The notes under the pieces were generated by a model. The model worked only from the letters and a program-made list of their open reading frames with translations. It ran no database searches and was not told the origin of the DNA. From Brachybacterium faecium DSM 4810 (GTDB lineage Bacteria > Actinomycetota > Actinomycetes > Actinomycetales > Dermabacteraceae): a stretch of 64,000 nt of DNA. Where the stretch lies: positions 1,240,001 through 1,304,000 of the forward strand of contig CP001643.1 in NCBI GenBank assembly GCA_000023405.1, in the 5' to 3' direction. Position numbers and translations under genes: made by a program. Position 1 is the first letter of the stretch. The number at the start of each line of letters is the position of its first letter. Below, piece by piece: positions 1 to 64,000 of the stretch.

Positions 1-983
1 CACCGGCCACGGCCCTGTCGATGAACATGCACCTCGTGGTCACCGGCGCGGCCCTGCACGCCCACCACAGCGGTGTCGAGTCCGTGCGCGGCCTCCTCGA
101 GGACGCCGCCGCCGATCAGCTCTTCGCCTTCGGGATCTCCGAGGCGGGCAACGAGGCGATGCTCTTCGACTCGGCCACGCGCGCCGTCGCGCAGGAGGAC
201 GGCGGGTTCGTCCTCACGGGCACGAAGATCTTCACCTCCCTCGCCCCGGTGTGGGACCGCCTGGTGGTGCACGGTCGGGTCGCCGAACCCTCGGAGGCCG
301 ATCCCCGACTGGTGTTCGGCGTGCTCGAGCGCACCGAGGAGGTCGAGACGCTGGACGACTGGGACACCCACGGCATGCGCCCCTCCCAGTCCTGCACCAC
401 CCGCCTGCACGGCGCACCCCTCGCCGCCGATCGGGTCGTGACCACCACCCCCGTCGGCCCCAACCCCGATCCCTTCGTGCTCGGGATCTTCGGCGCCTTC
501 GAGCTGCTGATCGCCTCGGTGTACACGGGCATCGCCGAGCGGGCGATCGCAGTCGGCACCCGGGTGGCCACCACGCGCCGCAACGCCACCAAGGGCATCG
601 TCCACGCCGACGACCCCGACATCCGCTGGCGCCTGGCCGATGCCGCGATCCAGGTGGACGGCTCGGTGCTGCAGATCGAGAAGCTCCTGGCCGATCTCGA
701 CGCGCTGGGCACCGGGGAGGCGGGTCCCGGCCTCAGCGACCACGGACCGCGCTGGTTCCTGCACTTCTCCGGCGTCAAGGCCCGCGCCACGGAGGCGGCG
801 CTGGGCGCGGTGGACCAGGTGCTGCGCGCCAGCGGCGGGGCCCAGTACTTCCGGCGCAGCGAGCTCGAGCGGCTCTCGCGCGATGTGCGCGCCGGCATGT
901 ACCACCCCTCCGACGAGGAGTCCGTGCACGCCGCCTACGCGAAGGCGCTGCTCGGCGAGATCGGTGCGTCCTCGGCGGGGTGA
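1..983 (+). CDS. acyl-CoA dehydrogenase family protein (5' end cut off by window)
   Basis: C-terminal 320 or so residues of a flavoprotein of the acyl-CoA dehydrogenase family, which oxidises acyl-CoA thioesters with FAD, usually in fatty or branched-chain acid breakdown. The reading frame is open from base 3, and the first residues (PATALSMNMHL) are typical of the middle of the N-terminal helical domain, so the true start lies before the window. The middle beta-barrel part (EAGNEAMLFD through GTKIFTSL) and the C-terminal four-helix domain are visible. The stop codon abuts the stop of convergent pfkA with no gap (TGA/TCA), so no terminator fits between them. Substrate cannot be told from sequence. 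The family is fairly sure; the exact reaction is not. Confidence 0.85.
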   Translation, partial: PATALSMNMHLVVTGAALHAHHSGVESVRGLLEDAAADQLFAFGISEAGNEAMLFDSATRAVAQEDGGFVLTGTKIFTSLAPVWDRLVVHGRVAEPSEADPRLVFGVLERTEEVETLDDWDTHGMRPSQSCTTRLHGAPLAADRVVTTTPVGPNPDPFVLGIFGAFELLIASVYTGIAERAIAVGTRVATTRRNATKGIVHADDPDIRWRLADAAIQVDGSVLQIEKLLADLDALGTGEAGPGLSDHGPRWFLHFSGVKARATEAALGAVDQVLRASGGAQYFRRSELERLSRDVRAGMYHPSDEESVHAAYAKALLGEIGASSAG

Positions 984-2012
984 TCAGCCGAAGAGCACCT
1001 CGGCCTCGCGCCAGCGGGACTCCGGCACGCGCTTGACGCTGTCGATCGCCTCGGTGAGCGGCACGTCCACGATGTCCGTGCCGCGCAGCGCGACCATCCT
1101 GCCGAAGCCGCCCTGGTGCGCGAGGTCCAGCGCGGCCGTGCCGAGACGGGTGGCCAGGACGCGGTCGTATCCCGTGGGCTCGCCGCCGCGCTGGATGTGG
1201 CCCAGCACCGTCGCCCGGGACTCGATCCCCAGGCGCTGCTCGATCAGCGGGGCGAGCACCTCGGCGATCCCGCCGAAGCGGGGCCGGCCGAACTCGTCGA
1301 GCTCGTAGTCGATGAAGCCCTCCGGGGCGTCCGCGGGGACGAACCCCTCGGCCACGACCACCAGCGGTGCTCGGCCGCGCTTGAAGGCAGAGGTCACATA
1401 GGTGCAGATCTCGTCGAGGGTGAGCGGGAACTCGGGCAGGCAGATCACGTGGGCGCCTGCCGCCATCCCCGAGTGCAGCGCGATCCAGCCCACGCTGCGC
1501 CCCATCACCTCCGCCACCATGCAGCGGTGGTGGGAGTCGCCCGTGATCCGCAGGCGGTCCAGCGATTCGGTGGCGATCTCCACGGCGGTGTTGAAGCCGA
1601 AGGTGTAGTCCGTGGCGTCCAGGTCGTTGTCGACCGTCTTGGGGACGCCGATCACCGGGATCCCGGATTCGAAGAGCCGGTTCGCGGTGAACAGGGTGCC
1701 GTCCCCGCCGATCGCGATGATCCCGTCGATGTCGTTGTCCTCCATCTGCCGGCGCACGATCTCCGCGCCGTCCTCCCCGTCAGCGAAGGGGTTAGAGCGG
1801 GAGGTGCCCAGGATCGTGCCGCCGATCCGGCCGATGCCCCGCACGCGCCGGCGCGGCAGCGTCATCCAGTCGTCGTCGATGACGCCGCGCCATCCGTCGC
1901 GGTAGCCGATGAACTCGTCCTCGAACTGCTGATCACCCTTGAGCACCGCGCCGCGGATCACGGCGTTCAGGCCGGGGCAGTCGCCGCCGGAGGTGAGGAT
2001 TCCGATCTTCAT
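984..2012 (-). CDS. pfkA: 6-phosphofructokinase
   Basis: Phosphorylates fructose 6-phosphate to fructose 1,6-bisphosphate in glycolysis, in the cytoplasm. The 342 residues show the P-loop-like start ILTSGGDCPG (residues 5-14), GGDGT (102-106), PKTVDND (124-130, with catalytic Asp128), MGR (170-172) and the late GHIQRGG motif. Gly105 in GGDGT is the mark of ATP-dependent enzymes, while Lys125 in PKTVDND is shared with PPi enzymes. That Gly/Lys pair is the group III arrangement found in ATP-dependent Streptomyces PFKs, so ATP is the likely phosphoryl donor (inference). The ATG is preceded by AAGGAGAA. It is divergent from the MHS transporter gene. Confidence 0.95.
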   Translation of the reverse strand: MKIGILTSGGDCPGLNAVIRGAVLKGDQQFEDEFIGYRDGWRGVIDDDWMTLPRRRVRGIGRIGGTILGTSRSNPFADGEDGAEIVRRQMEDNDIDGIIAIGGDGTLFTANRLFESGIPVIGVPKTVDNDLDATDYTFGFNTAVEIATESLDRLRITGDSHHRCMVAEVMGRSVGWIALHSGMAAGAHVICLPEFPLTLDEICTYVTSAFKRGRAPLVVVAEGFVPADAPEGFIDYELDEFGRPRFGGIAEVLAPLIEQRLGIESRATVLGHIQRGGEPTGYDRVLATRLGTAALDLAHQGGFGRMVALRGTDIVDVPLTEAIDSVKRVPESRWREAEVLFG

Positions 2013-2142
2013 GGGGGTTCTCCTTCATCGACGAGCGCCGGAGCGGCGAGCGGCACAGGCCCCGGGGAGGCCGCTGACCACTCTATGCCCGCCGCGCGTC
2101 TCAGGATGCGATCGGGCGGTCCGGATGATGGAACCTCGGGTC

Positions 2143-2148
2143 TAGGGT
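2143..2148 (+). promoter_or_regulatory. -10-like hexamer of a leaderless start
   Basis: TAGGGT lies eight bases before the GTG at 2157, which would put transcription start on or next to the start codon. No convincing -35 is seen. Confidence 0.4.
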
Positions 2149-2156
2149 CGCCGGTC

Positions 2157-3575
2157 GTGAACGTCGCCCAGCCTCCAGCCCCCGCCCCCGCGAACGACTC
2201 TGCCCAGGCGCCCCCGGCGGCACCGGCCAACACCCGCGGGCGGGTCATCACCGCCTCGATGGTGGGCACGACGATCGAGTTCTTCGACTTCTACGCGTAC
2301 GCGACCGCCGCCTCGCTGGTGTTCCCCGCGCTGTTCTTCCCCACCCAGACCCCCGCGAACCAGCTGCTGAGCTCGTTCGCGGTCTTCGGCGTCGCCTTCG
2401 TGGCCCGCCCGCTGGGCTCGCTGATCTTCGGCCACTACGGGGACCGTGTGGGGCGCAAGACCACGCTCGTGGCGAGCCTGCTGGTGATGGGCATCGCGAC
2501 CTTCCTCATCGGGGTGCTGCCCACGGCCTCCACCCCCGGATTCTCCCTCCTCGCCCCGGCGATCCTGGTGCTGCTGCGCTTCTGCCAGGGCATCGGCCTG
2601 GGCGGCGAATGGTCCGGCGCGGCGCTGCTGGCCACGGAGAACGCCCCGCCCGGCAAGCGCGCCCTGTACGGCACCTTCCCGCAGCTCGGCGCCCCGATCG
2701 GGTTCATCCTCTCGAATCTGCTGTTCGTGCTGCTCAGCGTGCAGATGACCGATGAGCAGTTCATGAGCTGGGGCTGGCGCCTGCCGTTCCTGCTCTCGGC
2801 CGCGCTGGTGGTCGTCGGCCTGTGGGTGCGGCTGAAGCTCATGGAGTCCCCGGCCTTCCAGAAGGTGATCGACGAGGAGCGGGTGGCCGCGGTGCCGATC
2901 GCCCGCGTGTTCCGCACCGCCTGGCGGCCGCTGGTCCTGGCGACCATCGCCATGGTCGCCACCTATGTGCTCTTCTACCTGATGACGGCGTTCCTCATGG
3001 TCGTGGGCACCACCGCCGCCGACGAGGAGACCGCCCGCGCCGCAGCGGAGGCGGCCGGGAAGGCGTTCGACGCGAAGGGCTTCGCCCCCGGTCTCGGCTA
3101 CGACCGCACCGACTTCCTCACCATGCTGATCATCGGTGTCGTGTTCTTCGGGGGCTTCACCGTGGTCTCGGGGCCGCTCGCGGACCGTCTGGGCCGGCGC
3201 CGGCTGCTGCTCGCGGTCACGGCGGGGATCGGCGTGTTCGGGCTGCTGCTCGAGCCGCTCATGCGGGGCGGCACCGTGGGCGTGATGACCGCGCTGATCG
3301 TCGGCTTCACGCTGATGGGCCTCACCTTCGGCCCGATGGCGGCCTTCCTCCCGGAGATGTTCCGGGCCGACGTGCGCTACACCGGCAGCGCGGTCAGCTA
3401 CAACATGGCCTCGGTGATCGGTGCCGCGCCCGCCCCGTACGCGATGATCGCGCTGTGGCAGTGGCTGGACGGCCCGCTGTGGCTGGTGGGCGGCTACCTC
3501 ACCCTCGCCGCCGTGATCACGACCGCCGCCCTGCTGATCGGCACAGAGACCCGCGAGGTCGACTACCTCGCCTGA
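2157..3575 (+). CDS. MFS transporter, metabolite:H+ symporter (MHS) family
   Basis: Inner-membrane secondary transporter of about 12 helices and 472 residues. MHS family members (ShiA, ProP and KgtP types) take up organic acids or osmolytes with protons. The family is shown by the start of helix 1 (TIEFFDFYAYATAASLVFP), the loop 2-3 motif GHYGDRVGRKT and its repeat in loop 8-9 (ADRLGRRR). The start is placed at GTG 2157 because it follows a -10-like TAGGGT and gives a short Pro/Ala-rich cytoplasmic tail. An internal ATG at about 2260 is possible but would leave little before helix 1. The stop codon is the first three bases of the 56-bp tandem repeat. Substrate is unknown. Confidence 0.88.
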   Translation: MNVAQPPAPAPANDSAQAPPAAPANTRGRVITASMVGTTIEFFDFYAYATAASLVFPALFFPTQTPANQLLSSFAVFGVAFVARPLGSLIFGHYGDRVGRKTTLVASLLVMGIATFLIGVLPTASTPGFSLLAPAILVLLRFCQGIGLGGEWSGAALLATENAPPGKRALYGTFPQLGAPIGFILSNLLFVLLSVQMTDEQFMSWGWRLPFLLSAALVVVGLWVRLKLMESPAFQKVIDEERVAAVPIARVFRTAWRPLVLATIAMVATYVLFYLMTAFLMVVGTTAADEETARAAAEAAGKAFDAKGFAPGLGYDRTDFLTMLIIGVVFFGGFTVVSGPLADRLGRRRLLLAVTAGIGVFGLLLEPLMRGGTVGVMTALIVGFTLMGLTFGPMAAFLPEMFRADVRYTGSAVSYNMASVIGAAPAPYAMIALWQWLDGPLWLVGGYLTLAAVITTAALLIGTETREVDYLA

Positions 3576-3825
3576 TCGACGTGCTGGCGAGGGACGAGCC
3601 GGTAGGAGATCAGGCAGTCGGCACGGCCTGATCGACGTGCTGGCGAGGGACGAGCCGGTAGGAGATCAGGCAGTCGGCACGGCCTGATCGACGTGCTGGC
3701 GAGGGATGAGCCGGTAGGAGATCAGGCAGTCGGCAGGGCGTGATCGACGTGCTGGCGAGGGATGAGCCGGTAGGAGATCAGGCAGTCGGCAGGGCGTGAT
3801 CGACGTGCTGGCGAGGGATGAGCCG
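3573..3825. repeat. 56-bp tandem repeat, about 4.5 copies
   Basis: Copies start at 3573, 3629, 3685, 3741 and 3797, the last being only 29 bases long. The period is exactly 56. Copies 1 and 2 share GGGACGAG and the tail CACGGCC; copies 3 and 4 share GGGATGAG and the tail CAGGGCG, so the array seems to have grown by duplication of neighbours. Each junction gives an inverted repeat CCTGATC...GATCAGG with a loop of about 30 bases (the first C or CC varies). The array begins with the stop codon of the MHS gene and fills the gap up to the pgi terminator. The period is not a multiple of three and no protein use is evident. Confidence 0.95.
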
Positions 3826-3834
3826 TTCATCGGA

Positions 3835-3888
3835 AGCGAGAACACCGGGCCGCGGAGGCATTCGCCTCCGCGGCCCGGTGTTCTCGTT
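3835..3888 (-). terminator. very strong hairpin behind pgi
   Basis: A perfect 22-bp stem (3838-3859 with 3864-3885) extends to about 25 bp with a GU pair; the loop is ATTC. It begins five bases after the pgi stop codon. There is no long U tract, as is common for actinobacterial terminators. It can also stop transcripts coming through the repeat from the MHS gene. Confidence 0.85.
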
Positions 3889-3892
3889 CGGC

Positions 3893-5587
3893 TCAGCCTT
3901 CGCGGTGCGCGCGGTAGTAGCGGATCAGCCCGGCGGTGGAGGGATCCTCCGCGGAGATCGCCGCGTCGTCGCCTGCGACCGCGCCGGCCAGCTCGTTCGC
4001 CAGCTGCTTGCCGAGCTCCACACCCCACTGGTCGAAGGAGTTGATCCCCCACACCACGCCCTGCACGAAGGTGATGTGCTCGTACAGGGCGATGAGCTGG
4101 CCGAGCACGGACGGCGTCAGCTGCGGGGCCATGATCGAGGTGGTGGGGCGGTCACCGGAGAACTCGCGGGCCGCGACGAGCGGGCCCTCGGTGCCCTCGG
4201 CGCGCACCTCCTCGGCGGTCTTGCCGAAGGCCAGCGCCTTGGTCTGGGCGAAGAAGTTCGCCAGGAACAGCTCGTGGACGTCCTGCTCGCCGTCGACCAG
4301 CGCGTGGTTCGGGGTCGCGAAGGCGATGAAGTCCGCCGGGATCACCCGCGTGCCCTGATGGATCAGCTGGTAGAAGGCGTGCTGCCCGTTGGTGCCGGGC
4401 TCGCCCCAGAAGACCTCGCCGGTCTCGGTGGTGGCGAGCGAGCCGTCCCAGCGCACGGCCTTGCCGTTGGACTCCATGGTGAGCTGCTGGAGGTAGGCGG
4501 GGAAGCGGTGCAGGTACTGGGAGTAGGGGAGCACCGCGTGGGTCTCCGCCTCCAGGAAGTTCACGTTCCACACGTTCAGCAGGCCCATCAGCAGCGGCAC
4601 GTTCTGCTCCGCCGGAGCGGTGCGGAAGTGCTCGTCCATGGCGTGGAAACCGGACAGCAGCTCCTCGAACACCTCCGGCCCGAGCACGGTGGCGAGCACG
4701 GTGCCGATCGCGGAGTCGACCGAGTAGCGGCCGCCCACCCAGTCCCAGAACCCGAAGGCGTTCTCGGCGTCGATCCCGAAGTCCTGCACCTTGTCCAGCG
4801 CGGTGGAGACGGCGACGAAGTGCTTGGCCACGGCCTCCTTCTCCTGCTCGGCGGTGAGGCCGGCGTTCTCGCGCAGCGCCCCGAGCAGCCACTGGCGCAC
4901 CAGGCGCGCGTTGGTGAGGGTCTCGAGGGTGGTGAAGGTCTTCGAGGCGACGATCACCAGGGTGGTCTCGGGATCGAGATCGTGCGTGGTCTCGTAGGCG
5001 TCGGTGGGGTCGATGTTCGACAGGAAGCGGGCCTCGAGCCCGTCCTGGGCGAGCGGCTTCAGCGCCTCGTAGACCATCACCGGGCCCAGGTCGCTGCCGC
5101 CGATGCCGATGTTCACGACCGTCCGGATCCGCTTGCCGGTCACGCCGGTCCAGTCGCCGGAGTGCACCTTCCGGGCGAACTCGTAGACGCGGTGCAGGGT
5201 GCCGCGCACGTCCTCGTCGATGTTCTGCCCGTCCACCTCGAGGGAGGGGGAAGAGCCGGCCGGTCGGCGCAGCGCGGTGTGCAGCACGGCGCGGTCCTCG
5301 GTGGTGTTGATGTGGGCGCCGGCGAACATCGCGTCGCGGCGCGCCTCGACCCCCACTTCGCGGCTCAGCTGCTGCAGCAGCCGCATCGTCTCGGGGGTGA
5401 CGAGGTTCTTGGAGAGATCGACGTGCAGATCTGCGGCATCGTGCGTGAAGCGCTCCGCACGCTGGGGGTCGGCGTCGAACCACTCGCGCAGGGATCCGTC
5501 GAGCTCGAGGTTGTGGGCTTCGAGCTCGGCCCAGGCGTCGGTGGTGGTCGGGTCGAGGGGTGCATCGGAAGAGGCGGGAGCAGTCAT
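3893..5587 (-). CDS. pgi: glucose-6-phosphate isomerase
   Basis: Interconverts glucose 6-phosphate and fructose 6-phosphate in the cytoplasm, linking glycolysis, gluconeogenesis and the pentose phosphate route. The 564-residue length matches the family (about 550). Visible signatures are [11 protein letters not shown], the sugar-phosphate loop [15 protein letters not shown], the catalytic region [14 protein letters not shown], and the C-terminal [14 protein letters not shown] with the catalytic lysine. The frame stays open upstream, but the ATG at 5587 gives the family-like N terminus (MTAPASSDA then the [10 protein letters not shown] helix), so the longer versions are rejected. It stands alone, ending at a large hairpin. 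Confidence 0.96.
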
Positions 5588-5659
5588 ACGGCCATTGAAC
5601 ACCGCCGGAGCGGGGGATGGGTGGTCCTGCCAGGGGTTCCCGCGCGTCGAGACAGATGG

Positions 5660-5688
5660 TTGAAAACGGTCCGAGACCGAAGTGTTAC
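5660..5688 (+). promoter_or_regulatory. possible promoter with palindrome before the peptide ABC operon
   Basis: TTGAAA (5660-5665) and TGTTAC (5683-5688) are 17 bases apart, and the 13-bp palindrome CGGTCCGAGACCG (5667-5679) lies between them where a repressor could bind. A second -35-like TTGACA (5706-5711) has no matching -10. Weak evidence, by eye only. Confidence 0.3.
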
Positions 5689-5786
5689 CGCCAGATGGAC
5701 CGTGGTTGACAGAGCAGGGTGCACACTGGGGCGAGACCGCCCTGCAGTGGCGCGGTCCACACTCACGAGCCCCTACAGGAGTTCCC

Positions 5787-7445
5787 ATGGCCATCTCGCG
5801 CCGATCAATGATGCTTGGTACTGCCGCCGGTGGCGCTGCCGCCCTGACCCTCGCCGCCTGCGGCTCCGAAGACGGCGGGAACGGCGGTGGTGGCGGCGCC
5901 GGTGGAGAGGGCGGCAGCGGCGAGCCGATCTACGCGAACACCACCGAGCCCGAGAACCAGCTGATCCCGACCGACACCGGTGAGGTCGGCGGCGGCCGCA
6001 TCATCGTGATGATCTTCGCCGGCCTCGTCTACTACACGGCGGACGGCACCGCCGAGAACGACATCGCGGAGTCGATCGAGTCCGACGACAACCAGAACTG
6101 GACCATCACGATCCGCGAGGGCCTCACCTTCTCCGACGGCTCGACCCCGATCACCGCCCAGGACTTCGTCAACGCGTGGAACTTCGGCGCCAACGCTGCC
6201 AACGCCCAGCTCGGCCAGTACTTCTTCGAGCCGATCGAGGGGTACGACGAGCTCTCCGCGGACGGCGTCGCGGAGGATGCGACCCTCTCCGGCCTCGAGG
6301 TCGTCGACGACACCACGTTCACGGTCCGCCTCGTCTCGCCGCAGTCGGACTTCCCCACGCGCCTCGGCTACTCCGCGTACATGCCGCTGCCGCCCTCGGC
6401 CTTCGACGACATGGAGGCGTACGGCGAGGCGCCCCTCGCCAACGGTCCGTACAAGCTCGAGTCCTGGACGCACGAGCAGTCGCTCGTGCTGGTGCCCAAC
6501 GAGGCCTACGACGGCCCGCGCACCGCGCAGAACGCCGGCATCACCTTCACGGTGTACCAGGACCCGGAGACGATGTACCTCGATCTCCAGTCGGACAACG
6601 TCGACGTAGTCGACCAGCTGCCGGGCTCGGCCCTGGCGACCTTCGAGGACGATCTCGGCGACCGGGCCGTCAACGCGCCGGGTGCGCTGTTCCAGTCGAT
6701 CACCCTGCCGGAATACGATCCGAACTTCGAGGGCGAGGCCGGAGCGCTGCGCCGCCAGGCGATCTCCCGTGCGATCGACCGCGAGACGATCTGCGACAGC
6801 CTCTTCTTCGGCACCCGCACCCCGGCCACGGACTTCGTCTCCCCGGTGATCCCCGGCGGCGGCGCGACCGACATCCCGGGCGCCGAGGTGCTCGAGTTCG
6901 ACGAGGCCGAGGCGAAGAAGCTGTGGGAGGAGGCCGAGGGGATCACCCCCTTCGAGGGCCCGCTGACTCTCGCCTACAACGCCGACGGTCCGCACGCGGA
7001 CTGGGTCGAGGCCGTGTGCAACTCGCTGATCAACGTGCTGGGCATCGAGGCGAAGCCCACGCCGTTCCCGGCCTTCGGCGAGATGCGCGAGCAGATCCGC
7101 AACCGCGATCTCGAGGGCACCTGGCGCTCGGGCTGGCAGGCGGACTACCCCTCGGCCTACAACTTCCTCGGCCCGCTCTACGGCTCCTCGGCCGCCGACG
7201 GGAAGGGCTCGAACGACGGGGACTACAAGAACCCCGAGTTCGACCAGCTGCTGGCCGACGGCCTCGCCGCCGACTCCGAGGACGAGGCGATCGCCCTGTG
7301 GCAGGAGGCGGAGGCGCTGCTCATGCGCGACCTGCCCGTCGTGCCGCTGTGGTACCAGAACACCATCGGCGGCTACTCCACCCTGGTCTCCGACGTGGAG
7401 TACGGCTGGGACACCGTGCCGCTGTACCACCAGATCACCAAGTGA
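5787..7445 (+). CDS. peptide ABC transporter substrate-binding lipoprotein (family 5)
   Basis: Extracellular receptor of an oligopeptide/dipeptide-type ABC importer, 552 residues. The signal peptide has a twin-arginine start (SRRSMML) and a lipobox LAAC with Cys25 as the lipidated residue, followed by a Gly/Glu-rich linker. The mature part is an SBP_bac_5 fold: an early [13 protein letters not shown] segment, the [21 protein letters not shown] region diagnostic of the family, and a late [20 protein letters not shown] segment. The ATG follows CAGGAG at good spacing. It is the first gene of a four-gene operon; a hairpin between it and the first permease probably keeps the binding protein more abundant than the membrane parts. 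The transported peptide is unknown. Confidence 0.93.
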
Positions 7446-7461
7446 TCCGCTGACCCCATCG

Positions 7462-7499
7462 CGACAGCGGGAACCGGCATCGCCCGGTTCCCGCTGTCG
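7462..7499 (+). terminator. intercistronic hairpin after the binding-protein gene
   Basis: A perfect 16-bp stem (7462-7477 with 7484-7499) has the loop CATCGC, 17 bases after the stop codon and 50 before the permease start. It most likely acts as a partial terminator or 3' mRNA stabiliser, since the downstream permease gene has no clear promoter of its own. Confidence 0.75.
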
Positions 7500-7549
7500 T
7501 ACGCCCGGGCCGCCGGGCCGCCTCGTCCCGACTGACGAAAGAGAACCCC

Positions 7550-8479
7550 GTGCTCTGGTACATCGCGCGGCGCCTGCTGCAGATGATCCCCGTCTTCCTC
7601 GGCGCCACCCTGATCGTCTACCTGATGGCCTTCTACACCTCGGGCGACCCGATCCTCGCCCTCGCCGGTGACAAGCCCATCTCCCCGGCGGTCGAGCAGC
7701 AGCTGCGCGAGCAGTACAACCTGGACGAGCACGTGGTCGTGCAGTGGCTGCTCTACCTCAAGAGCGTGCTCACCTTCGATCTCGGCGTCGGGTTCAACGG
7801 CCGCCCGATCATGGACCAGATCGCCGCCGCGTTCCCCACCACCGCCAAGCTCGCGATCATCGCGGTCGTGGTCGAGTCGCTCTTCGGGGTCATCGCCGGT
7901 GTGATCTCCGGGCTGCGCAAGGGCAAGCTGATCGACACCACGCTGCTGATGCTCTCCCTGCTGCTGATCGCCACCCCCACCTTCGTGCTCGGCTTCCTGG
8001 CCCAGTTCGTCTTCGGCCTGCAGCTCGGCATCGCCCCGATCAACGTCGGCCGGGACCCGTCCTGGCAGAACCTGCTGCTGCCCGGGTTCGTGCTCGGCGG
8101 TGTCTCCTTCGCCTACGTGCTGCGCCTGACCCGCACCTCCATCGCCGAGACCGCGACCGCCGACCACGTGCGCACCGCGACCGCGAAGGGCCTCTCCCGC
8201 GGGGGAGTGGTGGGCCGGCACATCCTGCGCAACTCCCTGATCCCGGTGATCACCTTCATCGGCGCGGATCTCGGAGCGCTCATGGGCGGGGCGATCGTCA
8301 CCGAGCGCGTGTTCAACGTCCCCGGCATCGGCACGCTGCTGTTCAGCTCGATCACCAGCGGGGAGGCCCCGATGATCGTCTCCCTGGTGACGCTGCTGGT
8401 CATCATCTTCCTGCTGTCCAACCTCGTCGTGGACCTGCTCTACGGCCTGCTCGACCCGAGGATCCGCTATGCGAAGTGA
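7550..8479 (+). CDS. peptide ABC transporter permease, DppB type
   Basis: Membrane permease of the importer, 309 residues with about six helices. It shows the N-terminal IARRLLQMIPVFLGATLIVY helix typical of DppB/OppB and, near the C terminus, the EAA-like loop (AKGLSRGGVVGRHILRNSLI) that contacts the ATPase, then the conserved VFNVPGIGTLLF segment. The start is GTG at 7550 after GAAAGAGAA. Its end overlaps the start of the next permease by 11 bases, pointing to coupled translation. Confidence 0.93.
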   Translation: MLWYIARRLLQMIPVFLGATLIVYLMAFYTSGDPILALAGDKPISPAVEQQLREQYNLDEHVVVQWLLYLKSVLTFDLGVGFNGRPIMDQIAAAFPTTAKLAIIAVVVESLFGVIAGVISGLRKGKLIDTTLLMLSLLLIATPTFVLGFLAQFVFGLQLGIAPINVGRDPSWQNLLLPGFVLGGVSFAYVLRLTRTSIAETATADHVRTATAKGLSRGGVVGRHILRNSLIPVITFIGADLGALMGGAIVTERVFNVPGIGTLLFSSITSGEAPMIVSLVTLLVIIFLLSNLVVDLLYGLLDPRIRYAK

Positions 8480-9425
8480 CGCCGCCCCCACCCGCCGCCC
8501 CCGGTCGGAGCACTGGGTCGCACCGCTCGAGGAGACCCCGCTGCAGGCGGTCGACGCCGCAGACACCTCCACCGCGCCCCGCTCCCTCTGGGCCGAGGCG
8601 GGGCACAGCCTCGTGCGCAACCCCGTGTTCGTGGTCTCCGCGCTGCTGATCCTATTCGTGCTCTTCGTCGCCGCCTTCCCCCAGGTGTTCACCTCGCAGG
8701 ATCCGCGCTACGCGGATCTCACCACGGCGAACCAGCCGCCCGGCGCCGGGCACCCCTTCGGCACCTCCCGGCTCGGGTACGACATCATGGCCCGCACCTT
8801 CTGGGGCGCCCGCACCTCGGTGGTCATCGGCTTCTTCGCCATGATCGGCTCCACCCTCATCGGCGGCACCATCGGCGCGCTCGCCGGATACCTCGGCGGC
8901 TGGTTCGACGAGGTCATCTCGCGGGTGACCGACGTGTTCTTCGCGATCCCGCTCATCCTCGGGGCGATCGTCGTCTACACCCGACTGGGCGAGATGAACC
9001 TGTGGACCGTCATCGCCGTGCTGAGCGTGTTCGGGTGGACGAACGTCGCCCGCATCATGCGCGGTGCGGTGATCTCGACCAAGAGCCAGGACTTCGTCAC
9101 CTCCTCGATCGCGCTCGGCGCCTCGAGCCCCACCGTGCTGCTCAAGCACGTGATCCCCAACGCGATCGCCCCCGTGATCGTCACCGCGACCGTCAACCTG
9201 GGCGTGTTCATCGTCGCCGAGGCGACGCTGTCGTTCCTCGGCGTGGGCCTGCCCACGAGCGCGGTCTCCTGGGGCGGCGACATCTCCGCCGCCCGCGACG
9301 CGCTGCGGACCCAGCCGTCGATGCTGTTCTACCCGTCCGTGGCGCTCGCGGTCACCGTGCTGAGCTTCATCATGCTCGGCGACGCCGTGCGCGACGCCCT
9401 GGACCCGAAGGCGAGGAAGCGATGA
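8469..9425 (+). CDS. peptide ABC transporter permease, DppC type
   Basis: Second permease, 318 residues, forming a heterodimer with the DppB-type protein. A soluble N terminus of about 55 residues precedes helix 1 (VVSALLILFVLFVAAFP). The periplasmic-side motif HPFGTSRLGYDIMARTFWGARTS and the EAA loop (IALGASSPTVLLKHVIPNAI) are typical of DppC/OppC. The stop overlaps the start of the ATPase gene as ATGA (9422-9425), so the operon is translationally coupled. Confidence 0.93.
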   Translation: MRSDAAPTRRPRSEHWVAPLEETPLQAVDAADTSTAPRSLWAEAGHSLVRNPVFVVSALLILFVLFVAAFPQVFTSQDPRYADLTTANQPPGAGHPFGTSRLGYDIMARTFWGARTSVVIGFFAMIGSTLIGGTIGALAGYLGGWFDEVISRVTDVFFAIPLILGAIVVYTRLGEMNLWTVIAVLSVFGWTNVARIMRGAVISTKSQDFVTSSIALGASSPTVLLKHVIPNAIAPVIVTATVNLGVFIVAEATLSFLGVGLPTSAVSWGGDISAARDALRTQPSMLFYPSVALAVTVLSFIMLGDAVRDALDPKARKR

Positions 9426-11353
9426 CCACCACCTCCACCACCCCGGCGGGCAGCGAGGCGGGGCCCGCCCAGCCGCTGCTGGAGATCCGCGACCTGGAGA
9501 TCACCTTCACCACCTCGAGCGGCCCCGTGCAGGGCGTGCGCAGCGCGAACCTCGAGGTGTATCCCGGCGAGACGGTCGCGATCGTCGGCGAATCCGGTTC
9601 CGGCAAGTCCACGACCGCGATGGCGATCGCCCACCTGCTGGACAAGAACGGGGCGATCACCGGCGGGCAGATCCTCTTCGAGGGGCGCGACATCACGCAC
9701 GTCTCCGAGAAGGAGATCCGGGTGCTGCGCGGGGACCAGGTGGGGCTGGTGCCCCAGGACCCGATGAGCAACCTCAACCCGATGTGGCGGGTGGGCGCGC
9801 AGATCCGCGAGACGCTCCAGGCCAACGGGGTCGCCAAGGGCGCCGAGGCCCGCACCCGCACCGTCGAGCTGCTCGAGGAGGCCGGGCTCGCGGACGCCGC
9901 ACGTCGCGCCCAGCAGTACCCGCATGAGTTCTCCGGCGGCATGAAGCAGCGCGCGCTGATCGCGATGGGCCTCGCGGCCCGCCCCAAGCTGCTGGTGGCC
10001 GACGAGCCGACCAGTGCGCTCGATGTGACCGTGCAGCAGCAGATCCTCGACCATCTCGACTCCCTCACCGCGGAGCTCGGCGTCGCGGTGCTGCTGATCA
10101 CCCACGATCTGGGCCTCGCCGCGGAGCGGGCCCAGCACCTGGTGGTCATGTACAAGGGGCAGGTCGTCGAATCGGGCCCCGCGCTCGAGCTGCTGCAGAA
10201 CCCGCAGCACCCGTACACCCAGCGGCTGATCAGCGCGGCCCCTTCCCTGGCCTCGCGACGCCTGGTCTCCGCGGCGCAGCGCGCGGAGGTCCGCGAGCAG
10301 GCGCGCGAGAGCGCCCAGGAGGCGGCAGGCATCCCCGAGGCCTCCGAGCCATCGGCCGACGCCGGGCCCTCCGCCCCGTCGGCGGCGCCCGCCGCCACGG
10401 CCGACGAGCCCGTCCCGGAGCTCGGGGGCTCGCGCACCGCCGCGGACCCCGTGATCCAGGTGCAGGGGCTCACCAAGTCCTTCCCGATCCGCGGCAGCGT
10501 CCCGTGGCGCACGACCCCCTTCCTCGCGGTGGACGACGTCTCCTTCGAGATCGAGCGCGGCACCACCACGGCGATCGTGGGGGAGTCCGGCTCGGGCAAG
10601 TCGACCGTGGCGCAGATGGTGCTCAAGCTGCTCGAGCCCACCGAGGGCCGGGTGCTCTTCGAGGGGCGCGACGTCACGACCTTCACGGGCCGCGACCTGA
10701 AGACGCTGCGCCGTCGCGTCCAGCCGATCTTCCAGAACCCGTACGGGACCCTGGACCCGATGTACTCGATCTTCCGCACGATCGAGGAGCCGCTGCGTCT
10801 GCACGGCATCGGAGACGCGAAGAGCCGGGAGGCGAAGGTCCGCGATCTGCTGGACAAGGTCGCGCTGCCCTCGGCGATGATGCGCCGCTACCCCAACGAG
10901 CTCTCGGGCGGTCAGCGCCAGCGCATCGCCATCGCCCGCGCTCTGGCGCTGGATCCCGAGGTGGTGATCTGCGACGAGGCCGTCTCGGCGCTGGACGTGC
11001 TGGTCCAGGCCCAGGTGCTCGAGCTGCTCAACGACCTGCAGGCCGAGCTGGGGCTGTCCTACCTCTTCATCACCCATGACCTCGCCGTGGTCCGCCAGAT
11101 CGCGGACAGCACCGTGGTGATGGAGAAGGGGAAGGTCGTCGAGCAGGGCACCACCGACGAGGTGTTCCACTCCCCGCAGCAGGACTACACCAAGCGCCTG
11201 CTCGCGGCGATCCCCGGCGGCTCGATCCCGCTGGCCGGCTCCGAGACGATCGACGTCGAGGCCCCCGAGGGGCTGGCCGATGAGAGCGGCGACGAGCGCG
11301 GCGAGGGACCGGACGACGTCATCGACCCCTTCGCCCAGGCCGGGCACGTCTGA
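9422..11353 (+). CDS. peptide ABC transporter, fused double ATPase (DppD-DppF)
   Basis: Energises the importer. Both ATPases are in one 643-residue chain: domain 1 has Walker A GESGSGKST at 56-64, the signature FSGGMKQRA and Walker B LLVADEPTSALD; domain 2 has Walker A at 387-395, the signature LSGGQRQRI and Walker B VICDEAVSALD. Each domain ends in the oligopeptide-transporter C-terminal motif (QHPYTQRL; QQDYTKRL). A Pro/Ala/Glu-rich linker of roughly 90 residues joins them. In domain 2, Walker B reads CDEAVSALD rather than DEPTSALD, which is usual for DppF. Such fusions are common in actinobacteria. A much longer upstream reading frame lies inside dppC and is rejected. Confidence 0.95.
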   Translation: MTTTSTTPAGSEAGPAQPLLEIRDLEITFTTSSGPVQGVRSANLEVYPGETVAIVGESGSGKSTTAMAIAHLLDKNGAITGGQILFEGRDITHVSEKEIRVLRGDQVGLVPQDPMSNLNPMWRVGAQIRETLQANGVAKGAEARTRTVELLEEAGLADAARRAQQYPHEFSGGMKQRALIAMGLAARPKLLVADEPTSALDVTVQQQILDHLDSLTAELGVAVLLITHDLGLAAERAQHLVVMYKGQVVESGPALELLQNPQHPYTQRLISAAPSLASRRLVSAAQRAEVREQARESAQEAAGIPEASEPSADAGPSAPSAAPAATADEPVPELGGSRTAADPVIQVQGLTKSFPIRGSVPWRTTPFLAVDDVSFEIERGTTTAIVGESGSGKSTVAQMVLKLLEPTEGRVLFEGRDVTTFTGRDLKTLRRRVQPIFQNPYGTLDPMYSIFRTIEEPLRLHGIGDAKSREAKVRDLLDKVALPSAMMRRYPNELSGGQRQRIAIARALALDPEVVICDEAVSALDVLVQAQVLELLNDLQAELGLSYLFITHDLAVVRQIADSTVVMEKGKVVEQGTTDEVFHSPQQDYTKRLLAAIPGGSIPLAGSETIDVEAPEGLADESGDERGEGPDDVIDPFAQAGHV

Positions 11354-11505
11354 GCAGCTCGCGCACGGGCGGTCCGTGCCCGAGACCGCCCGCACCGCAC
11401 CCCGGCTCGCGTCGCGGTCCCGCCCCGAGCGCCCGGACGCCCCGGCCCGTCCCCGGGGCGTCGAACGTCTCATCCCCGGTTCTCGGAACTCGGTCCCTGG
11501 GCGGA

Positions 11506-11511
11506 TAGACT
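11506..11511 (+). promoter_or_regulatory. possible -10 of typA
   Basis: TAGACT lies about 90 bases before the typA ATG, with a poor -35 (TCGGAA, 11483-11488) at 17-bp spacing. It lies in the 247-base gap behind the ABC operon, which otherwise shows nothing I recognise. Confidence 0.4.
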
Positions 11512-11600
11512 CGACGAGGCCCTGGAGCGGGCCGCACTCGCTGCGGCCAGGCGCTGCTCGGTCCACGACCCGCCGCGCACATTGAAACGAGCACCTGCGT

Positions 11601-13523
<1,923 letters not shown>

Positions 13524-13527
13524 CCCG

Positions 13528-14016
13528 GTGACCTCCACGCAGCCGCCGACGGAGCGGGCTCACCGGCCCGCTCCGTCGGCGCGCGCGGGGGACGGGCGGC
13601 GCGAGGTCGACACCGACTCGCTCGCCGCCCGGTTCGCGCAGGCCGCGATGGCGATCGTGCTCGCGATCGTCTCGGTGCTGCTGCTGCTGACCACCCACCG
13701 CATGCAGCTGACGGTGCTCGGGGCCGAGCTGCCCGTCGGCCTCCTCTTCGGCGCCGCATTCCAGACCCTCACCTGTGTGTTCCTGTGGGCGGCGACCGGG
13801 TCGCGGTTCCCGCTGCTGGTGCTGGGCTGCCTGTGGGGTGTGCTGGCCACCCCCTTCCTCGGGGAGGGCGCCGGCGGCGGCGTGCTGCTCCCGGCGGTGA
13901 TCGCCGACGTGCCCCAGCTGTCCGGATGGATCGTGCAGGGCATCGGGCTGATCATCCCGTTCCTCGTCGTCGGGCTGCTGACGGTGGTGGGACGGGCCCG
14001 TTCTCGGGCACGCTGA
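13528..14016 (+). CDS. hypothetical membrane protein, four helices
   Basis: I do not recognise the family. The 162-residue protein has a charged cytoplasmic N terminus of about 35 residues and four predicted helices (AMAIVLAIVSVLLLLTT; LPVGLLFGAAFQTLTCVFLW; FPLLVLGCLWGVLATPFL; IVQGIGLIIPFLVVGLLTVV). The start is put at GTG 13528, four bases after the typA stop; an in-frame ATG further up would overlap typA by about 50 bases. It is followed after four bases by the CDP-alcohol phosphotransferase gene, although that gene may also have its own leaderless start. Confidence 0.7.
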   Translation: MTSTQPPTERAHRPAPSARAGDGRREVDTDSLAARFAQAAMAIVLAIVSVLLLLTTHRMQLTVLGAELPVGLLFGAAFQTLTCVFLWAATGSRFPLLVLGCLWGVLATPFLGEGAGGGVLLPAVIADVPQLSGWIVQGIGLIIPFLVVGLLTVVGRARSRAR

Positions 14017-14020
14017 GCAC

Positions 14021-14602
14021 ATGAGCGCACCCTCCCGCCCCGACTGGGCGACGATCCCGAATCTCGTCACGCTGCTTCGCTTCGCGCTCCTGGCACCGGT
14101 GTGCGTGCTGCTGCTGGACGGGCCGGCGACCCTCGCGGTGGTGCTGATGCTGGTGTGGGCGTCGACCGACTGGGTCGACGGTCTGCTCGCCCGCGCCCTC
14201 GACCAGACCAGCCGCACGGGCGCGATCATCGACCCGATCGCGGATCGGGTGGGCCTGGCCGCGATCGTGCTCTCCCTGGCCGTGGCGGGCCTCCTGCCCT
14301 GGGCGGCGCTGGTGATCATCGTGGTCGTGGACGTCGCGATGGTGGTGCTCGCCACCGGGGCCGCGCTCGGCGGCCGGATCTCTGTCTCCTGGCTCGGCAA
14401 GATCCGCACCTTCGTGCTCATGTCCGCCGTGTTCCTGCTGGTGGCCGTCGCGGCCTGGTGGCCGTCCCTGATCCCCGCCGCGCAGGCCCTGCTGTGGGGC
14501 GGTGTGGTGCTGCACGTGCTCTCGGGCGCCGACTACATCCTCAGGGCTCGGCGCGCCCCCGCCGCCGCTGCGGCGGAGGCGGCACCTCCTTCGCCGCGAT
14601 GA
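14021..14602 (+). CDS. CDP-alcohol phosphatidyltransferase family protein
   Basis: Integral membrane enzyme that moves a phosphatidyl (or similar) group from a CDP-alcohol to an acceptor alcohol in phospholipid synthesis. The family signature is visible near residue 50: D-W-V-D-G-L-L-A-R, then G and the DPIAD end with the last two metal-binding aspartates. About six helices fill 193 residues. The acceptor (glycerol phosphate, inositol phosphate or other) cannot be read from the sequence. CACGCT (14009-14014) lies exactly six bases before the ATG, so a leaderless transcript is likely. The last 62 bases overlap the convergent small gene on the other strand. Confidence 0.88.
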   Translation: MSAPSRPDWATIPNLVTLLRFALLAPVCVLLLDGPATLAVVLMLVWASTDWVDGLLARALDQTSRTGAIIDPIADRVGLAAIVLSLAVAGLLPWAALVIIVVVDVAMVVLATGAALGGRISVSWLGKIRTFVLMSAVFLLVAVAAWWPSLIPAAQALLWGGVVLHVLSGADYILRARRAPAAAAAEAAPPSPR

Positions 14603-14813
14603 CCAGCACGCGCGGGATCCGCATCTCGCCCCGGCGCGTCATCACCGTCACGCTCTCCTCGTCCGCGCTCATGATCGTGCCCAGCGCATCGCTCATCGAC
14701 TCGCCGTGCGGGGAGCGCTCGGCATCGATGCCGTAGCGCAGCACCACGCGGCGCCCCTCGAGCAGGAAGGGCGCCCAGCCGGCGCGGACCCGGTCACCGT
14801 CATGCGTGGACAT
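14541..14813 (-). CDS. small SH3-like hypothetical protein
   Basis: A 90-residue protein that I recognise only loosely: GRRVVLRYGI...LGTIMSADEESVTVMTRRGEMRIPRVLVIAAKEVP resembles the SH3-like N-terminal domain found before GNAT acetyltransferase domains in other actinobacteria (Rv0428c type). Such genes often lie beside the 7Fe ferredoxin gene, as here. No acetyltransferase domain follows; the rest is a Pro/Arg-rich tail that overlaps the 3' end of the CDP-alcohol phosphotransferase gene. The GGAGG site five bases before the ATG supports translation. It could be a stand-alone domain or a degraded remnant. Confidence 0.6.
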   Translation of the reverse strand: MSTHDGDRVRAGWAPFLLEGRRVVLRYGIDAERSPHGESMSDALGTIMSADEESVTVMTRRGEMRIPRVLVIAAKEVPPPPQRRRGRAEP

Positions 14814-14976
14814 CCTCCGAGGCTATCCCCGTGCCGCGGATCCCGGTCCTGTGCGTCCCGGCCCGGCGGGCTCCGTGTGCAACCTGTCACCTCGCGGGCG
14901 GCCCGTCCCGTGGAGCGGGTGCCGGGAGGGGCGGGATGAGATGATGGGAGCCGTCTCCGACGGAAGGAAGCCGCCC

Positions 14977-15306
14977 ATGACCTACGTCATCGCCCTGCCC
15001 TGCGTCGACGTGAAGGATCGTGCCTGCGTCGACGAGTGCCCCGTGGACTGCATCTACGAGGGCAACCGGATGCTCTACATCCAGCCCGACGAGTGCGTGG
15101 ACTGCGGCGCCTGCGAGCCCGTCTGCCCCGTCGAGGCGATCTACTACGAGGACGACACCCCCGACCAGTGGGCCGAGTACTACAAGGCCAACGTCGAGTT
15201 CTTCGACGACCTCGGCGCCCCCGGCGGGGCGGCGAAGATGGGCGTGATCGACAAGGACCACCCCCTCATCGACGCGCTCCCGCCGCAGCCGAACCCCCTG
15301 GCCTGA
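14977..15306 (+). CDS. fdxA: 7Fe ferredoxin
   Basis: Small cytoplasmic electron carrier with one [3Fe-4S] and one [4Fe-4S] cluster. The 109 residues begin TYVIALPCVDVKDRACVDECPVD, with the cysteine run of the first cluster, followed by CVDCGACEPVCPVEAI for the second. The acidic C-terminal extension (EYYKANVEFF...) is typical of actinobacterial FdxA. The ATG at 14977 follows GGAAGGAAG. It is followed after three bases by dapC, the usual actinobacterial arrangement, so the two form an operon. Confidence 0.95.
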   Translation: MTYVIALPCVDVKDRACVDECPVDCIYEGNRMLYIQPDECVDCGACEPVCPVEAIYYEDDTPDQWAEYYKANVEFFDDLGAPGGAAKMGVIDKDHPLIDALPPQPNPLA

Positions 15307-15309
15307 ACG

Positions 15310-16500
15310 ATGGCAGCGACCCCCTCGACGCCCCCGACCGCCACCCGCCCCGCCACGGCACGAGCCGGCCTGGCCCCGCGCCTGCCGGACTTCCCCTGGG
15401 ACTCGCTGCTGCCCGCGAAGCAGCGCGCCGCGCAGCACCCGGACGGCCTCGTCGACCTCTCCGTCGGCACGCCCGTCGATCCCACGCCGGCCGGGGTGCA
15501 GGAGGCTCTCGCCGCGGCGGCGGACAGCCCCGGCTACCCGAGCACGACCGGCACCCCCGCCCTCCGCTCGGCGCTCGTCCGGTTCGCGCGCCGCCACCGC
15601 GCCGCCCCGCCGATGCTCGACGAGGACGGCGTGCTGCCCACCGTCGGCTCGAAGGAGCTGGTCGCCCACCTCCCGTTCCAGCTGGGACTCGGACCCGGGG
15701 ACGCCGTCGCCTTCCCGCACATCGCCTACCCCACCTACGACATGGGCGCCCGCTTCGTGGGAGCCGAGCCGATGGGGGTGGACATGGCGCAGCTGGCCGT
15801 CCACGGCGACGCCGCGCTGCCCGACCCGTCGGCCGCGGGGCGGATCCGCCTGCTCTGGCTGAACTCGCCCTCGAACCCCACCGGCGAGGTGCTCGACGTG
15901 GCCCAGCTGGCCGCGATCGTGGCCTGGGCCCGCGAGCGGGGGATCGTGGTGGCCTCCGACGAGTGCTACGCGCTGCTGCCGTGGACGGTCCCGGAGGTCC
16001 CCTCGGTGCTGGACCCGCGCGTGAGCGGCGGCTCGCTCGAGTCGCTGCTGTGCGTGTACTCGCTGTCCAAGCAGTCCAACCTCGCCGGCTACCGGGCCGC
16101 CTTCGTGGCCGGGGATCCGGCGCTCGTGGGCGAGCTGGTCGCGGTGCGCAAGCAGGCCGGGATGATGCTCCCCGGGCCGCTGCAGGCCGCGATGACCGCC
16201 GCCCTCGGCGACGACGAGGCCCCGGCCGCGCAGCGTGAGATCTATCGCGCCCGCCGCGCCGCCCTCGAGCCCGCGCTCGTCGCGGCGGGCGGCACGATCC
16301 ACGGCTCCCAGGCGGGCCTGTACCTGTGGACCACCTTCGGCGAGGACGCGATGACCAGTGTCGAACGCCTCGCAGACGCCGGTGTCCTGGTGGCACCGGG
16401 GATGTTCTATGGTGTCGGTGGCGGGAACTTCGTCCGGGTCGCTCTCACCGCGACCGATGAGCGGATCGCTGCCGCCGTCCGGCGCCTCGAGCGTCTCTAG
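15310..16500 (+). CDS. dapC: succinyldiaminopimelate aminotransferase
   Basis: PLP enzyme of the succinylase branch of meso-diaminopimelate/lysine synthesis; it transaminates N-succinyl-2-amino-6-ketopimelate with glutamate. The 396 residues are a fold-type I aminotransferase: PDFPWDSLLPAKQRA start (actinobacterial DapC type), TVGSKELVAHLP for phosphate binding, NSPSNPTGE, SDECYALL, and the PLP lysine Lys254 in YSLSKQSNLAGYR. The gene lies three bases after fdxA, and its partners dapD and dapE are within 10 kb. Function is by family and context; other class I aminotransferases are possible but less likely. Confidence 0.9.
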   Translation: MAATPSTPPTATRPATARAGLAPRLPDFPWDSLLPAKQRAAQHPDGLVDLSVGTPVDPTPAGVQEALAAAADSPGYPSTTGTPALRSALVRFARRHRAAPPMLDEDGVLPTVGSKELVAHLPFQLGLGPGDAVAFPHIAYPTYDMGARFVGAEPMGVDMAQLAVHGDAALPDPSAAGRIRLLWLNSPSNPTGEVLDVAQLAAIVAWARERGIVVASDECYALLPWTVPEVPSVLDPRVSGGSLESLLCVYSLSKQSNLAGYRAAFVAGDPALVGELVAVRKQAGMMLPGPLQAAMTAALGDDEAPAAQREIYRARRAALEPALVAAGGTIHGSQAGLYLWTTFGEDAMTSVERLADAGVLVAPGMFYGVGGGNFVRVALTATDERIAAAVRRLERL

Positions 16501-16555
16501 ACATTCCGGCGCCTGTGAGCGCCGCCCCGGTCCCACCACGCACAACGGAGAGCCC

Positions 16556-17908
16556 ATGGATCACGAGACGACGTCTGCACAGCTCACCTCGGGGGAGAAG
16601 ACCCTCGACCTCCCGATCATCCCCGCGGTGGAGGGCAACGCCGGCATCGGGATCGGACCGCTGCGCAAGGAGACGGGCGCGGTCACCTACGACCCCGGCT
16701 TCATGAACACCGCGAACGCGAAGTCGTCGATCACCTACATCGATGGTGACGAGGGCATCCTGCGCTACCGCGGCTACCCGATCGAGCAGCTCGCCGAGAA
16801 GTCGAGCTACCTCGAGGTGGCCTACCTGCTCATCAACGGCGAGCTGCCCACGAAGGGGCAGCTGGACAACTTCGTCGCCCAGGTCGAGCGGCGCACCCTG
16901 CTGGACGAGCGCTTCAAGCGGCTCTTCGACGGCTTCCCGCGCGACGGCCACCCGATGGCGGTGCTGCAGGCCGGGGTCTCGGGCCTGTCGACCTTCTACC
17001 AGGATTCGCTGGACCCCTTCGACGAGGAGCAGGTGCGCATCTCCGCGGTGCGGCTGCTGGCGAAGCTGCCCACGATGGCCGCCTACGCCCACCGCATCGC
17101 CCAGGGCCATGCCCTGCTCTACCCCGACAACCGCCTCTCCCTCATCGAGAACTTCCTCCGCCTGACCTTCGGCTTCCCCGTCGAGGAGTACGTGGCCGAT
17201 TCGGTCGTGGTGCGGGCGATGGAGCAGCTGCTGATCCTCCACGCCGATCACGAGCAGAACTGCTCGACCTCGGCCGTGCGCCTGGTGGGCTCCGCCCAGG
17301 CGAACCTGTTCACCTCGATCTCCGCCGGCATCGGCGCGCTGTCCGGCCCCGCCCACGGCGGCGCCAACGCCGCGGTGATGGAGATGCTCGACCAGATCCA
17401 GGCCGGCGGCATGGACCCGCGCGACTTCATGGAGAAGGTCAAGCGTAAGGAGGACGGGATCCGCCTGATGGGCTTCGGCCACCGGGTGTACAAGAACTAC
17501 GATCCCCGCGCCCGCATCGTCAAGAAGATCGCCGACGACGTGCTCGAGCGCCTCGGCGTCCACGACGAGCGCCTCGAGCTGGCCATGAAGCTCGAGGAGA
17601 TCGCGCTGAAGGACGACTACTTCGTCGAGCGCCGCCTCTACCCGAACGTCGACTTCTACACCGGCATCATCTACAAGGCCATCGGCTTCCCCACCGAGAT
17701 GTTCACGGTGCTGTTCGCGATCGGTCGCCTGCCGGGCTGGATCGCCCAGTGGGAGGAGATGATCCACGACCCGGAGACCAAGATCGGACGTCCGCGCCAG
17801 ATCTACACCGGCCACGCGGAGCGCGCCTACACGGAGATGAGCGAGCGCACCGGCACCAGCGAGCTGCGCCTGGCCGAGCTGCAGTCCGACATCGCCAAGC
17901 GCGGCTGA
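16556..17908 (+). CDS. gltA: citrate synthase
   Basis: Condenses oxaloacetate and acetyl-CoA to citrate at the entry to the TCA cycle, in the cytoplasm. The 450-residue length and an N-terminal beta-rich domain (LDLPIIPAVEGNAGIGIG) mark the larger, hexameric Gram-negative-like type that is also standard in actinobacteria. The catalytic residues are His267 in GPAHGGA, His309 in GFGHRVYK and Asp366 in VDFYTGI; the family signature HADHEQN starts at His229. The ATG at 16556 follows GGAG. The longer upstream frame overlaps dapC and is rejected. A hairpin at 17934-17984 separates it from the convergent lysozyme-like gene. Confidence 0.97.
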   Translation: MDHETTSAQLTSGEKTLDLPIIPAVEGNAGIGIGPLRKETGAVTYDPGFMNTANAKSSITYIDGDEGILRYRGYPIEQLAEKSSYLEVAYLLINGELPTKGQLDNFVAQVERRTLLDERFKRLFDGFPRDGHPMAVLQAGVSGLSTFYQDSLDPFDEEQVRISAVRLLAKLPTMAAYAHRIAQGHALLYPDNRLSLIENFLRLTFGFPVEEYVADSVVVRAMEQLLILHADHEQNCSTSAVRLVGSAQANLFTSISAGIGALSGPAHGGANAAVMEMLDQIQAGGMDPRDFMEKVKRKEDGIRLMGFGHRVYKNYDPRARIVKKIADDVLERLGVHDERLELAMKLEEIALKDDYFVERRLYPNVDFYTGIIYKAIGFPTEMFTVLFAIGRLPGWIAQWEEMIHDPETKIGRPRQIYTGHAERAYTEMSERTGTSELRLAELQSDIAKRG

Positions 17909-17933
17909 ACCGCTCCACCGAGCTCCTCGGGGC

Positions 17934-17984
17934 GACGCCCCGGTCACGGTCCCATCCCGCAGGGTGGATCGCGGCCGGGGCGTC
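17934..17984. terminator. bidirectional hairpin between convergent genes
   Basis: The 10-base arms GACGCCCCGG (17934-17943) and CCGGGGCGTC (17975-17984) are perfectly complementary around a 31-base loop that can pair further. It sits between the gltA stop and the stop of the lysozyme-like gene. Confidence 0.6.
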
Positions 17985-17988
17985 CTCG

Positions 17989-18936
17989 TCAGCGCCCGCT
18001 GACCAGCACCACCACCCGGTCCGGAGCGCCGCCCTCGGCAATGCCCCAGCCCTCGGCCTCCTCGCCCCGCAGCGAGCGGTCCCAGACCCGGCCGCGATAG
18101 GACACCTGGACCACCCCGTCCTCGGCCGCCCGGGCGACCGCCCAGTTCGCGAGCGACCAGCCGAGGGTCTCGTCGCCGCCCGGATCGATCACGAGCGCGG
18201 TCGCCCCCGCCCCGGCCGGCAGCTGCGGATCGGTGCGCGAGGCGGAGGCGAGCGCGGTGCTGAACCGGCCCGACTCCGCGGCCCGCGGGAACTGCCGCAG
18301 CAGCTCCGCGCGCACCTGCTCGGGGGAGACGGTCGAGCCGACGTCCCCCAGGGTGCACACCAGGTTCGCCCCGCTCTGCCCGGTCAGGGCCGAGGCGTAC
18401 AGGCGCCCCTCGGTCTCGTGGTCGCGATACGCCTCGGGGTGGCCGGAGCGCTGGACCCGCTGGGCCACGTCGTTGATGTCGCCGCTGGAGTAGTCGGGGA
18501 TGGTCTCCAGCACGTCGTAGAACGCGTTGGTGGAGTAGATCGGGTCCATGATCTCCTCCTCGCTGCCCCAGCCCTGGGAGGGACGCTGCTGGAACAACCC
18601 CAGAGAGTCCCGGTCGCCGTAGTCGATGTTGCGCAGCTGCGACTCCTGATACGCGGTCGCCAGCGCGATCGAGGCCGCCCGGGGCGGCAGCTGCCGGTCC
18701 ACGGCGGTCGCGCTGATGAGCGCGGCGCTCGCGACCCGGTCGGTGGAGTAGCGGTGGCTGGTGCCCAGCCCGGTCGCCACACAGGTTCCCTCATGGGCAG
18801 GGGAGCCGTACCGCTGCAGCGCCACGAAGCTGCCACCGGCGATGCCGGCGACCAGCAGCACCATGACCAGGGGGACCGCGAGGTGCCGCGTGACGGAGCG
18901 TGACCGTCCCGTGCGCCTGCCTGTGCGTGCCGCCAC
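17989..18936 (-). CDS. membrane-anchored lysozyme-like protein
   Basis: Probable cell-wall enzyme outside the membrane. The 315 residues begin with a basic cytoplasmic stretch, one helix (about 20-38), then an extracellular domain with the lysozyme/transglycosylase-like pattern: ALATAYQESQLRNIDYGDRDSLGLFQQRPSQGWG, where Glu98 in YQESQ is the likely catalytic acid. A second, unrecognised domain follows from about residue 200. Related actinobacterial proteins are often mislabelled as heavy-metal transporters. The start is GTG 18936 behind a GGAG site; the upstream frame overlaps dapD and is rejected. It lies 38 bases downstream of dapD on the same strand. Substrate is inferred, not shown. Confidence 0.7.
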   Translation of the reverse strand: MAARTGRRTGRSRSVTRHLAVPLVMVLLVAGIAGGSFVALQRYGSPAHEGTCVATGLGTSHRYSTDRVASAALISATAVDRQLPPRAASIALATAYQESQLRNIDYGDRDSLGLFQQRPSQGWGSEEEIMDPIYSTNAFYDVLETIPDYSSGDINDVAQRVQRSGHPEAYRDHETEGRLYASALTGQSGANLVCTLGDVGSTVSPEQVRAELLRQFPRAAESGRFSTALASASRTDPQLPAGAGATALVIDPGGDETLGWSLANWAVARAAEDGVVQVSYRGRVWDRSLRGEEAEGWGIAEGGAPDRVVVLVSGR

Positions 18937-18974
18937 CTCGGCTCCTCTCTCCTCGCGGGATCCGTCGGGGCCGG

Positions 18975-19946
18975 TCAGCGGGCGTGCAGCGCGGGGTTCA
19001 GCGCGACGGTCTGGCCCTCGCGGGCCACGGCCTGGACCGCGCCGGTGAGCGAGCTGCGGCGGAACAGCAGGTTCGGCACGCCCGAGAGCTCGCGGGCCTT
19101 CACCACGTGCGGCTGCGCACCGGCCTGCCCGAGGAGCTCCACCTTCGTGCCGGCGGTGACGTACAGCCCCGCCTCCACCACGCAGTCGTCGCCCAGCGCG
19201 ATCCCCACCCCGGCCTCCGCGCCCACCAGGGCACGCCGCCCGATGCTCACCCGCTCGGTGCCGCCCCCGGAGAGGGTGCCCATCGTCGAGGCGCCGCCGC
19301 CCACGTCGGAGCCGTCGCCGACCACGACGCCCTGGGAGATCCGCCCCTCGATCATCGAGGCGCCGAGCGTGCCGGCGTTGAAGTTCACGAAGCCCTCGTG
19401 CATCACGGTGGTGCCCTCGGCGAGATGGGCGCCGAGGCGCACCCGGTCCGCGTCCCCGATCCGCACCCCGGCCGGCAGCACGTAGTCGAGCATGCGGGGG
19501 AACTTGTCGACGCCGAGGACGACGGGGGTGCGCCCCGCGGCCCGGAGGCGCAGCCGGGTCTCCTCGAAGCCGGCCACCGCGCAGGGGCCCTCGGAGGTCC
19601 ACACCACGGTGGCCAGGATCCCGTACAGCCCCTCGAGGTTCGCGCCGTGGGGCCGCACGAGGCGGTGCGAGAGCAGATGCAGCCGCAGGTAGGCGTCGGC
19701 CGCATCGGCCGGGGCCTGCTCCAGGGTGATCGCGCGGACCGCGATCTCCTGGGTGGTGCCGCGCACCTCGTCGGCGCGGGCGGCGGCCGCGAGCCGGGCA
19801 TGCAACGGATGGGTCTCGATGTCCGAAGGAGCGTCGCCGAGCTGGGGCGAGGGATACCATGCGTCGAGGACAGAGCCGTCGGCGGCGAGGGTGGTGAGTG
19901 CGATGCCCCAGGCCTTCGCGGCGGGGGAATCCGTGGTCATGCCCAT
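18975..19946 (-). CDS. dapD: 2,3,4,5-tetrahydropyridine-2,6-dicarboxylate N-succinyltransferase
   Basis: Transfers succinyl from succinyl-CoA to tetrahydrodipicolinate, the first step of the succinylase branch to meso-diaminopimelate and lysine. The 323 residues match the actinobacterial DapD type: an N-terminal domain, then a left-handed beta-helix of hexapeptide repeats ([20 protein letters not shown] through [20 protein letters not shown]), and a C terminus ending [10 protein letters not shown]. The motif [11 protein letters not shown] and [24 protein letters not shown] are strongly conserved in DapD. The first ATG (19946) is kept because TAGAAT sits six bases before it; an ATG two codons later is possible. 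dapC is 2.5 kb away and dapE about 4 kb the other way. Confidence 0.95.
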
Positions 19947-19952
19947 GGAGGA

Positions 19953-19958
19953 ATTCTA
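19953..19958 (-). promoter_or_regulatory. -10 hexamer of leaderless dapD
   Basis: On the minus strand TAGAAT is followed by six bases and the dapD ATG. It is close to consensus TATAAT and predicts transcription starting at the start codon. There is no ribosome binding site in the gap. Confidence 0.6.
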
Positions 19959-20036
19959 CGGAGCGCGGCGCCGCCGGCGCCCTCCCCACCGGCCGGGCGG
20001 GGCGAACAGCACACCCCGGCCAGCGGTCCCGGCGGC

Positions 20037-21316
20037 ATGACGGGCCCCGCGGACCCACCGCCGCTGCGCCGCACTCCGGAATACCTCAAGTGGCTCGCCG
20101 GCGATCTGCTGCTGGACATGGGCACCGGGATCGGCGCCTTCGCGTTCCCGCTGGTGACCTTCGCGGTCACCGACTCGCTCGGCGCCACCGGGATGGTGGC
20201 CCTCGTGCAGGGGCTGGGCGCGGTGATCGGGATCGTTCCCGGAGGTCTGCTCTCCGACCGGGTCGAGAGGCGCCGGCTGAGGTTGCTGGCCGGGGCGACC
20301 GGGGCGCTCCTCCAGGCGGTGCTCGTGGCGGTGCTGCTGGCCGGCGGGGCCGGCGCAGCGGTGCTGGCCGTCATCGCCTTCCTGGACCGGCTGCGCGGCT
20401 CCCTGCTGGGCAACGCCTCGAACGCGATGCTCAAGCAGCTCGTGCCCCGGCGCTGCTGCCGCGGGCGGTGTCGGTGAACCAGGGCCGGGAGGCCGCCGTC
20501 GAGATGGGCTCCGGGCCCGCCGGAGGCGCGCTGCTCGGCCTGTCGATCGCCTTCCCGCCGCTCGCGCAGCTGCTGGGCAACCTCGGCTCTCTCGTCGCGA
20601 CCCTCACCATGCGCCGCAGGTACCGGCCACGAGCGGAAGGGGCCGCGCCCACCCGGTGGCGGGACGATCTGCGTGATGCGGTCGCCTGGATGGGCTCCCA
20701 GCCGATCCGGCTGCAGATGCTCGCGATCGCCTCCTCCGTCAACCTCGGCGCGAACGGTCTGATCTTCGCGGTGCTGCTGGACCTGGCGGACGCCGGGGTG
20801 TCGGCCACCCGCATCGGTCTGCTGAACACGGTGCTGGCGGCAGCGATCCTGGTGGGCGCCTTCGCCGCGCCCCGCCTGGTCGACTCGGTGCCCACGGGGA
20901 TCCTCACGATCGCCCCCGTGCTGCTGATGGCGCTGGTGGGGGCGTTCCTGCCCTTCGCCCCCAGCATGCTCTGGATCGGTGCCGCCTATGCGGTGCTGGG
21001 GATCGGTCTGCCCGCCATCAACGCCTCCAGCCAGGGGTTCTTCACCCACATCACCCCGGTGTCGATGCAGGGCCGGGTCAGCGCGCTGATGCGACTGGTC
21101 TCCTCATCGCTGACACCGCTGGCGCCCGCGGTCGCAGGCTGGGGGCTCGAGCTCGTCGGCACGCTGGGCACCATGCTCGTGTTCACCGCGGTGCTCGTGG
21201 CGGGTGCCCTGGTGGGCCTGCTGGGACCGGACCTGCGCCGGGTGCCGACCGCACCGCAGTGGGAGGGCTATGCCCGCGCGGAGGGGCTGGCCGTCGAGGA
21301 GCCGCGCGAGGAGTGA
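20037..21316 (+). pseudogene. MFS transporter interrupted by a -1 frameshift
   Basis: A drug/efflux-type MFS protein of about 425 residues is split over two frames. From ATG 20037 the frame encodes helices 1-4 (EYLKWLAGDLLLDMGTG..., LLSDRVERRRLR) and ends out of frame at 20477. The rest (PRAVSVNQGREAAVEMGSGPAGG through the last helix and RVPTAPQWEGYARAE) continues in the other frame to 21316. The joint falls at the C run 20445-20448: with five Cs instead of four it would read LKQLVPPALLPRAVSVNQG, as in intact homologues. It may be a real recent mutation, a phase-variable C tract or a sequencing error. All other signs of coding are intact. Confidence 0.8.
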
Positions 21317-21359
21317 GGGCGGCGTCGCCGCGGCGCTCAGCGCACCGCCGCTCCCGCGC

Positions 21360-22268
21360 TCACAGGGCCGGCGGCTCCTCGCCGGGCGGCGCATGCCCGA
21401 TCCATTCGCAGGCGCGGGCCCTGCGCGCGCTCTGCAGCTGCCGGCGCGAGCGCAGATAGACGATCAGCACCGCCGCGACCAGCGAGGCGGCACCGCCGCC
21501 GAGCATCCACGGCGACCAGCGCGCCATCTCGCCGTCCTCACCCCGCATCAGGGTGATCAGCAGGACCGCCGCCCCCGCGACGATCGCGAGCACCCCGGCG
21601 CCCACCAGCAGCGCCGGGCCGAGCGCGCGCACGAGGGCCGGCCCCGCCGACTCTCCCTGCAGCGGTCGACGCAGCGGCAGTCCGCGACCGAGCTGGCCGG
21701 GGCGCGAGACCGCCCAGTCCAGCAGGATCCGGTCCCGCCGCCGGGTGGCGACGGCGCCGACGACCGCCGCCAGGAGTGCTGCGACGAGCATCGTCACCAG
21801 CAGCGCCAGCGCGTTCTCGGGGATCCGCTCCGCGAGACCGCCGCCCTCCGCGCGCACGCCCTGCACCACCGTGGCGGCGAAGGCGCCGACCACCACCAGC
21901 AGCAGCACGCCCTCGACCACCCGCAGCGGCAGCTGGCGCGCCCCCGCCTCGGCCTCCGCCGCGGAGTCGAGCTCGTCCGCGACCGCGTCGGCCCCCTCCT
22001 CGAGCACCACGCGGCGCTCATCGGCCAGGCGCTGGATGAACTCCTCCGCGTCGGGGCCGGAGCGCAGGGACGGGGCGTACTGCGCCCGCTGCGCCGCGGT
22101 GAGCCAGGCCGTCATCACCATCGCGTCGGCCGAGGCGCGCTCCTCGGGCAGCAGATCGGCGTTGACGATCGCGCGCACCTTCGCGGCCTGGCGCCCGCCG
22201 AACAGACCGGCGGCAGTGCCGGAGCTGTCGGGCGGGAGATGTCTCGGCGACGGCGGGGAAGTCGACAT
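21360..22268 (-). CDS. hypothetical membrane protein, four helices
   Basis: Not recognised. The 302-residue protein has a cytoplasmic N-terminal region of about 115 residues (GLFGGRQAAKVRAIVNADLL..., rich in Glu and Ala helices), then four predicted helices in two pairs: VVEGVLLLVVVGAFAATVV, NALALLVTMLVAALLAAVVG, LGPALLVGAGVLAIVAGAAVLL and WMLGGGAASLVAAVLIVYL, and a basic tail. The ATG at 22268 has GACGAT six bases before it. It diverges from the FAD/NAD(P)-binding gene and converges on the frameshifted MFS gene. Arrangement suggests a small membrane scaffold, but no function is supported. Confidence 0.7.
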   Translation of the reverse strand: MSTSPPSPRHLPPDSSGTAAGLFGGRQAAKVRAIVNADLLPEERASADAMVMTAWLTAAQRAQYAPSLRSGPDAEEFIQRLADERRVVLEEGADAVADELDSAAEAEAGARQLPLRVVEGVLLLVVVGAFAATVVQGVRAEGGGLAERIPENALALLVTMLVAALLAAVVGAVATRRRDRILLDWAVSRPGQLGRGLPLRRPLQGESAGPALVRALGPALLVGAGVLAIVAGAAVLLITLMRGEDGEMARWSPWMLGGGAASLVAAVLIVYLRSRRQLQSARRARACEWIGHAPPGEEPPAL

Positions 22269-22274
22269 GGCGAC

Positions 22275-22280
22275 ATCGTC
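22275..22280 (-). promoter_or_regulatory. -10-like hexamer, leaderless start
   Basis: GACGAT on the minus strand, then six bases and the ATG of the four-helix membrane protein. Confidence 0.4.
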
Positions 22281-22355
22281 CCAGATCGAGGCCTGCGGTG
22301 CGCGGGCCGGTCCGGGCCCGACGGTGCGCGATGTGGACCTCGCCGCGCTCCGCGC

Positions 22356-22361
22356 CATACT
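22356..22361 (+). promoter_or_regulatory. -10-like hexamer, leaderless start
   Basis: CATACT followed by six bases and the ATG of the FAD/NAD(P)-binding protein. It is the divergent partner of the hexamer at 22275-22280. Confidence 0.5.
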
Positions 22362-22367
22362 GGAACG

Positions 22368-24149
22368 ATGACCGCAGCCTCCGATCCCGCCCGCACCGTC
22401 GCCGTCGTCGGAGCGGGGCCGCGGGGCACGGCGATCATCGAGCGGCTGGTCGCCGCCTCCACCACTCCGCAGTGGCACGGATCCCTCACCGTGCACCTGA
22501 TCGACCCGCTGGTGGGCCACGGCGGCGCGGTGTGGCGGGACGACCAGTCCGAGGTCCTGCTGATGAACACCACCACCTGCCAGACCACGATGTACCCCGA
22601 CGAGTCCTGCCATGCGCTGCTGCCCGTGCCGCGCAGCGAGACGCTCGCCGAGCATCTGGCGGGCGAGGGCCTGCGCCCCACCGACTTCGCGCCCCGCGCC
22701 GCCCACGGCCGCTATCTCGCCCACGTGCTCGAGACGGCGAAGGCCGCCGCCGCGCCGGAGCGGCTGCGGATCGTCGAGCACGCCGCCGAGGCGGTCGACG
22801 TGACCGGCCCGGCCGACGGGACCCAGCGGGTGCGGCTGTCCGACGGGCGCGTGCTGCGCGCCGACGCGGTCGCCCTCGCGCTCGGCCACCTGCCCACCGC
22901 GCTCGGCCCGCGCTCGCAGCAGCTCGCCGATGCCGCCGAGCGCCACGGGCTCGTGCACCTGGGCCCCGCCAATCCGCTCGAGGTGGACTACGCGGCGCTG
23001 CTGGGGCGCGATGCCGTCGCCGTGCAGGGCATGGGCCTGAACTTCTACGACGCCATCGGCATGCTCACCCAGGTCGCGGGCGGGCGCTTCGAGCCCGACT
23101 CCGCCGCCGCCTCCGGGCTGCGCTACCGGCCCGGGGGCGGGGAGCCGCGGCTCGTGGTCGGCTCCCGCTCCGGCATGGTCTACCGGCCCAAGCCCGACCT
23201 CGGCGACCGCCTGCCCGCGCCGTGGGTCCCGCAGGTGCTCACCGGCGAGAGGGTGCTCGAGCTCGCCGTCCGGCCCGCCGGCGTGGACCACGAGCGCGAG
23301 GTGATGCCCCTGCTGCTCGCCGAGCTGCGCCGGGCGCTGCGCGATGCCGGGCACCACGAGCTCGCGGACGATGCGGCGCTGATCGCGCTGCTGTTCCCCT
23401 TCGGGCGGCGCGGTGGGGGACCCCTCGGGGCCGGCGCCGACCCGCACCGGCGCACCCGCGACGTGCTCCGCGCCGCCCTGCAGGCGGCGACGGCACCGGA
23501 TCCCGCGTGGGTGCTCGTCTACCGGGTTCTCATCGCGCTGCGCATCCAGGTCAACCGGCTCACCGACCTCGGCGCGTACACCACCGAGTCGGTGCGCCGC
23601 GACATCGACGGGCACCTGCGCAACGCCTTCGCCTCCTGGGCCTCGGGCCCGCCGGTGCTGCGGGCCCGCCAGGTGCTCGCCCTCGAGGAGGCGGGCCTGG
23701 TGCAGTTCACCGGCCCTCGCATGCACCTGGACATCGACGAGGAGGCCGGCCGCTTCGCGGTGCGCGGCGGGGAGGGCCCGGTGACGATGTGCGACGGGGT
23801 GCTCGAGGCGCACCTGCCCCCGGTGGACCTGCCCGCCTACCGCAGCCCCCTGCTCGGCGCGTGGCGGGAGCGCGGCGAGGTGCAGAAGGACACCTGGGCC
23901 TCGCGCGGCACCCGGCGACGGATGCTCACCGGCTCGATCGCGGTGGACGGCCTGTACGCGCCGGTCGGCGTCGACGGGACCGTGCACGAGCGCCGGCTGC
24001 TGGTGGGCGTGCCGGTGAGCACCGCGCAGCCCGGCTCCGCGATCACCGCCGAGCCCGGCAGCTCCCCGCAGCTGCTGCGCCACGCCGAGGCCGTCGCCCT
24101 GCGGCTGGCCCGCGCCGGCGGCGCGCTGGAGGAGGAGACCTCCCGCTGA
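22368..24149 (+). CDS. FAD/NAD(P)-binding protein
   Basis: Putative cytoplasmic flavoprotein of 593 residues with a single N-terminal Rossmann motif VVGAGPRGTAIIERL (about 13-27), the layout of the NAD_binding_9 family. Further family marks are the MNTTTCQTTMYPDES segment, ALALGHLP (second dinucleotide-site strand) and VQGMGLNFYDAIGMLT. Members of this family occur beside peptide-modifying and siderophore genes in some species, but here no such genes lie nearby, so the substrate is unknown. The start at ATG 22368 is supported by the -10-like CATACT six bases upstream and by the Rossmann fold beginning right after it. dapE follows after 13 bases and may be co-transcribed. Confidence 0.82.
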   Translation: MTAASDPARTVAVVGAGPRGTAIIERLVAASTTPQWHGSLTVHLIDPLVGHGGAVWRDDQSEVLLMNTTTCQTTMYPDESCHALLPVPRSETLAEHLAGEGLRPTDFAPRAAHGRYLAHVLETAKAAAAPERLRIVEHAAEAVDVTGPADGTQRVRLSDGRVLRADAVALALGHLPTALGPRSQQLADAAERHGLVHLGPANPLEVDYAALLGRDAVAVQGMGLNFYDAIGMLTQVAGGRFEPDSAAASGLRYRPGGGEPRLVVGSRSGMVYRPKPDLGDRLPAPWVPQVLTGERVLELAVRPAGVDHEREVMPLLLAELRRALRDAGHHELADDAALIALLFPFGRRGGGPLGAGADPHRRTRDVLRAALQAATAPDPAWVLVYRVLIALRIQVNRLTDLGAYTTESVRRDIDGHLRNAFASWASGPPVLRARQVLALEEAGLVQFTGPRMHLDIDEEAGRFAVRGGEGPVTMCDGVLEAHLPPVDLPAYRSPLLGAWRERGEVQKDTWASRGTRRRMLTGSIAVDGLYAPVGVDGTVHERRLLVGVPVSTAQPGSAITAEPGSSPQLLRHAEAVALRLARAGGALEEETSR

Positions 24150-24162
24150 ACCGCATGGCACG

Positions 24163-25275
24163 ATGACGCGCATGAGCAGCCGGGCAGCCACCACCCTCGA
24201 CCCCCATGCCGACATCGCCGAGCTCACCGCCGCGATCGTCGACATCGAATCCGTCTCCGGGAACGAGGAGGCGCTCGCCGACGCGATCGAGCAGGCGCTG
24301 CGCACCCACGCCCCGCACCTCGAGGTGCTCCGCGACGGGGACACCGTCATCGCCCGCACCCACCGGGGCCTGCCCCGGCGGGTGCTGCTGGCCGGCCACC
24401 TGGACACCGTGCCCGTCGCCGCGAACCTGCCCTCCTCGCGCCGGGTCCGCGACGGCCGGGAGGAGCTGGTGGGCCGCGGCAGCTGCGACATGAAGGGCGG
24501 GGTCGCGGTGTTCCTCAAGCTCGCCGTCGAGGCGGTCGCGGCGCCGGTGGACCTCACCTGGCTCTTCTACGACCATGAGGAGGTCGCGGCGGCGCAGAAC
24601 TCGCTCACCCGCCTCGCCGCCGAGCACCCGGAGCACCTCGCCGCGGATTTCGCCGTCCTCGGCGAGCCCACCTCGGCCGGCGTCGAGGGCGGCTGCAAGG
24701 GCACCATGAAACTCGAGGTGACCGCCCGCGGCACCGCCGCCCACTCCGCCCGCGACTGGGTGGGGGACAATGCGATCCACGCTCTCGCGCCCGTGCTCGA
24801 GCGGCTCTCCGCCTACCGGCCGCGCCGCGCCGTGATCGACGGGCTCGAGTACTGCGAATGCCTCAACGCCGTCGCGATCTCCGGCGGGATCGCCGGGAAC
24901 GTGATCCCGGACCGGGCGAGCGCCACCCTCAACTACCGCTTCGCCCCGGACACCACCGTCGCGCAGGCCGAGGCGCATGTGCGCGAGGTCCTCTCCGGGC
25001 TCGAGCTGGAGATCGAGGTGACCGACGCGGCCGGCGGCGCGCTGCCCGGCCTGGACCATGACGCCGCCCGCGACTTCCTCGCCGCTCTCGGCGGGGCGGT
25101 GCCCGTCGCCGCGAAGCAGGGCTGGACGGACGTGGCCCGCTTCGCGGCGCTCGGCACCCCGGCCGTGAACTTCGGCCCCGGGGACCCTCTGCTCGCCCAC
25201 ACCGATGACGAGCACGTGCCGCTCGCCGACCTCGAGACCGCGCTCGCGGGGCTGCGGCGCGTCCTCAGCGCCTGA
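24163..25275 (+). CDS. dapE: succinyl-diaminopimelate desuccinylase
   Basis: Dinuclear zinc amidohydrolase (M20 family) that removes succinate from N-succinyl-LL-diaminopimelate, completing the branch begun by DapD and DapC. The 370 residues show His79 and Asp81 in AGHLDTVP, bridging Asp109 in CDMKGG, catalytic base Glu139 and ligand Glu140 in YDHEEV, the substrate-site GEPT loop, a dimerisation domain with GTAAHSARDW, and a last ligand His in LLAHTDDEHV. The sequence fits the actinobacterial DapE type. The first ATG is used; one three codons later is possible, and neither has a clear ribosome site. It follows the flavoprotein gene by 13 bases. Confidence 0.94.
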   Translation: MTRMSSRAATTLDPHADIAELTAAIVDIESVSGNEEALADAIEQALRTHAPHLEVLRDGDTVIARTHRGLPRRVLLAGHLDTVPVAANLPSSRRVRDGREELVGRGSCDMKGGVAVFLKLAVEAVAAPVDLTWLFYDHEEVAAAQNSLTRLAAEHPEHLAADFAVLGEPTSAGVEGGCKGTMKLEVTARGTAAHSARDWVGDNAIHALAPVLERLSAYRPRRAVIDGLEYCECLNAVAISGGIAGNVIPDRASATLNYRFAPDTTVAQAEAHVREVLSGLELEIEVTDAAGGALPGLDHDAARDFLAALGGAVPVAAKQGWTDVARFAALGTPAVNFGPGDPLLAHTDDEHVPLADLETALAGLRRVLSA

Positions 25276-25347
25276 TCCGCCCCCGGGGCGGGCCCTCCCG
25301 CGCCGGCCGCGTCCCCGAGATCCCCGGGCCCGCGCAGGCCAGGGCGC

Positions 25348-25353
25348 TACGCT
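25348..25353 (+). promoter_or_regulatory. -10-like hexamer, leaderless start
   Basis: TACGCT followed by six bases and the ATG of the LOG-family gene; the same hexamer and spacing occur before the PHP gene at 32526. Confidence 0.5.
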
Positions 25354-25359
25354 CGGTCC

Positions 25360-26160
25360 ATGACTCCTGAGGAACGACAGCACCACCGCACGGGCCCCGT
25401 CACGCTGCGCGGGCCCCTGCGGCCCACCCGCACCACCGACCAGCAGCTCCTGGAGCAGGACGGCCCGGCGGAGTGGGCCCACAAGGATCCGTGGCGGGTG
25501 CTGCGCATCCAGTCCGAGTTCGTCGAGGGGTTCGAGGCGCTCGCCGAGCTCGGCCCCGCCATCTCCATCTTCGGCTCCGCCCGGCTGGGGGAGGACAGCC
25601 CCTACTACGGCTGCGCGATCGAGGTCGCCAAGGGCCTGGTCGACATGGGGTACGCGGTCATCACCGGCGGCGGTCCCGGGATCATGGAGGCCGGCAACCG
25701 CGGGGCCCAGGAGGCCGGCGGGGTCTCCGTGGGCCTCGGCATCGAGGTGCCGCATGAACAGGGGATGAACGAGTACGTCGACCTCGGGGTCGACTTCCGC
25801 TACTTCTTCGCGCGCAAGACGATGTTCGTGAAGTACTCCAGCGGATTCGTGGTCATGCCCGGCGGTCTCGGCACCTTCGACGAGCTGTTCGAGGCGCTCT
25901 GCCTGATGCAGACCCACAAGATCGATCTGTTCCCCGTGGTGCTCGTGGGCCGCGAGTACTGGCAGGGTCTGCTCGACTGGCTGCGCACCGCCGTGGTGGA
26001 CGGCGGGATGGCGAATCCGCTGGACATCGACCTGATGCGGGTCGTGGACACCGCGGAGGAGGCCCTCGAGGTGCTGCGCGAATACACCGGGCAGGACCCG
26101 GCCGCGGGCGAGGTGGGCGGCCCGGTCGGGGACCCGGCCCGCGCCGCGGCCGAGAGATGA
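25360..26160 (+). CDS. LOG family protein (TIGR00730)
   Basis: Cytoplasmic 266-residue protein of the 'lonely guy' fold. Known LOG enzymes cleave nucleoside monophosphates at the N-glycosidic bond, releasing cytokinin or free base. Nucleotide-site motifs are FGSAR (71-75), GGGPGIMEA (103-111), Arg152-Lys153 and the catalytic PGGLGTFDE (167-175, Glu175). The N-terminal extension (TLRGPLRPTRTTDQQLLEQD) is typical of the actinobacterial dapE-linked form (Rv1205 in M. tuberculosis). The physiological substrate in bacteria of this kind is not settled. The stop overlaps the ATG of the next small gene as ATGA. Confidence 0.88.
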   Translation: MTPEERQHHRTGPVTLRGPLRPTRTTDQQLLEQDGPAEWAHKDPWRVLRIQSEFVEGFEALAELGPAISIFGSARLGEDSPYYGCAIEVAKGLVDMGYAVITGGGPGIMEAGNRGAQEAGGVSVGLGIEVPHEQGMNEYVDLGVDFRYFFARKTMFVKYSSGFVVMPGGLGTFDELFEALCLMQTHKIDLFPVVLVGREYWQGLLDWLRTAVVDGGMANPLDIDLMRVVDTAEEALEVLREYTGQDPAAGEVGGPVGDPARAAAER

Positions 26161-26318
26161 GCGCCGTCAGCCCGATCGTGCTGCTCCTGCTGCTGGTCGC
26201 CCTGCTCGTCGCGGTGCTCATGGTGGGGGTCGCGACGGGTCGGATCGGGGACGGGATCGACCTCCCGGACAGGCCGCGGCGGGCTCGACGTGCGCGCCGG
26301 TCCAGAGACCTGAGATAA
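26157..26318 (+). CDS. small single-helix membrane protein (53 aa)
   Basis: Overlaps the LOG stop as ATGA and reads MSAVSPIVLLLLLVALLVAV..., a single helix followed by GRIGDGIDLPDRPRR and a strongly basic tail ending at TAA 26318. The helix plus the 'DLP' turn looks like the N terminus of the DivIVA-type membrane proteins encoded between the LOG gene and DUF3117 in mycobacteria (Rv1209 position), but the coiled-coil part is missing. It may be a natural short version or a remnant. The start/stop overlap and hydrophobic periodicity argue that it is translated. No homology search was possible. Confidence 0.6.
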   Translation: MSAVSPIVLLLLLVALLVAVLMVGVATGRIGDGIDLPDRPRRARRARRSRDLR

Positions 26319-26319
26319 T
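26314..26319 (+). promoter_or_regulatory. extended -10 of the DUF3117 gene
   Basis: TGA-GATAAT (26311-26319) is close to an extended -10. It lies in the last codons of the 53-residue gene, about 75 bases before the DUF3117 ATG. No good -35 is seen. Confidence 0.45.
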
Positions 26320-26394
26320 GGCCACCGTACGCGCATTGTCCGAGGCCCCGTCCGGGGGAGCCACGCAAGGGCAGTGACACATCAAGGAGGCACG

Positions 26395-26562
26395 ATGGCT
26401 GCTATGAAGCCGCGCACCGGTGACGGTCCGCTCGAGGTCGTGGAGGAGGGTCGCAGCATCATCATGCGGGTCCCGCTCGAAGGGGGCGGCCGTCTGGTCG
26501 TCGAGATCGCCGCATCGGAAGCCGTGGAGCTGCGCGACGCCCTCGAGGGCGTCATCAAGTAG
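26395..26562 (+). CDS. DUF3117 family protein
   Basis: A 55-residue protein conserved almost throughout actinobacteria, function unknown. The sequence begins MAAMKPRTGDGPLEV and contains GRSIIMRVPLEGGGRLVVE, nearly invariant in the family. The start is ATG 26395 rather than an in-frame ATG seven codons upstream, because a strong AAGGAGG (26384-26390) sits four bases before it and the family starts at MAAMKPR. The gene is monocistronic, ending at a hairpin. Confidence 0.93.
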   Translation: MAAMKPRTGDGPLEVVEEGRSIIMRVPLEGGGRLVVEIAASEAVELRDALEGVIK

Positions 26563-26580
26563 CAGGTCACCAGCCCTGAT

Positions 26581-26612
26581 CTCAGCCCCGCACCGCTCGG
26601 TGCGGGGCTGAG
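26581..26612. terminator. bidirectional hairpin terminator
   Basis: Perfect 14-bp stem (26581-26594 with 26599-26612) with the loop GCTC, between the convergent DUF3117 and O-methyltransferase genes. Confidence 0.85.
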
Positions 26613-26618
26613 GCCGTC

Positions 26619-27272
26619 TCAGGGCCGCAGCACGGCGGCGAGCACCCCGTCGCCGCTGCCGGTGAGCACGGCGACGAGATCCTCCGCCTCGGTGACGGCG
26701 CGCAGCAGCGCGCGCACCGCCTGCGTGGTCGCATCCCGTGCCGTGGGATCCGCGACCCGGTCGTGGAAGAGGGCGTGCGGGATGACCAGCACGCCGCCGG
26801 GGCGCAGCAGCCGGCGTGCGTGCTCGAGCAGGTCCAGGGCGTGCGGGGCATGCGCCGGGAAGCACACCAGATCGTAGGCGTGATCGGTGAGGCGGCCGAC
26901 GACGTCCCGCGGCCGGCCGGCGATCGTGCGCACGCGCGGGGAGCGGATCCCCGCCTCGAGGAAGGCCTCCCGCGCCGCCCGCTGGTTCTCGACCTCCGTG
27001 TCGATGGTGGTCAGCACGCCGTCGGGATGCATCCCGGACAGCAGGTAGAGGGAGCCGACACCGCTGCCCGTGCCGATCTCGACCGCGGAGCGCGCGTGCA
27101 CCGCGGCGGCGAGCACGCGCATCAGCGCGCCGGCCCCCGGCAGCACGGGCGCGGCCCCGAGCTCGTTGCCGCGCTCCCGGGCGCGGGCGAGGACACCGCC
27201 GTCGGAGAAGAGGCTCGCCTCGTCGACGAATTCCTCACCGTGGGCCCAGCCGGCCACCTTTCCCGACGACAT
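26619..27272 (-). CDS. class I SAM-dependent O-methyltransferase
   Basis: Cytoplasmic methyltransferase of 217 residues in the catechol/caffeoyl-CoA O-methyltransferase family. Motif I is VEIGTGSGVGSLYLL, followed by TTIDTEVENQRAAREAF (acidic loop binding the SAM ribose) and LLRPGGVLVIPHALF. In the usual actinobacterial order it lies between the DUF3117 region and tatB (Rv1220c position). The metal-binding aspartate pattern of the catechol type is not clear, so the acceptor is unknown. The start is ATG 27272, with GGAGAGG about ten bases upstream; the longer frame runs over tatB on the other strand and is rejected. Confidence 0.87.
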   Translation of the reverse strand: MSSGKVAGWAHGEEFVDEASLFSDGGVLARARERGNELGAAPVLPGAGALMRVLAAAVHARSAVEIGTGSGVGSLYLLSGMHPDGVLTTIDTEVENQRAAREAFLEAGIRSPRVRTIAGRPRDVVGRLTDHAYDLVCFPAHAPHALDLLEHARRLLRPGGVLVIPHALFHDRVADPTARDATTQAVRALLRAVTEAEDLVAVLTGSGDGVLAAVLRP

Positions 27273-27401
27273 CTGCGCATCCTCTCCGTTCACCGTGCGA
27301 TCTGGCGATCCTACGACAGCCCCCGCGCCTGTGAGCCCCGGAGGCCGTGCGATGCAATAATGACAGCGCATCAGCGGACCTCGAGACGTACAGGGTGGAC
27401 A

Positions 27402-27812
27402 ATGGGCGGCACCGGATTCATGGGCCTCGGCGGCTGGGAGCTCGTCGTCCTGCTCATCGTGTTCCTGGTGATCGTGGGGCCCCAGCGGCTCCCGGAGGTG
27501 ACGCGGCAGCTGGTGCAGTGGGTGCGCCAGGCCCGCCGCTGGGTCGAGGATTCCCGCAGCACGGTCGAGGACGAGATGGGCATCGCCATCGAGGACCTCA
27601 GGAAGTACGACCCGCGCCAGTACGACCCGCGCCGCATCATCCGCGAGGCCTGGGGCGACACCGACATCGACGAGCTGCTGCCCAGCAAGGACGCGATGAA
27701 CGTCGCCGCCGGCGGTGCCGCCGGCGCCGCCGCGTCCAGCTCGCGCCGCTCCTCCCGCTCGAAGAAGGACGAGGGCCCCCAGCGGGCGCCCTTCGACGAC
27801 GAGGCCACCTGA
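27402..27812 (+). CDS. tatB: Sec-independent translocase subunit TatB
   Basis: Membrane component of the twin-arginine export system, which with TatC recognises folded precursors. The 136 residues start with a short periplasmic tip, one helix (GWELVVLLIVFLVIVGPQRLP, ending in the G-P-x-R-L-P hinge), an amphipathic helix (EVTRQLVQWVRQARRWVEDS) and a charged C-terminal tail with a direct echo YDPRQYDPRR and a Ser/Arg-rich end. An ATG six codons inside is an alternative start. Two Tat-like signal peptides in this window (the lipoproteins at 5787 and 61693) are possible clients. It is divergent from the O-methyltransferase gene. Confidence 0.9.
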   Translation: MGGTGFMGLGGWELVVLLIVFLVIVGPQRLPEVTRQLVQWVRQARRWVEDSRSTVEDEMGIAIEDLRKYDPRQYDPRRIIREAWGDTDIDELLPSKDAMNVAAGGAAGAAASSSRRSSRSKKDEGPQRAPFDDEAT

Positions 27813-27815
27813 GGC

Positions 27816-27847
27816 GGCGCCCGGCAGAGCCGGTATGAGCGCCGGGC
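27816..27847. terminator. weak hairpin between tatB and mrp
   Basis: GCCCGGC (27819-27825) pairs with GCCGGGC (27841-27847), with partial extension on the outside; the loop is 15 bases. It lies in the 50-base gap between two convergent genes. Confidence 0.4.
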
Positions 27848-27862
27848 CCCGGAGCGCGGGCC

Positions 27863-29008
27863 TCAGGAGCGCTTGACGCTCAGCGGCAGCTTCATCCCGC
27901 CCAGCCCCCGCGGCTTGTGCACGAGGGCGCGGGCGATCTGCTGGAGCGCCTGTGCGGTGGGGGAATCCGGCTCCGAGACCACCAGCGGCACGCCCCGGTC
28001 GGCGCCCTCGCGCAGGGCGGGATCCAGCCCCACCCGGCCCAGCACCGGCACGTCGTGCCCCACGGCGCGGGCCAGCGTGGCCGCGACCCGGTCGCCGCCG
28101 CCGGTGCCGAACACGTCCATCACGGAGCCGTCGGGCAGGGTCAGGCCGGCCATGTTCTCGACCACCCCGGCGATCTCCTGCTCGGTCGAGGTGGACAGGG
28201 AGCCCACCCGCTCGGCCACTCCCGAGGCGGACTGCTGCGGCGTGGTGACCACGACCATCTGCGCGCCCGGCAGCAGCTGCGCCACCGAGATCGCGACGTC
28301 GCCGGTGCCGGGCGGCAGGTCCAGCAGCAGCACGTCCAGATCGCCCCAGAACACGTCCGAGGCGAACTGCTCGATCGCACGGTGCATCTTCGGGCCGCGC
28401 CACACCACGGCCTGGCCCTCGGGCACGAACATGCCGATGCTCATCACCGCGACCCCGTGCCCCGTGGGCGGCATCAGCAGGTCGGAGACCTTGGTGGGCT
28501 GATCGGTGATCCCGAACATGCCGGGCATCGAGAACCCGTGGATGTCCGCGTCGATCACGCCCACGCGCAGCCCGTCGGCCGCCATCGCCGCGGCGAGGTT
28601 CGCGGTGACGGTGGATTTGCCGACCCCGCCCTTGCCCGAGGAGATCGCGAAGATGCGGGTGAGCGAGCCGGGCTGGTTGAAGGGGATCTGGCGGCGGCCC
28701 TGGCGCAGGCGGTGGGTGAGCTCGCGGCGCTGCTCCTCGGACATCGCGCTGGTGGAGACCTCCACCCGCGACAGGCCCGGGACGGTCGCGGTGGCCTCCG
28801 CCGTCTCGCGTTCGATGCGGTCCCGCATGGGGCAGCCCTCGATGGTGACGAGCACCTGGACGCGGGCGACGTCCTCGGCGTCGATCTCGACCGAGTCGAT
28901 CATGCCGAGCTCGGGGAGGGGGCGGTGGATCTCGGGATCCATCACGCCGTTGAGCGCTTCGTGGATCCGGGCGACGCGGTCGTCGTCGCCGTGGGAGGGG
29001 GTGGTCAC
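27863..29008 (-). CDS. mrp: Mrp/NBP35-family P-loop ATPase (Fe-S carrier)
   Basis: Cytoplasmic ATPase thought to carry iron-sulfur clusters to target proteins. The 381 residues have an N-terminal DUF59/MIP18 domain (about 10-95, with MDPEIHRPLPELGMI) and a MinD-like domain with the deviant Walker A GKGGVGKST (125-133), the switch motif DADIHGFSMP, and DLPPGTGD. The GTG start at 29008 overlaps the DUF1003 stop by four bases, the last link in a coupled operon pepP - MgtE-N/CBS - DUF1003 - mrp. This order is shared with mycobacteria (Rv1229c-Rv1232c). Confidence 0.93.
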   Translation of the reverse strand: MTTPSHGDDDRVARIHEALNGVMDPEIHRPLPELGMIDSVEIDAEDVARVQVLVTIEGCPMRDRIERETAEATATVPGLSRVEVSTSAMSEEQRRELTHRLRQGRRQIPFNQPGSLTRIFAISSGKGGVGKSTVTANLAAAMAADGLRVGVIDADIHGFSMPGMFGITDQPTKVSDLLMPPTGHGVAVMSIGMFVPEGQAVVWRGPKMHRAIEQFASDVFWGDLDVLLLDLPPGTGDVAISVAQLLPGAQMVVVTTPQQSASGVAERVGSLSTSTEQEIAGVVENMAGLTLPDGSVMDVFGTGGGDRVAATLARAVGHDVPVLGRVGLDPALREGADRGVPLVVSEPDSPTAQALQQIARALVHKPRGLGGMKLPLSVKRS

Positions 29009-29601
29009 TGGGTGTGCTGCTCCTTCGGTGGTGTGGGGGCGCCGGCCGGCGCCCGACGGTCCAGGGCCGCCTCGACCTCCTCGCGCAGCAGGCTGCGCAG
29101 GGCCTCGGCGTCCCGGGTGGGAGGGTCCTCGAGCTCCTCGAACAGGTCGCGCAGCTCTCCCCGCACGAAGTCGCGCGTGGCGACGTCGTTCAGGGCGAGG
29201 CGCAGCGAGGCGATCTCCCGGGTGATGAAGTCGGTGGTGGCGTGGTTGCGGTCGTTGGACTGGCGATCCTGCTCGGCCTGCACGCGGTCGCGGTCGTCCT
29301 GCCGGTTCTGCGCGAGCAGCAGCAGCGGCGCGGCGTAGGAGGCCTGCAGCGAGAGGATCAGTGTGAGCAGGGTGAAGTTCAGGGCGCGGGGGTCGAACTG
29401 CGCCGATTCCGGCATCACCGAGTTCCAGGTCAGCCACAGGGCGCAGAAGATCGTCATCCCGACCAGGAACGCCGGGGTGCCCATCATGCGGGCGAAGGCC
29501 TCCGCGCCCCGCCCGAAGGTGTCGCCGCGCAAAGGGTTGCGCAGCAGCTGCCGCCTGCGCGGCGCCGGGTCGTCGAGCGGTGCGATGTGGTGCTCTGCCA
29601 T
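29005..29601 (-). CDS. DUF1003 membrane protein
   Basis: A 198-residue inner-membrane protein with the DUF1003 core: GRGAEAFARMMGTPAFLVGMTIFCALWLTWN (helix 1), FDPRALNFTLLTLILSLQASYAAPLLLLAQNRQ (helix 2), then a charged coiled-coil tail (DRDRVQAEQDRQSNDRNH). Function is unknown. It is encoded two bases after the MgtE-N/CBS gene and overlaps mrp, so the products may act together, perhaps in metal handling (inference from context). Confidence 0.92.
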   Translation of the reverse strand: MAEHHIAPLDDPAPRRRQLLRNPLRGDTFGRGAEAFARMMGTPAFLVGMTIFCALWLTWNSVMPESAQFDPRALNFTLLTLILSLQASYAAPLLLLAQNRQDDRDRVQAEQDRQSNDRNHATTDFITREIASLRLALNDVATRDFVRGELRDLFEELEDPPTRDAEALRSLLREEVEAALDRRAPAGAPTPPKEQHTQ

Positions 29602-29603
29602 GC

Positions 29604-30944
29604 TCAGTCCTCCGTCGCGGCGTCGTCCTCGGCGTCCCGGGCCGTGGCCCGGGCGATCTCCGACAGGTCGATCTGGCCGGTGGTCGGCGGGGGCTCGTCC
29701 TGCTCGCGCCAGTCATCGGGCAGCACGTGGTCCAGCACGTCGTCGACGGTCACCGCGCCCAGCAGCCGGCCGTCCTCGTCGATCACCGGCATCGAGACCA
29801 GGTTGTAGGTGGCCATCTCGCGGGTCACGGTGGACAGCGGCGCGGTGGGCTCGACGGCGACCTTGTCCTGGTCGATGATCTCGCCGACGGGCCGGTCGGG
29901 CCGTTCGCGCAGCAGCTGCTGGAAGTGGACGATGCCCAGGAGCTTCCCGGTGGGGGTCTCGAGCGGGGAGCGGCACACGTGCACGGTCGAGGCGAGCGCC
30001 GCGTGGATCGCCTCGCGGCTGATCATCGCCAGGCAGTGCGCGACCGGGGTCTCGGGAGCGACGATGAGCGGCTCGGTGGTCATCATGCCGCCGGCGGTGT
30101 ACTCGTCATAGGCGAGCAGTCGGCGGACGTCCTCCGCCTCCTCCGGCTCCATGAGGTTCAGCAGATGGGCGGCGACGGAGTCCGGCAGCTCCTGCACGAG
30201 GTCGGCGGCGTCGTCGGGGTCCATGACGTCGAGGATGTCCGCGGCGCGGGTGGCGTCCAGCCCGGTCACCACCTCGACGCGGATGTCCTCCGGCAGCTCC
30301 TCGATGACGTCCGCGAGACGCTCGTCGGCCAGCTCGCCGGCCAGCTCGATGCGCCGCTTGGGCGCGAGCTCGTGGATGATCTCGGCGAGGTCCGCCGGGT
30401 TCAGGTCCTGGTACGAGGCGGCCAGCAGGTGCGCGGACTGCTCCGCCTGGGAGCCGTACAGCCCGGAGACCTCGGCCAGCTCGACGGTGAGGGTCTCGCC
30501 GCGGCTGACGAGCCGGCTCAGGGAGGAGCCCCGGCGCCGACGGCGCAGGTGCAGGCGGGAGACGTTCCAGTCCCGGTGGCGGTCCTGGTCCAGCGCGATG
30601 TCCAGCACCGTCGCCTCGCCGCTGCCGTCGTTCAGGGTCACCGCCCGGTCCAGCAGCTCGCCGATCACCAGCAGCTCGCCGGTGCGCTTCTCGAAGCGGC
30701 GCACGTTGAGCACCCCGGTGGAGATCACCTGGCCGGGGGAGATCGAGGTGACCCGGGTGATCGGCAGGAACACCCGCCGCTTCGCGCTGACCTCCACCAC
30801 CAGGCCCACCGCACGGGCGCTGGTGCGGCTCTGCGGCACCACCACGACGTCCCGGACCTTCGCCACCGCGTCCCCGATCGGGTCGAAGACGCTGGTGCCG
30901 GCCAGCCGGGCCGCGTAGAAGCGCGGCTGCGCGGTGCTGCTCAC
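29604..30944 (-). CDS. MgtE N-terminal/CBS domain protein without channel domain
   Basis: Soluble protein of 446 residues. The N-terminal third has PRC-barrel-like segments (ARLAGTSVFDPIGDAVAKVRDVVVV); the middle is the MgtE N domain of helical repeats (NPADLAEIIHELAPKRRIELAGELADERLADVIEEL), which in Mg2+ channels senses magnesium; the C-terminal third holds two CBS motifs (MTTEPLIVAPETPVAHCL; VEPTAPLSTVTREMATYNLVSMPVIDEDG). The transmembrane pore of MgtE is absent, so it is a sensor-like protein rather than a transporter. The GTG at 30944 overlaps the pepP stop by four bases and is preferred over an ATG seven codons upstream. Confidence 0.9.
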   Translation of the reverse strand: MSSTAQPRFYAARLAGTSVFDPIGDAVAKVRDVVVVPQSRTSARAVGLVVEVSAKRRVFLPITRVTSISPGQVISTGVLNVRRFEKRTGELLVIGELLDRAVTLNDGSGEATVLDIALDQDRHRDWNVSRLHLRRRRRGSSLSRLVSRGETLTVELAEVSGLYGSQAEQSAHLLAASYQDLNPADLAEIIHELAPKRRIELAGELADERLADVIEELPEDIRVEVVTGLDATRAADILDVMDPDDAADLVQELPDSVAAHLLNLMEPEEAEDVRRLLAYDEYTAGGMMTTEPLIVAPETPVAHCLAMISREAIHAALASTVHVCRSPLETPTGKLLGIVHFQQLLRERPDRPVGEIIDQDKVAVEPTAPLSTVTREMATYNLVSMPVIDEDGRLLGAVTVDDVLDHVLPDDWREQDEPPPTTGQIDLSEIARATARDAEDDAATED

Positions 30945-32488
30945 CGCTGCAGCTCGGAGATCCATCGCTCGACGTCCTCGGCACGGCGCGGCGCGGCCGC
31001 CGAGAGGTTCTCGACGCCGTCGGCCGTCACCAGCACGTCGTCCTCGATCCGCACACCGATCCCGCGCAGCTCCTCGGGGGCGAGCAGATCGTTCTCCTTG
31101 AAGTACAGCCCGGGCTCGATGGTGAAGACCATCCCCGGCTCCAGCTCGGCGTCGAGGTACATCTCGCGGCGCGCCTGGGCGCAGTCGTGCACGTCCATGC
31201 CCAGGTGGTGGCTGGTGCCGTGCGGCATCCAGCGGCGGTGCCACTGGCCCTCGGGGGAGAGGGACTCCGCGGCGGTGCCGGGCAGCAGCCCCCACTCCTC
31301 GAGCCGGTGGGCGAGCACCTCCATCGCCGCGGCGTGCAGCTCGCGGAAGCGCAGCCCCGGACGGGCCACGGCGAAGGCGGCCTCGGAGGCCTCGAGCACC
31401 GCGTCGTAGACCTTGCGCTGGGCGGGGGAGAAGGTGCCCGAGACCGGCAGGGTGCGGGTGACGTCCGCGGTGTACAGCGAGTCGATCTCGACGCCGGCGT
31501 CGATGAGCACCAGCTCGTCGGCGCGCACCACGCCGTTGTTGCGGGTCCAGTGCAGGGTGCAGGCGTGGTCGCCGGCCGCGGCGATGGTGTCGTAGCCGAC
31601 CCCGTTGCCGTCGGCCCGGGCGGTGGCCGCGAAGACGCCCTCGATGACCCGCTCGCCGCGGGGGTGGCCGACGGCCTCGGGCAGATGGCGGATGATGTCC
31701 TCGAAGCCGCGTAGGGTGGCGTCCACGGCCTCGCGCATCTGCCGGATCTCGTACTCGTCCTTCACGAGGCGCTGCTCGCTCGCGGCCTCCTTGAGCGCCG
31801 CCGCCTCCGCGGCCGCGTCGTCCCCGCCGGGCAGGCCGTTCTGGGCGCGGATCTCCTCGACCATCGCCTCGACGGAGGCGTCCACCTGCGGCATCACGGT
31901 CAGCGACAGCTGGGCGCCGACGTCCTTGGCGAGGTGGTCGCGCAGTTCGTCGATGTGGCGCACCTCGATGCCCAGGCGCTGCGAGGCCTCGGCGAGGGTG
32001 GGGCGGCGCCCCACCCACATCTCGCCGTAGCGGGCGTCGGCGTAGAACTCGCTGGTGTCGAAGCCGGCGCGGGGGCGGAAGAAGTACGTCGCCTCGGCGC
32101 GCTGCGGATCCTCCGCCGAGGGCTCGACCACGAGCACGCTGTCCGGTTCCTCGTCGGTGCCCAGCCCCGCGTAGTACGCGAAGGCGGTGTCCGGGCGGAA
32201 CGGGTAGTCGGTGTCGTTCGAGCGGACCTTGAGCACACCGGCGGGCAGCACCAGGCGTGCGGCGGGCAGGCGGCGCACTAGCGCGTCACGGCGCGCCGGG
32301 GTGAAGTCCGCGGCCTCGCGCCGTTCGGCATCGGGGACCGTCTCGTCCCATCCGGAGGAGATGAATTCGCGGAAGGCCTCGTTGTTCGGGCGCTGCGAGC
32401 GGGAGTCCCCGCGGGAGGCGAGATCTGCCATCCGCTCGGTGCCCTCGGTGGTGCCGGTGCTCTCGGTGCTGCTGTTCTCGGTGCTCAC
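30941..32488 (-). CDS. pepP: Xaa-Pro aminopeptidase (aminopeptidase P, M24B)
   Basis: Dimetal enzyme that removes the N-terminal residue before proline. The 515 residues have an N-terminal creatinase-like domain (FRPDTAFAYYAGLG) and a C-terminal pita-bread domain with the five metal ligands visible: Asp330 (LIDAG), Asp342 (TADVTRT), His427 (HGTSHHLG), Glu458 (TIEPGLYF) and Glu482 (RIEDD). The N-terminal 35 residues are Ser/Thr/Glu-rich and may be disordered. The GTG start has GAACAT six bases upstream, fitting a leaderless transcript. It heads the four-gene coupled operon ending with mrp and is divergent from the PHP gene. Confidence 0.95.
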   Translation of the reverse strand: MSTENSSTESTGTTEGTERMADLASRGDSRSQRPNNEAFREFISSGWDETVPDAERREAADFTPARRDALVRRLPAARLVLPAGVLKVRSNDTDYPFRPDTAFAYYAGLGTDEEPDSVLVVEPSAEDPQRAEATYFFRPRAGFDTSEFYADARYGEMWVGRRPTLAEASQRLGIEVRHIDELRDHLAKDVGAQLSLTVMPQVDASVEAMVEEIRAQNGLPGGDDAAAEAAALKEAASEQRLVKDEYEIRQMREAVDATLRGFEDIIRHLPEAVGHPRGERVIEGVFAATARADGNGVGYDTIAAAGDHACTLHWTRNNGVVRADELVLIDAGVEIDSLYTADVTRTLPVSGTFSPAQRKVYDAVLEASEAAFAVARPGLRFRELHAAAMEVLAHRLEEWGLLPGTAAESLSPEGQWHRRWMPHGTSHHLGMDVHDCAQARREMYLDAELEPGMVFTIEPGLYFKENDLLAPEELRGIGVRIEDDVLVTADGVENLSAAAPRRAEDVERWISELQR

Positions 32489-32494
32489 CCCTCG

Positions 32495-32500
32495 ATGTTC
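32495..32500 (-). promoter_or_regulatory. -10-like hexamer of leaderless pepP
   Basis: GAACAT on the minus strand, then six bases and the GTG of pepP. Confidence 0.4.
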
Positions 32501-32513
32501 TCATGGCGCGGTC

Positions 32514-32519
32514 TACGCT
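32514..32519 (+). promoter_or_regulatory. -10-like hexamer of leaderless PHP gene
   Basis: TACGCT, then six bases and the ATG at 32526. The two start sites of this divergent pair are only 37 bases apart. Confidence 0.5.
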
Positions 32520-32525
32520 GGGCCT

Positions 32526-33410
<885 letters not shown>

Positions 33411-33432
33411 GCAGCGCACAGCCCCCGCACAG

Positions 33433-33471
33433 CGCAGCGGCCCGTGACCTGGAGGGTCACGGGCCGCTGCG
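33433..33471. terminator. bidirectional hairpin terminator
   Basis: Perfect 16-bp stem (33434-33449 with 33455-33470), one further C-G pair outside, loop TGGAG. It lies between the convergent PHP and DEAD-box genes. Confidence 0.85.
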
Positions 33472-33509
33472 TCAGCGCGGGGGCGGAGGGGCTGCGCCGG
33501 TGCGGAGGG

Positions 33510-35258
33510 TCAGCTCTCCTGCGGTGCGCCGGCCTGGCCGGAGCCGCCGCCGGAGCGTCCGCGGCCGCCGCGGGAGCGGCGCCGACGAGGACGACCCTCG
33601 CCCGCGGGCTGCCCGCCCTTCTCCTCGGACGAGGAGGCGACCACCTCGCCGTTCACCCGGCGGGTGCGGGAGCGGGTCCGGCTGCGGCGCGGGCGCTCGC
33701 CCGTCGCCTCGTCGCCGAGGGGCTTCTCGGTGCGGGCGGGGCGCTCGGCCTCCCGCTCGCTGCGGTCGGTGCGCTCGCGATCACCGCGCTCGCTGTCGCG
33801 CCCGCCGCGGCCGCTGCGCCCACCGCGCTCGCCGCCGCTGCGACGCCCGCGGTCACCGCGCTCGCGCCGGCCGCCGCTGTCCTTCGCACCGCGGCCGCCG
33901 TCCGGACCGCCCAGGTCCTCGAGCTCCTCGGCCTCCAGGCCCTCGCGGGTGCGCTTGTCCTTGGGCAGCGTGCCCTTCGCCTCGGTGGGGATGTCGAGGT
34001 CGGCGAACAGGTGATCGGAGGTGGAGTAGGTCTCCACCGCCTCGGTGGACTCCAGGCCCAGCTGCCGGGCGATGAGCGCCCAGCGTGCGAGGTCCTCCCA
34101 GTCCACGAACGTGATCGCGGTGCCCTTCTTGCCCGCGCGGCCGGTGCGGCCGGTGCGGTGGAGGTAGGTCTTGTCGTCGTCGGGGCAGTTCCAGTTCACG
34201 ACGTGGGTGACGTCGGTGACGTCGATGCCGCGCGCGGCGACGTCGGTCGCCACCAGCACGTCGATCTTGCCGCTGCGGAAGGCGCGCAGCGCCTGCTCGC
34301 GGGCGCCCTGGCCGAGGTCGCCGTGCAGCGGGGCCGCGGCGAAGCCGCGGTCGGCCAGGTCGCCGGCCACGCGGTCCGCCTGGCGCTTGGTGCGCATGAA
34401 GATGATCGACAGGCCGCGGCCGCGGGCCTGCAGGATGCGGGCCATCACCTCGATCTTGTCGAGCTGGTGCGCGCGGTAGACGACCTGCTTGATGTCCGCC
34501 TTCGTGCGGGACTCATCGCCCGGGTCGTGGGCGCGGATGTGCGTGGGCTGCTTCATGAAGCGCCGGGCCAGCGCCATGATCGGGCCGGGCATGGTGGCGG
34601 AGAAGAGCATCGTCTGGCGCTTCACGGGCACCGCCTGGAGCAGCTTCTCGATGTCCTCGAGGAAGCCGAGGTCGAGCATCTCGTCGGCCTCGTCGAGCAC
34701 CGCGGTGCGCACCTGGGACAGGTCCAGGTACTTCTGGCGCATCAGGTCGATGAGCCGGCCCGGGGTGCCGACCACGACCTCGACGCCCTTCTCGAGCGCC
34801 TCGATCTGGGGCTCGTAGGCGCGGCCGCCGTAGACGGTGAGGATCCGGATCGGGCGCTTCGCGGAGGCGGTCTCCAGATCGTGCGCGACCTGCACCGCGA
34901 GCTCGCGGGTGGGCAGCACGACGAGCGCCTGCGGCGTGCCGATCGGGCGGTCGGCGGGGTTCGGCTCGCCCGGGGCCACGGAGTTCTGCAGCAGCGGGAT
35001 GCCGAAGCCGAGGGTCTTGCCGGTGCCGGTCTTCGCCTGCCCGATGATGTCGCGGCCGCGCAGGGCGACCGGCAGGGTCAGGGACTGGATCGGGAAGGGG
35101 GTGGTGATGCCCTTCGCGGCGAGGGCCTCGACGATGTCCGTGCGGACGTCGAAGTCGGCGAAGGTGCGCTCCTCGACGGGGGCGGCGGCGCCGGAGCTCT
35201 GCTCGACGGCGGGAGAGGCCGACACGGCCTCTTCGGTGTGCGGGATTGTGTCAGGCAC
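33510..35258 (-). CDS. DEAD-box RNA helicase
   Basis: ATP-dependent RNA helicase probably used in ribosome assembly, cold adaptation or RNA decay. The 582 residues show the Q motif (FADFDV...PFPIQ, Gln58), Walker A AKTGTGKT (75-82), PTREL, TPGR, DEAD (189-192), SAT (220-222), ATDVAARGID and HRTGRTGRAG. The last 150 or so residues form a low-complexity tail rich in Arg, Gly, Asp and Glu, ending in an RG-rich stretch typical of actinobacterial RhlE/DeaD-type proteins and likely to bind RNA. The start is GTG 35258 after GAGAG. In mycobacteria the gene next to DUF3107/TetR is rhlE, as here. Confidence 0.95.
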   Translation of the reverse strand: MPDTIPHTEEAVSASPAVEQSSGAAAPVEERTFADFDVRTDIVEALAAKGITTPFPIQSLTLPVALRGRDIIGQAKTGTGKTLGFGIPLLQNSVAPGEPNPADRPIGTPQALVVLPTRELAVQVAHDLETASAKRPIRILTVYGGRAYEPQIEALEKGVEVVVGTPGRLIDLMRQKYLDLSQVRTAVLDEADEMLDLGFLEDIEKLLQAVPVKRQTMLFSATMPGPIMALARRFMKQPTHIRAHDPGDESRTKADIKQVVYRAHQLDKIEVMARILQARGRGLSIIFMRTKRQADRVAGDLADRGFAAAPLHGDLGQGAREQALRAFRSGKIDVLVATDVAARGIDVTDVTHVVNWNCPDDDKTYLHRTGRTGRAGKKGTAITFVDWEDLARWALIARQLGLESTEAVETYSTSDHLFADLDIPTEAKGTLPKDKRTREGLEAEELEDLGGPDGGRGAKDSGGRRERGDRGRRSGGERGGRSGRGGRDSERGDRERTDRSEREAERPARTEKPLGDEATGERPRRSRTRSRTRRVNGEVVASSSEEKGGQPAGEGRPRRRRSRGGRGRSGGGSGQAGAPQES

Positions 35259-35308
35259 AGTTCAACTCTCTGATCATGGATATGCACGGCCATCGTAGCC
35301 CCCGGGAC

Positions 35309-35328
35309 CGTGCCGGGGCCCGGGCACG
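35309..35328 (-). terminator. weak hairpin after the metallophosphoesterase gene
   Basis: CGTGCC (35309-35314) pairs with GGCACG (35323-35328), with further GC pairs possible inside. It lies in the 110-base gap between the metallophosphoesterase stop and the helicase start. Confidence 0.35.
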
Positions 35329-35368
35329 CGGTGAGCCTCACGCGCGCCGGGCCCCGCCCGCCCCGCGC

Positions 35369-37162
35369 CTACCCCTCGCCGCCGTCGCTCGCGGGCAGCG
35401 GGCTGACCGGGTCGGTGGGCGTGACGCGGTCCTCGTCCGGCAGGCCCTCGCCGGGCTCGACCTCCTGCTCCGGCGGGATCGTGGACTCGGGCGTCTCGGC
35501 GCCCTCGGGGATCTCGAGCTCGGGGGCCTCGTCGGGCATCTGCGAGCGCTGGATCGAGACGGAGACCAGGCCCAGCCCGCCCATGACGATGTCGTCGTAG
35601 GCGACCAGCCGGCGCGTGTCCGCGTCGAAGTAGAGCATCCGCGCGGTGAGGTCCAGCGGGTCGTCGCCCTGCAGGACGGGGGCGACCCCGCCCGAGGCGA
35701 GCGCCCCGCCGGTCGAGCCGACCGTCAGCCAGTCCGTGCCGGAGTCCTCGCGGTCGAGCTCGACGTCGGAGGTGTGCATGTGCCCCGACAGCACCAGCGG
35801 CACCCGTCCGAGGAGGCCCTCGGGCTGGGTCGGGTCGTGGATCAGCGCGACGTCGACCGGATCCTCGGGATGCTCCTCGTCATAGCTCTCGATCGTGTCG
35901 CCGAGCTGGAAGATGGCGGCGTTGACCGCCTCGTCGCCCTCGCGCCAGCCGCCGGCGTCCGAGTCGTCGTCGGCCGCGAAGCGGGGGTCGCCGATGCCGG
36001 CGATCCGCAGGCCGGCCACCTCGACCACCTCGTTCTCGACCACGGTGGCGTTGGGCTGGGCGGCGATGGTCGCGGCCGCGGCGGCCCCGTCGTGGTTGCC
36101 GCTGACGTACACATACGGGATGTCGAGGGTGCCGATGCGGCGCAGCAGCTCGTTCTCGAGGGGGGTGCCCCACGAGACGATGTCGCCGGTGTCGATCACC
36201 GCGTCGATCGCGAACTGGGTGTGCAGCTGCTCGATGACGTCGTAGGCCTGCGGGTTGTCGTGGATGTCCGAGACGTGCAGGACCGTGATCACGTTCTCCT
36301 GGTCCAGGCCCACCGGCAGCGAGTCCGCGGCGATGTACAGCGCGGAGACCTGCCCCACGAACTCGGCGAGGGTGTCGCGGTAGCTCTGGTAGTCGATCAC
36401 CGTGCCGTGGCTGAGGTCCGCGATGTACGCGGCCTGGGAGAGCAGGCCCTCGAACTTCGGCTGGTTCAGCGACTCGGGGGAGAACGTCGCGGAGGTGGTG
36501 GCGAGGGAGGCGCCGACGACGGCGACCGCGCTGCCGCCGGCCAGCACGGCGCGGCGCACGCGGCGGAACGTCAGCCCCACCGCGAGGCCCGCCCCGGCCG
36601 CGGCGAACAGGGCGTTCAGGGCGGAGTTCTTCGCGGCGGCGGCGGCGAGGCTCTCGGGGGCGGACTCCTGCAGCTCGGCGAAGCCGGAGTCCGCATAGAA
36701 CAGCGCCTCGGCCTTCTCGACGTCGACGCCCTTGATCCGTGCCTCGATGCGCACCGGCGCGGTGTGCGAGTCGAAGGCGACCTGGCCCACCGGGGGCAGC
36801 AGGAGCACCGTCTCGGAGCTCAGCGAGGGCCGCACGTGCACGCTCGCGGTGAGCGGACCCACCTCGACCGTCGTCGGCGGGACGAGCAGCAGGCCGACGA
36901 TCCCGCCGAGCACCGCCACCACCGCGGTGGTGGTGATGTGCAGCAGGCGGGCCCTGCGGCGTCGCAGCCGCCGGCGGCGCACCGGCGTGCTCTCCGCCGA
37001 CGACTCCGTCGGCTCGCCACCCGGGGACCCGGCATCGGTCGACTCAGGAACGCTGGACTCAGGATCGGTCGACTCAAGATCGGCCGACTCAGGATCTGTC
37101 GGCACCGGCTCCCGGCCGGGCTCGACGGGATCCTGCGGCGGGTCGGCGTCGGTCGAGCTCAC
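35369..37162 (-). CDS. membrane-anchored metallophosphoesterase
   Basis: Calcineurin-like phosphoesterase of 597 residues whose catalytic domain should lie outside the cell. Order: acidic Pro/Glu/Ser N terminus with short repeats (to about 60), an Arg-rich stop (61-72), helix 1 (about 73-94), an external segment, helices 2 and 3 (about 182-222), then the catalytic domain with DIH (299-301), DTGD (324-327), GNHD (355-358), the ALIHD strand and SGHMH. The C-terminal tail is again Pro/Glu-rich. The GTG start lies seven bases after the DUF3107 stop, so TetR, DUF3107 and this gene may share a transcript. The substrate is unknown. Confidence 0.88.
   Translation of the reverse strand: MSSTDADPPQDPVEPGREPVPTDPESADLESTDPESSVPESTDAGSPGGEPTESSAESTPVRRRRLRRRRARLLHITTTAVVAVLGGIVGLLLVPPTTVEVGPLTASVHVRPSLSSETVLLLPPVGQVAFDSHTAPVRIEARIKGVDVEKAEALFYADSGFAELQESAPESLAAAAAKNSALNALFAAAGAGLAVGLTFRRVRRAVLAGGSAVAVVGASLATTSATFSPESLNQPKFEGLLSQAAYIADLSHGTVIDYQSYRDTLAEFVGQVSALYIAADSLPVGLDQENVITVLHVSDIHDNPQAYDVIEQLHTQFAIDAVIDTGDIVSWGTPLENELLRRIGTLDIPYVYVSGNHDGAAAAATIAAQPNATVVENEVVEVAGLRIAGIGDPRFAADDDSDAGGWREGDEAVNAAIFQLGDTIESYDEEHPEDPVDVALIHDPTQPEGLLGRVPLVLSGHMHTSDVELDREDSGTDWLTVGSTGGALASGGVAPVLQGDDPLDLTARMLYFDADTRRLVAYDDIVMGGLGLVSVSIQRSQMPDEAPELEIPEGAETPESTIPPEQEVEPGEGLPDEDRVTPTDPVSPLPASDGGEG
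37037..37096. repeat. four imperfect 15-bp repeats inside the metallophosphoesterase gene
   Basis: Units start at 37037, 37052, 37067 and 37082, each a variant of GGTCGACTCAGGATC. In frame they encode the repeated D/V-P-E-S-type motif in the cytoplasmic N terminus. Confidence 0.8.
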
Positions 37163-37169
37163 CGGCGGC

Positions 37170-37391
37170 TCAACCGAGGAAGCCGACGCGGCGAGGCTCC
37201 TCGGTGGAGACCTCGGCGTAGGCGACCTTCTCGCCCGGGATCAGCACGGTGCGGCCCTTGTCGTCCACGAGCGAGACGGGGGTGCCGTCGGCGATCGCGC
37301 CGCTGAGCCGCTCGAGGAGGGCGTCGGCCTTCTCCTCGGACTCGATGACGATCTCGCGGGGGGAGTGCTGGATGCCGATACGGATCTCCAT
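37170..37391 (-). CDS. DUF3107 family protein
   Basis: A 73-residue actinobacterial protein of unknown function. The sequence MEIRIGIQHSPREIVIES...ADGTPVSLVDDKGRTVLIPGEKVAYAEV...RRVGFLG is close to the family pattern, including the start MEIRIG and the end VGFG/FLG. In mycobacteria it likewise stands next to a TetR gene (Rv3208A/Rv3208). A GGAGGGAAGG site precedes the ATG. Context hints at a role with the TetR regulator, but nothing is shown. Confidence 0.93.
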   Translation of the reverse strand: MEIRIGIQHSPREIVIESEEKADALLERLSGAIADGTPVSLVDDKGRTVLIPGEKVAYAEVSTEEPRRVGFLG

Positions 37392-37450
37392 GACCTGACC
37401 TTCCCTCCGCCACCGGGGCGGGGACGTTCGTTGCTGTGCTCCCGGGGAGT

Positions 37451-38113
37451 CTACGCGTCCGCGGGCGGCTCGGCGGCGTCGTCCGCCCCCAGCACAACTC
37501 CCGCGATCCGCGGCTTGTCCAGCGGCGCGAAGCCCGTCAGGCCGTGCACGACGGCCGTGGTCATGGTGGCGAGGATCGACTCGCGCTCGGCCTCGTCCCT
37601 CGCCCCCTGCAGCAGCTGCGCGGTGGTCTGCGTGATCGCGATGACCCCGCGCCCCAGCACCCGCGACTCCTCGGCGCCGATCCGGCGGGAGGCGGTGAGC
37701 ACCGCCGCGAGCTCGACGGCCATGCGGTCCAGCACCCGCACCACCCGCTCCTGGACCTCCTCGGAGATCACCTCGTGACCGGTGAACAGCCGCAGCGAGT
37801 TGTCCAGCGCCACGAACTCGTAGAAGCGGTGCAGTCCGTCCCGCACCCGGTCCACGGTGGTGCCGCCCTGCTCGCCGATCTCCCGCACCTCGAGGATCAT
37901 CGCCTCGGCGAGCAGGTCGAGCACCTCGACGTAGAGCGTCTCCTTGGACTCGAAATGCTGGTAGAGCACCGGCTTGGTGACCCCGGCCGCGGCGGCGATG
38001 TCATCCATCGAGGTGGCCTGGAAGCCCTTCTCGGTGAACACCTGCGTGGCCAGGTCGAGCAGCTGCGCACGGCGCTGCGCGCGCGGCATCCTGGGAGTGG
38101 ACGACGTGGACAT
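37451..38113 (-). CDS. TetR/AcrR family transcriptional regulator
   Basis: A 220-residue DNA-binding regulator. The N-terminal helix-turn-helix is clear: RAQLLDLATQVFTEKGFQATSMDDIAAAAGVTKPVLYQHFESKETLYVEV. The C-terminal ligand domain is typical in length but its effector is unknown. The gene order TetR - DUF3107 matches mycobacterial Rv3208-Rv3208A, so it is probably the conserved regulator of that locus. A GGAGG site precedes the ATG. The gap to adnA (142 bases) would hold its operator, but I see no clear palindrome. Confidence 0.92.
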   Translation of the reverse strand: MSTSSTPRMPRAQRRAQLLDLATQVFTEKGFQATSMDDIAAAAGVTKPVLYQHFESKETLYVEVLDLLAEAMILEVREIGEQGGTTVDRVRDGLHRFYEFVALDNSLRLFTGHEVISEEVQERVVRVLDRMAVELAAVLTASRRIGAEESRVLGRGVIAITQTTAQLLQGARDEAERESILATMTTAVVHGLTGFAPLDKPRIAGVVLGADDAAEPPADA

Positions 38114-38243
38114 GGCGCTGGCCTCCGATCCGATGGCAGCGGGACGAGTGCACTGCGGGGCAGTATCGGGATCCTCGTGATCCCGGACACTCTACCGCCG
38201 AGAGCCGCCGGTGCCGGGACCGACGGGCGTCTCACCGGTGAGG

Positions 38244-38249
38244 TGGAAT
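38244..38249 (+). promoter_or_regulatory. -10-like hexamer of adnA
   Basis: TGGAAT followed by six bases and the ATG at 38256, the same spacing as the other leaderless starts, though the second base is G rather than A. Confidence 0.3.
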
Positions 38250-38255
38250 AGGGGC

Positions 38256-41200
38256 ATGCGAACGACGGGCCACATCACGGGGGAGGGCATCCGCCTGCTC
38301 GGACCCGACCTCGAGGCGCTGCCCGCCCTGCTCCCGGCCGAGGATCTCGATGCCGCCCAGCGGCGCGCCCTGGACCGGTTCCTCGCCGGCGGCGACGTGC
38401 TCGTCCACGGCGGGCCCGGCAGCGGCCGCACCGCCCTCGCCCTCGCCGCGGCCGAGCGGACCGGGGAGGGCACGCTGCTGCTGGCGCCCCGCCGCACCGC
38501 CGCCGGCCGGCTGCGCGACGCGCTCGCCGTGCACGGCGCGGGCGAGGCGCGGGCGATGACCCCGCCGGCCCTCGGCCACGCGCTGGTGCGCGCCGACGCG
38601 CTGCGCCGCGGCCTGGGCGAGCCGACCCTGGTCACCGGCGCCGAGCAGGACGCCCTGCTGGCCGAGCTGATCGCGCAGCGCGAGGCCTGGCACCTCGAGG
38701 TCGACCCCGGCGCCCGCACGCTGCCGGGCTTCCGCACCGAGCTGCGCGACCTCATCACCCGCGCCGCCGAGCTGGGGCTCACCCCGGCCGATCTCGAGGA
38801 GCTCGGGCACGAACGCGGCCGGCCGGCCTGGGCGGACGCCGCGGCGATCCTGCGCGACTACCTCGGCGTGCTGGACCTCGAGGCCTCCGCCGCCCTGGAC
38901 GCCGGGCCCCGCCTGGACTCCGGTGCTCTCGTGCGCCGCGCCGTGCGCCTCCTGGCGGATCCCTCGACCCCGGCGCCCTTCCGCGCCGTCGTGGTCGATG
39001 ACGCGCAAGACCTCACCGCGGCCGGGATCGACCTGGTGGCCGCGCTCGCGGCCGCCGGCGCCCGGGTGCTGGTGTGCGCCTGCCCCGACACCGCGGTCGA
39101 CACCTTCCGCGGCGCGCTCCCGGACGCCGCCGACCGCCTGCACACGCTGCTGCCCCGCCCGGTCGAGGCGATGGTGCTGGACGGTGCGCACGCCCAGACC
39201 GCGCCCCTCACCGCCGCGGTCGACGCGCTGCGCGGGCGCCTCCCGCTCGCCGGCGCCCCGGCCGAGTCCCGTCGGCCCCGCGCACCGCGGCCCGGGGCGC
39301 TGGTGACCCTGCGCGCCCAGGACCCGCTGGACGAGGCGCGCCTGATCGGCTCCGCCCTGCGCGACCTCCACCACCGCGAAGGCGTGCAGTACGACGACAT
39401 GGCAGTGGTCTGCCGGTCCGGCGCCGCGGTCGCCGACCTCGCCGATCTGCTCTCCCGCACCGGGCTGCCCGTGCGGGTCCCCCGCCGCCCGCAGCCGCTG
39501 CGGGAGGTGCCCGCGATCGCGGACCTGCTGCGGATCCTCGAGATCGGGCTCGCCCCGCAGGACGCCCCGCTCGACCCGCGCCTCGCCACCGAGCTGCTGC
39601 GCGGACCGTTCGGCGACGCCGACACCCTCCGCCTGCGCCGCATCCGCCGGCTGCTGCTGGGCGCGCACCGCGCCGCGGAGCCGGACAGCGAGACCCCCAG
39701 CGAGCAGCTCCTCGCCCGCGCCCTGGTCGACGAAGAGGTCCCCGGGCTGCCGGCCCCGGAGGCCCGTGACCGCGCCGCCGCGCCCATCCACCGGGTGCGG
39801 GAGATGATCCGTGCCGTGCGGGAGCACCCGGAGGCCGATGCGCAGCAGGTGCTCTGGCACGCCTGGAACGCCTCGGGCCTGGCCGGCGGCTGGCGCCGCG
39901 CCGCGCTCGGCAGCGCCGGGGACGTGGACGGGGCGCGCTCGCGCCTGGCCGCCTCCCGGCTCGATGCGCTGCTGGAGCTGTTCGCCGCCGCGGAGCGCCT
40001 CACCGATCGCCGCCCCGGCGCCGGGGCGCTCGAGCTCGTCGAGCAGATCCGCGGGCAGGCCGTCGTCGAGGACACCCTCGCCCCGGCCGCCGCCGCCCGC
40101 GGCCGTCTCGCCGTGCTCACCCCCGCCCAGCTCGCCGGCGAGCACCGGGACACCGTGGTCCTCGCCCGCCTCCAGGAGGGCGCCTGGCCGGACCTGCGCC
40201 TGCGCTCGACGCTGTTCGGCGCGGCGGAGCTGCAGCTGCGGGCCGGTGCGCGGCGCGGCGCGGAGCTCCCGATCGAGCCCGAGGCCGTGCGCGCGCTGCA
40301 GCGGGAGCAGGTGATCGCCGACGAGCTGCGCCTGGCCGTCAGCGCCCTCGCCCGCGCCCGCCGGCGGGTGCTGGTCACCGCCGTGCAGGACGAGCAGAAC
40401 GAGCCCTCCGCCCTGTTCGAGGCGTTCGAGGGCATGGCCGCCGATCCCTGGATCGACCTCGAGACGCTGCGCCGCGATCCCGGCCCGGCCCCCGACGCCC
40501 GCCGCCTCGTCGCCGCGCTGCGCCGCCGCCTGCGCGGTGAGGACCCGCAGACCGTCCGCGACGCGGCCCTCGCCCTGGACGCCCTCGGCCGGGCCGGCGC
40601 CCCCGGCACCGATCCGGGGCGCTGGTACCACCAGGAGCCGAGCTCCACCGCGCCGCTGCACGAGGACGACACCCCGATCCGCCTCTCGCCCTCCGCGCTC
40701 GAGCGCGCCGTGGACTGCCCCCAGTCCTGGCTCATGGAGCGGGCCGGCGGCACCCGCGCGGGCGGGCCCGCCCAGCTCATCGGCACCGCTCTGCACCACC
40801 TCGCCCAGGTCCACCCCCGCGGCCCCGCCGACGCGGAGGAGGATCTCCTGGCGGAGCTGCACACCCTGTTGCGCGCCGTGCCCGGCACCGAGACCTGGTC
40901 CGGCCGGCGCCGCGTGCGCCGCGCCGAGGACGCCGCCCGCCTGCTCGCCGCGCACCTGCGCAGCGCGGGGGAGCCGCTCGCCGTCGAGGCCCCCTTCGAG
41001 GTGGAGCTCGGGCGGGTGCAGCTGCGCGGCAGCATCGACCGCATCGAGGGCGACCCGACCGGGCTGCACGTGGTGGACCTCAAGACCGGCCGCGCCGCGA
41101 AGAGCGCCGCGAAGGCCGAGGAGGATCTGCAGCTCGCCGCCTACCAGGCCGCGGTGCGCGAGGGCGCTCTGACCGAGCAGCTCGGGCCCGACGCCCCCGA

Positions 41201-41432
41201 GCGGCTCATCGGCGCGCAGCTCGTCTACGTCGGCACCGGCGGGAAGAAGGCCGCGGTGCGCACCCAGACCGCCCTGTCCCGCGCCGAGGACCCCGCCTGG
41301 TTCGACGACCTCGTCCAGCAGGTCTCCCGCGAGGTCTCCGGCACCGCCGTCACCGCCCGGGTCAACGCCCACTGCACCCACTGCGCGGTGCGCAGCAGCT
41401 GCCCCCTGCAGCCGGAAGGAGACCAGCTGTGA
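38256..41432 (+). CDS. adnA: AdnA-type subunit of the AdnAB helicase-nuclease
   Basis: One subunit of the actinobacterial end-resecting motor-nuclease that does the work of RecBCD/AddAB at double-strand breaks. The 1058 residues have a UvrD-like motor at the N terminus and a RecB-like nuclease at the C terminus. The motor looks degenerate: Walker A is GGPGSGRT (52-59, Arg58 instead of Lys) and motif II is DDAQD (248-252) instead of DEFQD. The nuclease keeps VDLKTGR (Asp941, Lys943) and DLQLAAYQ, and four cysteines (821, 1040, 1043, 1049) fit an Fe-S staple. The ATG at 38256 gives the best fit. The stop overlaps adnB by four bases. Confidence 0.9.
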   Translation: MRTTGHITGEGIRLLGPDLEALPALLPAEDLDAAQRRALDRFLAGGDVLVHGGPGSGRTALALAAAERTGEGTLLLAPRRTAAGRLRDALAVHGAGEARAMTPPALGHALVRADALRRGLGEPTLVTGAEQDALLAELIAQREAWHLEVDPGARTLPGFRTELRDLITRAAELGLTPADLEELGHERGRPAWADAAAILRDYLGVLDLEASAALDAGPRLDSGALVRRAVRLLADPSTPAPFRAVVVDDAQDLTAAGIDLVAALAAAGARVLVCACPDTAVDTFRGALPDAADRLHTLLPRPVEAMVLDGAHAQTAPLTAAVDALRGRLPLAGAPAESRRPRAPRPGALVTLRAQDPLDEARLIGSALRDLHHREGVQYDDMAVVCRSGAAVADLADLLSRTGLPVRVPRRPQPLREVPAIADLLRILEIGLAPQDAPLDPRLATELLRGPFGDADTLRLRRIRRLLLGAHRAAEPDSETPSEQLLARALVDEEVPGLPAPEARDRAAAPIHRVREMIRAVREHPEADAQQVLWHAWNASGLAGGWRRAALGSAGDVDGARSRLAASRLDALLELFAAAERLTDRRPGAGALELVEQIRGQAVVEDTLAPAAAARGRLAVLTPAQLAGEHRDTVVLARLQEGAWPDLRLRSTLFGAAELQLRAGARRGAELPIEPEAVRALQREQVIADELRLAVSALARARRRVLVTAVQDEQNEPSALFEAFEGMAADPWIDLETLRRDPGPAPDARRLVAALRRRLRGEDPQTVRDAALALDALGRAGAPGTDPGRWYHQEPSSTAPLHEDDTPIRLSPSALERAVDCPQSWLMERAGGTRAGGPAQLIGTALHHLAQVHPRGPADAEEDLLAELHTLLRAVPGTETWSGRRRVRRAEDAARLLAAHLRSAGEPLAVEAPFEVELGRVQLRGSIDRIEGDPTGLHVVDLKTGRAAKSAAKAEEDLQLAAYQAAVREGALTEQLGPDAPERLIGAQLVYVGTGGKKAAVRTQTALSRAEDPAWFDDLVQQVSREVSGTAVTARVNAHCTHCAVRSSCPLQPEGDQL

Positions 41433-44400
41433 CCACCCCGCCGCCGGATGCCCCCGTCCGCCATTCCGCCGCGCGCCTGGCCGCGCTGCTCGAGCAGCCT
41501 CCGCCCACCGCGGAGCAGACCGCCGTCATCGAAGCGCCGCTGGCACCGATGCTCGTGGTCGCCGGCGCCGGCTCCGGCAAGACGGAGACCATGGCCTCGC
41601 GGGTGGTGTGGCTGATCGCCAACGGCATCGTCGAGCCCCGCCAGGTGCTGGGCCTGACCTTCACCCGCAAGGCCGCCCACGAGCTCGGCGAACGGATCGG
41701 CGCCCGGCTCGGCGCGCTCGCCGCCGCGCTGCGCGCCGAGGGGCTCGCGCTGCCGCGCGGTCTCGAACGCGGCGGCGACGACCTCGTGGGACAGCGGCCC
41801 GTGGTCCACACCTACAACGGCTTCGCCCTCGACCTGGTGCGCGAGCACGCGCTCGCCGTCGGCATCGATCCCGAGCTGACCATGATGTCGACCTCCGCCT
41901 CCTGGCAGCTGGCGCACGAGATCGTCGAGGGCTGGGACGACTCGCTGGACCTCGAGGCCTCTCCCGCGACCCTCACCGCCGCGCTGCTCTCGCTGACCTC
42001 CTCCCTCGCCGATCACCTGGTCACCCCCGCCCAGCTGGAGGCGCACCTGCGACAGATCCGCGACCACCTCGCCGGCATCCCGCTGCAGGTCGAGGGTCGG
42101 CGCCGCACCACCCCGAAGGACGTCGCGAAGGTGCTCGGCGCGCTCGAGTCCCGCCTCGCGCTGCTGCCGCTGCTCGAGCGCTTCGCCGAGATCCGCGCCG
42201 CGGACTCCGCCCTGGACTTCGCCGACCAGGTCTCCCTCGCCGCCCGCGTGGCGCGGGAGGTGCCCGCCGCGAGCGCCCTGGCGCGGCGCATGCACCGGGT
42301 GGTCCTGCTCGACGAGTTCCAGGACACCTCCGTCGCCCAGCTGCAGATGCTCACCGACCTCTTCGGGCCCGGCCACGCCGCCTGCGCCGTCGGCGACCCG
42401 CAGCAGGCGATCTACGGCTGGCGCGGTGCCTCTGCCGCCTCCCTGGCCGGCTTCGCCACCGCCTTCGCCGCTCCCGAGCAGCCGGTGCTGCAGCGCACCC
42501 TGTCCACCTCGTGGCGCAACGACGAGGCGGTGCTGGCCGCCGCGAACCGGCTCGCCTCCCCGCTGCGCAGCGCCGAGACGGGAGTGACCATCCCCGAGCT
42601 GCAGCCCCGCCCCGGCGCGGGGGAGGGGGCGTGCGAGATCCTCGAGGCCGCCGACGAGCGCGCCGAGGCCCTCGCGATCGGCCGCTGGATCCTGGAGCGC
42701 CGCGCCGAGCAGGAGGAGGACGCCCCGCCCGCCTCGGCCGCGGTGCTGGTGCGCGCCCGCCGTCAGATCCCCGCCCTCGTCGACGGGCTCGAGCGCAGCG
42801 GGCTCGCGGTCGCGGTGGTGGGCCTGGGCGGGCTGCTGCACCGCCCCGAGGTCGCCGATGTGCGGGCCGTGCTCGAATGCGCCCACGACCCCGGCCGCGG
42901 CGATGCGCTGATGCGCCTGCTCACCGGGCCGCGTCTGCGCCTCGGCGCCCGCGACCTCGCCGTGCTCGGCCGCTGGCGGGACCGGCTGGGAGCGCGCCTG
43001 CGCCGCGACGGGGAGACCCCCGGCGGCCAGGACGAGGCGGAGTCCGTCTCCCTCGTCGACGCGGTCGACGACCTCCCGCCCGAGGACTGGACGGACCCCT
43101 CCGGGCGGGGGCTGTCCGGCACCGGCCGGGAGCGGCTGCTGCAGGTCCAGCAGATCCTCCGCGAGATGCGGCGCCTGCTGCCGCTGCCCCTGCCGGACCT
43201 GGTCACCGCGGCGACCCGGCTGCTCGACGTGGACCTCGCCCTGCTCGAGTCCGAACCCGACTCCCGCGCGCTCGCCGACCTCGAGGCCTTCCGCGACCAC
43301 GCCGCCGCCTTCGACCGCACCGCCCGCCGCGGAGGGCTCGGCGCCTACCTCGACCTGCTCGAGATCAGCGAGGACGAGGAGGCCGGGCTCGCCGTCACCG
43401 CCGCCCCGGAGGCCGCGCACGATCCCGCCGCCGTCACGATCGTCACCATGCACTCCGCCAAGGGCCTCGAATGGGACCTGGTCGCGGTCGCCGGGCTCAC
43501 CGAGGGCACCGTGCCCTCCTACGATCTGCGCCGCGCGAAGACCGACGAGGCGGGGCGGGTGCGGGTCCCGGCCGACGGCTGGCTGGGCACCCTGGCGAAC
43601 GCGGCCGTGCCCACCGCCCTGCGGGGCGATGCCGACACCCTGCCCGAGCTGGCCTGGGCGGAGGCCGACACCCAGGTCGACGCGGAATCGCTGATCCAGG
43701 AGTTCCGCTTCGCCCAGGGCGAGGAGTCGCTGCGCGAGGACCGCCGGCTGATGTACGTCGCGGTCACCCGGGCGCGGCGTCGCCTGCTGCTGACCTCCGC
43801 CGCCTGGCGCACGGGCCTGAGCTCGGCCCGGCCCCGCTCGCGCTATCTCACCGAGGTCACCGATCTGGTCCCGGAGTCCTTCCGCACCGTGCAGGAGGTG
43901 CCCGAGACGAACCCCCTGGAGAGCGAGCGGCCGCAGGCGCAGTGGCCGCCCCGGCCCGGGGAGCCGGAGCAGGCGCGGGCGCGCGCCGCGGCGCTGCTGG
44001 CCGAGGTGGCCGGGCAGGACGACGCCCCGGCCGATCCCGAGCTCGCCGAGCTGGTGCGTCGGGCCGTGGTGGATCTCGAGCAGCAGGCGGCCCCGCCCAT
44101 GGTGCACTCGCCGCCGCGGCTGTCCGCCTCGCAGGTGGTGCAGCAGGCCCGCTCCCCGCAGGCCGCGGCGCTGGACCTGCTGCGGCCCCTGCCCCGCCGG
44201 CCCTCGGCCGCCGCGGCCCGCGGCACCGCCTTCCACGCCTGGCTCGAGTCCCGCTACGACAGCGCGACCCTGCTGGACCTCGAGGACGTCCTGGACCTCG
44301 AGGACACGCCCGCCGACGAGGCGGAGACGGACCACCGGGCCCTGCGGGAGGCGTTCACCGCCTCCGAGTGGGCCGAGCGCTCACCGCTCGTGGTCGAGCA

Positions 44401-44713
44401 GCCGGTCCACACGCGCATCGGGCAGATCGCGGTGCGGGGCGTGATCGACGCGGTCTTCGCCGATCCCGAGGGCACCGACGGCAGCGAGGGCGTGATCGTC
44501 GTGGACTGGAAGACGGGCCGCGTGCCCCGTCCCGCCCAGCTGCGCGAGCGTGCGCTGCAGCTGTCGCTGTACCGCCTGGCCTGGCACGAGCGCACCGGTC
44601 TGCCGCTCGCGCGGATCCGCACCGCCTTCCACTTCGTGGCCGACGGGATCACGCACGAGGTGCGCCGCCACCCCTCGCGGGAGAGGATCGCGCAGCTGCT
44701 CGCCGGCGAGTGA
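41429..44713 (+). CDS. adnB: AdnB-type subunit of the AdnAB helicase-nuclease
   Basis: Motor subunit of the AdnAB complex, 1094 residues. The UvrD-type helicase motifs are intact: Walker A AGAGSGKT (45-52), TFTRKAA, motif II DEFQDTS (Asp295-Glu296), GDPQQAIYGWRGA, TLSTSWRN, TMHSAKGLEWD and the last motif YVAVTRARRRL. The C-terminal RecB-like nuclease has VVDWKTGR (Asp1026, Lys1028) and ALQLSLYRLA. Together with AdnA it would unwind and trim DNA ends to start recombination. The GTG start overlaps the adnA stop (GTGA). The intact motor here and the degenerate one in AdnA agree with AdnB being the driving motor in mycobacteria. Confidence 0.92.
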   Translation: MTTPPPDAPVRHSAARLAALLEQPPPTAEQTAVIEAPLAPMLVVAGAGSGKTETMASRVVWLIANGIVEPRQVLGLTFTRKAAHELGERIGARLGALAAALRAEGLALPRGLERGGDDLVGQRPVVHTYNGFALDLVREHALAVGIDPELTMMSTSASWQLAHEIVEGWDDSLDLEASPATLTAALLSLTSSLADHLVTPAQLEAHLRQIRDHLAGIPLQVEGRRRTTPKDVAKVLGALESRLALLPLLERFAEIRAADSALDFADQVSLAARVAREVPAASALARRMHRVVLLDEFQDTSVAQLQMLTDLFGPGHAACAVGDPQQAIYGWRGASAASLAGFATAFAAPEQPVLQRTLSTSWRNDEAVLAAANRLASPLRSAETGVTIPELQPRPGAGEGACEILEAADERAEALAIGRWILERRAEQEEDAPPASAAVLVRARRQIPALVDGLERSGLAVAVVGLGGLLHRPEVADVRAVLECAHDPGRGDALMRLLTGPRLRLGARDLAVLGRWRDRLGARLRRDGETPGGQDEAESVSLVDAVDDLPPEDWTDPSGRGLSGTGRERLLQVQQILREMRRLLPLPLPDLVTAATRLLDVDLALLESEPDSRALADLEAFRDHAAAFDRTARRGGLGAYLDLLEISEDEEAGLAVTAAPEAAHDPAAVTIVTMHSAKGLEWDLVAVAGLTEGTVPSYDLRRAKTDEAGRVRVPADGWLGTLANAAVPTALRGDADTLPELAWAEADTQVDAESLIQEFRFAQGEESLREDRRLMYVAVTRARRRLLLTSAAWRTGLSSARPRSRYLTEVTDLVPESFRTVQEVPETNPLESERPQAQWPPRPGEPEQARARAAALLAEVAGQDDAPADPELAELVRRAVVDLEQQAAPPMVHSPPRLSASQVVQQARSPQAAALDLLRPLPRRPSAAAARGTAFHAWLESRYDSATLLDLEDVLDLEDTPADEAETDHRALREAFTASEWAERSPLVVEQPVHTRIGQIAVRGVIDAVFADPEGTDGSEGVIVVDWKTGRVPRPAQLRERALQLSLYRLAWHERTGLPLARIRTAFHFVADGITHEVRRHPSRERIAQLLAGE

Positions 44714-44815
44714 CCGCCCGCCCTGGTGCCGCCTTCCGTGGGAGCGCTCGCCGTGGGAGCGCCCGGACGACGGGAAGGTGCGGGTCGACGCGACGGCCCC
44801 GGGCGACGGGGCGGT

Positions 44816-45781
44816 TCAGATCGCGCCGTCCTCCCGGGAGCTCATCTCCTCGTAGGTGCGCTCCGCCTCGTCGCGCGCGAGCTGCGCGAGATCGGCATCG
44901 AGATCGGCGATCATGCCGCGCGCGTCGGCGACGATGTCCGCGTCGTCGATCTCCAGGCCGTGGGCGAGCCATTCGGCGACCGCGAACTCGCCGAGAGCCT
45001 GCGCGCGCTCCATCAGGCGCGGATGCGTCGAGGTGGGCAGCTCCTCTCGGTAGGCGGCGTACAGCTCGTCGAACCGCTCGGGATCCAGCGAGGAGATCAG
45101 CCAGGCGAGGTCGGTCGCGGCATCGGCGACCTTGGAGGAGGACCAGTCGCGGATCGCGCTGATCTGCTGCCCCGTGACGAACAGGGACTCCTCCGAGAGG
45201 TCCCCGTGCACGAACTGCGGGGTGAAGTCCCACAGCTCCTCGTCCTCGAGCAGCGCCTGCCAGCGCTGCGCGACGGCGGCGGGCAGATGGCCGGCCTCCG
45301 TGACCTCCCGGATCCGGGTGCGGTGCTCCGCGTGCAGCACCTCCGCGGTGAAGGACTCCACCCCGGCGGCCTCGGCGGCGTAGCGGGGCACGGTGTGGAT
45401 CCGGGCGAGCACCTGGCCCAGCGAGCGGGCGAGATCCGGCCCGCCCGCGAGATCGTCGAGCATCAGCGGGCGGCCGACGGGGGCCTCCGTCACGGCGCAG
45501 CGCCCGCCCTCGGTGAGCTTCACGAAGCCGAGCACCGGCGGGGTCACACCGCCGAGCGAGGTGCCGGAGAGCGCGTCGGCCACCTTCAGGTCGCGCTCGA
45601 GGCGCACACCGGCGGCGGTCGAGGCGGGGGAGAGGGCCATGACCCGTCGGCCGTCCTCTCCCACGATGCCGGCGACGTCGAGATCCTCCACCGGGGTGGC
45701 GATCGGCATGGTCCTCACCGGGACCAGCCCGGGGACCGCCGCCGCGGCGAGGGCAGCCAGGGAATAGGAGTTGCGATGCAC
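44816..45781 (-). CDS. APH/macrolide-kinase-like protein lacking key residues
   Basis: A 321-residue protein of the aminoglycoside/macrolide phosphotransferase fold, closest in layout to Mph enzymes (VHGDL at 191-195, then DWSSSKVADAATDLAWL, compared with DWSEARV...D in Mph). Several key positions differ: no lysine stands where the N-lobe ATP-binding residue should be (RRVMALSPAS), the metal-binding Asn/His five residues after HGD is Ser199, and the residue before DW is Arg211. Asp194 and Asp212 remain. It may be an unusual kinase or a pseudokinase. The GTG start has TACGGT six bases upstream. It is divergent from nudC and 3.5 kb from whiB7. Confidence 0.75.
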   Translation of the reverse strand: MHRNSYSLAALAAAAVPGLVPVRTMPIATPVEDLDVAGIVGEDGRRVMALSPASTAAGVRLERDLKVADALSGTSLGGVTPPVLGFVKLTEGGRCAVTEAPVGRPLMLDDLAGGPDLARSLGQVLARIHTVPRYAAEAAGVESFTAEVLHAEHRTRIREVTEAGHLPAAVAQRWQALLEDEELWDFTPQFVHGDLSEESLFVTGQQISAIRDWSSSKVADAATDLAWLISSLDPERFDELYAAYREELPTSTHPRLMERAQALGEFAVAEWLAHGLEIDDADIVADARGMIADLDADLAQLARDEAERTYEEMSSREDGAI

Positions 45782-45787
45782 GCGTCC

Positions 45788-45793
45788 ACCGTA
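45788..45793 (-). promoter_or_regulatory. -10-like hexamer of the kinase-like gene
   Basis: TACGGT on the minus strand, then six bases and the GTG start. Confidence 0.5.
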
Positions 45794-45817
45794 CCCGGCG
45801 AGGGTGCCCGCTCCGCG

Positions 45818-45823
45818 TAGGCT
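45818..45823 (+). promoter_or_regulatory. -10-like hexamer of nudC
   Basis: TAGGCT, then six bases and the nudC ATG. The two divergent -10 elements are 24 bases apart, so the promoters must overlap. Confidence 0.5.
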
Positions 45824-45829
45824 CGGACC

Positions 45830-46747
45830 ATGGCGACGCTCCGTGGACCGCACCTCCGTACCCCTCTGACCCTCCTGGGGTCCGACCGCGACGCGCTGCT
45901 GCGCAGCGACCCGGGAGCGGTCGCCCCCGGCGAGGATGCCCGCTACCTCGTCACCCGTGCCGGCGCGGTCGCGCTGCGCGAGGACGCGGACGGCTCGCTG
46001 CACGCCGTGCTCGAGAGCGAGGACCCCCGCGGCGGCACCCAGCAGCCGCTCGTGCTGCTGGGACGACGTGACGGATTCCGCGTTCTCGCGGTCGAGATCC
46101 CGGAGCCGAGCGCCGAGCTCGACGACCCCGGCCGTGATCTGCGCGACCTGCGACGAGTGGCCGATCAGCTGGTCGACAGCGACGCGGATCTCGCCGCCGC
46201 CGCGGTGGCGATGGGGTTCTGGCACCGCTCCATGCGGCACTGCCCGGGCTGCGGCAGCGTGCTCGAGGCCGAGATGGCCGGCTGGGTGCTGCGCTGCCGC
46301 GAGGAGGGCACCGAGCACTTCCCCCGCACCGACCCCGCGGTGATCATGGCCGTGCGCGATGGCGGCGATCGGCTCCTGCTGGCACGCAACGCCCACTTCC
46401 CCAGCCGCTTCCACTCGGTGCTGGCCGGCTTCGTCGAGCCGGGGGAGAGCCTCGAGAACGCGGTGGCCCGCGAGGTCGCCGAGGAGGTCGGCGTCGAGGT
46501 CGAGGCGGTCGAATACGTGGGCAGCCAGCCCTGGCCCTTCCCGCGCTCGCTGATGCTCGGCTTCCGCGCCTGGGCGCCCGGCGCCGGCGAGCTCACCCTG
46601 CAGGAGGAGGAGATCGCCGAGGCCCGCTGGTTCACCCGCGAAGAGCTCGCCGCCGCGCTCGAGGCGGAGGAGATCGCGCTGCCGGGCGCGGCCTCGATGG
46701 GGCGCGCCCTCATCGACGACTGGTTCGGCGACCTCGGCGCACGCTGA
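45830..46747 (+). CDS. nudC: NAD(+) diphosphatase / NADH pyrophosphatase
   Basis: Hydrolyses NADH to NMNH and AMP; NudC enzymes also remove NAD caps from RNA. The 305 residues have the usual three parts: N-terminal domain, zinc-ribbon region and NUDIX domain. The NUDIX box (about 200-222) reads GFVEPGESLENAVAREVAEEVG, and the NudC-specific SQPWPFP is at 232-238. The zinc ribbon has only three cysteines (138, 141, 156); the fourth is replaced in CREEGTEHFP, so zinc binding may be lost or use histidine. Gene order nudC-uvrD2 is the same as in mycobacteria. Confidence 0.95.
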   Translation: MATLRGPHLRTPLTLLGSDRDALLRSDPGAVAPGEDARYLVTRAGAVALREDADGSLHAVLESEDPRGGTQQPLVLLGRRDGFRVLAVEIPEPSAELDDPGRDLRDLRRVADQLVDSDADLAAAAVAMGFWHRSMRHCPGCGSVLEAEMAGWVLRCREEGTEHFPRTDPAVIMAVRDGGDRLLLARNAHFPSRFHSVLAGFVEPGESLENAVAREVAEEVGVEVEAVEYVGSQPWPFPRSLMLGFRAWAPGAGELTLQEEEIAEARWFTREELAAALEAEEIALPGAASMGRALIDDWFGDLGAR

Positions 46748-46847
46748 CCCCTCGGCGCTGCGCGGCGCCGCTCGGGCGGCGGTGGTGTGAGGCACCCGCC
46801 GTCCACAGCCGCCCGCGACTCGTCGCACCGCCCTGGCAGGATGAACG

Positions 46848-48983
46848 GTGATGACCGACCATGCCGCCCCCACCGATGCCGCCCTGTCCGCCCCCTCCGC
46901 GCCCGAGGACGCCGAGTCGCTGCTCGCCGCCCTCGACCCCGAGCAGCGCGAGGTGGCCCGCAGCTTCGGCACCCCGATGTGCGTGCTCGCGGGCGCCGGC
47001 ACCGGGAAGACCCGCGCCATCACCCACCGCATCGCCTACGGCGTCGCCACCGGGCAGCTGAACCCCCGCCACGTGCTCGCCGTGACCTTCACCGCGAAGG
47101 CCGCGGCCGAGATGCGCTCGCGCCTGCGGGACCTCGGCGTGCCCGCCGTGCAGGCCCGCACCTTCCACTCCGCCGCCCTGCGCCAGCTGCGCCACTTCTG
47201 GCCGCGCGTGGTGGGCGGCGCGATGCCGGATCTGCTGACGAACAAGTTCGCCGGCGTCGGCGAGGCCTGCCAGCGCCTGCACCTGAGCGTGGATCGTGCG
47301 GCGCTGCACGACATCGTCGCCGAGGTCGAGTGGTCGCGCGTCTCGATGCTCACCCCCGAGTCCTACCCCCAGGCCGCGCAGCAGGCCCGTCGGCCGGGCG
47401 TGGCGGGCTTCGACGCCCGCTCGATCTCCCGCATCCTCACCCAGTACGAGGAGGTGAAGAAGGAGCGCGGGGTGATCGACTTCGAGGACGTGCTGCTGCA
47501 CATGGTCGGCTTCCTCACCGAGCGCTCCGACGTGGCCCGTGAGGTGCGCGGCCAGTACAAGCACTTCGTGGTCGACGAGTACCAGGACGTCTCCGCGCTC
47601 CAGCACTCCCTGCTGCGGCTGTGGCTGGGCACCTCGGACGACCTGTGCGTGGTGGGGGATGCCGCCCAGACCATCTACACCTTCGCCGGCGCCCGTGCCT
47701 CCTACCTGCTGGACTTCCGCAAGGAGTTCAAGCGCGCCCGCACCATCCGGCTCGAGCGGAACTACCGCTCCACCCCCGAGATCGTGCGGATGGCCAACAC
47801 CGTGCTCGACGGCGCGCAGGGACGCACCCGGGAGACGCGCCTGACCCTCGTCTCCCAGCGGGAGGGCGGCCCTCCGCCGCTGGTCGAATCCTTCCCCGAC
47901 GACCCGGCGGAGGCCGACGGCATCGCCGACCGGATCGCCGATCTGGTCTCCCAGGGCCGGCCGGCCTCCGAGATCGCGATCCTGTTCCGCACCAACAGCC
48001 AGTCCGAGGCGTTCGAGCAGGCGCTGACGTTCCGCGGCATCGGGTATCTCGTGCGCGGCGGGGACCGCTTCTTCGAACGCCAGGAGGTGCGCCGCGCCAT
48101 GGTCTCGCTGCGCGCCGCCACCCGGGTGGAGCAGCTCGATCCGGCCCGGGCCGTGCGCGACATCCTCTCCCAGCAGGGCTGGTCGCCCACCGCCCCGGAG
48201 ACGACCGGCGCCGTCCGCGACCGCTGGGACTCGCTGAACGCGCTGGTGGGCCTCACCGACACGGTCACCACCCGGCCCGGCACCACCATGGTCGACGTGG
48301 TCCGCGAGCTCGAGGAGCGGGCCGAGGCCCAGGCCGCGCCGGTGGTCGACGGGGTCACCCTCGCCTCCGTGCACGCCGCCAAGGGCCTGGAATGGCCGGT
48401 GGTGTTCGTGGTGGGCGCGAGCGACGGACTGCTCCCGATCTCGATGGCGAAGACCCCCGCCGAGGTCGAGGAGGAGCGGCGACTGTTCTACGTGGCCCTC
48501 ACCCGCGCCCGGGACCTGCTCACCGTGAGCTGGGCGGCCGCCCGCACCCCGGGGGCGCGCGGCTCGCGCAAGCCCTCCCGCTTCCTCGACGGGGTCCTGG
48601 ACCATCCCGACGCCCCGCGCCCGTCCCCGGGGGCGGGTCCTCGCCGCACCGGCCGCCGCAGCGCCACCGTGTACGCGGAGTGCCGCGTGTGCGGCCAGGG
48701 CCTGGTCTCCCCGCGCGAGCAGCGTCTGGGCCGCCACGAGGGCTGCCCCTCGGCCGCCGGGCCCGACCTGCTCGCGGCGCTGCGCACCTGGCGCCGTGAG
48801 CAGGCCCGCCAGCAGGGCACCGCGCCCTACGCGATCCTCACCGACGCCGCGCTCGACGCGGTCGCCGAGCGCTGCCCGCGCACCGAGGAGGAGCTGCTGG
48901 CCGTGCCGGGGATCGGCCCGGGCAAGATGGCGAGCTTCGGCCAGGAGCTGCTCACCCTGCTCGCCGACCACTCCGGGAAATGA
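46848..48983 (+). CDS. uvrD2: UvrD2-type DNA helicase with HRDC domain
   Basis: Superfamily 1 DNA helicase of 711 residues, the actinobacterial UvrD2. Walker A is AGAGTGKT (48-55), followed by TFTAKAAAEM, motif II DEYQDVS, GDAAQTIYTFAGA, RLERNYRS, SVHAAKGLEWP and YVALTRARDLL. Then come four cysteines in a CRVCGQGL...C arrangement and a C-terminal HRDC domain (DAALDAVAERCPRTEEELLAVPGIGPGKM), which together define UvrD2 and set it apart from UvrD1/PcrA. The start is GTG 46848 or the ATG one codon on; CAGGAT lies just upstream. The whiB7 promoter begins right after the stop. Confidence 0.95.
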   Translation: MMTDHAAPTDAALSAPSAPEDAESLLAALDPEQREVARSFGTPMCVLAGAGTGKTRAITHRIAYGVATGQLNPRHVLAVTFTAKAAAEMRSRLRDLGVPAVQARTFHSAALRQLRHFWPRVVGGAMPDLLTNKFAGVGEACQRLHLSVDRAALHDIVAEVEWSRVSMLTPESYPQAAQQARRPGVAGFDARSISRILTQYEEVKKERGVIDFEDVLLHMVGFLTERSDVAREVRGQYKHFVVDEYQDVSALQHSLLRLWLGTSDDLCVVGDAAQTIYTFAGARASYLLDFRKEFKRARTIRLERNYRSTPEIVRMANTVLDGAQGRTRETRLTLVSQREGGPPPLVESFPDDPAEADGIADRIADLVSQGRPASEIAILFRTNSQSEAFEQALTFRGIGYLVRGGDRFFERQEVRRAMVSLRAATRVEQLDPARAVRDILSQQGWSPTAPETTGAVRDRWDSLNALVGLTDTVTTRPGTTMVDVVRELEERAEAQAAPVVDGVTLASVHAAKGLEWPVVFVVGASDGLLPISMAKTPAEVEEERRLFYVALTRARDLLTVSWAAARTPGARGSRKPSRFLDGVLDHPDAPRPSPGAGPRRTGRRSATVYAECRVCGQGLVSPREQRLGRHEGCPSAAGPDLLAALRTWRREQARQQGTAPYAILTDAALDAVAERCPRTEEELLAVPGIGPGKMASFGQELLTLLADHSGK

Positions 48984-48997
48984 TGAAACTGCAGGTC

Positions 48998-49035
48998 AAA
49001 AAATACTTTTGCCGCTGACTGATCGGGTGTAGAGT
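48998..49035 (+). promoter_or_regulatory. whiB7 promoter with A/T-rich upstream tract
   Basis: An A/T run (AAAAAATACTTTT, 48998-49010), striking in this GC-rich DNA, runs into a -35 region (TTTTGC 49007-49012) 17 bases from TAGAGT (49030-49035). WhiB7 proteins bind sigma and an A/T-rich tract beside the -35, so this fits autoregulation. Start of transcription is expected near 49042, giving a leader of about 265 bases. Confidence 0.65.
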
Positions 49036-49105
49036 CATCCACGTCAATCGTCCACGTCGTGGTCCGGGACACCGGAGCGCGCGCTTGCGAAAGGGGGTGG
49101 CCTCG

Positions 49106-49213
49106 GTGATCAACAACTGGAATCTCGCAGGAGACGGCCTGCGCCCCACCGGCGCGCCCTCCCTTCTGCCGCGCGATCGGGGCAATGCCCCCGCGGTGCC
49201 CAGCCTGAGCTGA
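49106..49213 (+). CDS. upstream ORF in the whiB7 leader (35 codons)
   Basis: An open frame in the whiB7 leader starts at GTG 49106, eight bases after AAGGGGG (49091-49097), and reads MINNWNLAGDGLRPTG... to TGA 49211-49213. An in-frame GTG at 49097 is possible but would overlap the ribosome site. whiB7 genes in other actinobacteria carry such a uORF, and translation stress on it allows read-through into whiB7. The product itself is probably not important; ribosome position is. The stop is 92 bases before whiB7. Confidence 0.65.
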   Translation: MINNWNLAGDGLRPTGAPSLLPRDRGNAPAVPSLS

Positions 49214-49254
49214 CGAGGTCCCCCTCGCTGCCGGCGCGGCACCGCCGCCGCGCC
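49172..49254 (+). promoter_or_regulatory. hairpins in the whiB7 leader (possible attenuator)
   Basis: Hairpin 1 (49172-49195) pairs CGCG and GGGGC with GCCCC and CGCG around an AAT loop with a three-base bulge; it lies within the last codons of the uORF, so a translating ribosome would melt it. Hairpin 2 (49233-49254) pairs GGCGCGGC with GCCGCGCC around ACCGCC after the uORF stop. Their order suits attenuation coupled to uORF translation. Confidence 0.5.
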
Positions 49255-49305
49255 CCCGCCCTCACCGGGCACGTCCTTCCCGACGGACTTCGAAGCAGCG
49301 AGACG

Positions 49306-49599
49306 ATGACTACTCTTCTGACCACATTCCTGAACCCCGCGGTCGCCACCGCGAACATGCTGCCGTGCCACGACACGGATGCCGCCGACCTCTTCTTCTC
49401 CGAGCGCCCGGCCGACCTCGAACAGGCCAAGGCCCTGTGCGCAGGATGCCCGCTCATCGAGGAATGCCGCCAGGGAGCCCTCGACCGTGGCGAGCCCTGG
49501 GGCGTCTGGGGAGGGGCGATCTTCGACGCCGGCCGCATCATCGCGGTCAAGCGCGGCCGCGGCCGGCCCCGCAAGAACCGGGACCAGGACGTCGCCTGA
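49306..49599 (+). CDS. whiB7: WhiB-family transcription factor WhiB7
   Basis: Iron-sulfur regulator that partners the main sigma factor and switches on intrinsic antibiotic-resistance genes. The 97 residues have the four cluster cysteines (21, 45, 48, 54), the GVWGG turn (66-70, preceded by EPW), and a C-terminal AT-hook RGRGRPRK (83-90), which is the mark of WhiB7 rather than other WhiB proteins. Position directly after uvrD2 also matches mycobacteria. The long leader with A/T-rich promoter, uORF and hairpins supports the assignment. Likely self-activated on ribosome stress. Confidence 0.92.
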   Translation: MTTLLTTFLNPAVATANMLPCHDTDAADLFFSERPADLEQAKALCAGCPLIEECRQGALDRGEPWGVWGGAIFDAGRIIAVKRGRGRPRKNRDQDVA

Positions 49600-49614
49600 C
49601 CCGGCCCCCATGAG

Positions 49615-49648
49615 CGCAGGCCCCGGACCATGAGGTCCGGGGCCTGCG
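49615..49648. terminator. terminator after whiB7
   Basis: Perfect 15-bp stem (49615-49629 with 49634-49648), loop ATGA, 15 bases after the whiB7 stop and before the convergent DUF5679 gene. Confidence 0.85.
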
Positions 49649-49698
49649 TGAAGCTCAGGGGCGCAGCGCGTTCGTGCTCGTCCTCCGCAGTGCGTCGG

Positions 49699-49857
49699 TC
49701 AGGCCTTGCCGAGGATCCGGTTGAGCTTGGTGCCGCACTCCGGGCACACGGCCTTGGCCATGCGACGGCCGTTGGAGACGACGACGTTGCCCTCGGCCTC
49801 CCGCTTCTCGCGGCACTTGACGCAGTAGAACTCTCCGGCATAGGTCTCGTCGGCCAT
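49699..49857 (-). CDS. DUF5679 small zinc-ribbon protein
   Basis: A 52-residue protein with two CxxC pairs (CVKC and CPEC) spaced as in a zinc ribbon: EFYCVKCREKREAEGNVVVSNGRRMAKAVCPECGTKLNRILGKA. DUF5679 proteins are common in actinobacteria and of unknown function. The start is ATG 49857 behind GAGGAG; the longer frame upstream is rejected because the family starts here. It is convergent with whiB7. Confidence 0.9.
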   Translation of the reverse strand: MADETYAGEFYCVKCREKREAEGNVVVSNGRRMAKAVCPECGTKLNRILGKA

Positions 49858-50397
49858 ATCCGCTCCTCGTTGCTCGTCGGTGATGTGCGTTCCCGGACGC
49901 GCGGCGCTCGCTGCGAGGCCGGGACCGATCCACTGTAACGGGGCGGGAACTCGCCGCACGAATCAGGGGGCGGGGATGTGGCCCGATCGGGGCGGCCCGT
50001 CGCGCGCTTCGGGATCAAGGGGGCTTCGCGAGGAAGCCGAGGAAGTGCGCACGACGAGCCGACATCGGAGGCCCCGAAGGCGGCAAGAGACCTCATAGGG
50101 CCGTGGAACCCCGGGGGCGCTCAGCACCACGCGCACCTTCCCCGTGTGCGTCCTGCTAGTTATCCCGGGCTTCCACGTGGAGGGAAACCTAGCGCCTGCG
50201 GCACGACCGGGTCAAAGAACGGACGGGGACCGACTGTGGACAACCGTCCTCTCGCTGTGGACAGGCTGCCGATAACGGTGCGACCGGTTGTGGAGGGAGA
50301 GACGTCTCCGCCGGTCACGAGCGTCTGACCGGCCACGTCGCGGTGCACAGGTGTGGACGAACTTTTTCTGTCCGGTGAGCGTGGGAGGCTGTGATCC
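49858..50397. other. 540-bp intergenic region with DnaA-box-like sites
   Basis: No gene is supported here. The right half holds four copies of a TGTGGA core: TGTGGACAA (50235-50243), TGTGGACAG (50256-50264), TGTGGAGGG (50289-50297) and TGTGGACGA (50352-50360). The first equals the actinobacterial DnaA box TTGTCCACA on the other strand. There is also an unusual T run (ACTTTTTCTG, about 50361-50370) before the metallopeptidase gene. The left half presumably holds the promoter of the DUF5679 gene; no clear hexamers are seen. Confidence 0.5.
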
Positions 50398-51060
50398 ATG
50401 AACGATCTGGTCCTCCACGAGCACGTCACCGGTCCCCGGGGAGAGCGGGTGCTGGTGCGCCGCAGCGCCCGGCGGCGCCGCACCGTCTCGATCTCCCGCC
50501 GCGAGGGAGATCTGCTGATCGCGATCCCCGCCACCTTCAGCGCCCGGCAGGAGCGGCAGTGGGTGACCAAGATGGTCGACCAGCTGGTCAGCAAAGAGGC
50601 CCGCCGGGCGCCCACGCGGCGCAGCGACGAGACGCTGCTGCGGATGGCGCGGGAGGTCAGCGAGAAATATCTCGGTGGGCGCGCTCACCCCTCGTCGGTG
50701 ACCTGGTCCTCGCGACAGAACCAGCGCTGGGGCTCCTGCACCCCGACGGACGGCACCATCCGGCTGTCCCATCAGCTCCAGGGGATGCCGGACTATGTGG
50801 TGCGGTCGGTGATGATGCATGAGCTGATCCACCTGCTGGTGCCCGGGCACGGGCCCGAGTTCACGGCGCTCATGGAGAACTACCCGCTCGCGGAGAAGGC
50901 GCAGGGCTTCCTCGACGGCGTCTCGTGGTCGAAGAACGTGCCGGAGGGCGGCGAGATCGACGACGGGGGCGGTGGGGACGGCGCCGCAGCCGGCGGTGGC
51001 ACCGGCCCCGGGTGGGCCGAGGACCGCGGAGCCGAGGACCGCGGGACCGACGACCGCTGA
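50398..51060 (+). CDS. YgjP/M48-like metallopeptidase
   Basis: Zinc metalloprotein of 220 residues in the YgjP (DUF45) family. The core begins with RRSARRRRTVSISRREGDLLIAIPA (strand pair) and contains WSSRQNQRWGSCTPTDGTIRLSHQL and the zinc motif HELIH followed by PGHGPEF, where the third ligand lies. The C-terminal 45 residues are a Gly/Asp-rich, probably disordered tail with the direct echo AEDRGAEDRGTDDR. Targets are unknown. The ATG is fixed by the family-like N terminus; GAGGCT lies seven bases before it. Confidence 0.88.
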   Translation: MNDLVLHEHVTGPRGERVLVRRSARRRRTVSISRREGDLLIAIPATFSARQERQWVTKMVDQLVSKEARRAPTRRSDETLLRMAREVSEKYLGGRAHPSSVTWSSRQNQRWGSCTPTDGTIRLSHQLQGMPDYVVRSVMMHELIHLLVPGHGPEFTALMENYPLAEKAQGFLDGVSWSKNVPEGGEIDDGGGGDGAAAGGGTGPGWAEDRGAEDRGTDDR

Positions 51061-51122
51061 CGCCGACCGGGAGCACGGGAGCCGACGGCACAGGCTCTGG
51101 CCCGGCGCGGCGCGGACGCGGG

Positions 51123-51770
51123 TCAGGCGCTCCAGCGGGCCAGGTGGCCGGCCAGGGCGTCGAGGGTGGCCGCCAGATCGGGGACCGTGCCCTCGGGCAG
51201 CGCGGAGGTGTCCCGCTCGGGGCCGGACCCGCGCAGCGGCCAGGGCACCCACCGCACCTCGACCGACTCCTCGCTCACGGTGAGGGGGAGCTCCGCGGCC
51301 GGTGCCGGGGCCCGCAGCAGGTACTGCACGTCCCAGTGCTCGGCGCAGCTGCCGAACGCCGCATCCAGACCGTGGCGATGCAGCATCGCGGGGCCCTCCC
51401 CGAGGCGCTCGAAGCCCGTGATCCCGATCTCCTCGGCGACCTCGCGGCGCGCGGCGAGCTCGAGGCTCCTCTCGCCCGGGTCGAGGTGGCCGCCGGGCTG
51501 CACCCAGAACCGCCCCTTGCGGTGCCACACCAGCGCCACGTGATCGCCCGGGCGGTCGATCACGATCGCGCTCGCGGTGAGATGTCGCGGCCCGCCGTCG
51601 CGGTACAGCGCGCGGGGGTTCCCCCGCAGCAGCTCGCGGAACTCGCGGGCGCGCTGCGGGCCCGAGACCGCGGCGTCGGCCTGCTCCAGCTCGGCCAGCG
51701 CCGTCGAGGGCGCGGAGCCCGCCGGCGCAGCGGCGGGCGCCGCCGGCCTGCGGTCCTGCTCAGCGCCCAT
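51123..51770 (-). CDS. NUDIX hydrolase
   Basis: Hydrolase of nucleoside-diphosphate-linked compounds, 215 residues. The NUDIX box is GHLDPGERSLELAARREV followed by AEEIG, preceded by the usual strand (TASAIVIDRPGDHVALVWHRKGRFWVQPGG). The N-terminal 55 residues hold a helical region (LAELEQADAAVSGPQRAREFRELLRGNP), seen in actinobacterial homologues beside DUF2342 genes. Its start overlaps the end of the DUF2342 gene by 11 bases; a GTG two codons earlier is also possible. Substrate unknown. Confidence 0.88.
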   Translation of the reverse strand: MGAEQDRRPAAPAAAPAGSAPSTALAELEQADAAVSGPQRAREFRELLRGNPRALYRDGGPRHLTASAIVIDRPGDHVALVWHRKGRFWVQPGGHLDPGERSLELAARREVAEEIGITGFERLGEGPAMLHRHGLDAAFGSCAEHWDVQYLLRAPAPAAELPLTVSEESVEVRWVPWPLRGSGPERDTSALPEGTVPDLAATLDALAGHLARWSA

Positions 51771-53385
51771 CGTCACCGTCGGGGGACGGGCGGCCGGGGC
51801 CGTCCTCGGGGCCCTCCGTCTCGTCGCCGCTGCCGTCGCCGGAACCGTTCTCGTCCTCGCCGCTGTCGGCATCCTCGGCGGTGTCCGCCTCGCCCGCAGC
51901 GGTGCCCGGGGTGCGCAGACCGCCCTGCTCGTCCTCGCGCGGCGCGTGCTCGTGGCCGTCGCCCGAGAGCAGCTTCTCGAGCTCGGCGTCGAAGTCCTCG
52001 GGCAGGGAGACGTCCGCGAGCTCCTCGACCTCGTCGCTCGAGGCCTCGGGCTGCGGGGCCTGCGGGCGGCCGGAGAGCACCTCCGCGGTGGGCAGCAGGT
52101 CGGGGTGGTCCCACTTGCCCTCGCGCCCCTCCTCGCCCTCGGTGTCCAGCACGCTCTCCCACCAGGAGAGCGCCTCGCGCACCCGGCGGGGACGCAGCTC
52201 GATGCCGACCGTCTTCGACAGCATCTGCTCGGCCGGCCCTCCCGAGGCGCGGCGACGCCGCAGCACCTCGCGCATGGCCTCGAGATCGGGCAGCTTCCCC
52301 TCGAGCGCCGTGGTGGTGACATGGTCCACCCAGGCCTCGACCAGCGCCAGGGTGGTGGCGAGCTCCTCGAGCGCACGCTCCTGCGAGGCGCGGCGGGTGA
52401 ACACGAACATCTCCTCCGGGCGGCGGGCCTGCAGCGCCTCCGGATCGGAGAGGTCCAGTCCGCGCACCATCTCGTCGAGGGCGTCGAGATCCAGGGTGAT
52501 CCCGCGGGAGAAGTCCTCGATCGCGGAGAACAGCGCCCTGCCCAGCCACGGCGCGGAGGCGAACAGGGCGGTGTGCGCGATCTCGCGGGCCGCGAGGAAG
52601 ATGCGGGCCGCGCCCGGATCCAGCGAATGGGCGGAGATCAGATCCTCGACGTTCGCGGCGACCAGCGCCGGCTCCCCGTCGCGGCCCAGCGGCAGCCCGA
52701 GATCCGTCGTGCCGGCCGCCTCCCGGGCGAGGGAGCCGATGGCGTGGCCGAACTGCACGCCGAACATCGTCCCGCCGACGCGCTCCATCATCGCCGCCGG
52801 GTCCCCGCCGGGGATCGGCATGTCGCCGAGCTCGCCCATCTGCCCGAGCTGCGCGGAGATCGCCTCGCCGATCGCGCCGGCCATGTACTTCGCGACCGGC
52901 TCGACGATCGGCTTCCAGCGCGGCAGGGTGCGGTGCAGCCAGGTGCCGCGGCTGTAGACGGCCAGGTCGGTCGAGGGCACATCGATCGCGAGCACCGGAT
53001 CCAGCCACAGCCGCGCCACCTGGGCGGCCTGGCGCAGCTCGGCGGCGGCCTCGTCGCTCGGGCTCGGATCCCCGGGCGTGCCCGAGGGCTCGGGCGCCCC
53101 CGGGATGCCCTCCTGACCGGCCGCGGCGCGGCGGGCGATGTCCTCGGCCATCTGCCAGTTCACGGGGTTGTCCCCCTGGGCGGCGAACATGTTCTGCATC
53201 TGCGCGGCGGCCGCCCGCAGCTGGGCGGGATCCTGCGGCAGGTTCGCCTGCTGCGCGAGGGCGGACAGGTCCAGCCCGTCGAGGGCACCCTCGGGGAGCG
53301 CGTCCCCGAAGGTCTCCTTCAGGAAGCGCTTCAGCGCCTCCTCGTCCATGTCACCGGGTCCACCCGGGATCGGGGCATCGCTCAT
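51760..53385 (-). CDS. DUF2342 zincin-like protein
   Basis: A 541-residue actinobacterial protein (DUF2342, labelled zincin-like or 'coenzyme F420 biosynthesis-associated' in databases). Family marks are WQMAEDIARRAAA..., PVAKYMAGAIGEAISAQLGQM, GGTMFGVQFGHAIGSLA, the core AAREIAHTALFASAPWL in place of a classical HExxH, and VDHVTTTAL near the end of the helical domain. The last 130 residues are acidic and low-complexity. True protease activity has not been shown for the family. The ATG at 53385 follows GGAGG. It is divergent from the PDZ/Lon-like gene, the same pairing as Rv3195/Rv3194c. Confidence 0.87.
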   Translation of the reverse strand: MSDAPIPGGPGDMDEEALKRFLKETFGDALPEGALDGLDLSALAQQANLPQDPAQLRAAAAQMQNMFAAQGDNPVNWQMAEDIARRAAAGQEGIPGAPEPSGTPGDPSPSDEAAAELRQAAQVARLWLDPVLAIDVPSTDLAVYSRGTWLHRTLPRWKPIVEPVAKYMAGAIGEAISAQLGQMGELGDMPIPGGDPAAMMERVGGTMFGVQFGHAIGSLAREAAGTTDLGLPLGRDGEPALVAANVEDLISAHSLDPGAARIFLAAREIAHTALFASAPWLGRALFSAIEDFSRGITLDLDALDEMVRGLDLSDPEALQARRPEEMFVFTRRASQERALEELATTLALVEAWVDHVTTTALEGKLPDLEAMREVLRRRRASGGPAEQMLSKTVGIELRPRRVREALSWWESVLDTEGEEGREGKWDHPDLLPTAEVLSGRPQAPQPEASSDEVEELADVSLPEDFDAELEKLLSGDGHEHAPREDEQGGLRTPGTAAGEADTAEDADSGEDENGSGDGSGDETEGPEDGPGRPSPDGDDGR

Positions 53386-53453
53386 GGCCACCTCCAGCAG
53401 TCCGTGGGGGGACCAGCGTACCGACCGCGCCTGGGCAGGTGCAGGGGGTGGGG

Positions 53454-53459
53454 CACAAT
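53454..53459 (+). promoter_or_regulatory. -10-like hexamer of the PDZ protease gene
   Basis: CACAAT, then six bases and the GTG at 53466; fits a leaderless transcript. Confidence 0.5.
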
Positions 53460-53465
53460 GTCGGG

Positions 53466-54599
53466 GTGACCGCAGCACCCACCCGACCCTCCCGCGCCCG
53501 CCGGGTGCGGGCCGTCCTCGCCCGTGCCCTCGACGACGCACAGCTGGCCCGGCCGAGGCTGGCGCTGGGCTCCCTGCTCCTGCTGTGCGTGATGATCCTC
53601 GTCGGCTCCCTGCTGCCGGTGCCGTACGTCATCGAACGGCCCGGCCCCGCGATCGACGTGCTCGGCGATTACCAGGACGAGGAGATCCTCGTCATCGACG
53701 GGGCGCAGACCCACGAGACGGACGGCGCGCTGATGATGACGACGGTGTCGGTCGACGGCGGCCCCGGCTACCGGGTGACCCCGGTCGAGGTGGTCGCCGC
53801 CTGGTTCGACCGCACGAAGATGGTGCTGCCGCGCGAGGCGGTCTTCCCCGAGGGCCAGACCCGCGAGGAGACCACCCTCACCAACACCGCAGCGATGAGC
53901 ACCTCCCAGCAGGGGGCGGTCGCCGTCGCGCTGGACGAGCTGGGGATCGACCACGAGCAGGTGGTCATGATCGCGGGCGTCGAGGAGGGCGGCGCGGCCG
54001 AGGGCACCCTCGAGGGCGGGGACGTGATCGTCTCCGTCGACGGCGAGGCGGCGAGCGGGGTCGAGGCGTACCGGGAGCTGATCCGGGCCGTGCCCGAGGG
54101 GGAGCCGATCCCCATGACCGTGCGGCGCGACGGCACCGAGATCGAGCTCGAGGTCCCCACCGCGGAGGTGGACGGCGCCTCGATGATGGGCGTGGTGCTG
54201 GCCGAGGGCTACGAGTTCCCCATGGACGTCGACATCGCGGTGGGGGACATCGGCGGCCCCAGCGCCGGCATGATCTTCTCCCTGTCCGTCTACGACGAGC
54301 TCACCCCCGGGGCGCTGACCGGCGGGCACCGCATCGCCGGCACCGGCACCATCGCCACCGACGGCACCGTCGGCCCGATCGGCGGGATCCGCCAGAAGAT
54401 GGTCGGCGCCGCCGAGTCCGACGCCGAATTCTTCCTGGCCCCCAGCCAGAACTGCGACGAGGTGGTGGGCTACGCGCCCGACGACCTCGACGTGGTCGCG
54501 GTCTCGACCTTCGAGGAGGCGCTGGACGCCACCGAGACGATCGCCGGGACCGGCAGCACCGAAGGACTTCCCACCTGTGAGGACGTGAACAGCAAGTGA
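53466..54599 (+). CDS. PDZ and Lon-like (S16) serine protease, membrane-anchored
   Basis: A 377-residue protein with a short cytoplasmic N terminus, one helix (about 32-50), then an external part with a PDZ domain (EEGGAAEGTLEGGDVIVSVDGEAASG, about 180-225) and a Lon-type catalytic domain. The catalytic dyad is visible: Ser266 in GGPSAGMIF and Lys311 in IGGIRQKM, 45 residues apart as in Lon. Actinobacterial and Bacillus homologues (YlbL type) act in envelope quality control and cell-division checkpoint turnover. GTG 53466 is chosen from the -10 spacing; a codon nine upstream is less likely. The stop overlaps the next gene by four bases. Confidence 0.92.
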   Translation: MTAAPTRPSRARRVRAVLARALDDAQLARPRLALGSLLLLCVMILVGSLLPVPYVIERPGPAIDVLGDYQDEEILVIDGAQTHETDGALMMTTVSVDGGPGYRVTPVEVVAAWFDRTKMVLPREAVFPEGQTREETTLTNTAAMSTSQQGAVAVALDELGIDHEQVVMIAGVEEGGAAEGTLEGGDVIVSVDGEAASGVEAYRELIRAVPEGEPIPMTVRRDGTEIELEVPTAEVDGASMMGVVLAEGYEFPMDVDIAVGDIGGPSAGMIFSLSVYDELTPGALTGGHRIAGTGTIATDGTVGPIGGIRQKMVGAAESDAEFFLAPSQNCDEVVGYAPDDLDVVAVSTFEEALDATETIAGTGSTEGLPTCEDVNSK

Positions 54600-55288
54600 G
54601 CAAGAGGAACCGACGGCGCACACCGCCCCGACCCACGGTCGTCTTCGACTTCGGCGGGGTGCTGAGCGCCGGGCACGATCCGGTGCCCGACGTCCACGAG
54701 CTCCTCGGAGGGGATGGCGAGACGCTGGGCGCGGCGCTCTGGGCCGAGCGGGACGCCTACGACCGCGGCGCGGTGAGCCCGGCCGAGTACTGGGGCGCGG
54801 TCGCCGCGGCCGTCGGCGTCGAGCAGCTCTCCGCGCAGGAGATCAGCGAGGTGCAGGAGGCGGACAACCGCTACTTCCTGCGCCTGGACCCCGCCGCGCG
54901 CGCCCTGCTCCACGACCTGGCCCGCAACCGGGTGCGCCTGGCGCTGCTGTCCAACGCCTCGGAGGCCTTCGGCGAGGCGGTGCGGCGCGCGGATTGGTTC
55001 GAGGCGTTCACCCTCGCGGTGATCTCCGGCGAGGAGCGGGCGGTCAAGCCCGAGCCGGAGATCTACGAGGTGCTGCTGGACGTGCTCGCCCACGAGACCG
55101 GGGGAGTGTCGATCCCCTCCTCGATCCTCTTCTTCGACGACCGCCGCGACAACGTCGAGGCCGCCCGCGCCCTCGGCATCGATGCGCACCTGTGGCCCCG
55201 CAACGGCGAGCAGCATCCCGAGGGCACCGAGCACGGCGCGGAGATCGCGCGCCGGGTGCTGACCGAGCGGGGCATCCCGCTGGACTGA
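54596..55288 (+). CDS. HAD-family hydrolase (subfamily IA)
   Basis: Phosphatase-fold protein of 230 residues. Motif I is VVFDFGGVL, with the nucleophile Asp but Gly where many HAD phosphatases carry the second Asp, as in YihX-type glucose-1-phosphatases (FDLGNV). Motif II is LLSNAS, motif III the lysine in AVKPEPEIYE, motif IV FFDDRRDNV. The GTG start overlaps the protease stop (GTGA), so the two are translationally coupled, though no functional link is evident. Substrate unknown. Confidence 0.9.
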   Translation: MSKRNRRRTPPRPTVVFDFGGVLSAGHDPVPDVHELLGGDGETLGAALWAERDAYDRGAVSPAEYWGAVAAAVGVEQLSAQEISEVQEADNRYFLRLDPAARALLHDLARNRVRLALLSNASEAFGEAVRRADWFEAFTLAVISGEERAVKPEPEIYEVLLDVLAHETGGVSIPSSILFFDDRRDNVEAARALGIDAHLWPRNGEQHPEGTEHGAEIARRVLTERGIPLD

Positions 55289-55330
55289 GACCGGCGGGGC
55301 CGAGATCGGCGGCGCCCGCACGGATGCGGG

Positions 55331-55336
55331 TACAGT
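55331..55336 (+). promoter_or_regulatory. possible -10 of ettA
   Basis: TACAGT about 87 bases before the TTG start of ettA, in the gap after the HAD gene. No clear -35. Confidence 0.4.
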
Positions 55337-55422
55337 CGGACAGTGCGACGTCTCCCGTGCGGCGCCGTCCCAGGGCGCGCCGGAGACATCCCCCGACCAC
55401 CTTCTCCGAACAGGAACACGAG

Positions 55423-57105
55423 TTGGCAGAGTTCATCTACACCATGTACAAGGCCCGGAAGGCCGTGGGCGAAAAGGTCATCCTCGATGACGTCTCCATG
55501 AGCTTCTACCCGGGCGCGAAGATCGGCATGGTCGGCCCCAACGGTGCCGGCAAGTCGACCATCCTGAAGATCATGGCGGGCCTGGACCAGCCCTCCAACG
55601 GCGAAGCCCGCCTCAGCCCCGGCTACAGCGTCGGCATCCTGCTGCAGGAGCCGCCGCTGGACGAGTCCAAGACCGTCCTGGAGAACGTCCAGGAGGGCAT
55701 GGGCGAGCTGTTCCGCAAGGTGCAGCGATTCAACGCGATCGGCGAGGAGATGGCCGAGCCGGACGCCGACTTCGACGCGCTGATGGAGGAGATGGGCAAG
55801 CTCCAGACCGACATCGACGCGGCCAACGGCTGGGACCTCGACTCCCAGCTCGAGCAGGCGATGGACGCGCTGCGCTGCCCGCCCGGCGACGAGCCGGTCA
55901 CCCACCTCTCCGGCGGCGAGCGCCGCCGCGTGGCGCTGTGCAAGCTGCTGCTGGAGAAGCCCGACCTGCTGCTGCTGGACGAGCCCACCAACCACCTCGA
56001 CGCCGAGAGCGTGCTCTGGCTCGAGCAGCACCTGCAGCAGTACGAGGGCGCGGTCATCGCCATCACCCACGACCGGTACTTCCTGGACCACGTCGCCCAG
56101 TGGATCGCCGAGGTCGACCGCGGCCACCTCTACCCCTACGAGGGCAACTACTCCACCTACCTGGAGAAGAAGGAGGAGCGGCTGCAGGTCCAGGGCAAGA
56201 AGGACCAGAAGCTCGCCCGGCGCCTCAAGGAGGAGCTGGAGTGGGTGCGCTCCAACGCCAAGGGCCGCCAGGCGAAGTCCAAGTCCCGTCTGGCCCGCTA
56301 CGAGGAGATGACCGCGGAGGCGGAGAAGACCCGCAAGCTCGACTTCGAGGAGATCACCATCCCGCCGGGCCCGCGGCTGGGCAGCAAGGTCATCGAGGCG
56401 AAGAACCTCCAGAAGGGCTTCGGCGAGCGGGTGCTCATCGACGGGCTCTCCTTCTCGCTGCCCCCGAACGGCATCGTGGGCGTCATCGGCCCCAACGGCG
56501 TCGGCAAGACCACGCTGTTCAAGACCATCGTGGGCCTCGAGCCGCTGGACGCCGGCGATCTCGAGATCGGCCAGAGCGTGAAGATCAGCTACGTCGACCA
56601 GAACCGCGAGAACATCGACCCGAACAAGAACCTCTGGGAGGTCGTCTCCGACGGGCTGGACTTCATCCAGGTCGGCAAGGTCGAGATCCCCTCGCGCGCC
56701 TACGTCTCGCAGTTCGGCTTCAAGGGGCCGGACCAGCAGAAGAAGGCCGAGGTGCTCTCCGGCGGTGAGCGCAACCGCCTCAACCTCGCGCTCACCCTCA
56801 AGCAGGGCGGCAACGTGCTGCTGCTGGACGAGCCCACCAACGACCTCGACGTGCAGACCCTCGGGTCGCTCGAGAACGCGCTGCTGGAGTTCCCCGGCTG
56901 TGCCGTGGTCGTCTCCCACGACCGCTGGTTCCTCGACCGCGTCGCCACCCACATCCTGGCGTACGAGGGCACCGAGGAGAACCCGGCGAACTGGTACTGG
57001 TTCGAGGGCAACTTCGAGGCCTACCAGCAGAACAAGGTCGCCCGCCTGGGCGAGGAGGCCGCGCGCCCGCACCGCGTGACCTACCGCCGCCTGACCCGCG
57101 ACTGA
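55423..57105 (+). CDS. ettA: energy-dependent translational throttle protein EttA (ABC-F)
   Basis: Soluble ABC-F ATPase that binds the ribosomal E site and tunes the first steps of elongation to energy state. The 560-residue length matches EttA. Domain 1: Walker A GPNGAGKST (38-46), LSGGERRRVAL, LLLDEPTNHLD. Between the domains is the helical tRNA-contact linker (KKEERLQVQGKKDQKLARR...). Domain 2: GPNGVGKTT, LSGGERNRLNL, LLLDEPTNDLD. The start is the TTG at 55423: it gives MAEFIYTMYK, the nearly invariant EttA N terminus, and has AGGA seven bases upstream. The much longer frame reaching back into the HAD gene is an artefact. Confidence 0.96.
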   Translation: MAEFIYTMYKARKAVGEKVILDDVSMSFYPGAKIGMVGPNGAGKSTILKIMAGLDQPSNGEARLSPGYSVGILLQEPPLDESKTVLENVQEGMGELFRKVQRFNAIGEEMAEPDADFDALMEEMGKLQTDIDAANGWDLDSQLEQAMDALRCPPGDEPVTHLSGGERRRVALCKLLLEKPDLLLLDEPTNHLDAESVLWLEQHLQQYEGAVIAITHDRYFLDHVAQWIAEVDRGHLYPYEGNYSTYLEKKEERLQVQGKKDQKLARRLKEELEWVRSNAKGRQAKSKSRLARYEEMTAEAEKTRKLDFEEITIPPGPRLGSKVIEAKNLQKGFGERVLIDGLSFSLPPNGIVGVIGPNGVGKTTLFKTIVGLEPLDAGDLEIGQSVKISYVDQNRENIDPNKNLWEVVSDGLDFIQVGKVEIPSRAYVSQFGFKGPDQQKKAEVLSGGERNRLNLALTLKQGGNVLLLDEPTNDLDVQTLGSLENALLEFPGCAVVVSHDRWFLDRVATHILAYEGTEENPANWYWFEGNFEAYQQNKVARLGEEAARPHRVTYRRLTRD

Positions 57106-57134
57106 TCCCGACCGCTCCGGCGACCGGACTCGAG

Positions 57135-57168
57135 AAGCCCCCTGCTCACCTCGGTGAGCAGGGGGCTT
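57135..57168. terminator. bidirectional hairpin terminator
   Basis: Arms 57135-57150 and 57153-57168 are perfectly complementary (about 15 usable pairs with a CTCG loop), followed by TTGTCGTTCTC on the plus strand. It separates the convergent ettA and sigma/anti-sigma-like genes. Confidence 0.88.
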
Positions 57169-57175
57169 GTCGTTC

Positions 57176-58798
57176 TCAGCCCTCCGCGCCGACCGCGGGA
57201 TCGGCGGCCTGTGGGTCCAGGTTCGCGACCACCTTGGAGGAGGGGGAGCCGGATCCGCTGCCCGGGGCCATCTCGCGGGTGACGACGAGGCGATCCCCGG
57301 TCCGGGCCGAGACGAACTCGATCGTCCCGTCGCGGGCGAGGTCGAGCACGCCGAGGCTGCGCGGCACGCCGTCGGTCTCGCTCCACAGCTCGAGCACCTC
57401 GCCGTCCTCGCCGGTGACGCCCTCGGCGTGCAGGGCGATGCCGTCCTCGGCGAGGACCGCGTGCCAGGTGCCGTTGTCGCTGATCCCGGGGACCAGCTGC
57501 GCGCCGGGGGTCATGCTGCGCTCGGTCCAGGTGGTGGAGAAGGCCTCGGAGGCCTCGAGCTGCCGGTGCGCGTCCAGCAGCAGCGCCCCCAGCACGAGCG
57601 CGGCGATGAGCGCCAGCGCGGCGAGGAAGCGGGAGACCCAGGGCGCCCCGCGGTCTCCGGCCCGGGCCCGTCGCTGCGCGCGGCGTCGGCGGCGCGAGCG
57701 CCCCTTCTCGTCGGCCGGCCGGAACGCGAACGCGGGGCCGGCGGCGGCGTCCTGCGGGCCGGGCGGGGGAGCGGCCTCGGCATTCGGTGTGGGGGCGGAG
57801 CCCGCCGACGGCTCCGAGGCGCTGCTGTGCAGACCGCCGGCCAGCGCCGGCGGGCCGACCATCCGGCGCTGGGTCTCGGTGCCGAGCACGGGCGTGGCGT
57901 AGGTGCCGCTGTAGGCCGGCTCGGACGCCGACGGCGCGAGCCCGGACCCCGTGGACTCCCTCGCCGTGCGCTCTGCCGACGGTGCGGGGTGTGCGGAGCG
58001 GTCCGTCGGCGCCCGGCCCGCCGGGGGAGCTCCCGGGACCGTGGCACCGTCGAGCACCGCCGGGAGCAGGTCGCGCGAGGGCGGGACCGCGGTGAGCAGG
58101 GTGAGGCGGGCCGCGGCCTCGATCGCGTGGCGGTGGATGTCGGCGCATTCCGGGGCGCGGGTGAGCTCCCGCAGCCGGAGCCTCTCGCCCGCCTCGGCCA
58201 GCGCGAGCGCGTCCAGGGCGCTCAGCCCCCGCGTCTCGGGATCCCGCGGGCCGCCGAAGGGCACCAGCGCATCGAGCACCTCGGCGAGGAACACGGCGGC
58301 CCGCTCCCGGGCGGCGCCGGTGTACGCGAAACGGCCCTGGGCGGCGGATTCGGCCAGGGCGCGCTGCGGTGGCGGCAGCTCGAGCAGCACACGCAGCACC
58401 GCGACCTCGCGGCGGTCGCTGGTGCGATCGGGGACCGGCTCCGGCCCGGCCAGCGAGCGGACATCGCCGGTGGGCCGCGTGGCCACCGCGGCGCGGCGGG
58501 CGCGGTCGAGCACGGCGCCCTCGCCGGGCAGGCCGCCGGCAGCGAGATCCGCGGCGTCCCGCAGGCACGAGCGCAGCACGCTCACAGTGAGCTTCTCCGC
58601 GCGGGCGGAGGATCCGGTGACATGGACCGCCAGGCCGTGGATGCGCGGCGCGAGCACGTTCACCAGCGCGGCGGCGGCGCTGCGGTCCCCGGCCGCGGCG
58701 CGCCGCAGCAGGGTGCGCACGGGGTCCAGCCGCTCCCCGAGGTCCACCGTGTCCTCCGGGATCCTCGGCATCTGCCCGGTCCCTGCCTCGCTCCCCAT
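57176..58798 (-). CDS. sigma factor-like/anti-sigma (RskA-like) fusion protein
   Basis: A 540-residue protein in which I see four parts. Residues 25-85 (LLRRAAAGDRSAAAALVNVL...AEKLTVSVLRSCLRDA) resemble ECF sigma region 2. Residues 128-180 (REVAVLRVLLELPPPQRALAE...) resemble region 4 but lack a clear helix-turn-helix. Residues 189-250 (GLSALDALALAEAGERLRL...EAAARLTLLTAVPPSRDLLPAVL) match the N-terminal domain of SigK-type anti-sigma factors. After a Pro/Ala/Ser linker and basic stop comes one helix (388-409) and an external RskA-like domain (WHAVLAEDGIALHAEGVT...LELWSETDGVPRSLGVLDL). ATG 58798 is used; MPRIPED (58771) is an alternative. Alignment is by eye; the C-terminal RskA call is the firmest part. 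Confidence 0.75.
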   Translation of the reverse strand: MGSEAGTGQMPRIPEDTVDLGERLDPVRTLLRRAAAGDRSAAAALVNVLAPRIHGLAVHVTGSSARAEKLTVSVLRSCLRDAADLAAGGLPGEGAVLDRARRAAVATRPTGDVRSLAGPEPVPDRTSDRREVAVLRVLLELPPPQRALAESAAQGRFAYTGAARERAAVFLAEVLDALVPFGGPRDPETRGLSALDALALAEAGERLRLRELTRAPECADIHRHAIEAAARLTLLTAVPPSRDLLPAVLDGATVPGAPPAGRAPTDRSAHPAPSAERTARESTGSGLAPSASEPAYSGTYATPVLGTETQRRMVGPPALAGGLHSSASEPSAGSAPTPNAEAAPPPGPQDAAAGPAFAFRPADEKGRSRRRRRAQRRARAGDRGAPWVSRFLAALALIAALVLGALLLDAHRQLEASEAFSTTWTERSMTPGAQLVPGISDNGTWHAVLAEDGIALHAEGVTGEDGEVLELWSETDGVPRSLGVLDLARDGTIEFVSARTGDRLVVTREMAPGSGSGSPSSKVVANLDPQAADPAVGAEG

Positions 58799-59083
58799 CG
58801 GGCGCCTCCATGCATTCGCTGCTCGGCTCTCGACGCCGCCCCCCGCGGCGCCGCACCATTGTCGCAGGCGGCGACGGTCGGGGCGACGGGAGGTGTGCGG
58901 CGACGGAGAGCATGCTCTCCCACCCGGATGCAAGGTCGTGCAAGATGCGCTCTCCATCTTCTCCCCGGGCGCATCAGGCGGCGGCCTCGGGATCCATCGC
59001 CCCTGGTCGACGCGGGATGGCGTGCGCCCGGACCGAGGTGGACGCGGCGCAAGAAACACGCAAGATCCGACCGGGCGGTCGGG

Positions 59084-59089
59084 TACCGT
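59084..59089 (+). promoter_or_regulatory. -10-like hexamer of glgP
   Basis: TACCGT, then six bases and the glgP ATG. The 297-base gap between the two divergent genes shows no other clear signal; three short CAAGA-containing repeats lie at about 58937-59065. Confidence 0.5.
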
Positions 59090-59095
59090 GGTGCC

Positions 59096-61657
59096 ATGAA
59101 GCCGCTCTCCACCATCACGGTCTCCTCCGATCTCCCGGAGGCCCTCGCGCCGCTGCGCGACCTGGCGCTGAACCTGCGCTGGACCTGGCGCCGCCAGACC
59201 GTCGACCTCTTCCGCGCCCTCGACGCGCGCGCCTTCGCCGCGAGCGGCGAGAACCCGATCGCGATGCTCCCGATGGTCTCGGCCGGCCGCCTCGCCGAAG
59301 CGGCTCACGACGAGGCCTTCCTCGCCCGGATGCGGTCCGAGATCCAGGACCTGCGCACCTACCTCGACTCCGGCCGCTGGTTCCAGCGCACCGTCCCGGG
59401 GGCGCAGGGCGGCGACGGGGCGTCGATCGCGTACTTCTCCATGGAGTTCGGGATCACGCCCACGCTGCCGATCTACTCCGGCGGCCTCGGGATCCTCGCC
59501 GGCGACCACCTGAAATCCGCCTCGGATCTCGGGGTGCCGCTGGTCGCCGTCGGCCTGCTCTACCAGTGGGGTTACTTCTCCCAGGCCCTGGACCGCTCCG
59601 GCTGGCAGCAGGAGGAGTACCGGCTCAACGACCCCGCGCAGCTGCCGGTCCGGCCCGTCCGCGCCGATGACGGCGCGCAGCTCACCGTCTCGGTCGCCCT
59701 GCCCGGCGGCCGCGAGGTCGCGATCGCGGTGTGGAGCGCGCAGGTGGGCCGGGTGCCGCTGCTCCTGCTGGACACCAACCTCCCCGTCAACGACGAGCAC
59801 GCCCGCGCGATCACCGACCGCCTCTACGGCGGCGACCACGAGCACCGCATCGTCCAGGAGATCGTGCTCGGCATCGGCGGGGTGCGCGCGGTGGAGGCGT
59901 TCAGCGCGCTGACCGGCGCTCCCGCACCGACCGTGTTCCACCTCAACGAGGGCCACGCCGGATTCTCCGGGCTCGAGCGGGTGGGCCGCCTGATGCAGGA
60001 GGGCGCCGGGTTCGCCGAGGCGGTCGCGCAGGTGCGGGCGGGCACCGTCTTCACCACCCACACCCCGGTGCCCGCCGGCATCGACCGCTTCGAGGCCGCG
60101 CAGCTGCGCCGGCACCTGGACGCGGACGAGACCGGCCTGTCGCGGCTCGTGCCCGCGCTGCCGGTCGAGGCCGCGCTGGCGCTCGGGATCGAGGAGGGCG
60201 GGGACATCTTCAACATGGCCCAGCTCGGCTTCCGCATCGCCCAGCGCTCCAACGGCGTCGCCCAGCTCCACGGCGCCGTCTCCCGGACGATGTTCCAGGA
60301 CCTGTACCCCGGCTTCGACGTCCCGGAGGTGCCGATCGGCTCGGTCACCAACGGCGTGCACCGCCGCACCTGGACCTCCGCCCCCATGGACGACCTGTTC
60401 ACCAAGGCGCTGGGGCACGTGGACATCTCCGCGCTGGGGGACTGGAGCGCCCTGGCGACCCTCACCGATCATGAGCTCACCACCACGCGCGACACCCTGC
60501 GCAGCGACCTGGTGACGATGGCGCGGCAGCACGTGAAGGAGTCCTGGCTGCGTCGCGGCGCCGACGAGGCCGAACTCGCCTGGACCGAGCACATCCTCGA
60601 CCCGCGCGCGCTGACCATCGGCTTCGCCCGCCGCGTCTCCACCTACAAGCGCCTGACGCTCATGCTCAGCGACCCCGACCGGCTCCGGAGGCTCCTGCTC
60701 GACGAGGACCGGCCGGTCCAGATCGTCGTGGCCGGCAAGTCCCACCCGGCCGACCGCCCCGGCAAGGAGTTCCTCCAGCAGCTGGTGCAGTTCGCCGACG
60801 ACCACGGCGTGCGCCACCGCATCGCCTTCCTGCCCGACTACGACATCGCCATGGCCTCGGTGCTCATCGCCGGCTCCGACGTGTGGCTGAACACTCCGAT
60901 CCGTCCCGAGGAGGCCTCGGGCACCTCCGGCATGAAGGCGGTGCTCAACGGCGGTCTCACCTTCTCCGTCTCCGACGGCTGGTGGGATGAGATGAAGGAC
61001 GACGAGGCGGGGTGGACCATCCCCACCGCGCGCATCGAGGACCAGGCCGAGCGGGACCGGGTCGAGGCCGAGGCGCTCTACGAGATCCTCGAGCAGTCGA
61101 TCATCCCCCTCTTCTACGAGCGGGACGCCCGCGGGATGCAGCGCGGCTGGATGACCAAGGTGCGCTCCTCGCTGGTCACCGTCGCGCCGCGGATCACCGC
61201 GGCCCGCATGGTGCGCGACTACGTCACCGTGCAGTACCTCCCGGCCGCCCGCTCCGCCGCCGCGTTCACCGCCGACCCGGCGCTCGCCGGCGAGTTCGTC
61301 GACTGGAAGGCCGCGGTGCAGGACGCCTGGCCGCAGGTCGCCGTGCGCGAGGTGAGCCTCGAGGGGATCGAGGGAGGTGCCGCCGCCACCGGCACCGAGG
61401 TCACCGTGGTCGCGGATGTCGAGCTGGGTGCCCTGCGCGACACGGACGTGCTCATCGAGGCGGTGCTGGGCGAGATCGACGCCGAAGATGAGATCATCGA
61501 CCCTCAGCTGATCCCGCTGCAGCGCGGGGAGGACGGCCGCTGGGCCGCTCGCTTCGCGCTCGCCGCACCCGGCGAGGTGGGCTGCACCGTGCGCGTCACG
61601 CCGCAGCACCCGGTGCTGGCCTCCCGCGCCGAGCTCGGGCTGGTCGCCACCGCCTGA
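59096..61657 (+). CDS. glgP: alpha-glucan phosphorylase (GT35, DUF3417-containing type)
   Basis: Releases glucose 1-phosphate from glycogen or maltodextrin with inorganic phosphate and PLP. The 853 residues start with the DUF3417 domain (PLRDLALNLRWTWRRQTVDLF), then the phosphorylase core: IAYFSMEFGI, YSGGLGILAGDHLKSASDLG, HLNEGHAGF, TTHTPVPAGIDRF, TNGVHRRTW, and the PLP-binding lysine Lys614 in EASGTSGMKAVLNGG. This is the alpha-glucan phosphorylase type found in actinobacteria and thermophiles, shorter at some loops than E. coli GlgP. The start is fixed by the DUF3417 N terminus and by TACCGT six bases upstream; an enormous upstream frame is rejected. The following lipoprotein gene is 35 bases away. 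Confidence 0.94.
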   Translation: MKPLSTITVSSDLPEALAPLRDLALNLRWTWRRQTVDLFRALDARAFAASGENPIAMLPMVSAGRLAEAAHDEAFLARMRSEIQDLRTYLDSGRWFQRTVPGAQGGDGASIAYFSMEFGITPTLPIYSGGLGILAGDHLKSASDLGVPLVAVGLLYQWGYFSQALDRSGWQQEEYRLNDPAQLPVRPVRADDGAQLTVSVALPGGREVAIAVWSAQVGRVPLLLLDTNLPVNDEHARAITDRLYGGDHEHRIVQEIVLGIGGVRAVEAFSALTGAPAPTVFHLNEGHAGFSGLERVGRLMQEGAGFAEAVAQVRAGTVFTTHTPVPAGIDRFEAAQLRRHLDADETGLSRLVPALPVEAALALGIEEGGDIFNMAQLGFRIAQRSNGVAQLHGAVSRTMFQDLYPGFDVPEVPIGSVTNGVHRRTWTSAPMDDLFTKALGHVDISALGDWSALATLTDHELTTTRDTLRSDLVTMARQHVKESWLRRGADEAELAWTEHILDPRALTIGFARRVSTYKRLTLMLSDPDRLRRLLLDEDRPVQIVVAGKSHPADRPGKEFLQQLVQFADDHGVRHRIAFLPDYDIAMASVLIAGSDVWLNTPIRPEEASGTSGMKAVLNGGLTFSVSDGWWDEMKDDEAGWTIPTARIEDQAERDRVEAEALYEILEQSIIPLFYERDARGMQRGWMTKVRSSLVTVAPRITAARMVRDYVTVQYLPAARSAAAFTADPALAGEFVDWKAAVQDAWPQVAVREVSLEGIEGGAAATGTEVTVVADVELGALRDTDVLIEAVLGEIDAEDEIIDPQLIPLQRGEDGRWAARFALAAPGEVGCTVRVTPQHPVLASRAELGLVATA

Positions 61658-61692
61658 GAGGCCCTGCACCCCGTCCGAAAGGCCCCGACCCC

Positions 61693-63012
61693 GTGCCGAC
61701 CCGCCGACAGCTCCTGCTCTCCACCGCTGCGATGGGCCTGGCCGGGGCCGGGACGCTCGCCGGCTGCTCCCGGAACCGGTCCGTCGAGCTCGACGACGGC
61801 GACGCGCTGCGGATGCGGGTGTGGAACGAGGCCGCCGCCTCCGCCTACGAGGACTCGCTCGCCGCGTTCACCGACTCCACCGGGATCGAGGTCGAGCTCG
61901 AGGTGCTGGGCTGGGAGGACTACTGGACCCAGCTGCCGCTCGACGTCGCCTCCGGCGACCTGCCCGACGTGCTCTGGATGAACACGGCCAACCTCGCCCA
62001 GGCGCACGCCGGCGGCGATCTGCTGGAGATCGGCGAGATCGTGGGCGAGGCCGTGTCCGGGTGGGAGAGCGCGGCCACCGACCTCTACCGCCTCGAGGAG
62101 GGGCTGTGGGGTGTGCCCCAGGTCTGGGAGCAGAGCATCCTGGTGGCCCACGAGGGGCTGATCGCCGCGGTCGAGGGGGATCCCTCGGCGCTGAGCTTCG
62201 AAGTCGACGCGCCGACGGATCCGCTGCGCGAGCTGGCCGGCGCGCTCACGGTCGACGGGGAGGGCCGCCACCCCGGCGACGAGGACTTCGACCCGGGCAG
62301 CCGCACGCTCTTCGGGTTCAGCGCCCAGGCCGATCGTACCGCGCTGCTGGGCCCGTTCATCGCCGCACAGGGCGGGGGCTGGCAGGACGAGGAGGGGACC
62401 TTCACCTTCGCCTCCGACGAGGGGGTCGCCGCCGTGCAGTACCTCGCCGATCTCGCCGCCGAGCACTTCGCGCCGGACGGCCACGAGACCGTGGAGGATC
62501 CGAGCCTGTGCCGCTCCCTGTTCCTGCAGGGCAAGCTCGGGCTGCTGCAGACGGGCACCTACGACCTGCACACCCTCGCCGAGGAGATCGGGGAGACCTT
62601 CGAATGGGGCATCCACCCGGTGGTCGCCGGGCCCGAGGGGTCGTTCCCGCTGGTGCACGCGATCGCGGCCGTCGGCGTGGATCCGCACGACGACGACCGG
62701 GAGGCCGCGATCGGGGAGCTGCTGCGGTGGCTCGGCGGGGTCGACGGGCAGCGATCCCTGGCAGAGAACAGACTGGGCATCCCCGCGCACCGCGACCTGC
62801 GCGGCGCCTGGGAGGAGAGCTGGTCCGCGGACGGTGTGGACGTCTCCGTGATCGAGGAGCCCACGCACGCCGCCCTGCCCGAGGTCGGGGACCGCTCCGC
62901 GATCGCGACCGGCACCGCGATGCCGATCGTCGCCGAGGTGTTCCGCGGCGAGACCGACGCCGCCGAGGCGCTGCCCCGCGCTCAGCAGGAGGCCGAGACG
63001 GCGAGGAGCTGA
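61693..63012 (+). CDS. sugar-type ABC substrate-binding lipoprotein (family 1), orphan
   Basis: Extracellular binding protein of 439 residues. The signal has a twin-arginine-like start (PTRRQLLLS) and the lipobox LAGC with Cys25. The mature part has the carbohydrate SBP_bac_1 pattern: RMRVWNEAAASAYEDSLAAFTDSTGIEVELEVLGWEDYWTQLPLDVASGDLPDVLWMN at the start of lobe 1 and FLQGKLGLLQTGTYDLHTLA later. The GTG start follows GAAAGG. It is 35 bases after glgP and probably co-transcribed, yet no permease or ATPase gene follows; the next gene is on the other strand. Link to maltodextrin uptake is a guess from the neighbour. Confidence 0.9.
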   Translation: MPTRRQLLLSTAAMGLAGAGTLAGCSRNRSVELDDGDALRMRVWNEAAASAYEDSLAAFTDSTGIEVELEVLGWEDYWTQLPLDVASGDLPDVLWMNTANLAQAHAGGDLLEIGEIVGEAVSGWESAATDLYRLEEGLWGVPQVWEQSILVAHEGLIAAVEGDPSALSFEVDAPTDPLRELAGALTVDGEGRHPGDEDFDPGSRTLFGFSAQADRTALLGPFIAAQGGGWQDEEGTFTFASDEGVAAVQYLADLAAEHFAPDGHETVEDPSLCRSLFLQGKLGLLQTGTYDLHTLAEEIGETFEWGIHPVVAGPEGSFPLVHAIAAVGVDPHDDDREAAIGELLRWLGGVDGQRSLAENRLGIPAHRDLRGAWEESWSADGVDVSVIEEPTHAALPEVGDRSAIATGTAMPIVAEVFRGETDAAEALPRAQQEAETARS

Positions 63013-63050
63013 CCCGCCGCCGTCGACCGCGCATCACGGCTCGGGGTCGC

Positions 63051-63986
63051 TCAGCGCGTCGGCGCGGTGCGGATCATCCCCTCCTGGGTGACGGTCGCGA
63101 CGAGGTCCCCGGCCCGATCGAACACCTGGCCGTGGGTGAGCCCGCGCCCCCCGGAGGCGGAGGGCGAGCGCTGCACGTACAGCAGCCACTCGCTGGGATC
63201 GGCGTGCTTGTGCCACCAGATCGCGTGGTTGATCGTGGCCATCTTCAGCCCCGGGGTCATCCAGCTCAGCCCCTGGCGGCGCAGGATCGGCTCGAAGGGC
63301 GTGTAGTCGCTCGCGAAGGCGAGGATCGCGTCGTGCAGCAGCGGGTCCGCGTGCACCGGGGCGACGGTGCGCATCCACACCATCTGCGCGTCCGCGGAGT
63401 CGGAGGCAGGGTCGGGCCGCAGGTAGATCGGGTCCGTGACGTGCCGGATGTCGATCGGCCGCTGCGTGGACCAGTACCGGGCCACCGGATGGTCGATGCC
63501 CGCGAGCACCTCGGCGGTGGTGGGCAGCCCCTCGGGGTCAGGGGCCTCGGGGGCGCGCTCCTGATGCTCGAGGCCCTCCTGCGTCTCCTGGAAGGAGGCG
63601 GTCATGGCGAGGATGGTGCGCTCCTCCTCGTCGGCCTCCCGCCCGGGCTGCGTGGCCAGCACGCGGCGCACCGAGAAGGAGCCCCCGTCCCGCAGCGCGT
63701 CGACGTGGAAGCGGATCGGATGCGAGGGATCGCCGGGGGCCAGGAAGTAGGAGTACATCGAATGGATGCGCCGCTCCGGGGAGACGGTGCGCCCCACGGC
63801 GGTGACCGCCTGCCCCATCACCTGCCCGCCGAAGACGTGCCCTCCCGGCTGGGGCGAGGACTCGCCCTGGTAGGCGGCGACCGAGGCGGGGGTCGAGAAC
63901 TCGCCGAAGGGGGCGATCTCGCCGAGGTCCAGCAGGTCCACGAGGCCGGCGGCGATCTCCGAGGGGTCGGGGTGCGGGATGGTCAT
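63051..63986 (-). CDS. tesB: acyl-CoA thioesterase II
   Basis: Double hot-dog fold thioesterase of 311 residues that hydrolyses acyl-CoA to free fatty acid and CoA. Visible marks: GGHVFGGQVMGQAV near the first hot-dog helix, the catalytic aspartate in AFASDYTPFEPIL, the conserved INHAIWWHKHAD, and the final catalytic Gln in VTQEGMIR. The order of the Asp/Thr/Gln triad fits TesB. The gene is complete, with its ATG 14 bases before the window edge and TACGAT seven bases upstream. It is convergent with the binding lipoprotein gene. Confidence 0.94.
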   Translation of the reverse strand: MTIPHPDPSEIAAGLVDLLDLGEIAPFGEFSTPASVAAYQGESSPQPGGHVFGGQVMGQAVTAVGRTVSPERRIHSMYSYFLAPGDPSHPIRFHVDALRDGGSFSVRRVLATQPGREADEEERTILAMTASFQETQEGLEHQERAPEAPDPEGLPTTAEVLAGIDHPVARYWSTQRPIDIRHVTDPIYLRPDPASDSADAQMVWMRTVAPVHADPLLHDAILAFASDYTPFEPILRRQGLSWMTPGLKMATINHAIWWHKHADPSEWLLYVQRSPSASGGRGLTHGQVFDRAGDLVATVTQEGMIRTAPTR

Positions 63987-63993
63987 GCGCCTG

Positions 63994-63999
63994 ATCGTA
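63994..63999 (-). promoter_or_regulatory. -10-like hexamer of tesB
   Basis: TACGAT on the minus strand, seven bases before the tesB ATG, at the very edge of the window. Confidence 0.45.
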
Positions 64000-64000
64000 C

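Follow-up and report, generated by a model that had tools for sequence, protein, structure and literature searches.

The locus between an ABC-F gene and glgP in Brachybacterium faecium raises the question of what becomes of a sigma factor once it is joined, in one reading frame, to a membrane anti-sigma factor. In the window, i.e. the whole 64,000-nucleotide stretch of DNA that was analysed, a check of open reading frames places the gene on the minus strand with its ATG at 58796-58798 and its stop at 57176-57178. The earlier note had described a single membrane protein made of a SigK-like part, an anti-sigma domain, a membrane helix and an RskA-like outer part, and these parts are present in that order:

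57176..58798, minus strand: gene for the one-piece pseudo-sigma/anti-sigma protein (open frame, 540 aa, with relatives in the genus)
58727..58798, minus strand: N-terminal tail, residues 1-24, with a conserved EDTxDLG (alignment)
58481..58726, minus strand: sigma region 2-like domain, residues 25-106
58253..58414, minus strand: sigma region 4 remnant, residues 129-182 (alignment and position counts)
58046..58237, minus strand: RskA-type anti-sigma domain, residues 188-251 (hhalign and predicted helices)
57644..58045, minus strand: proline-rich cytoplasmic linker, residues 252-385 (alignment; dN/dS 0.50)
57848..57922, minus strand: linker motif YxGxYxTPVLGTxxQRRxVGPP, residues 293-317 (conserved in alignments)
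57572..57628, minus strand: membrane helix, residues 391-409 (hydropathy peak 2.57, with a basic N-terminal side)
57254..57625, minus strand: RskA_C-like part (PF10099 at 37.6 bits, E 6.1e-9; hhalign 95%)

Residues 1-23 have a pLDDT below 50 in the predicted structure, and three helices are predicted in the anti-sigma domain, at 187-197, 203-212 and 216-236. A hydropathy peak comparable to that of the membrane helix (at least 1.88) was found in all 22 relatives scored, and the RskA_C match of the window protein starts inside this helix. The linker motif at 57848-57922 is strongly kept though the surrounding linker evolves fast, and a 29-base pattern for its core has a single occurrence in the B. 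faecium genome, at the fusion gene.

The B. faecium genome is one complete 3.61-Mb contig, and a protein search of the genus recovered the fusion in 23 of 38 Brachybacterium genomes, in 22 of which it is whole in one frame (the copy in G027 is broken), so the one-piece gene is not an assembly error. A 24th match in the genus, in G005, is an ordinary 204-aa SigK with no fusion. Eleven of the 12 named records with a relative are Brachybacterium and the twelfth is an unclassified Actinomycetales; among 396 genomes of the order all 13 matches above 300 bits are Brachybacterium, the remaining matches reaching at most 43 bits, and 394 genomes of the class gave eight other matches at E<=1e-8, each likewise of at most 43 bits. 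A profile of residues 1-251 found the fusion in 0 of 9 genomes from other genera of the family. The same fusion is thus present in further members of the genus, and its presence in other Dermabacteraceae, which the earlier note proposed to test, was not borne out in these nine genomes.

The earlier note had named a lack of sigma region 2 and 4 similarity in profile searches as the result that would count against it, and what these searches returned was similarity to SigK. The SigK model PRK09646 aligned to residues 27-85 at 20.5 bits with the whole protein and 23.0 bits with its first 189 aa, below the curated cut-off of 226 bits, which a canonical SigK from this genus passes with 245 bits, and was matched by 21 of 22 fusion relatives at E<=0.01. 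When a profile of the N-terminal half was run against 177,635 PDB sequences, the sole significant match was SigK 4nqw (E 3.3e-5, residues 28-178), followed by SigE at E 0.16. Profile-profile comparison with hhalign gave 96.8% against 30 SigK sequences, making residues 21-182 a SigK relative, 87% for residues 186-257 against 29 RskA N-terminal domains (E 3.7e-6, 58 columns) and 95% for the outer part against RskA_C, while 12 reversed or column-shuffled controls all remained below 1%. The anti-sigma model NF052375 matched residues 369-522 at 50 bits (E 3.6e-13), below its cut-off of 100, and in a genome search PF10099 exceeded its cut-off of 29.4 bits; an hmmscan of the window protein against Pfam listed nothing. 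Across the genus, PF10099 detects the outer part in 11 of the 23 fusions, ten of them above the cut-off. The best structural match of the predicted region 2 fold is also SigK. Profile, profile-profile and fold results thus support the joining of a SigK-type sigma part to an RskA-type anti-sigma part, both halves deriving from the SigK-RskA pair (ECF19; structure 4nqw).

That pair consists of two genes and two proteins with an intact sigma factor, whereas the fusion is one protein with an eroded sigma part and its own housekeeping-type promoter. In relatives sigK and rskA are separate and adjacent, as previously stated, and in 29 of 30 ordinary pairs read they overlap by a 4-base start/stop, an arrangement that a single small indel would be enough to turn into a fusion. 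The genus has canonical SigK-RskA pairs of two kinds, L025/L046 on the one hand and L036-L045 with L047 on the other, and in the part of the sequence printed a CxxC motif is present in RskA of the L025/L046 kind only.

Erosion of the sigma part was measured as the share retained of those positions at which at least 90% of 31 SigK proteins agree. By this count the fusions have 7 of 9 in region 2.1, but 3 of 11 in region 2.2, which binds core polymerase, 5 of 15 in regions 2.3-2.4, which read the -10 element, 5 of 11 in region 4.1 and 3 of 13 in the helix-turn-helix for the -35 element, two of these three in about one-third of members. Changes relative to SigK include Q51 to V, F54 to L, W58 to L and W69 to A, SigK AHRRAVD has become ARRAAVA, and in the alignment the -35-reading helix of SigK has no counterpart. 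The view of the sigma part as degraded therefore stands for regions 2.2, 2.3-2.4 and the helix-turn-helix, which are mostly lost, but region 4 is partly recognisable, since alignment and position counts show part of 4.1 to be present. PMC7406223 (section 7) assigns to region 2.2 the contact with the polymerase clamp helices, and has anti-sigma helix 4 bind at this place too. Of the 15 sigma positions in common anti-sigma contact (Table 2 of the same source, as excerpted), 8 keep the majority residue and 7 are changed, including 22, 26, 51, 54 and 58; together with the lost positions in 2.2, these changes cast doubt on core binding and also on docking of the known kind. Of the functions put forward earlier, that of a domain which no longer binds DNA may apply to an action on another protein, with titration of core polymerase being less likely because region 2.2 is among the most eroded parts. 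The counts in 2.2 (3/11), 2.3-2.4 (5/15) and the helix-turn-helix (3/13) speak against the other proposal, of a sigma factor that inhibits itself until proteolysis frees it.

Purifying selection is strongest on the sigma-2 part, the slowest-evolving part of the protein, which indicates that the domain is kept and is not debris. Mean dN/dS, taken from 210 of 231 pairs with dS<1 that are not independent and for which the GC-rich genome makes dS rough, is 0.22 for sigma-2, 0.29 for the anti-sigma domain, 0.39 for the sigma-4 remnant, 0.41 for the N-terminal tail, 0.42 and 0.50 for the linkers, 0.52 for the membrane helix and 0.58 for the outer domain. When residues 118-257 (the sigma-4 remnant and anti-sigma domain alone) were modelled, one six-helix unit was predicted, with pLDDT 84 and pTM 0.75 (five models at 80.7-84.1). 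No sigma-4 fold was found for this model among the matches listed, which says little, as a sigma-4 and an anti-sigma domain in one chain are hardly to be expected in the PDB. The model of all residues 1-257 scores weakly, with a pTM of 0.58 and a pLDDT of 60.8-64.5 in four of the five predictions, and the way in which sigma-2 packs against the remainder is only tentatively predicted. Helix 4 of the anti-sigma domain, the main sigma-2 contact, is predicted to be short, with pLDDT below 50 from residue 238.

The surroundings of the gene bear on how it is expressed and inherited, and contain the following features:

55420..57105, plus strand: ABC-F ATPase gene, convergent neighbour (putative start codon)
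57138..57165, strand not assigned: 12-bp perfect inverted repeat between the convergent ABC-F and fusion genes, a possible shared terminator
58805..58809, minus strand: ribosome-binding site GGAGG (sequence and alignment)
58858..58866, minus strand: extended -10-like element TGCGACAAT (alignment of 14 upstream regions)
59096..61657, plus strand: glgP, divergent neighbour adjoining the fusion gene

The fusion gene stands alone between two neighbours that we take to be genes for an ABC-F ATPase and for alpha-glucan phosphorylase (glgP), and no sigK gene lies next to it. In the upstream alignment, which covers 14 of the 23 fusion loci, the -10-like element lies about 60 bases upstream of the fusion ATG and is common to all 14 regions, with ACAAT/ATAAT in 14 and TG ahead of it in 13; GGAGG is present in 11, and the other three have a GGGAG- or GAGGG-like site. 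A consensus promoter scan reported no promoter at 58858..58866, and a terminator scan requiring a run of T did not report the inverted repeat at 57138..57165. Because the fusion promoter is of the housekeeping extended -10 type, there is no sign of autoregulation. The B. faecium genome has four Sigma70_r2 matches, all outside the fusion gene and its surroundings, and a PF10099 search of that genome found no second RskA_C. Elsewhere in this genome, at L035:1249-1809 (minus strand), an ECF-like sigma gene is directly followed by a gene for a protein-kinase-like membrane protein (44-1249, minus strand), which may control the sigma factor. Among the 38 genomes of the genus, 13 have the fusion and a canonical RskA, 10 the fusion only, 9 the canonical protein only and 6 neither (Fisher p 1.0); the two are thus independent and a canonical SigK is not an obligatory partner.

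In all fusion genomes but one (22 of 23) glgP starts next to the fusion; the exception, G020, gave no glgP match. When presence and absence of the fusion are mapped on a tree of glgP from 33 genomes, six changes are needed, at least five of them forced, and the tree alone does not distinguish gain from loss; given the one and same locus, the pattern points to an old gene that was lost several times. The interval between the ABC-F gene and glgP could be read in 10 of the 11 glgP-bearing genomes without the fusion (in the eleventh the contig ends there) and measures 227-345 bp in five, 889-988 bp in four, where it holds unrelated open frames, and 4.7 kb in one. The empty site in G025 (L090:4536-4855) retains a 30-bp remnant of the fusion 3' end at 90% identity (E 9e-6), which is direct support for loss in that genome. 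On this pattern of repeated loss the fusion gene is dispensable. At the same site an unrelated gene is found in L097 (G034), L099 (G012) and L100 (G010), presumably a GNAT acetyltransferase from its resemblance by eye, and the 4.7-kb stretch in G022 (L096:1076-5773) holds several open frames, so the site is open to insertions.

One-piece proteins of this kind are not confined to Brachybacterium. The description of the fusion given in the earlier note holds for the Brachybacterium case and missed a second set, in family f6 of the same order. There SigK and RskA were found in one frame in G376 (L140:329-1906, minus strand; one of seven long open frames checked), and a search of 120 f6 genomes, with a frame check of 20 loci and then of 12 more, brought the number to 22 genomes in six genera (loci L140, L144-L163, L174 and L175). 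Among the 12 further ones two were fused and 10 have separate sigK and rskA genes, and separate genes are found in sister genera. The f6 fusions share the domain order, the single frame and the erosion of sigma 2.2 and 2.3-2.4 with the Brachybacterium fusion: they keep 2 of 11 conserved SigK positions in 2.2 and 7 of 15 in 2.3-2.4, where 10 separate f6 SigK proteins keep 8 of 11 and 15 of 15. Overall they are less eroded, since the two that were scanned reach 59 and 70 bits against the SigK model (and 82 and 74 bits against the anti-sigma model) and their helix-turn-helix keeps 7 of 13, better than the 3 of 13 in Brachybacterium. No glgP or ABC-F gene was found in the 1.5-kb flanks of 20 f6 loci. 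In a tree the f6 fusions group with f6 SigK and the Brachybacterium set lies elsewhere, with a starred branch between and long branches, and an AU test against a single fusion origin gave p 0.062. Judged on these sequence comparisons, the two sets probably arose separately.

Parts of such a design are already known. PMC7509140 reports that RskA can activate SigK as well as inhibit it, so the known roles of RskA-type proteins go beyond holding SigK. An ECF sigma factor and a membrane anti-sigma factor in one polypeptide, as in the fusion, are described in the available extracts for IutY of Pseudomonas putida, a hybrid released by Prc and RseP (PMC5411451), and for ECF52 (SCO4117), ECF48, ECF53 and ECF36 (PMC8999054). 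By description in these extracts, the anti-sigma parts of the hybrids are periplasmic FecR-like, zinc-finger or DUF2275, whereas that of the fusion is RskA-type; moreover, IutY is freed as an active sigma factor, whereas the core- and promoter-binding positions of the fusion are mostly gone. PhyR, the sigma mimic of alphaproteobacteria (PMC4598750, in part), shares with the fusion a sigma-like domain that is no longer a sigma factor, and is present in the fold-match list of the predicted region 2. In the portion of that account used here PhyR is soluble, carries a response-regulator receiver domain and targets a separate protein, NepR, whereas the fusion has an anti-sigma domain, a membrane helix and an RskA-like outer domain attached, and domain-model scans, Pfam included, found no receiver domain in it. 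With sigma/anti-sigma hybrids and a soluble sigma mimic thus known, the fusion is a variant that joins an eroded SigK to RskA. A search of the open-licence literature found no description of SigK and RskA fused with erosion of the sigma half, the f6 kind included. A group of this kind may be contained in the large ECF re-classification of 2021.

From these features we infer a membrane-tethered sigma mimic, and the fuller reading, in which it is fused to an anti-sigma factor as a built-in plug or decoy, is held tentatively, at only just short of an even chance. A SigK gene and its RskA gene would have been fused into one frame in a Brachybacterium ancestor, after which the sigma half would have lost its sigma function while its sigma-2-like domain stayed folded and was retained in one chain with the anti-sigma domain, membrane helix and outer sensor domain. 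At rest the pseudo-sigma would fill its own anti-sigma domain; a signal sensed by the outer RskA-like domain would then free one half, whether by a change of shape or by regulated proteolysis, for binding in trans. The freed part could be the anti-sigma half, with a genuine ECF sigma factor as its target, or the pseudo-sigma half, with another anti-sigma factor as its target. Transcription would be altered indirectly, and the fusion protein would not itself act as a sigma factor.

Other explanations were weighed against the same evidence. The protein could be a sigma factor of the IutY type that still works in one piece, kept at the membrane by its own anti-sigma part until regulated proteolysis frees it for transcription, and its domain order does match that of the known hybrids, of which IutY is cut by Prc and RseP in the passages cited (PMC5411451, PMC8999054), with a sigma-2 fold that is predicted to be intact and is under purifying selection. 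However, most SigK-conserved polymerase, -10 and -35 contact positions are lost, which makes a working sigma released by proteolysis unlikely, the -35-reading helix has no counterpart, a sigma-4 fold was not recovered among the matches listed for the 118-257 model and the promoter is of the housekeeping type; the sigma part is predicted to be inactive once released, and this explanation is very improbable. The patchy distribution, with 15 of 38 genomes lacking the fusion and at least five state changes on the glgP tree, together with the broken copy in G027 and the remnant in G025, would suit a relic in decay, in which a fused pair without function is being lost. Against that, 22 of 23 copies are open at full length, selection is strongest on the sigma part and the clade is as deep as the genus, so a relic is the hardest of all to credit.

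Two further possibilities accept that the protein is maintained. The pseudo-sigma might act in trans only, titrating another anti-sigma factor as PhyR does, with the RskA parts serving as anchor and sensor that bind no sigma; yet the anti-sigma domain is well conserved, which a mere spacer would not need, and this is unlikely, if still worth keeping in mind. Equally, the sigma/anti-sigma origin might be history only and the protein a new helical module outside transcription, for example in scaffolding or envelope signalling, but region 2.1 survives for the most part and a sigma-2 fold is still predicted, and we regard this as rather unlikely. The membrane-tethered mimic with a built-in plug or decoy is thus the reading that we prefer.

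Extended to both sets of fusions, the same argument would describe a recurrent class of transmembrane pseudo-sigma proteins. In at least two actinobacterial families, fusion of the overlapping genes sigK and rskA would each time have been followed by loss of polymerase and promoter binding in the sigma half, which would have turned into a maintained mimic. A two-protein transcription switch would in this way have become a one-piece signalling protein that on its own no longer drives transcription; this we consider possible, at somewhat under an even chance. A membrane copy of SigK, kept after losing sigma function and fused to its inhibitor, would link the sigma/anti-sigma hybrids with PhyR. 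It would reveal how a transcription factor can be made into a signalling domain through gene fusion, with stages that can be read from separate genes through the moderately eroded fusions of f6 to the strongly eroded fusions of Brachybacterium. It would also caution against annotating such proteins either as sigma factors or as plain anti-sigma factors.
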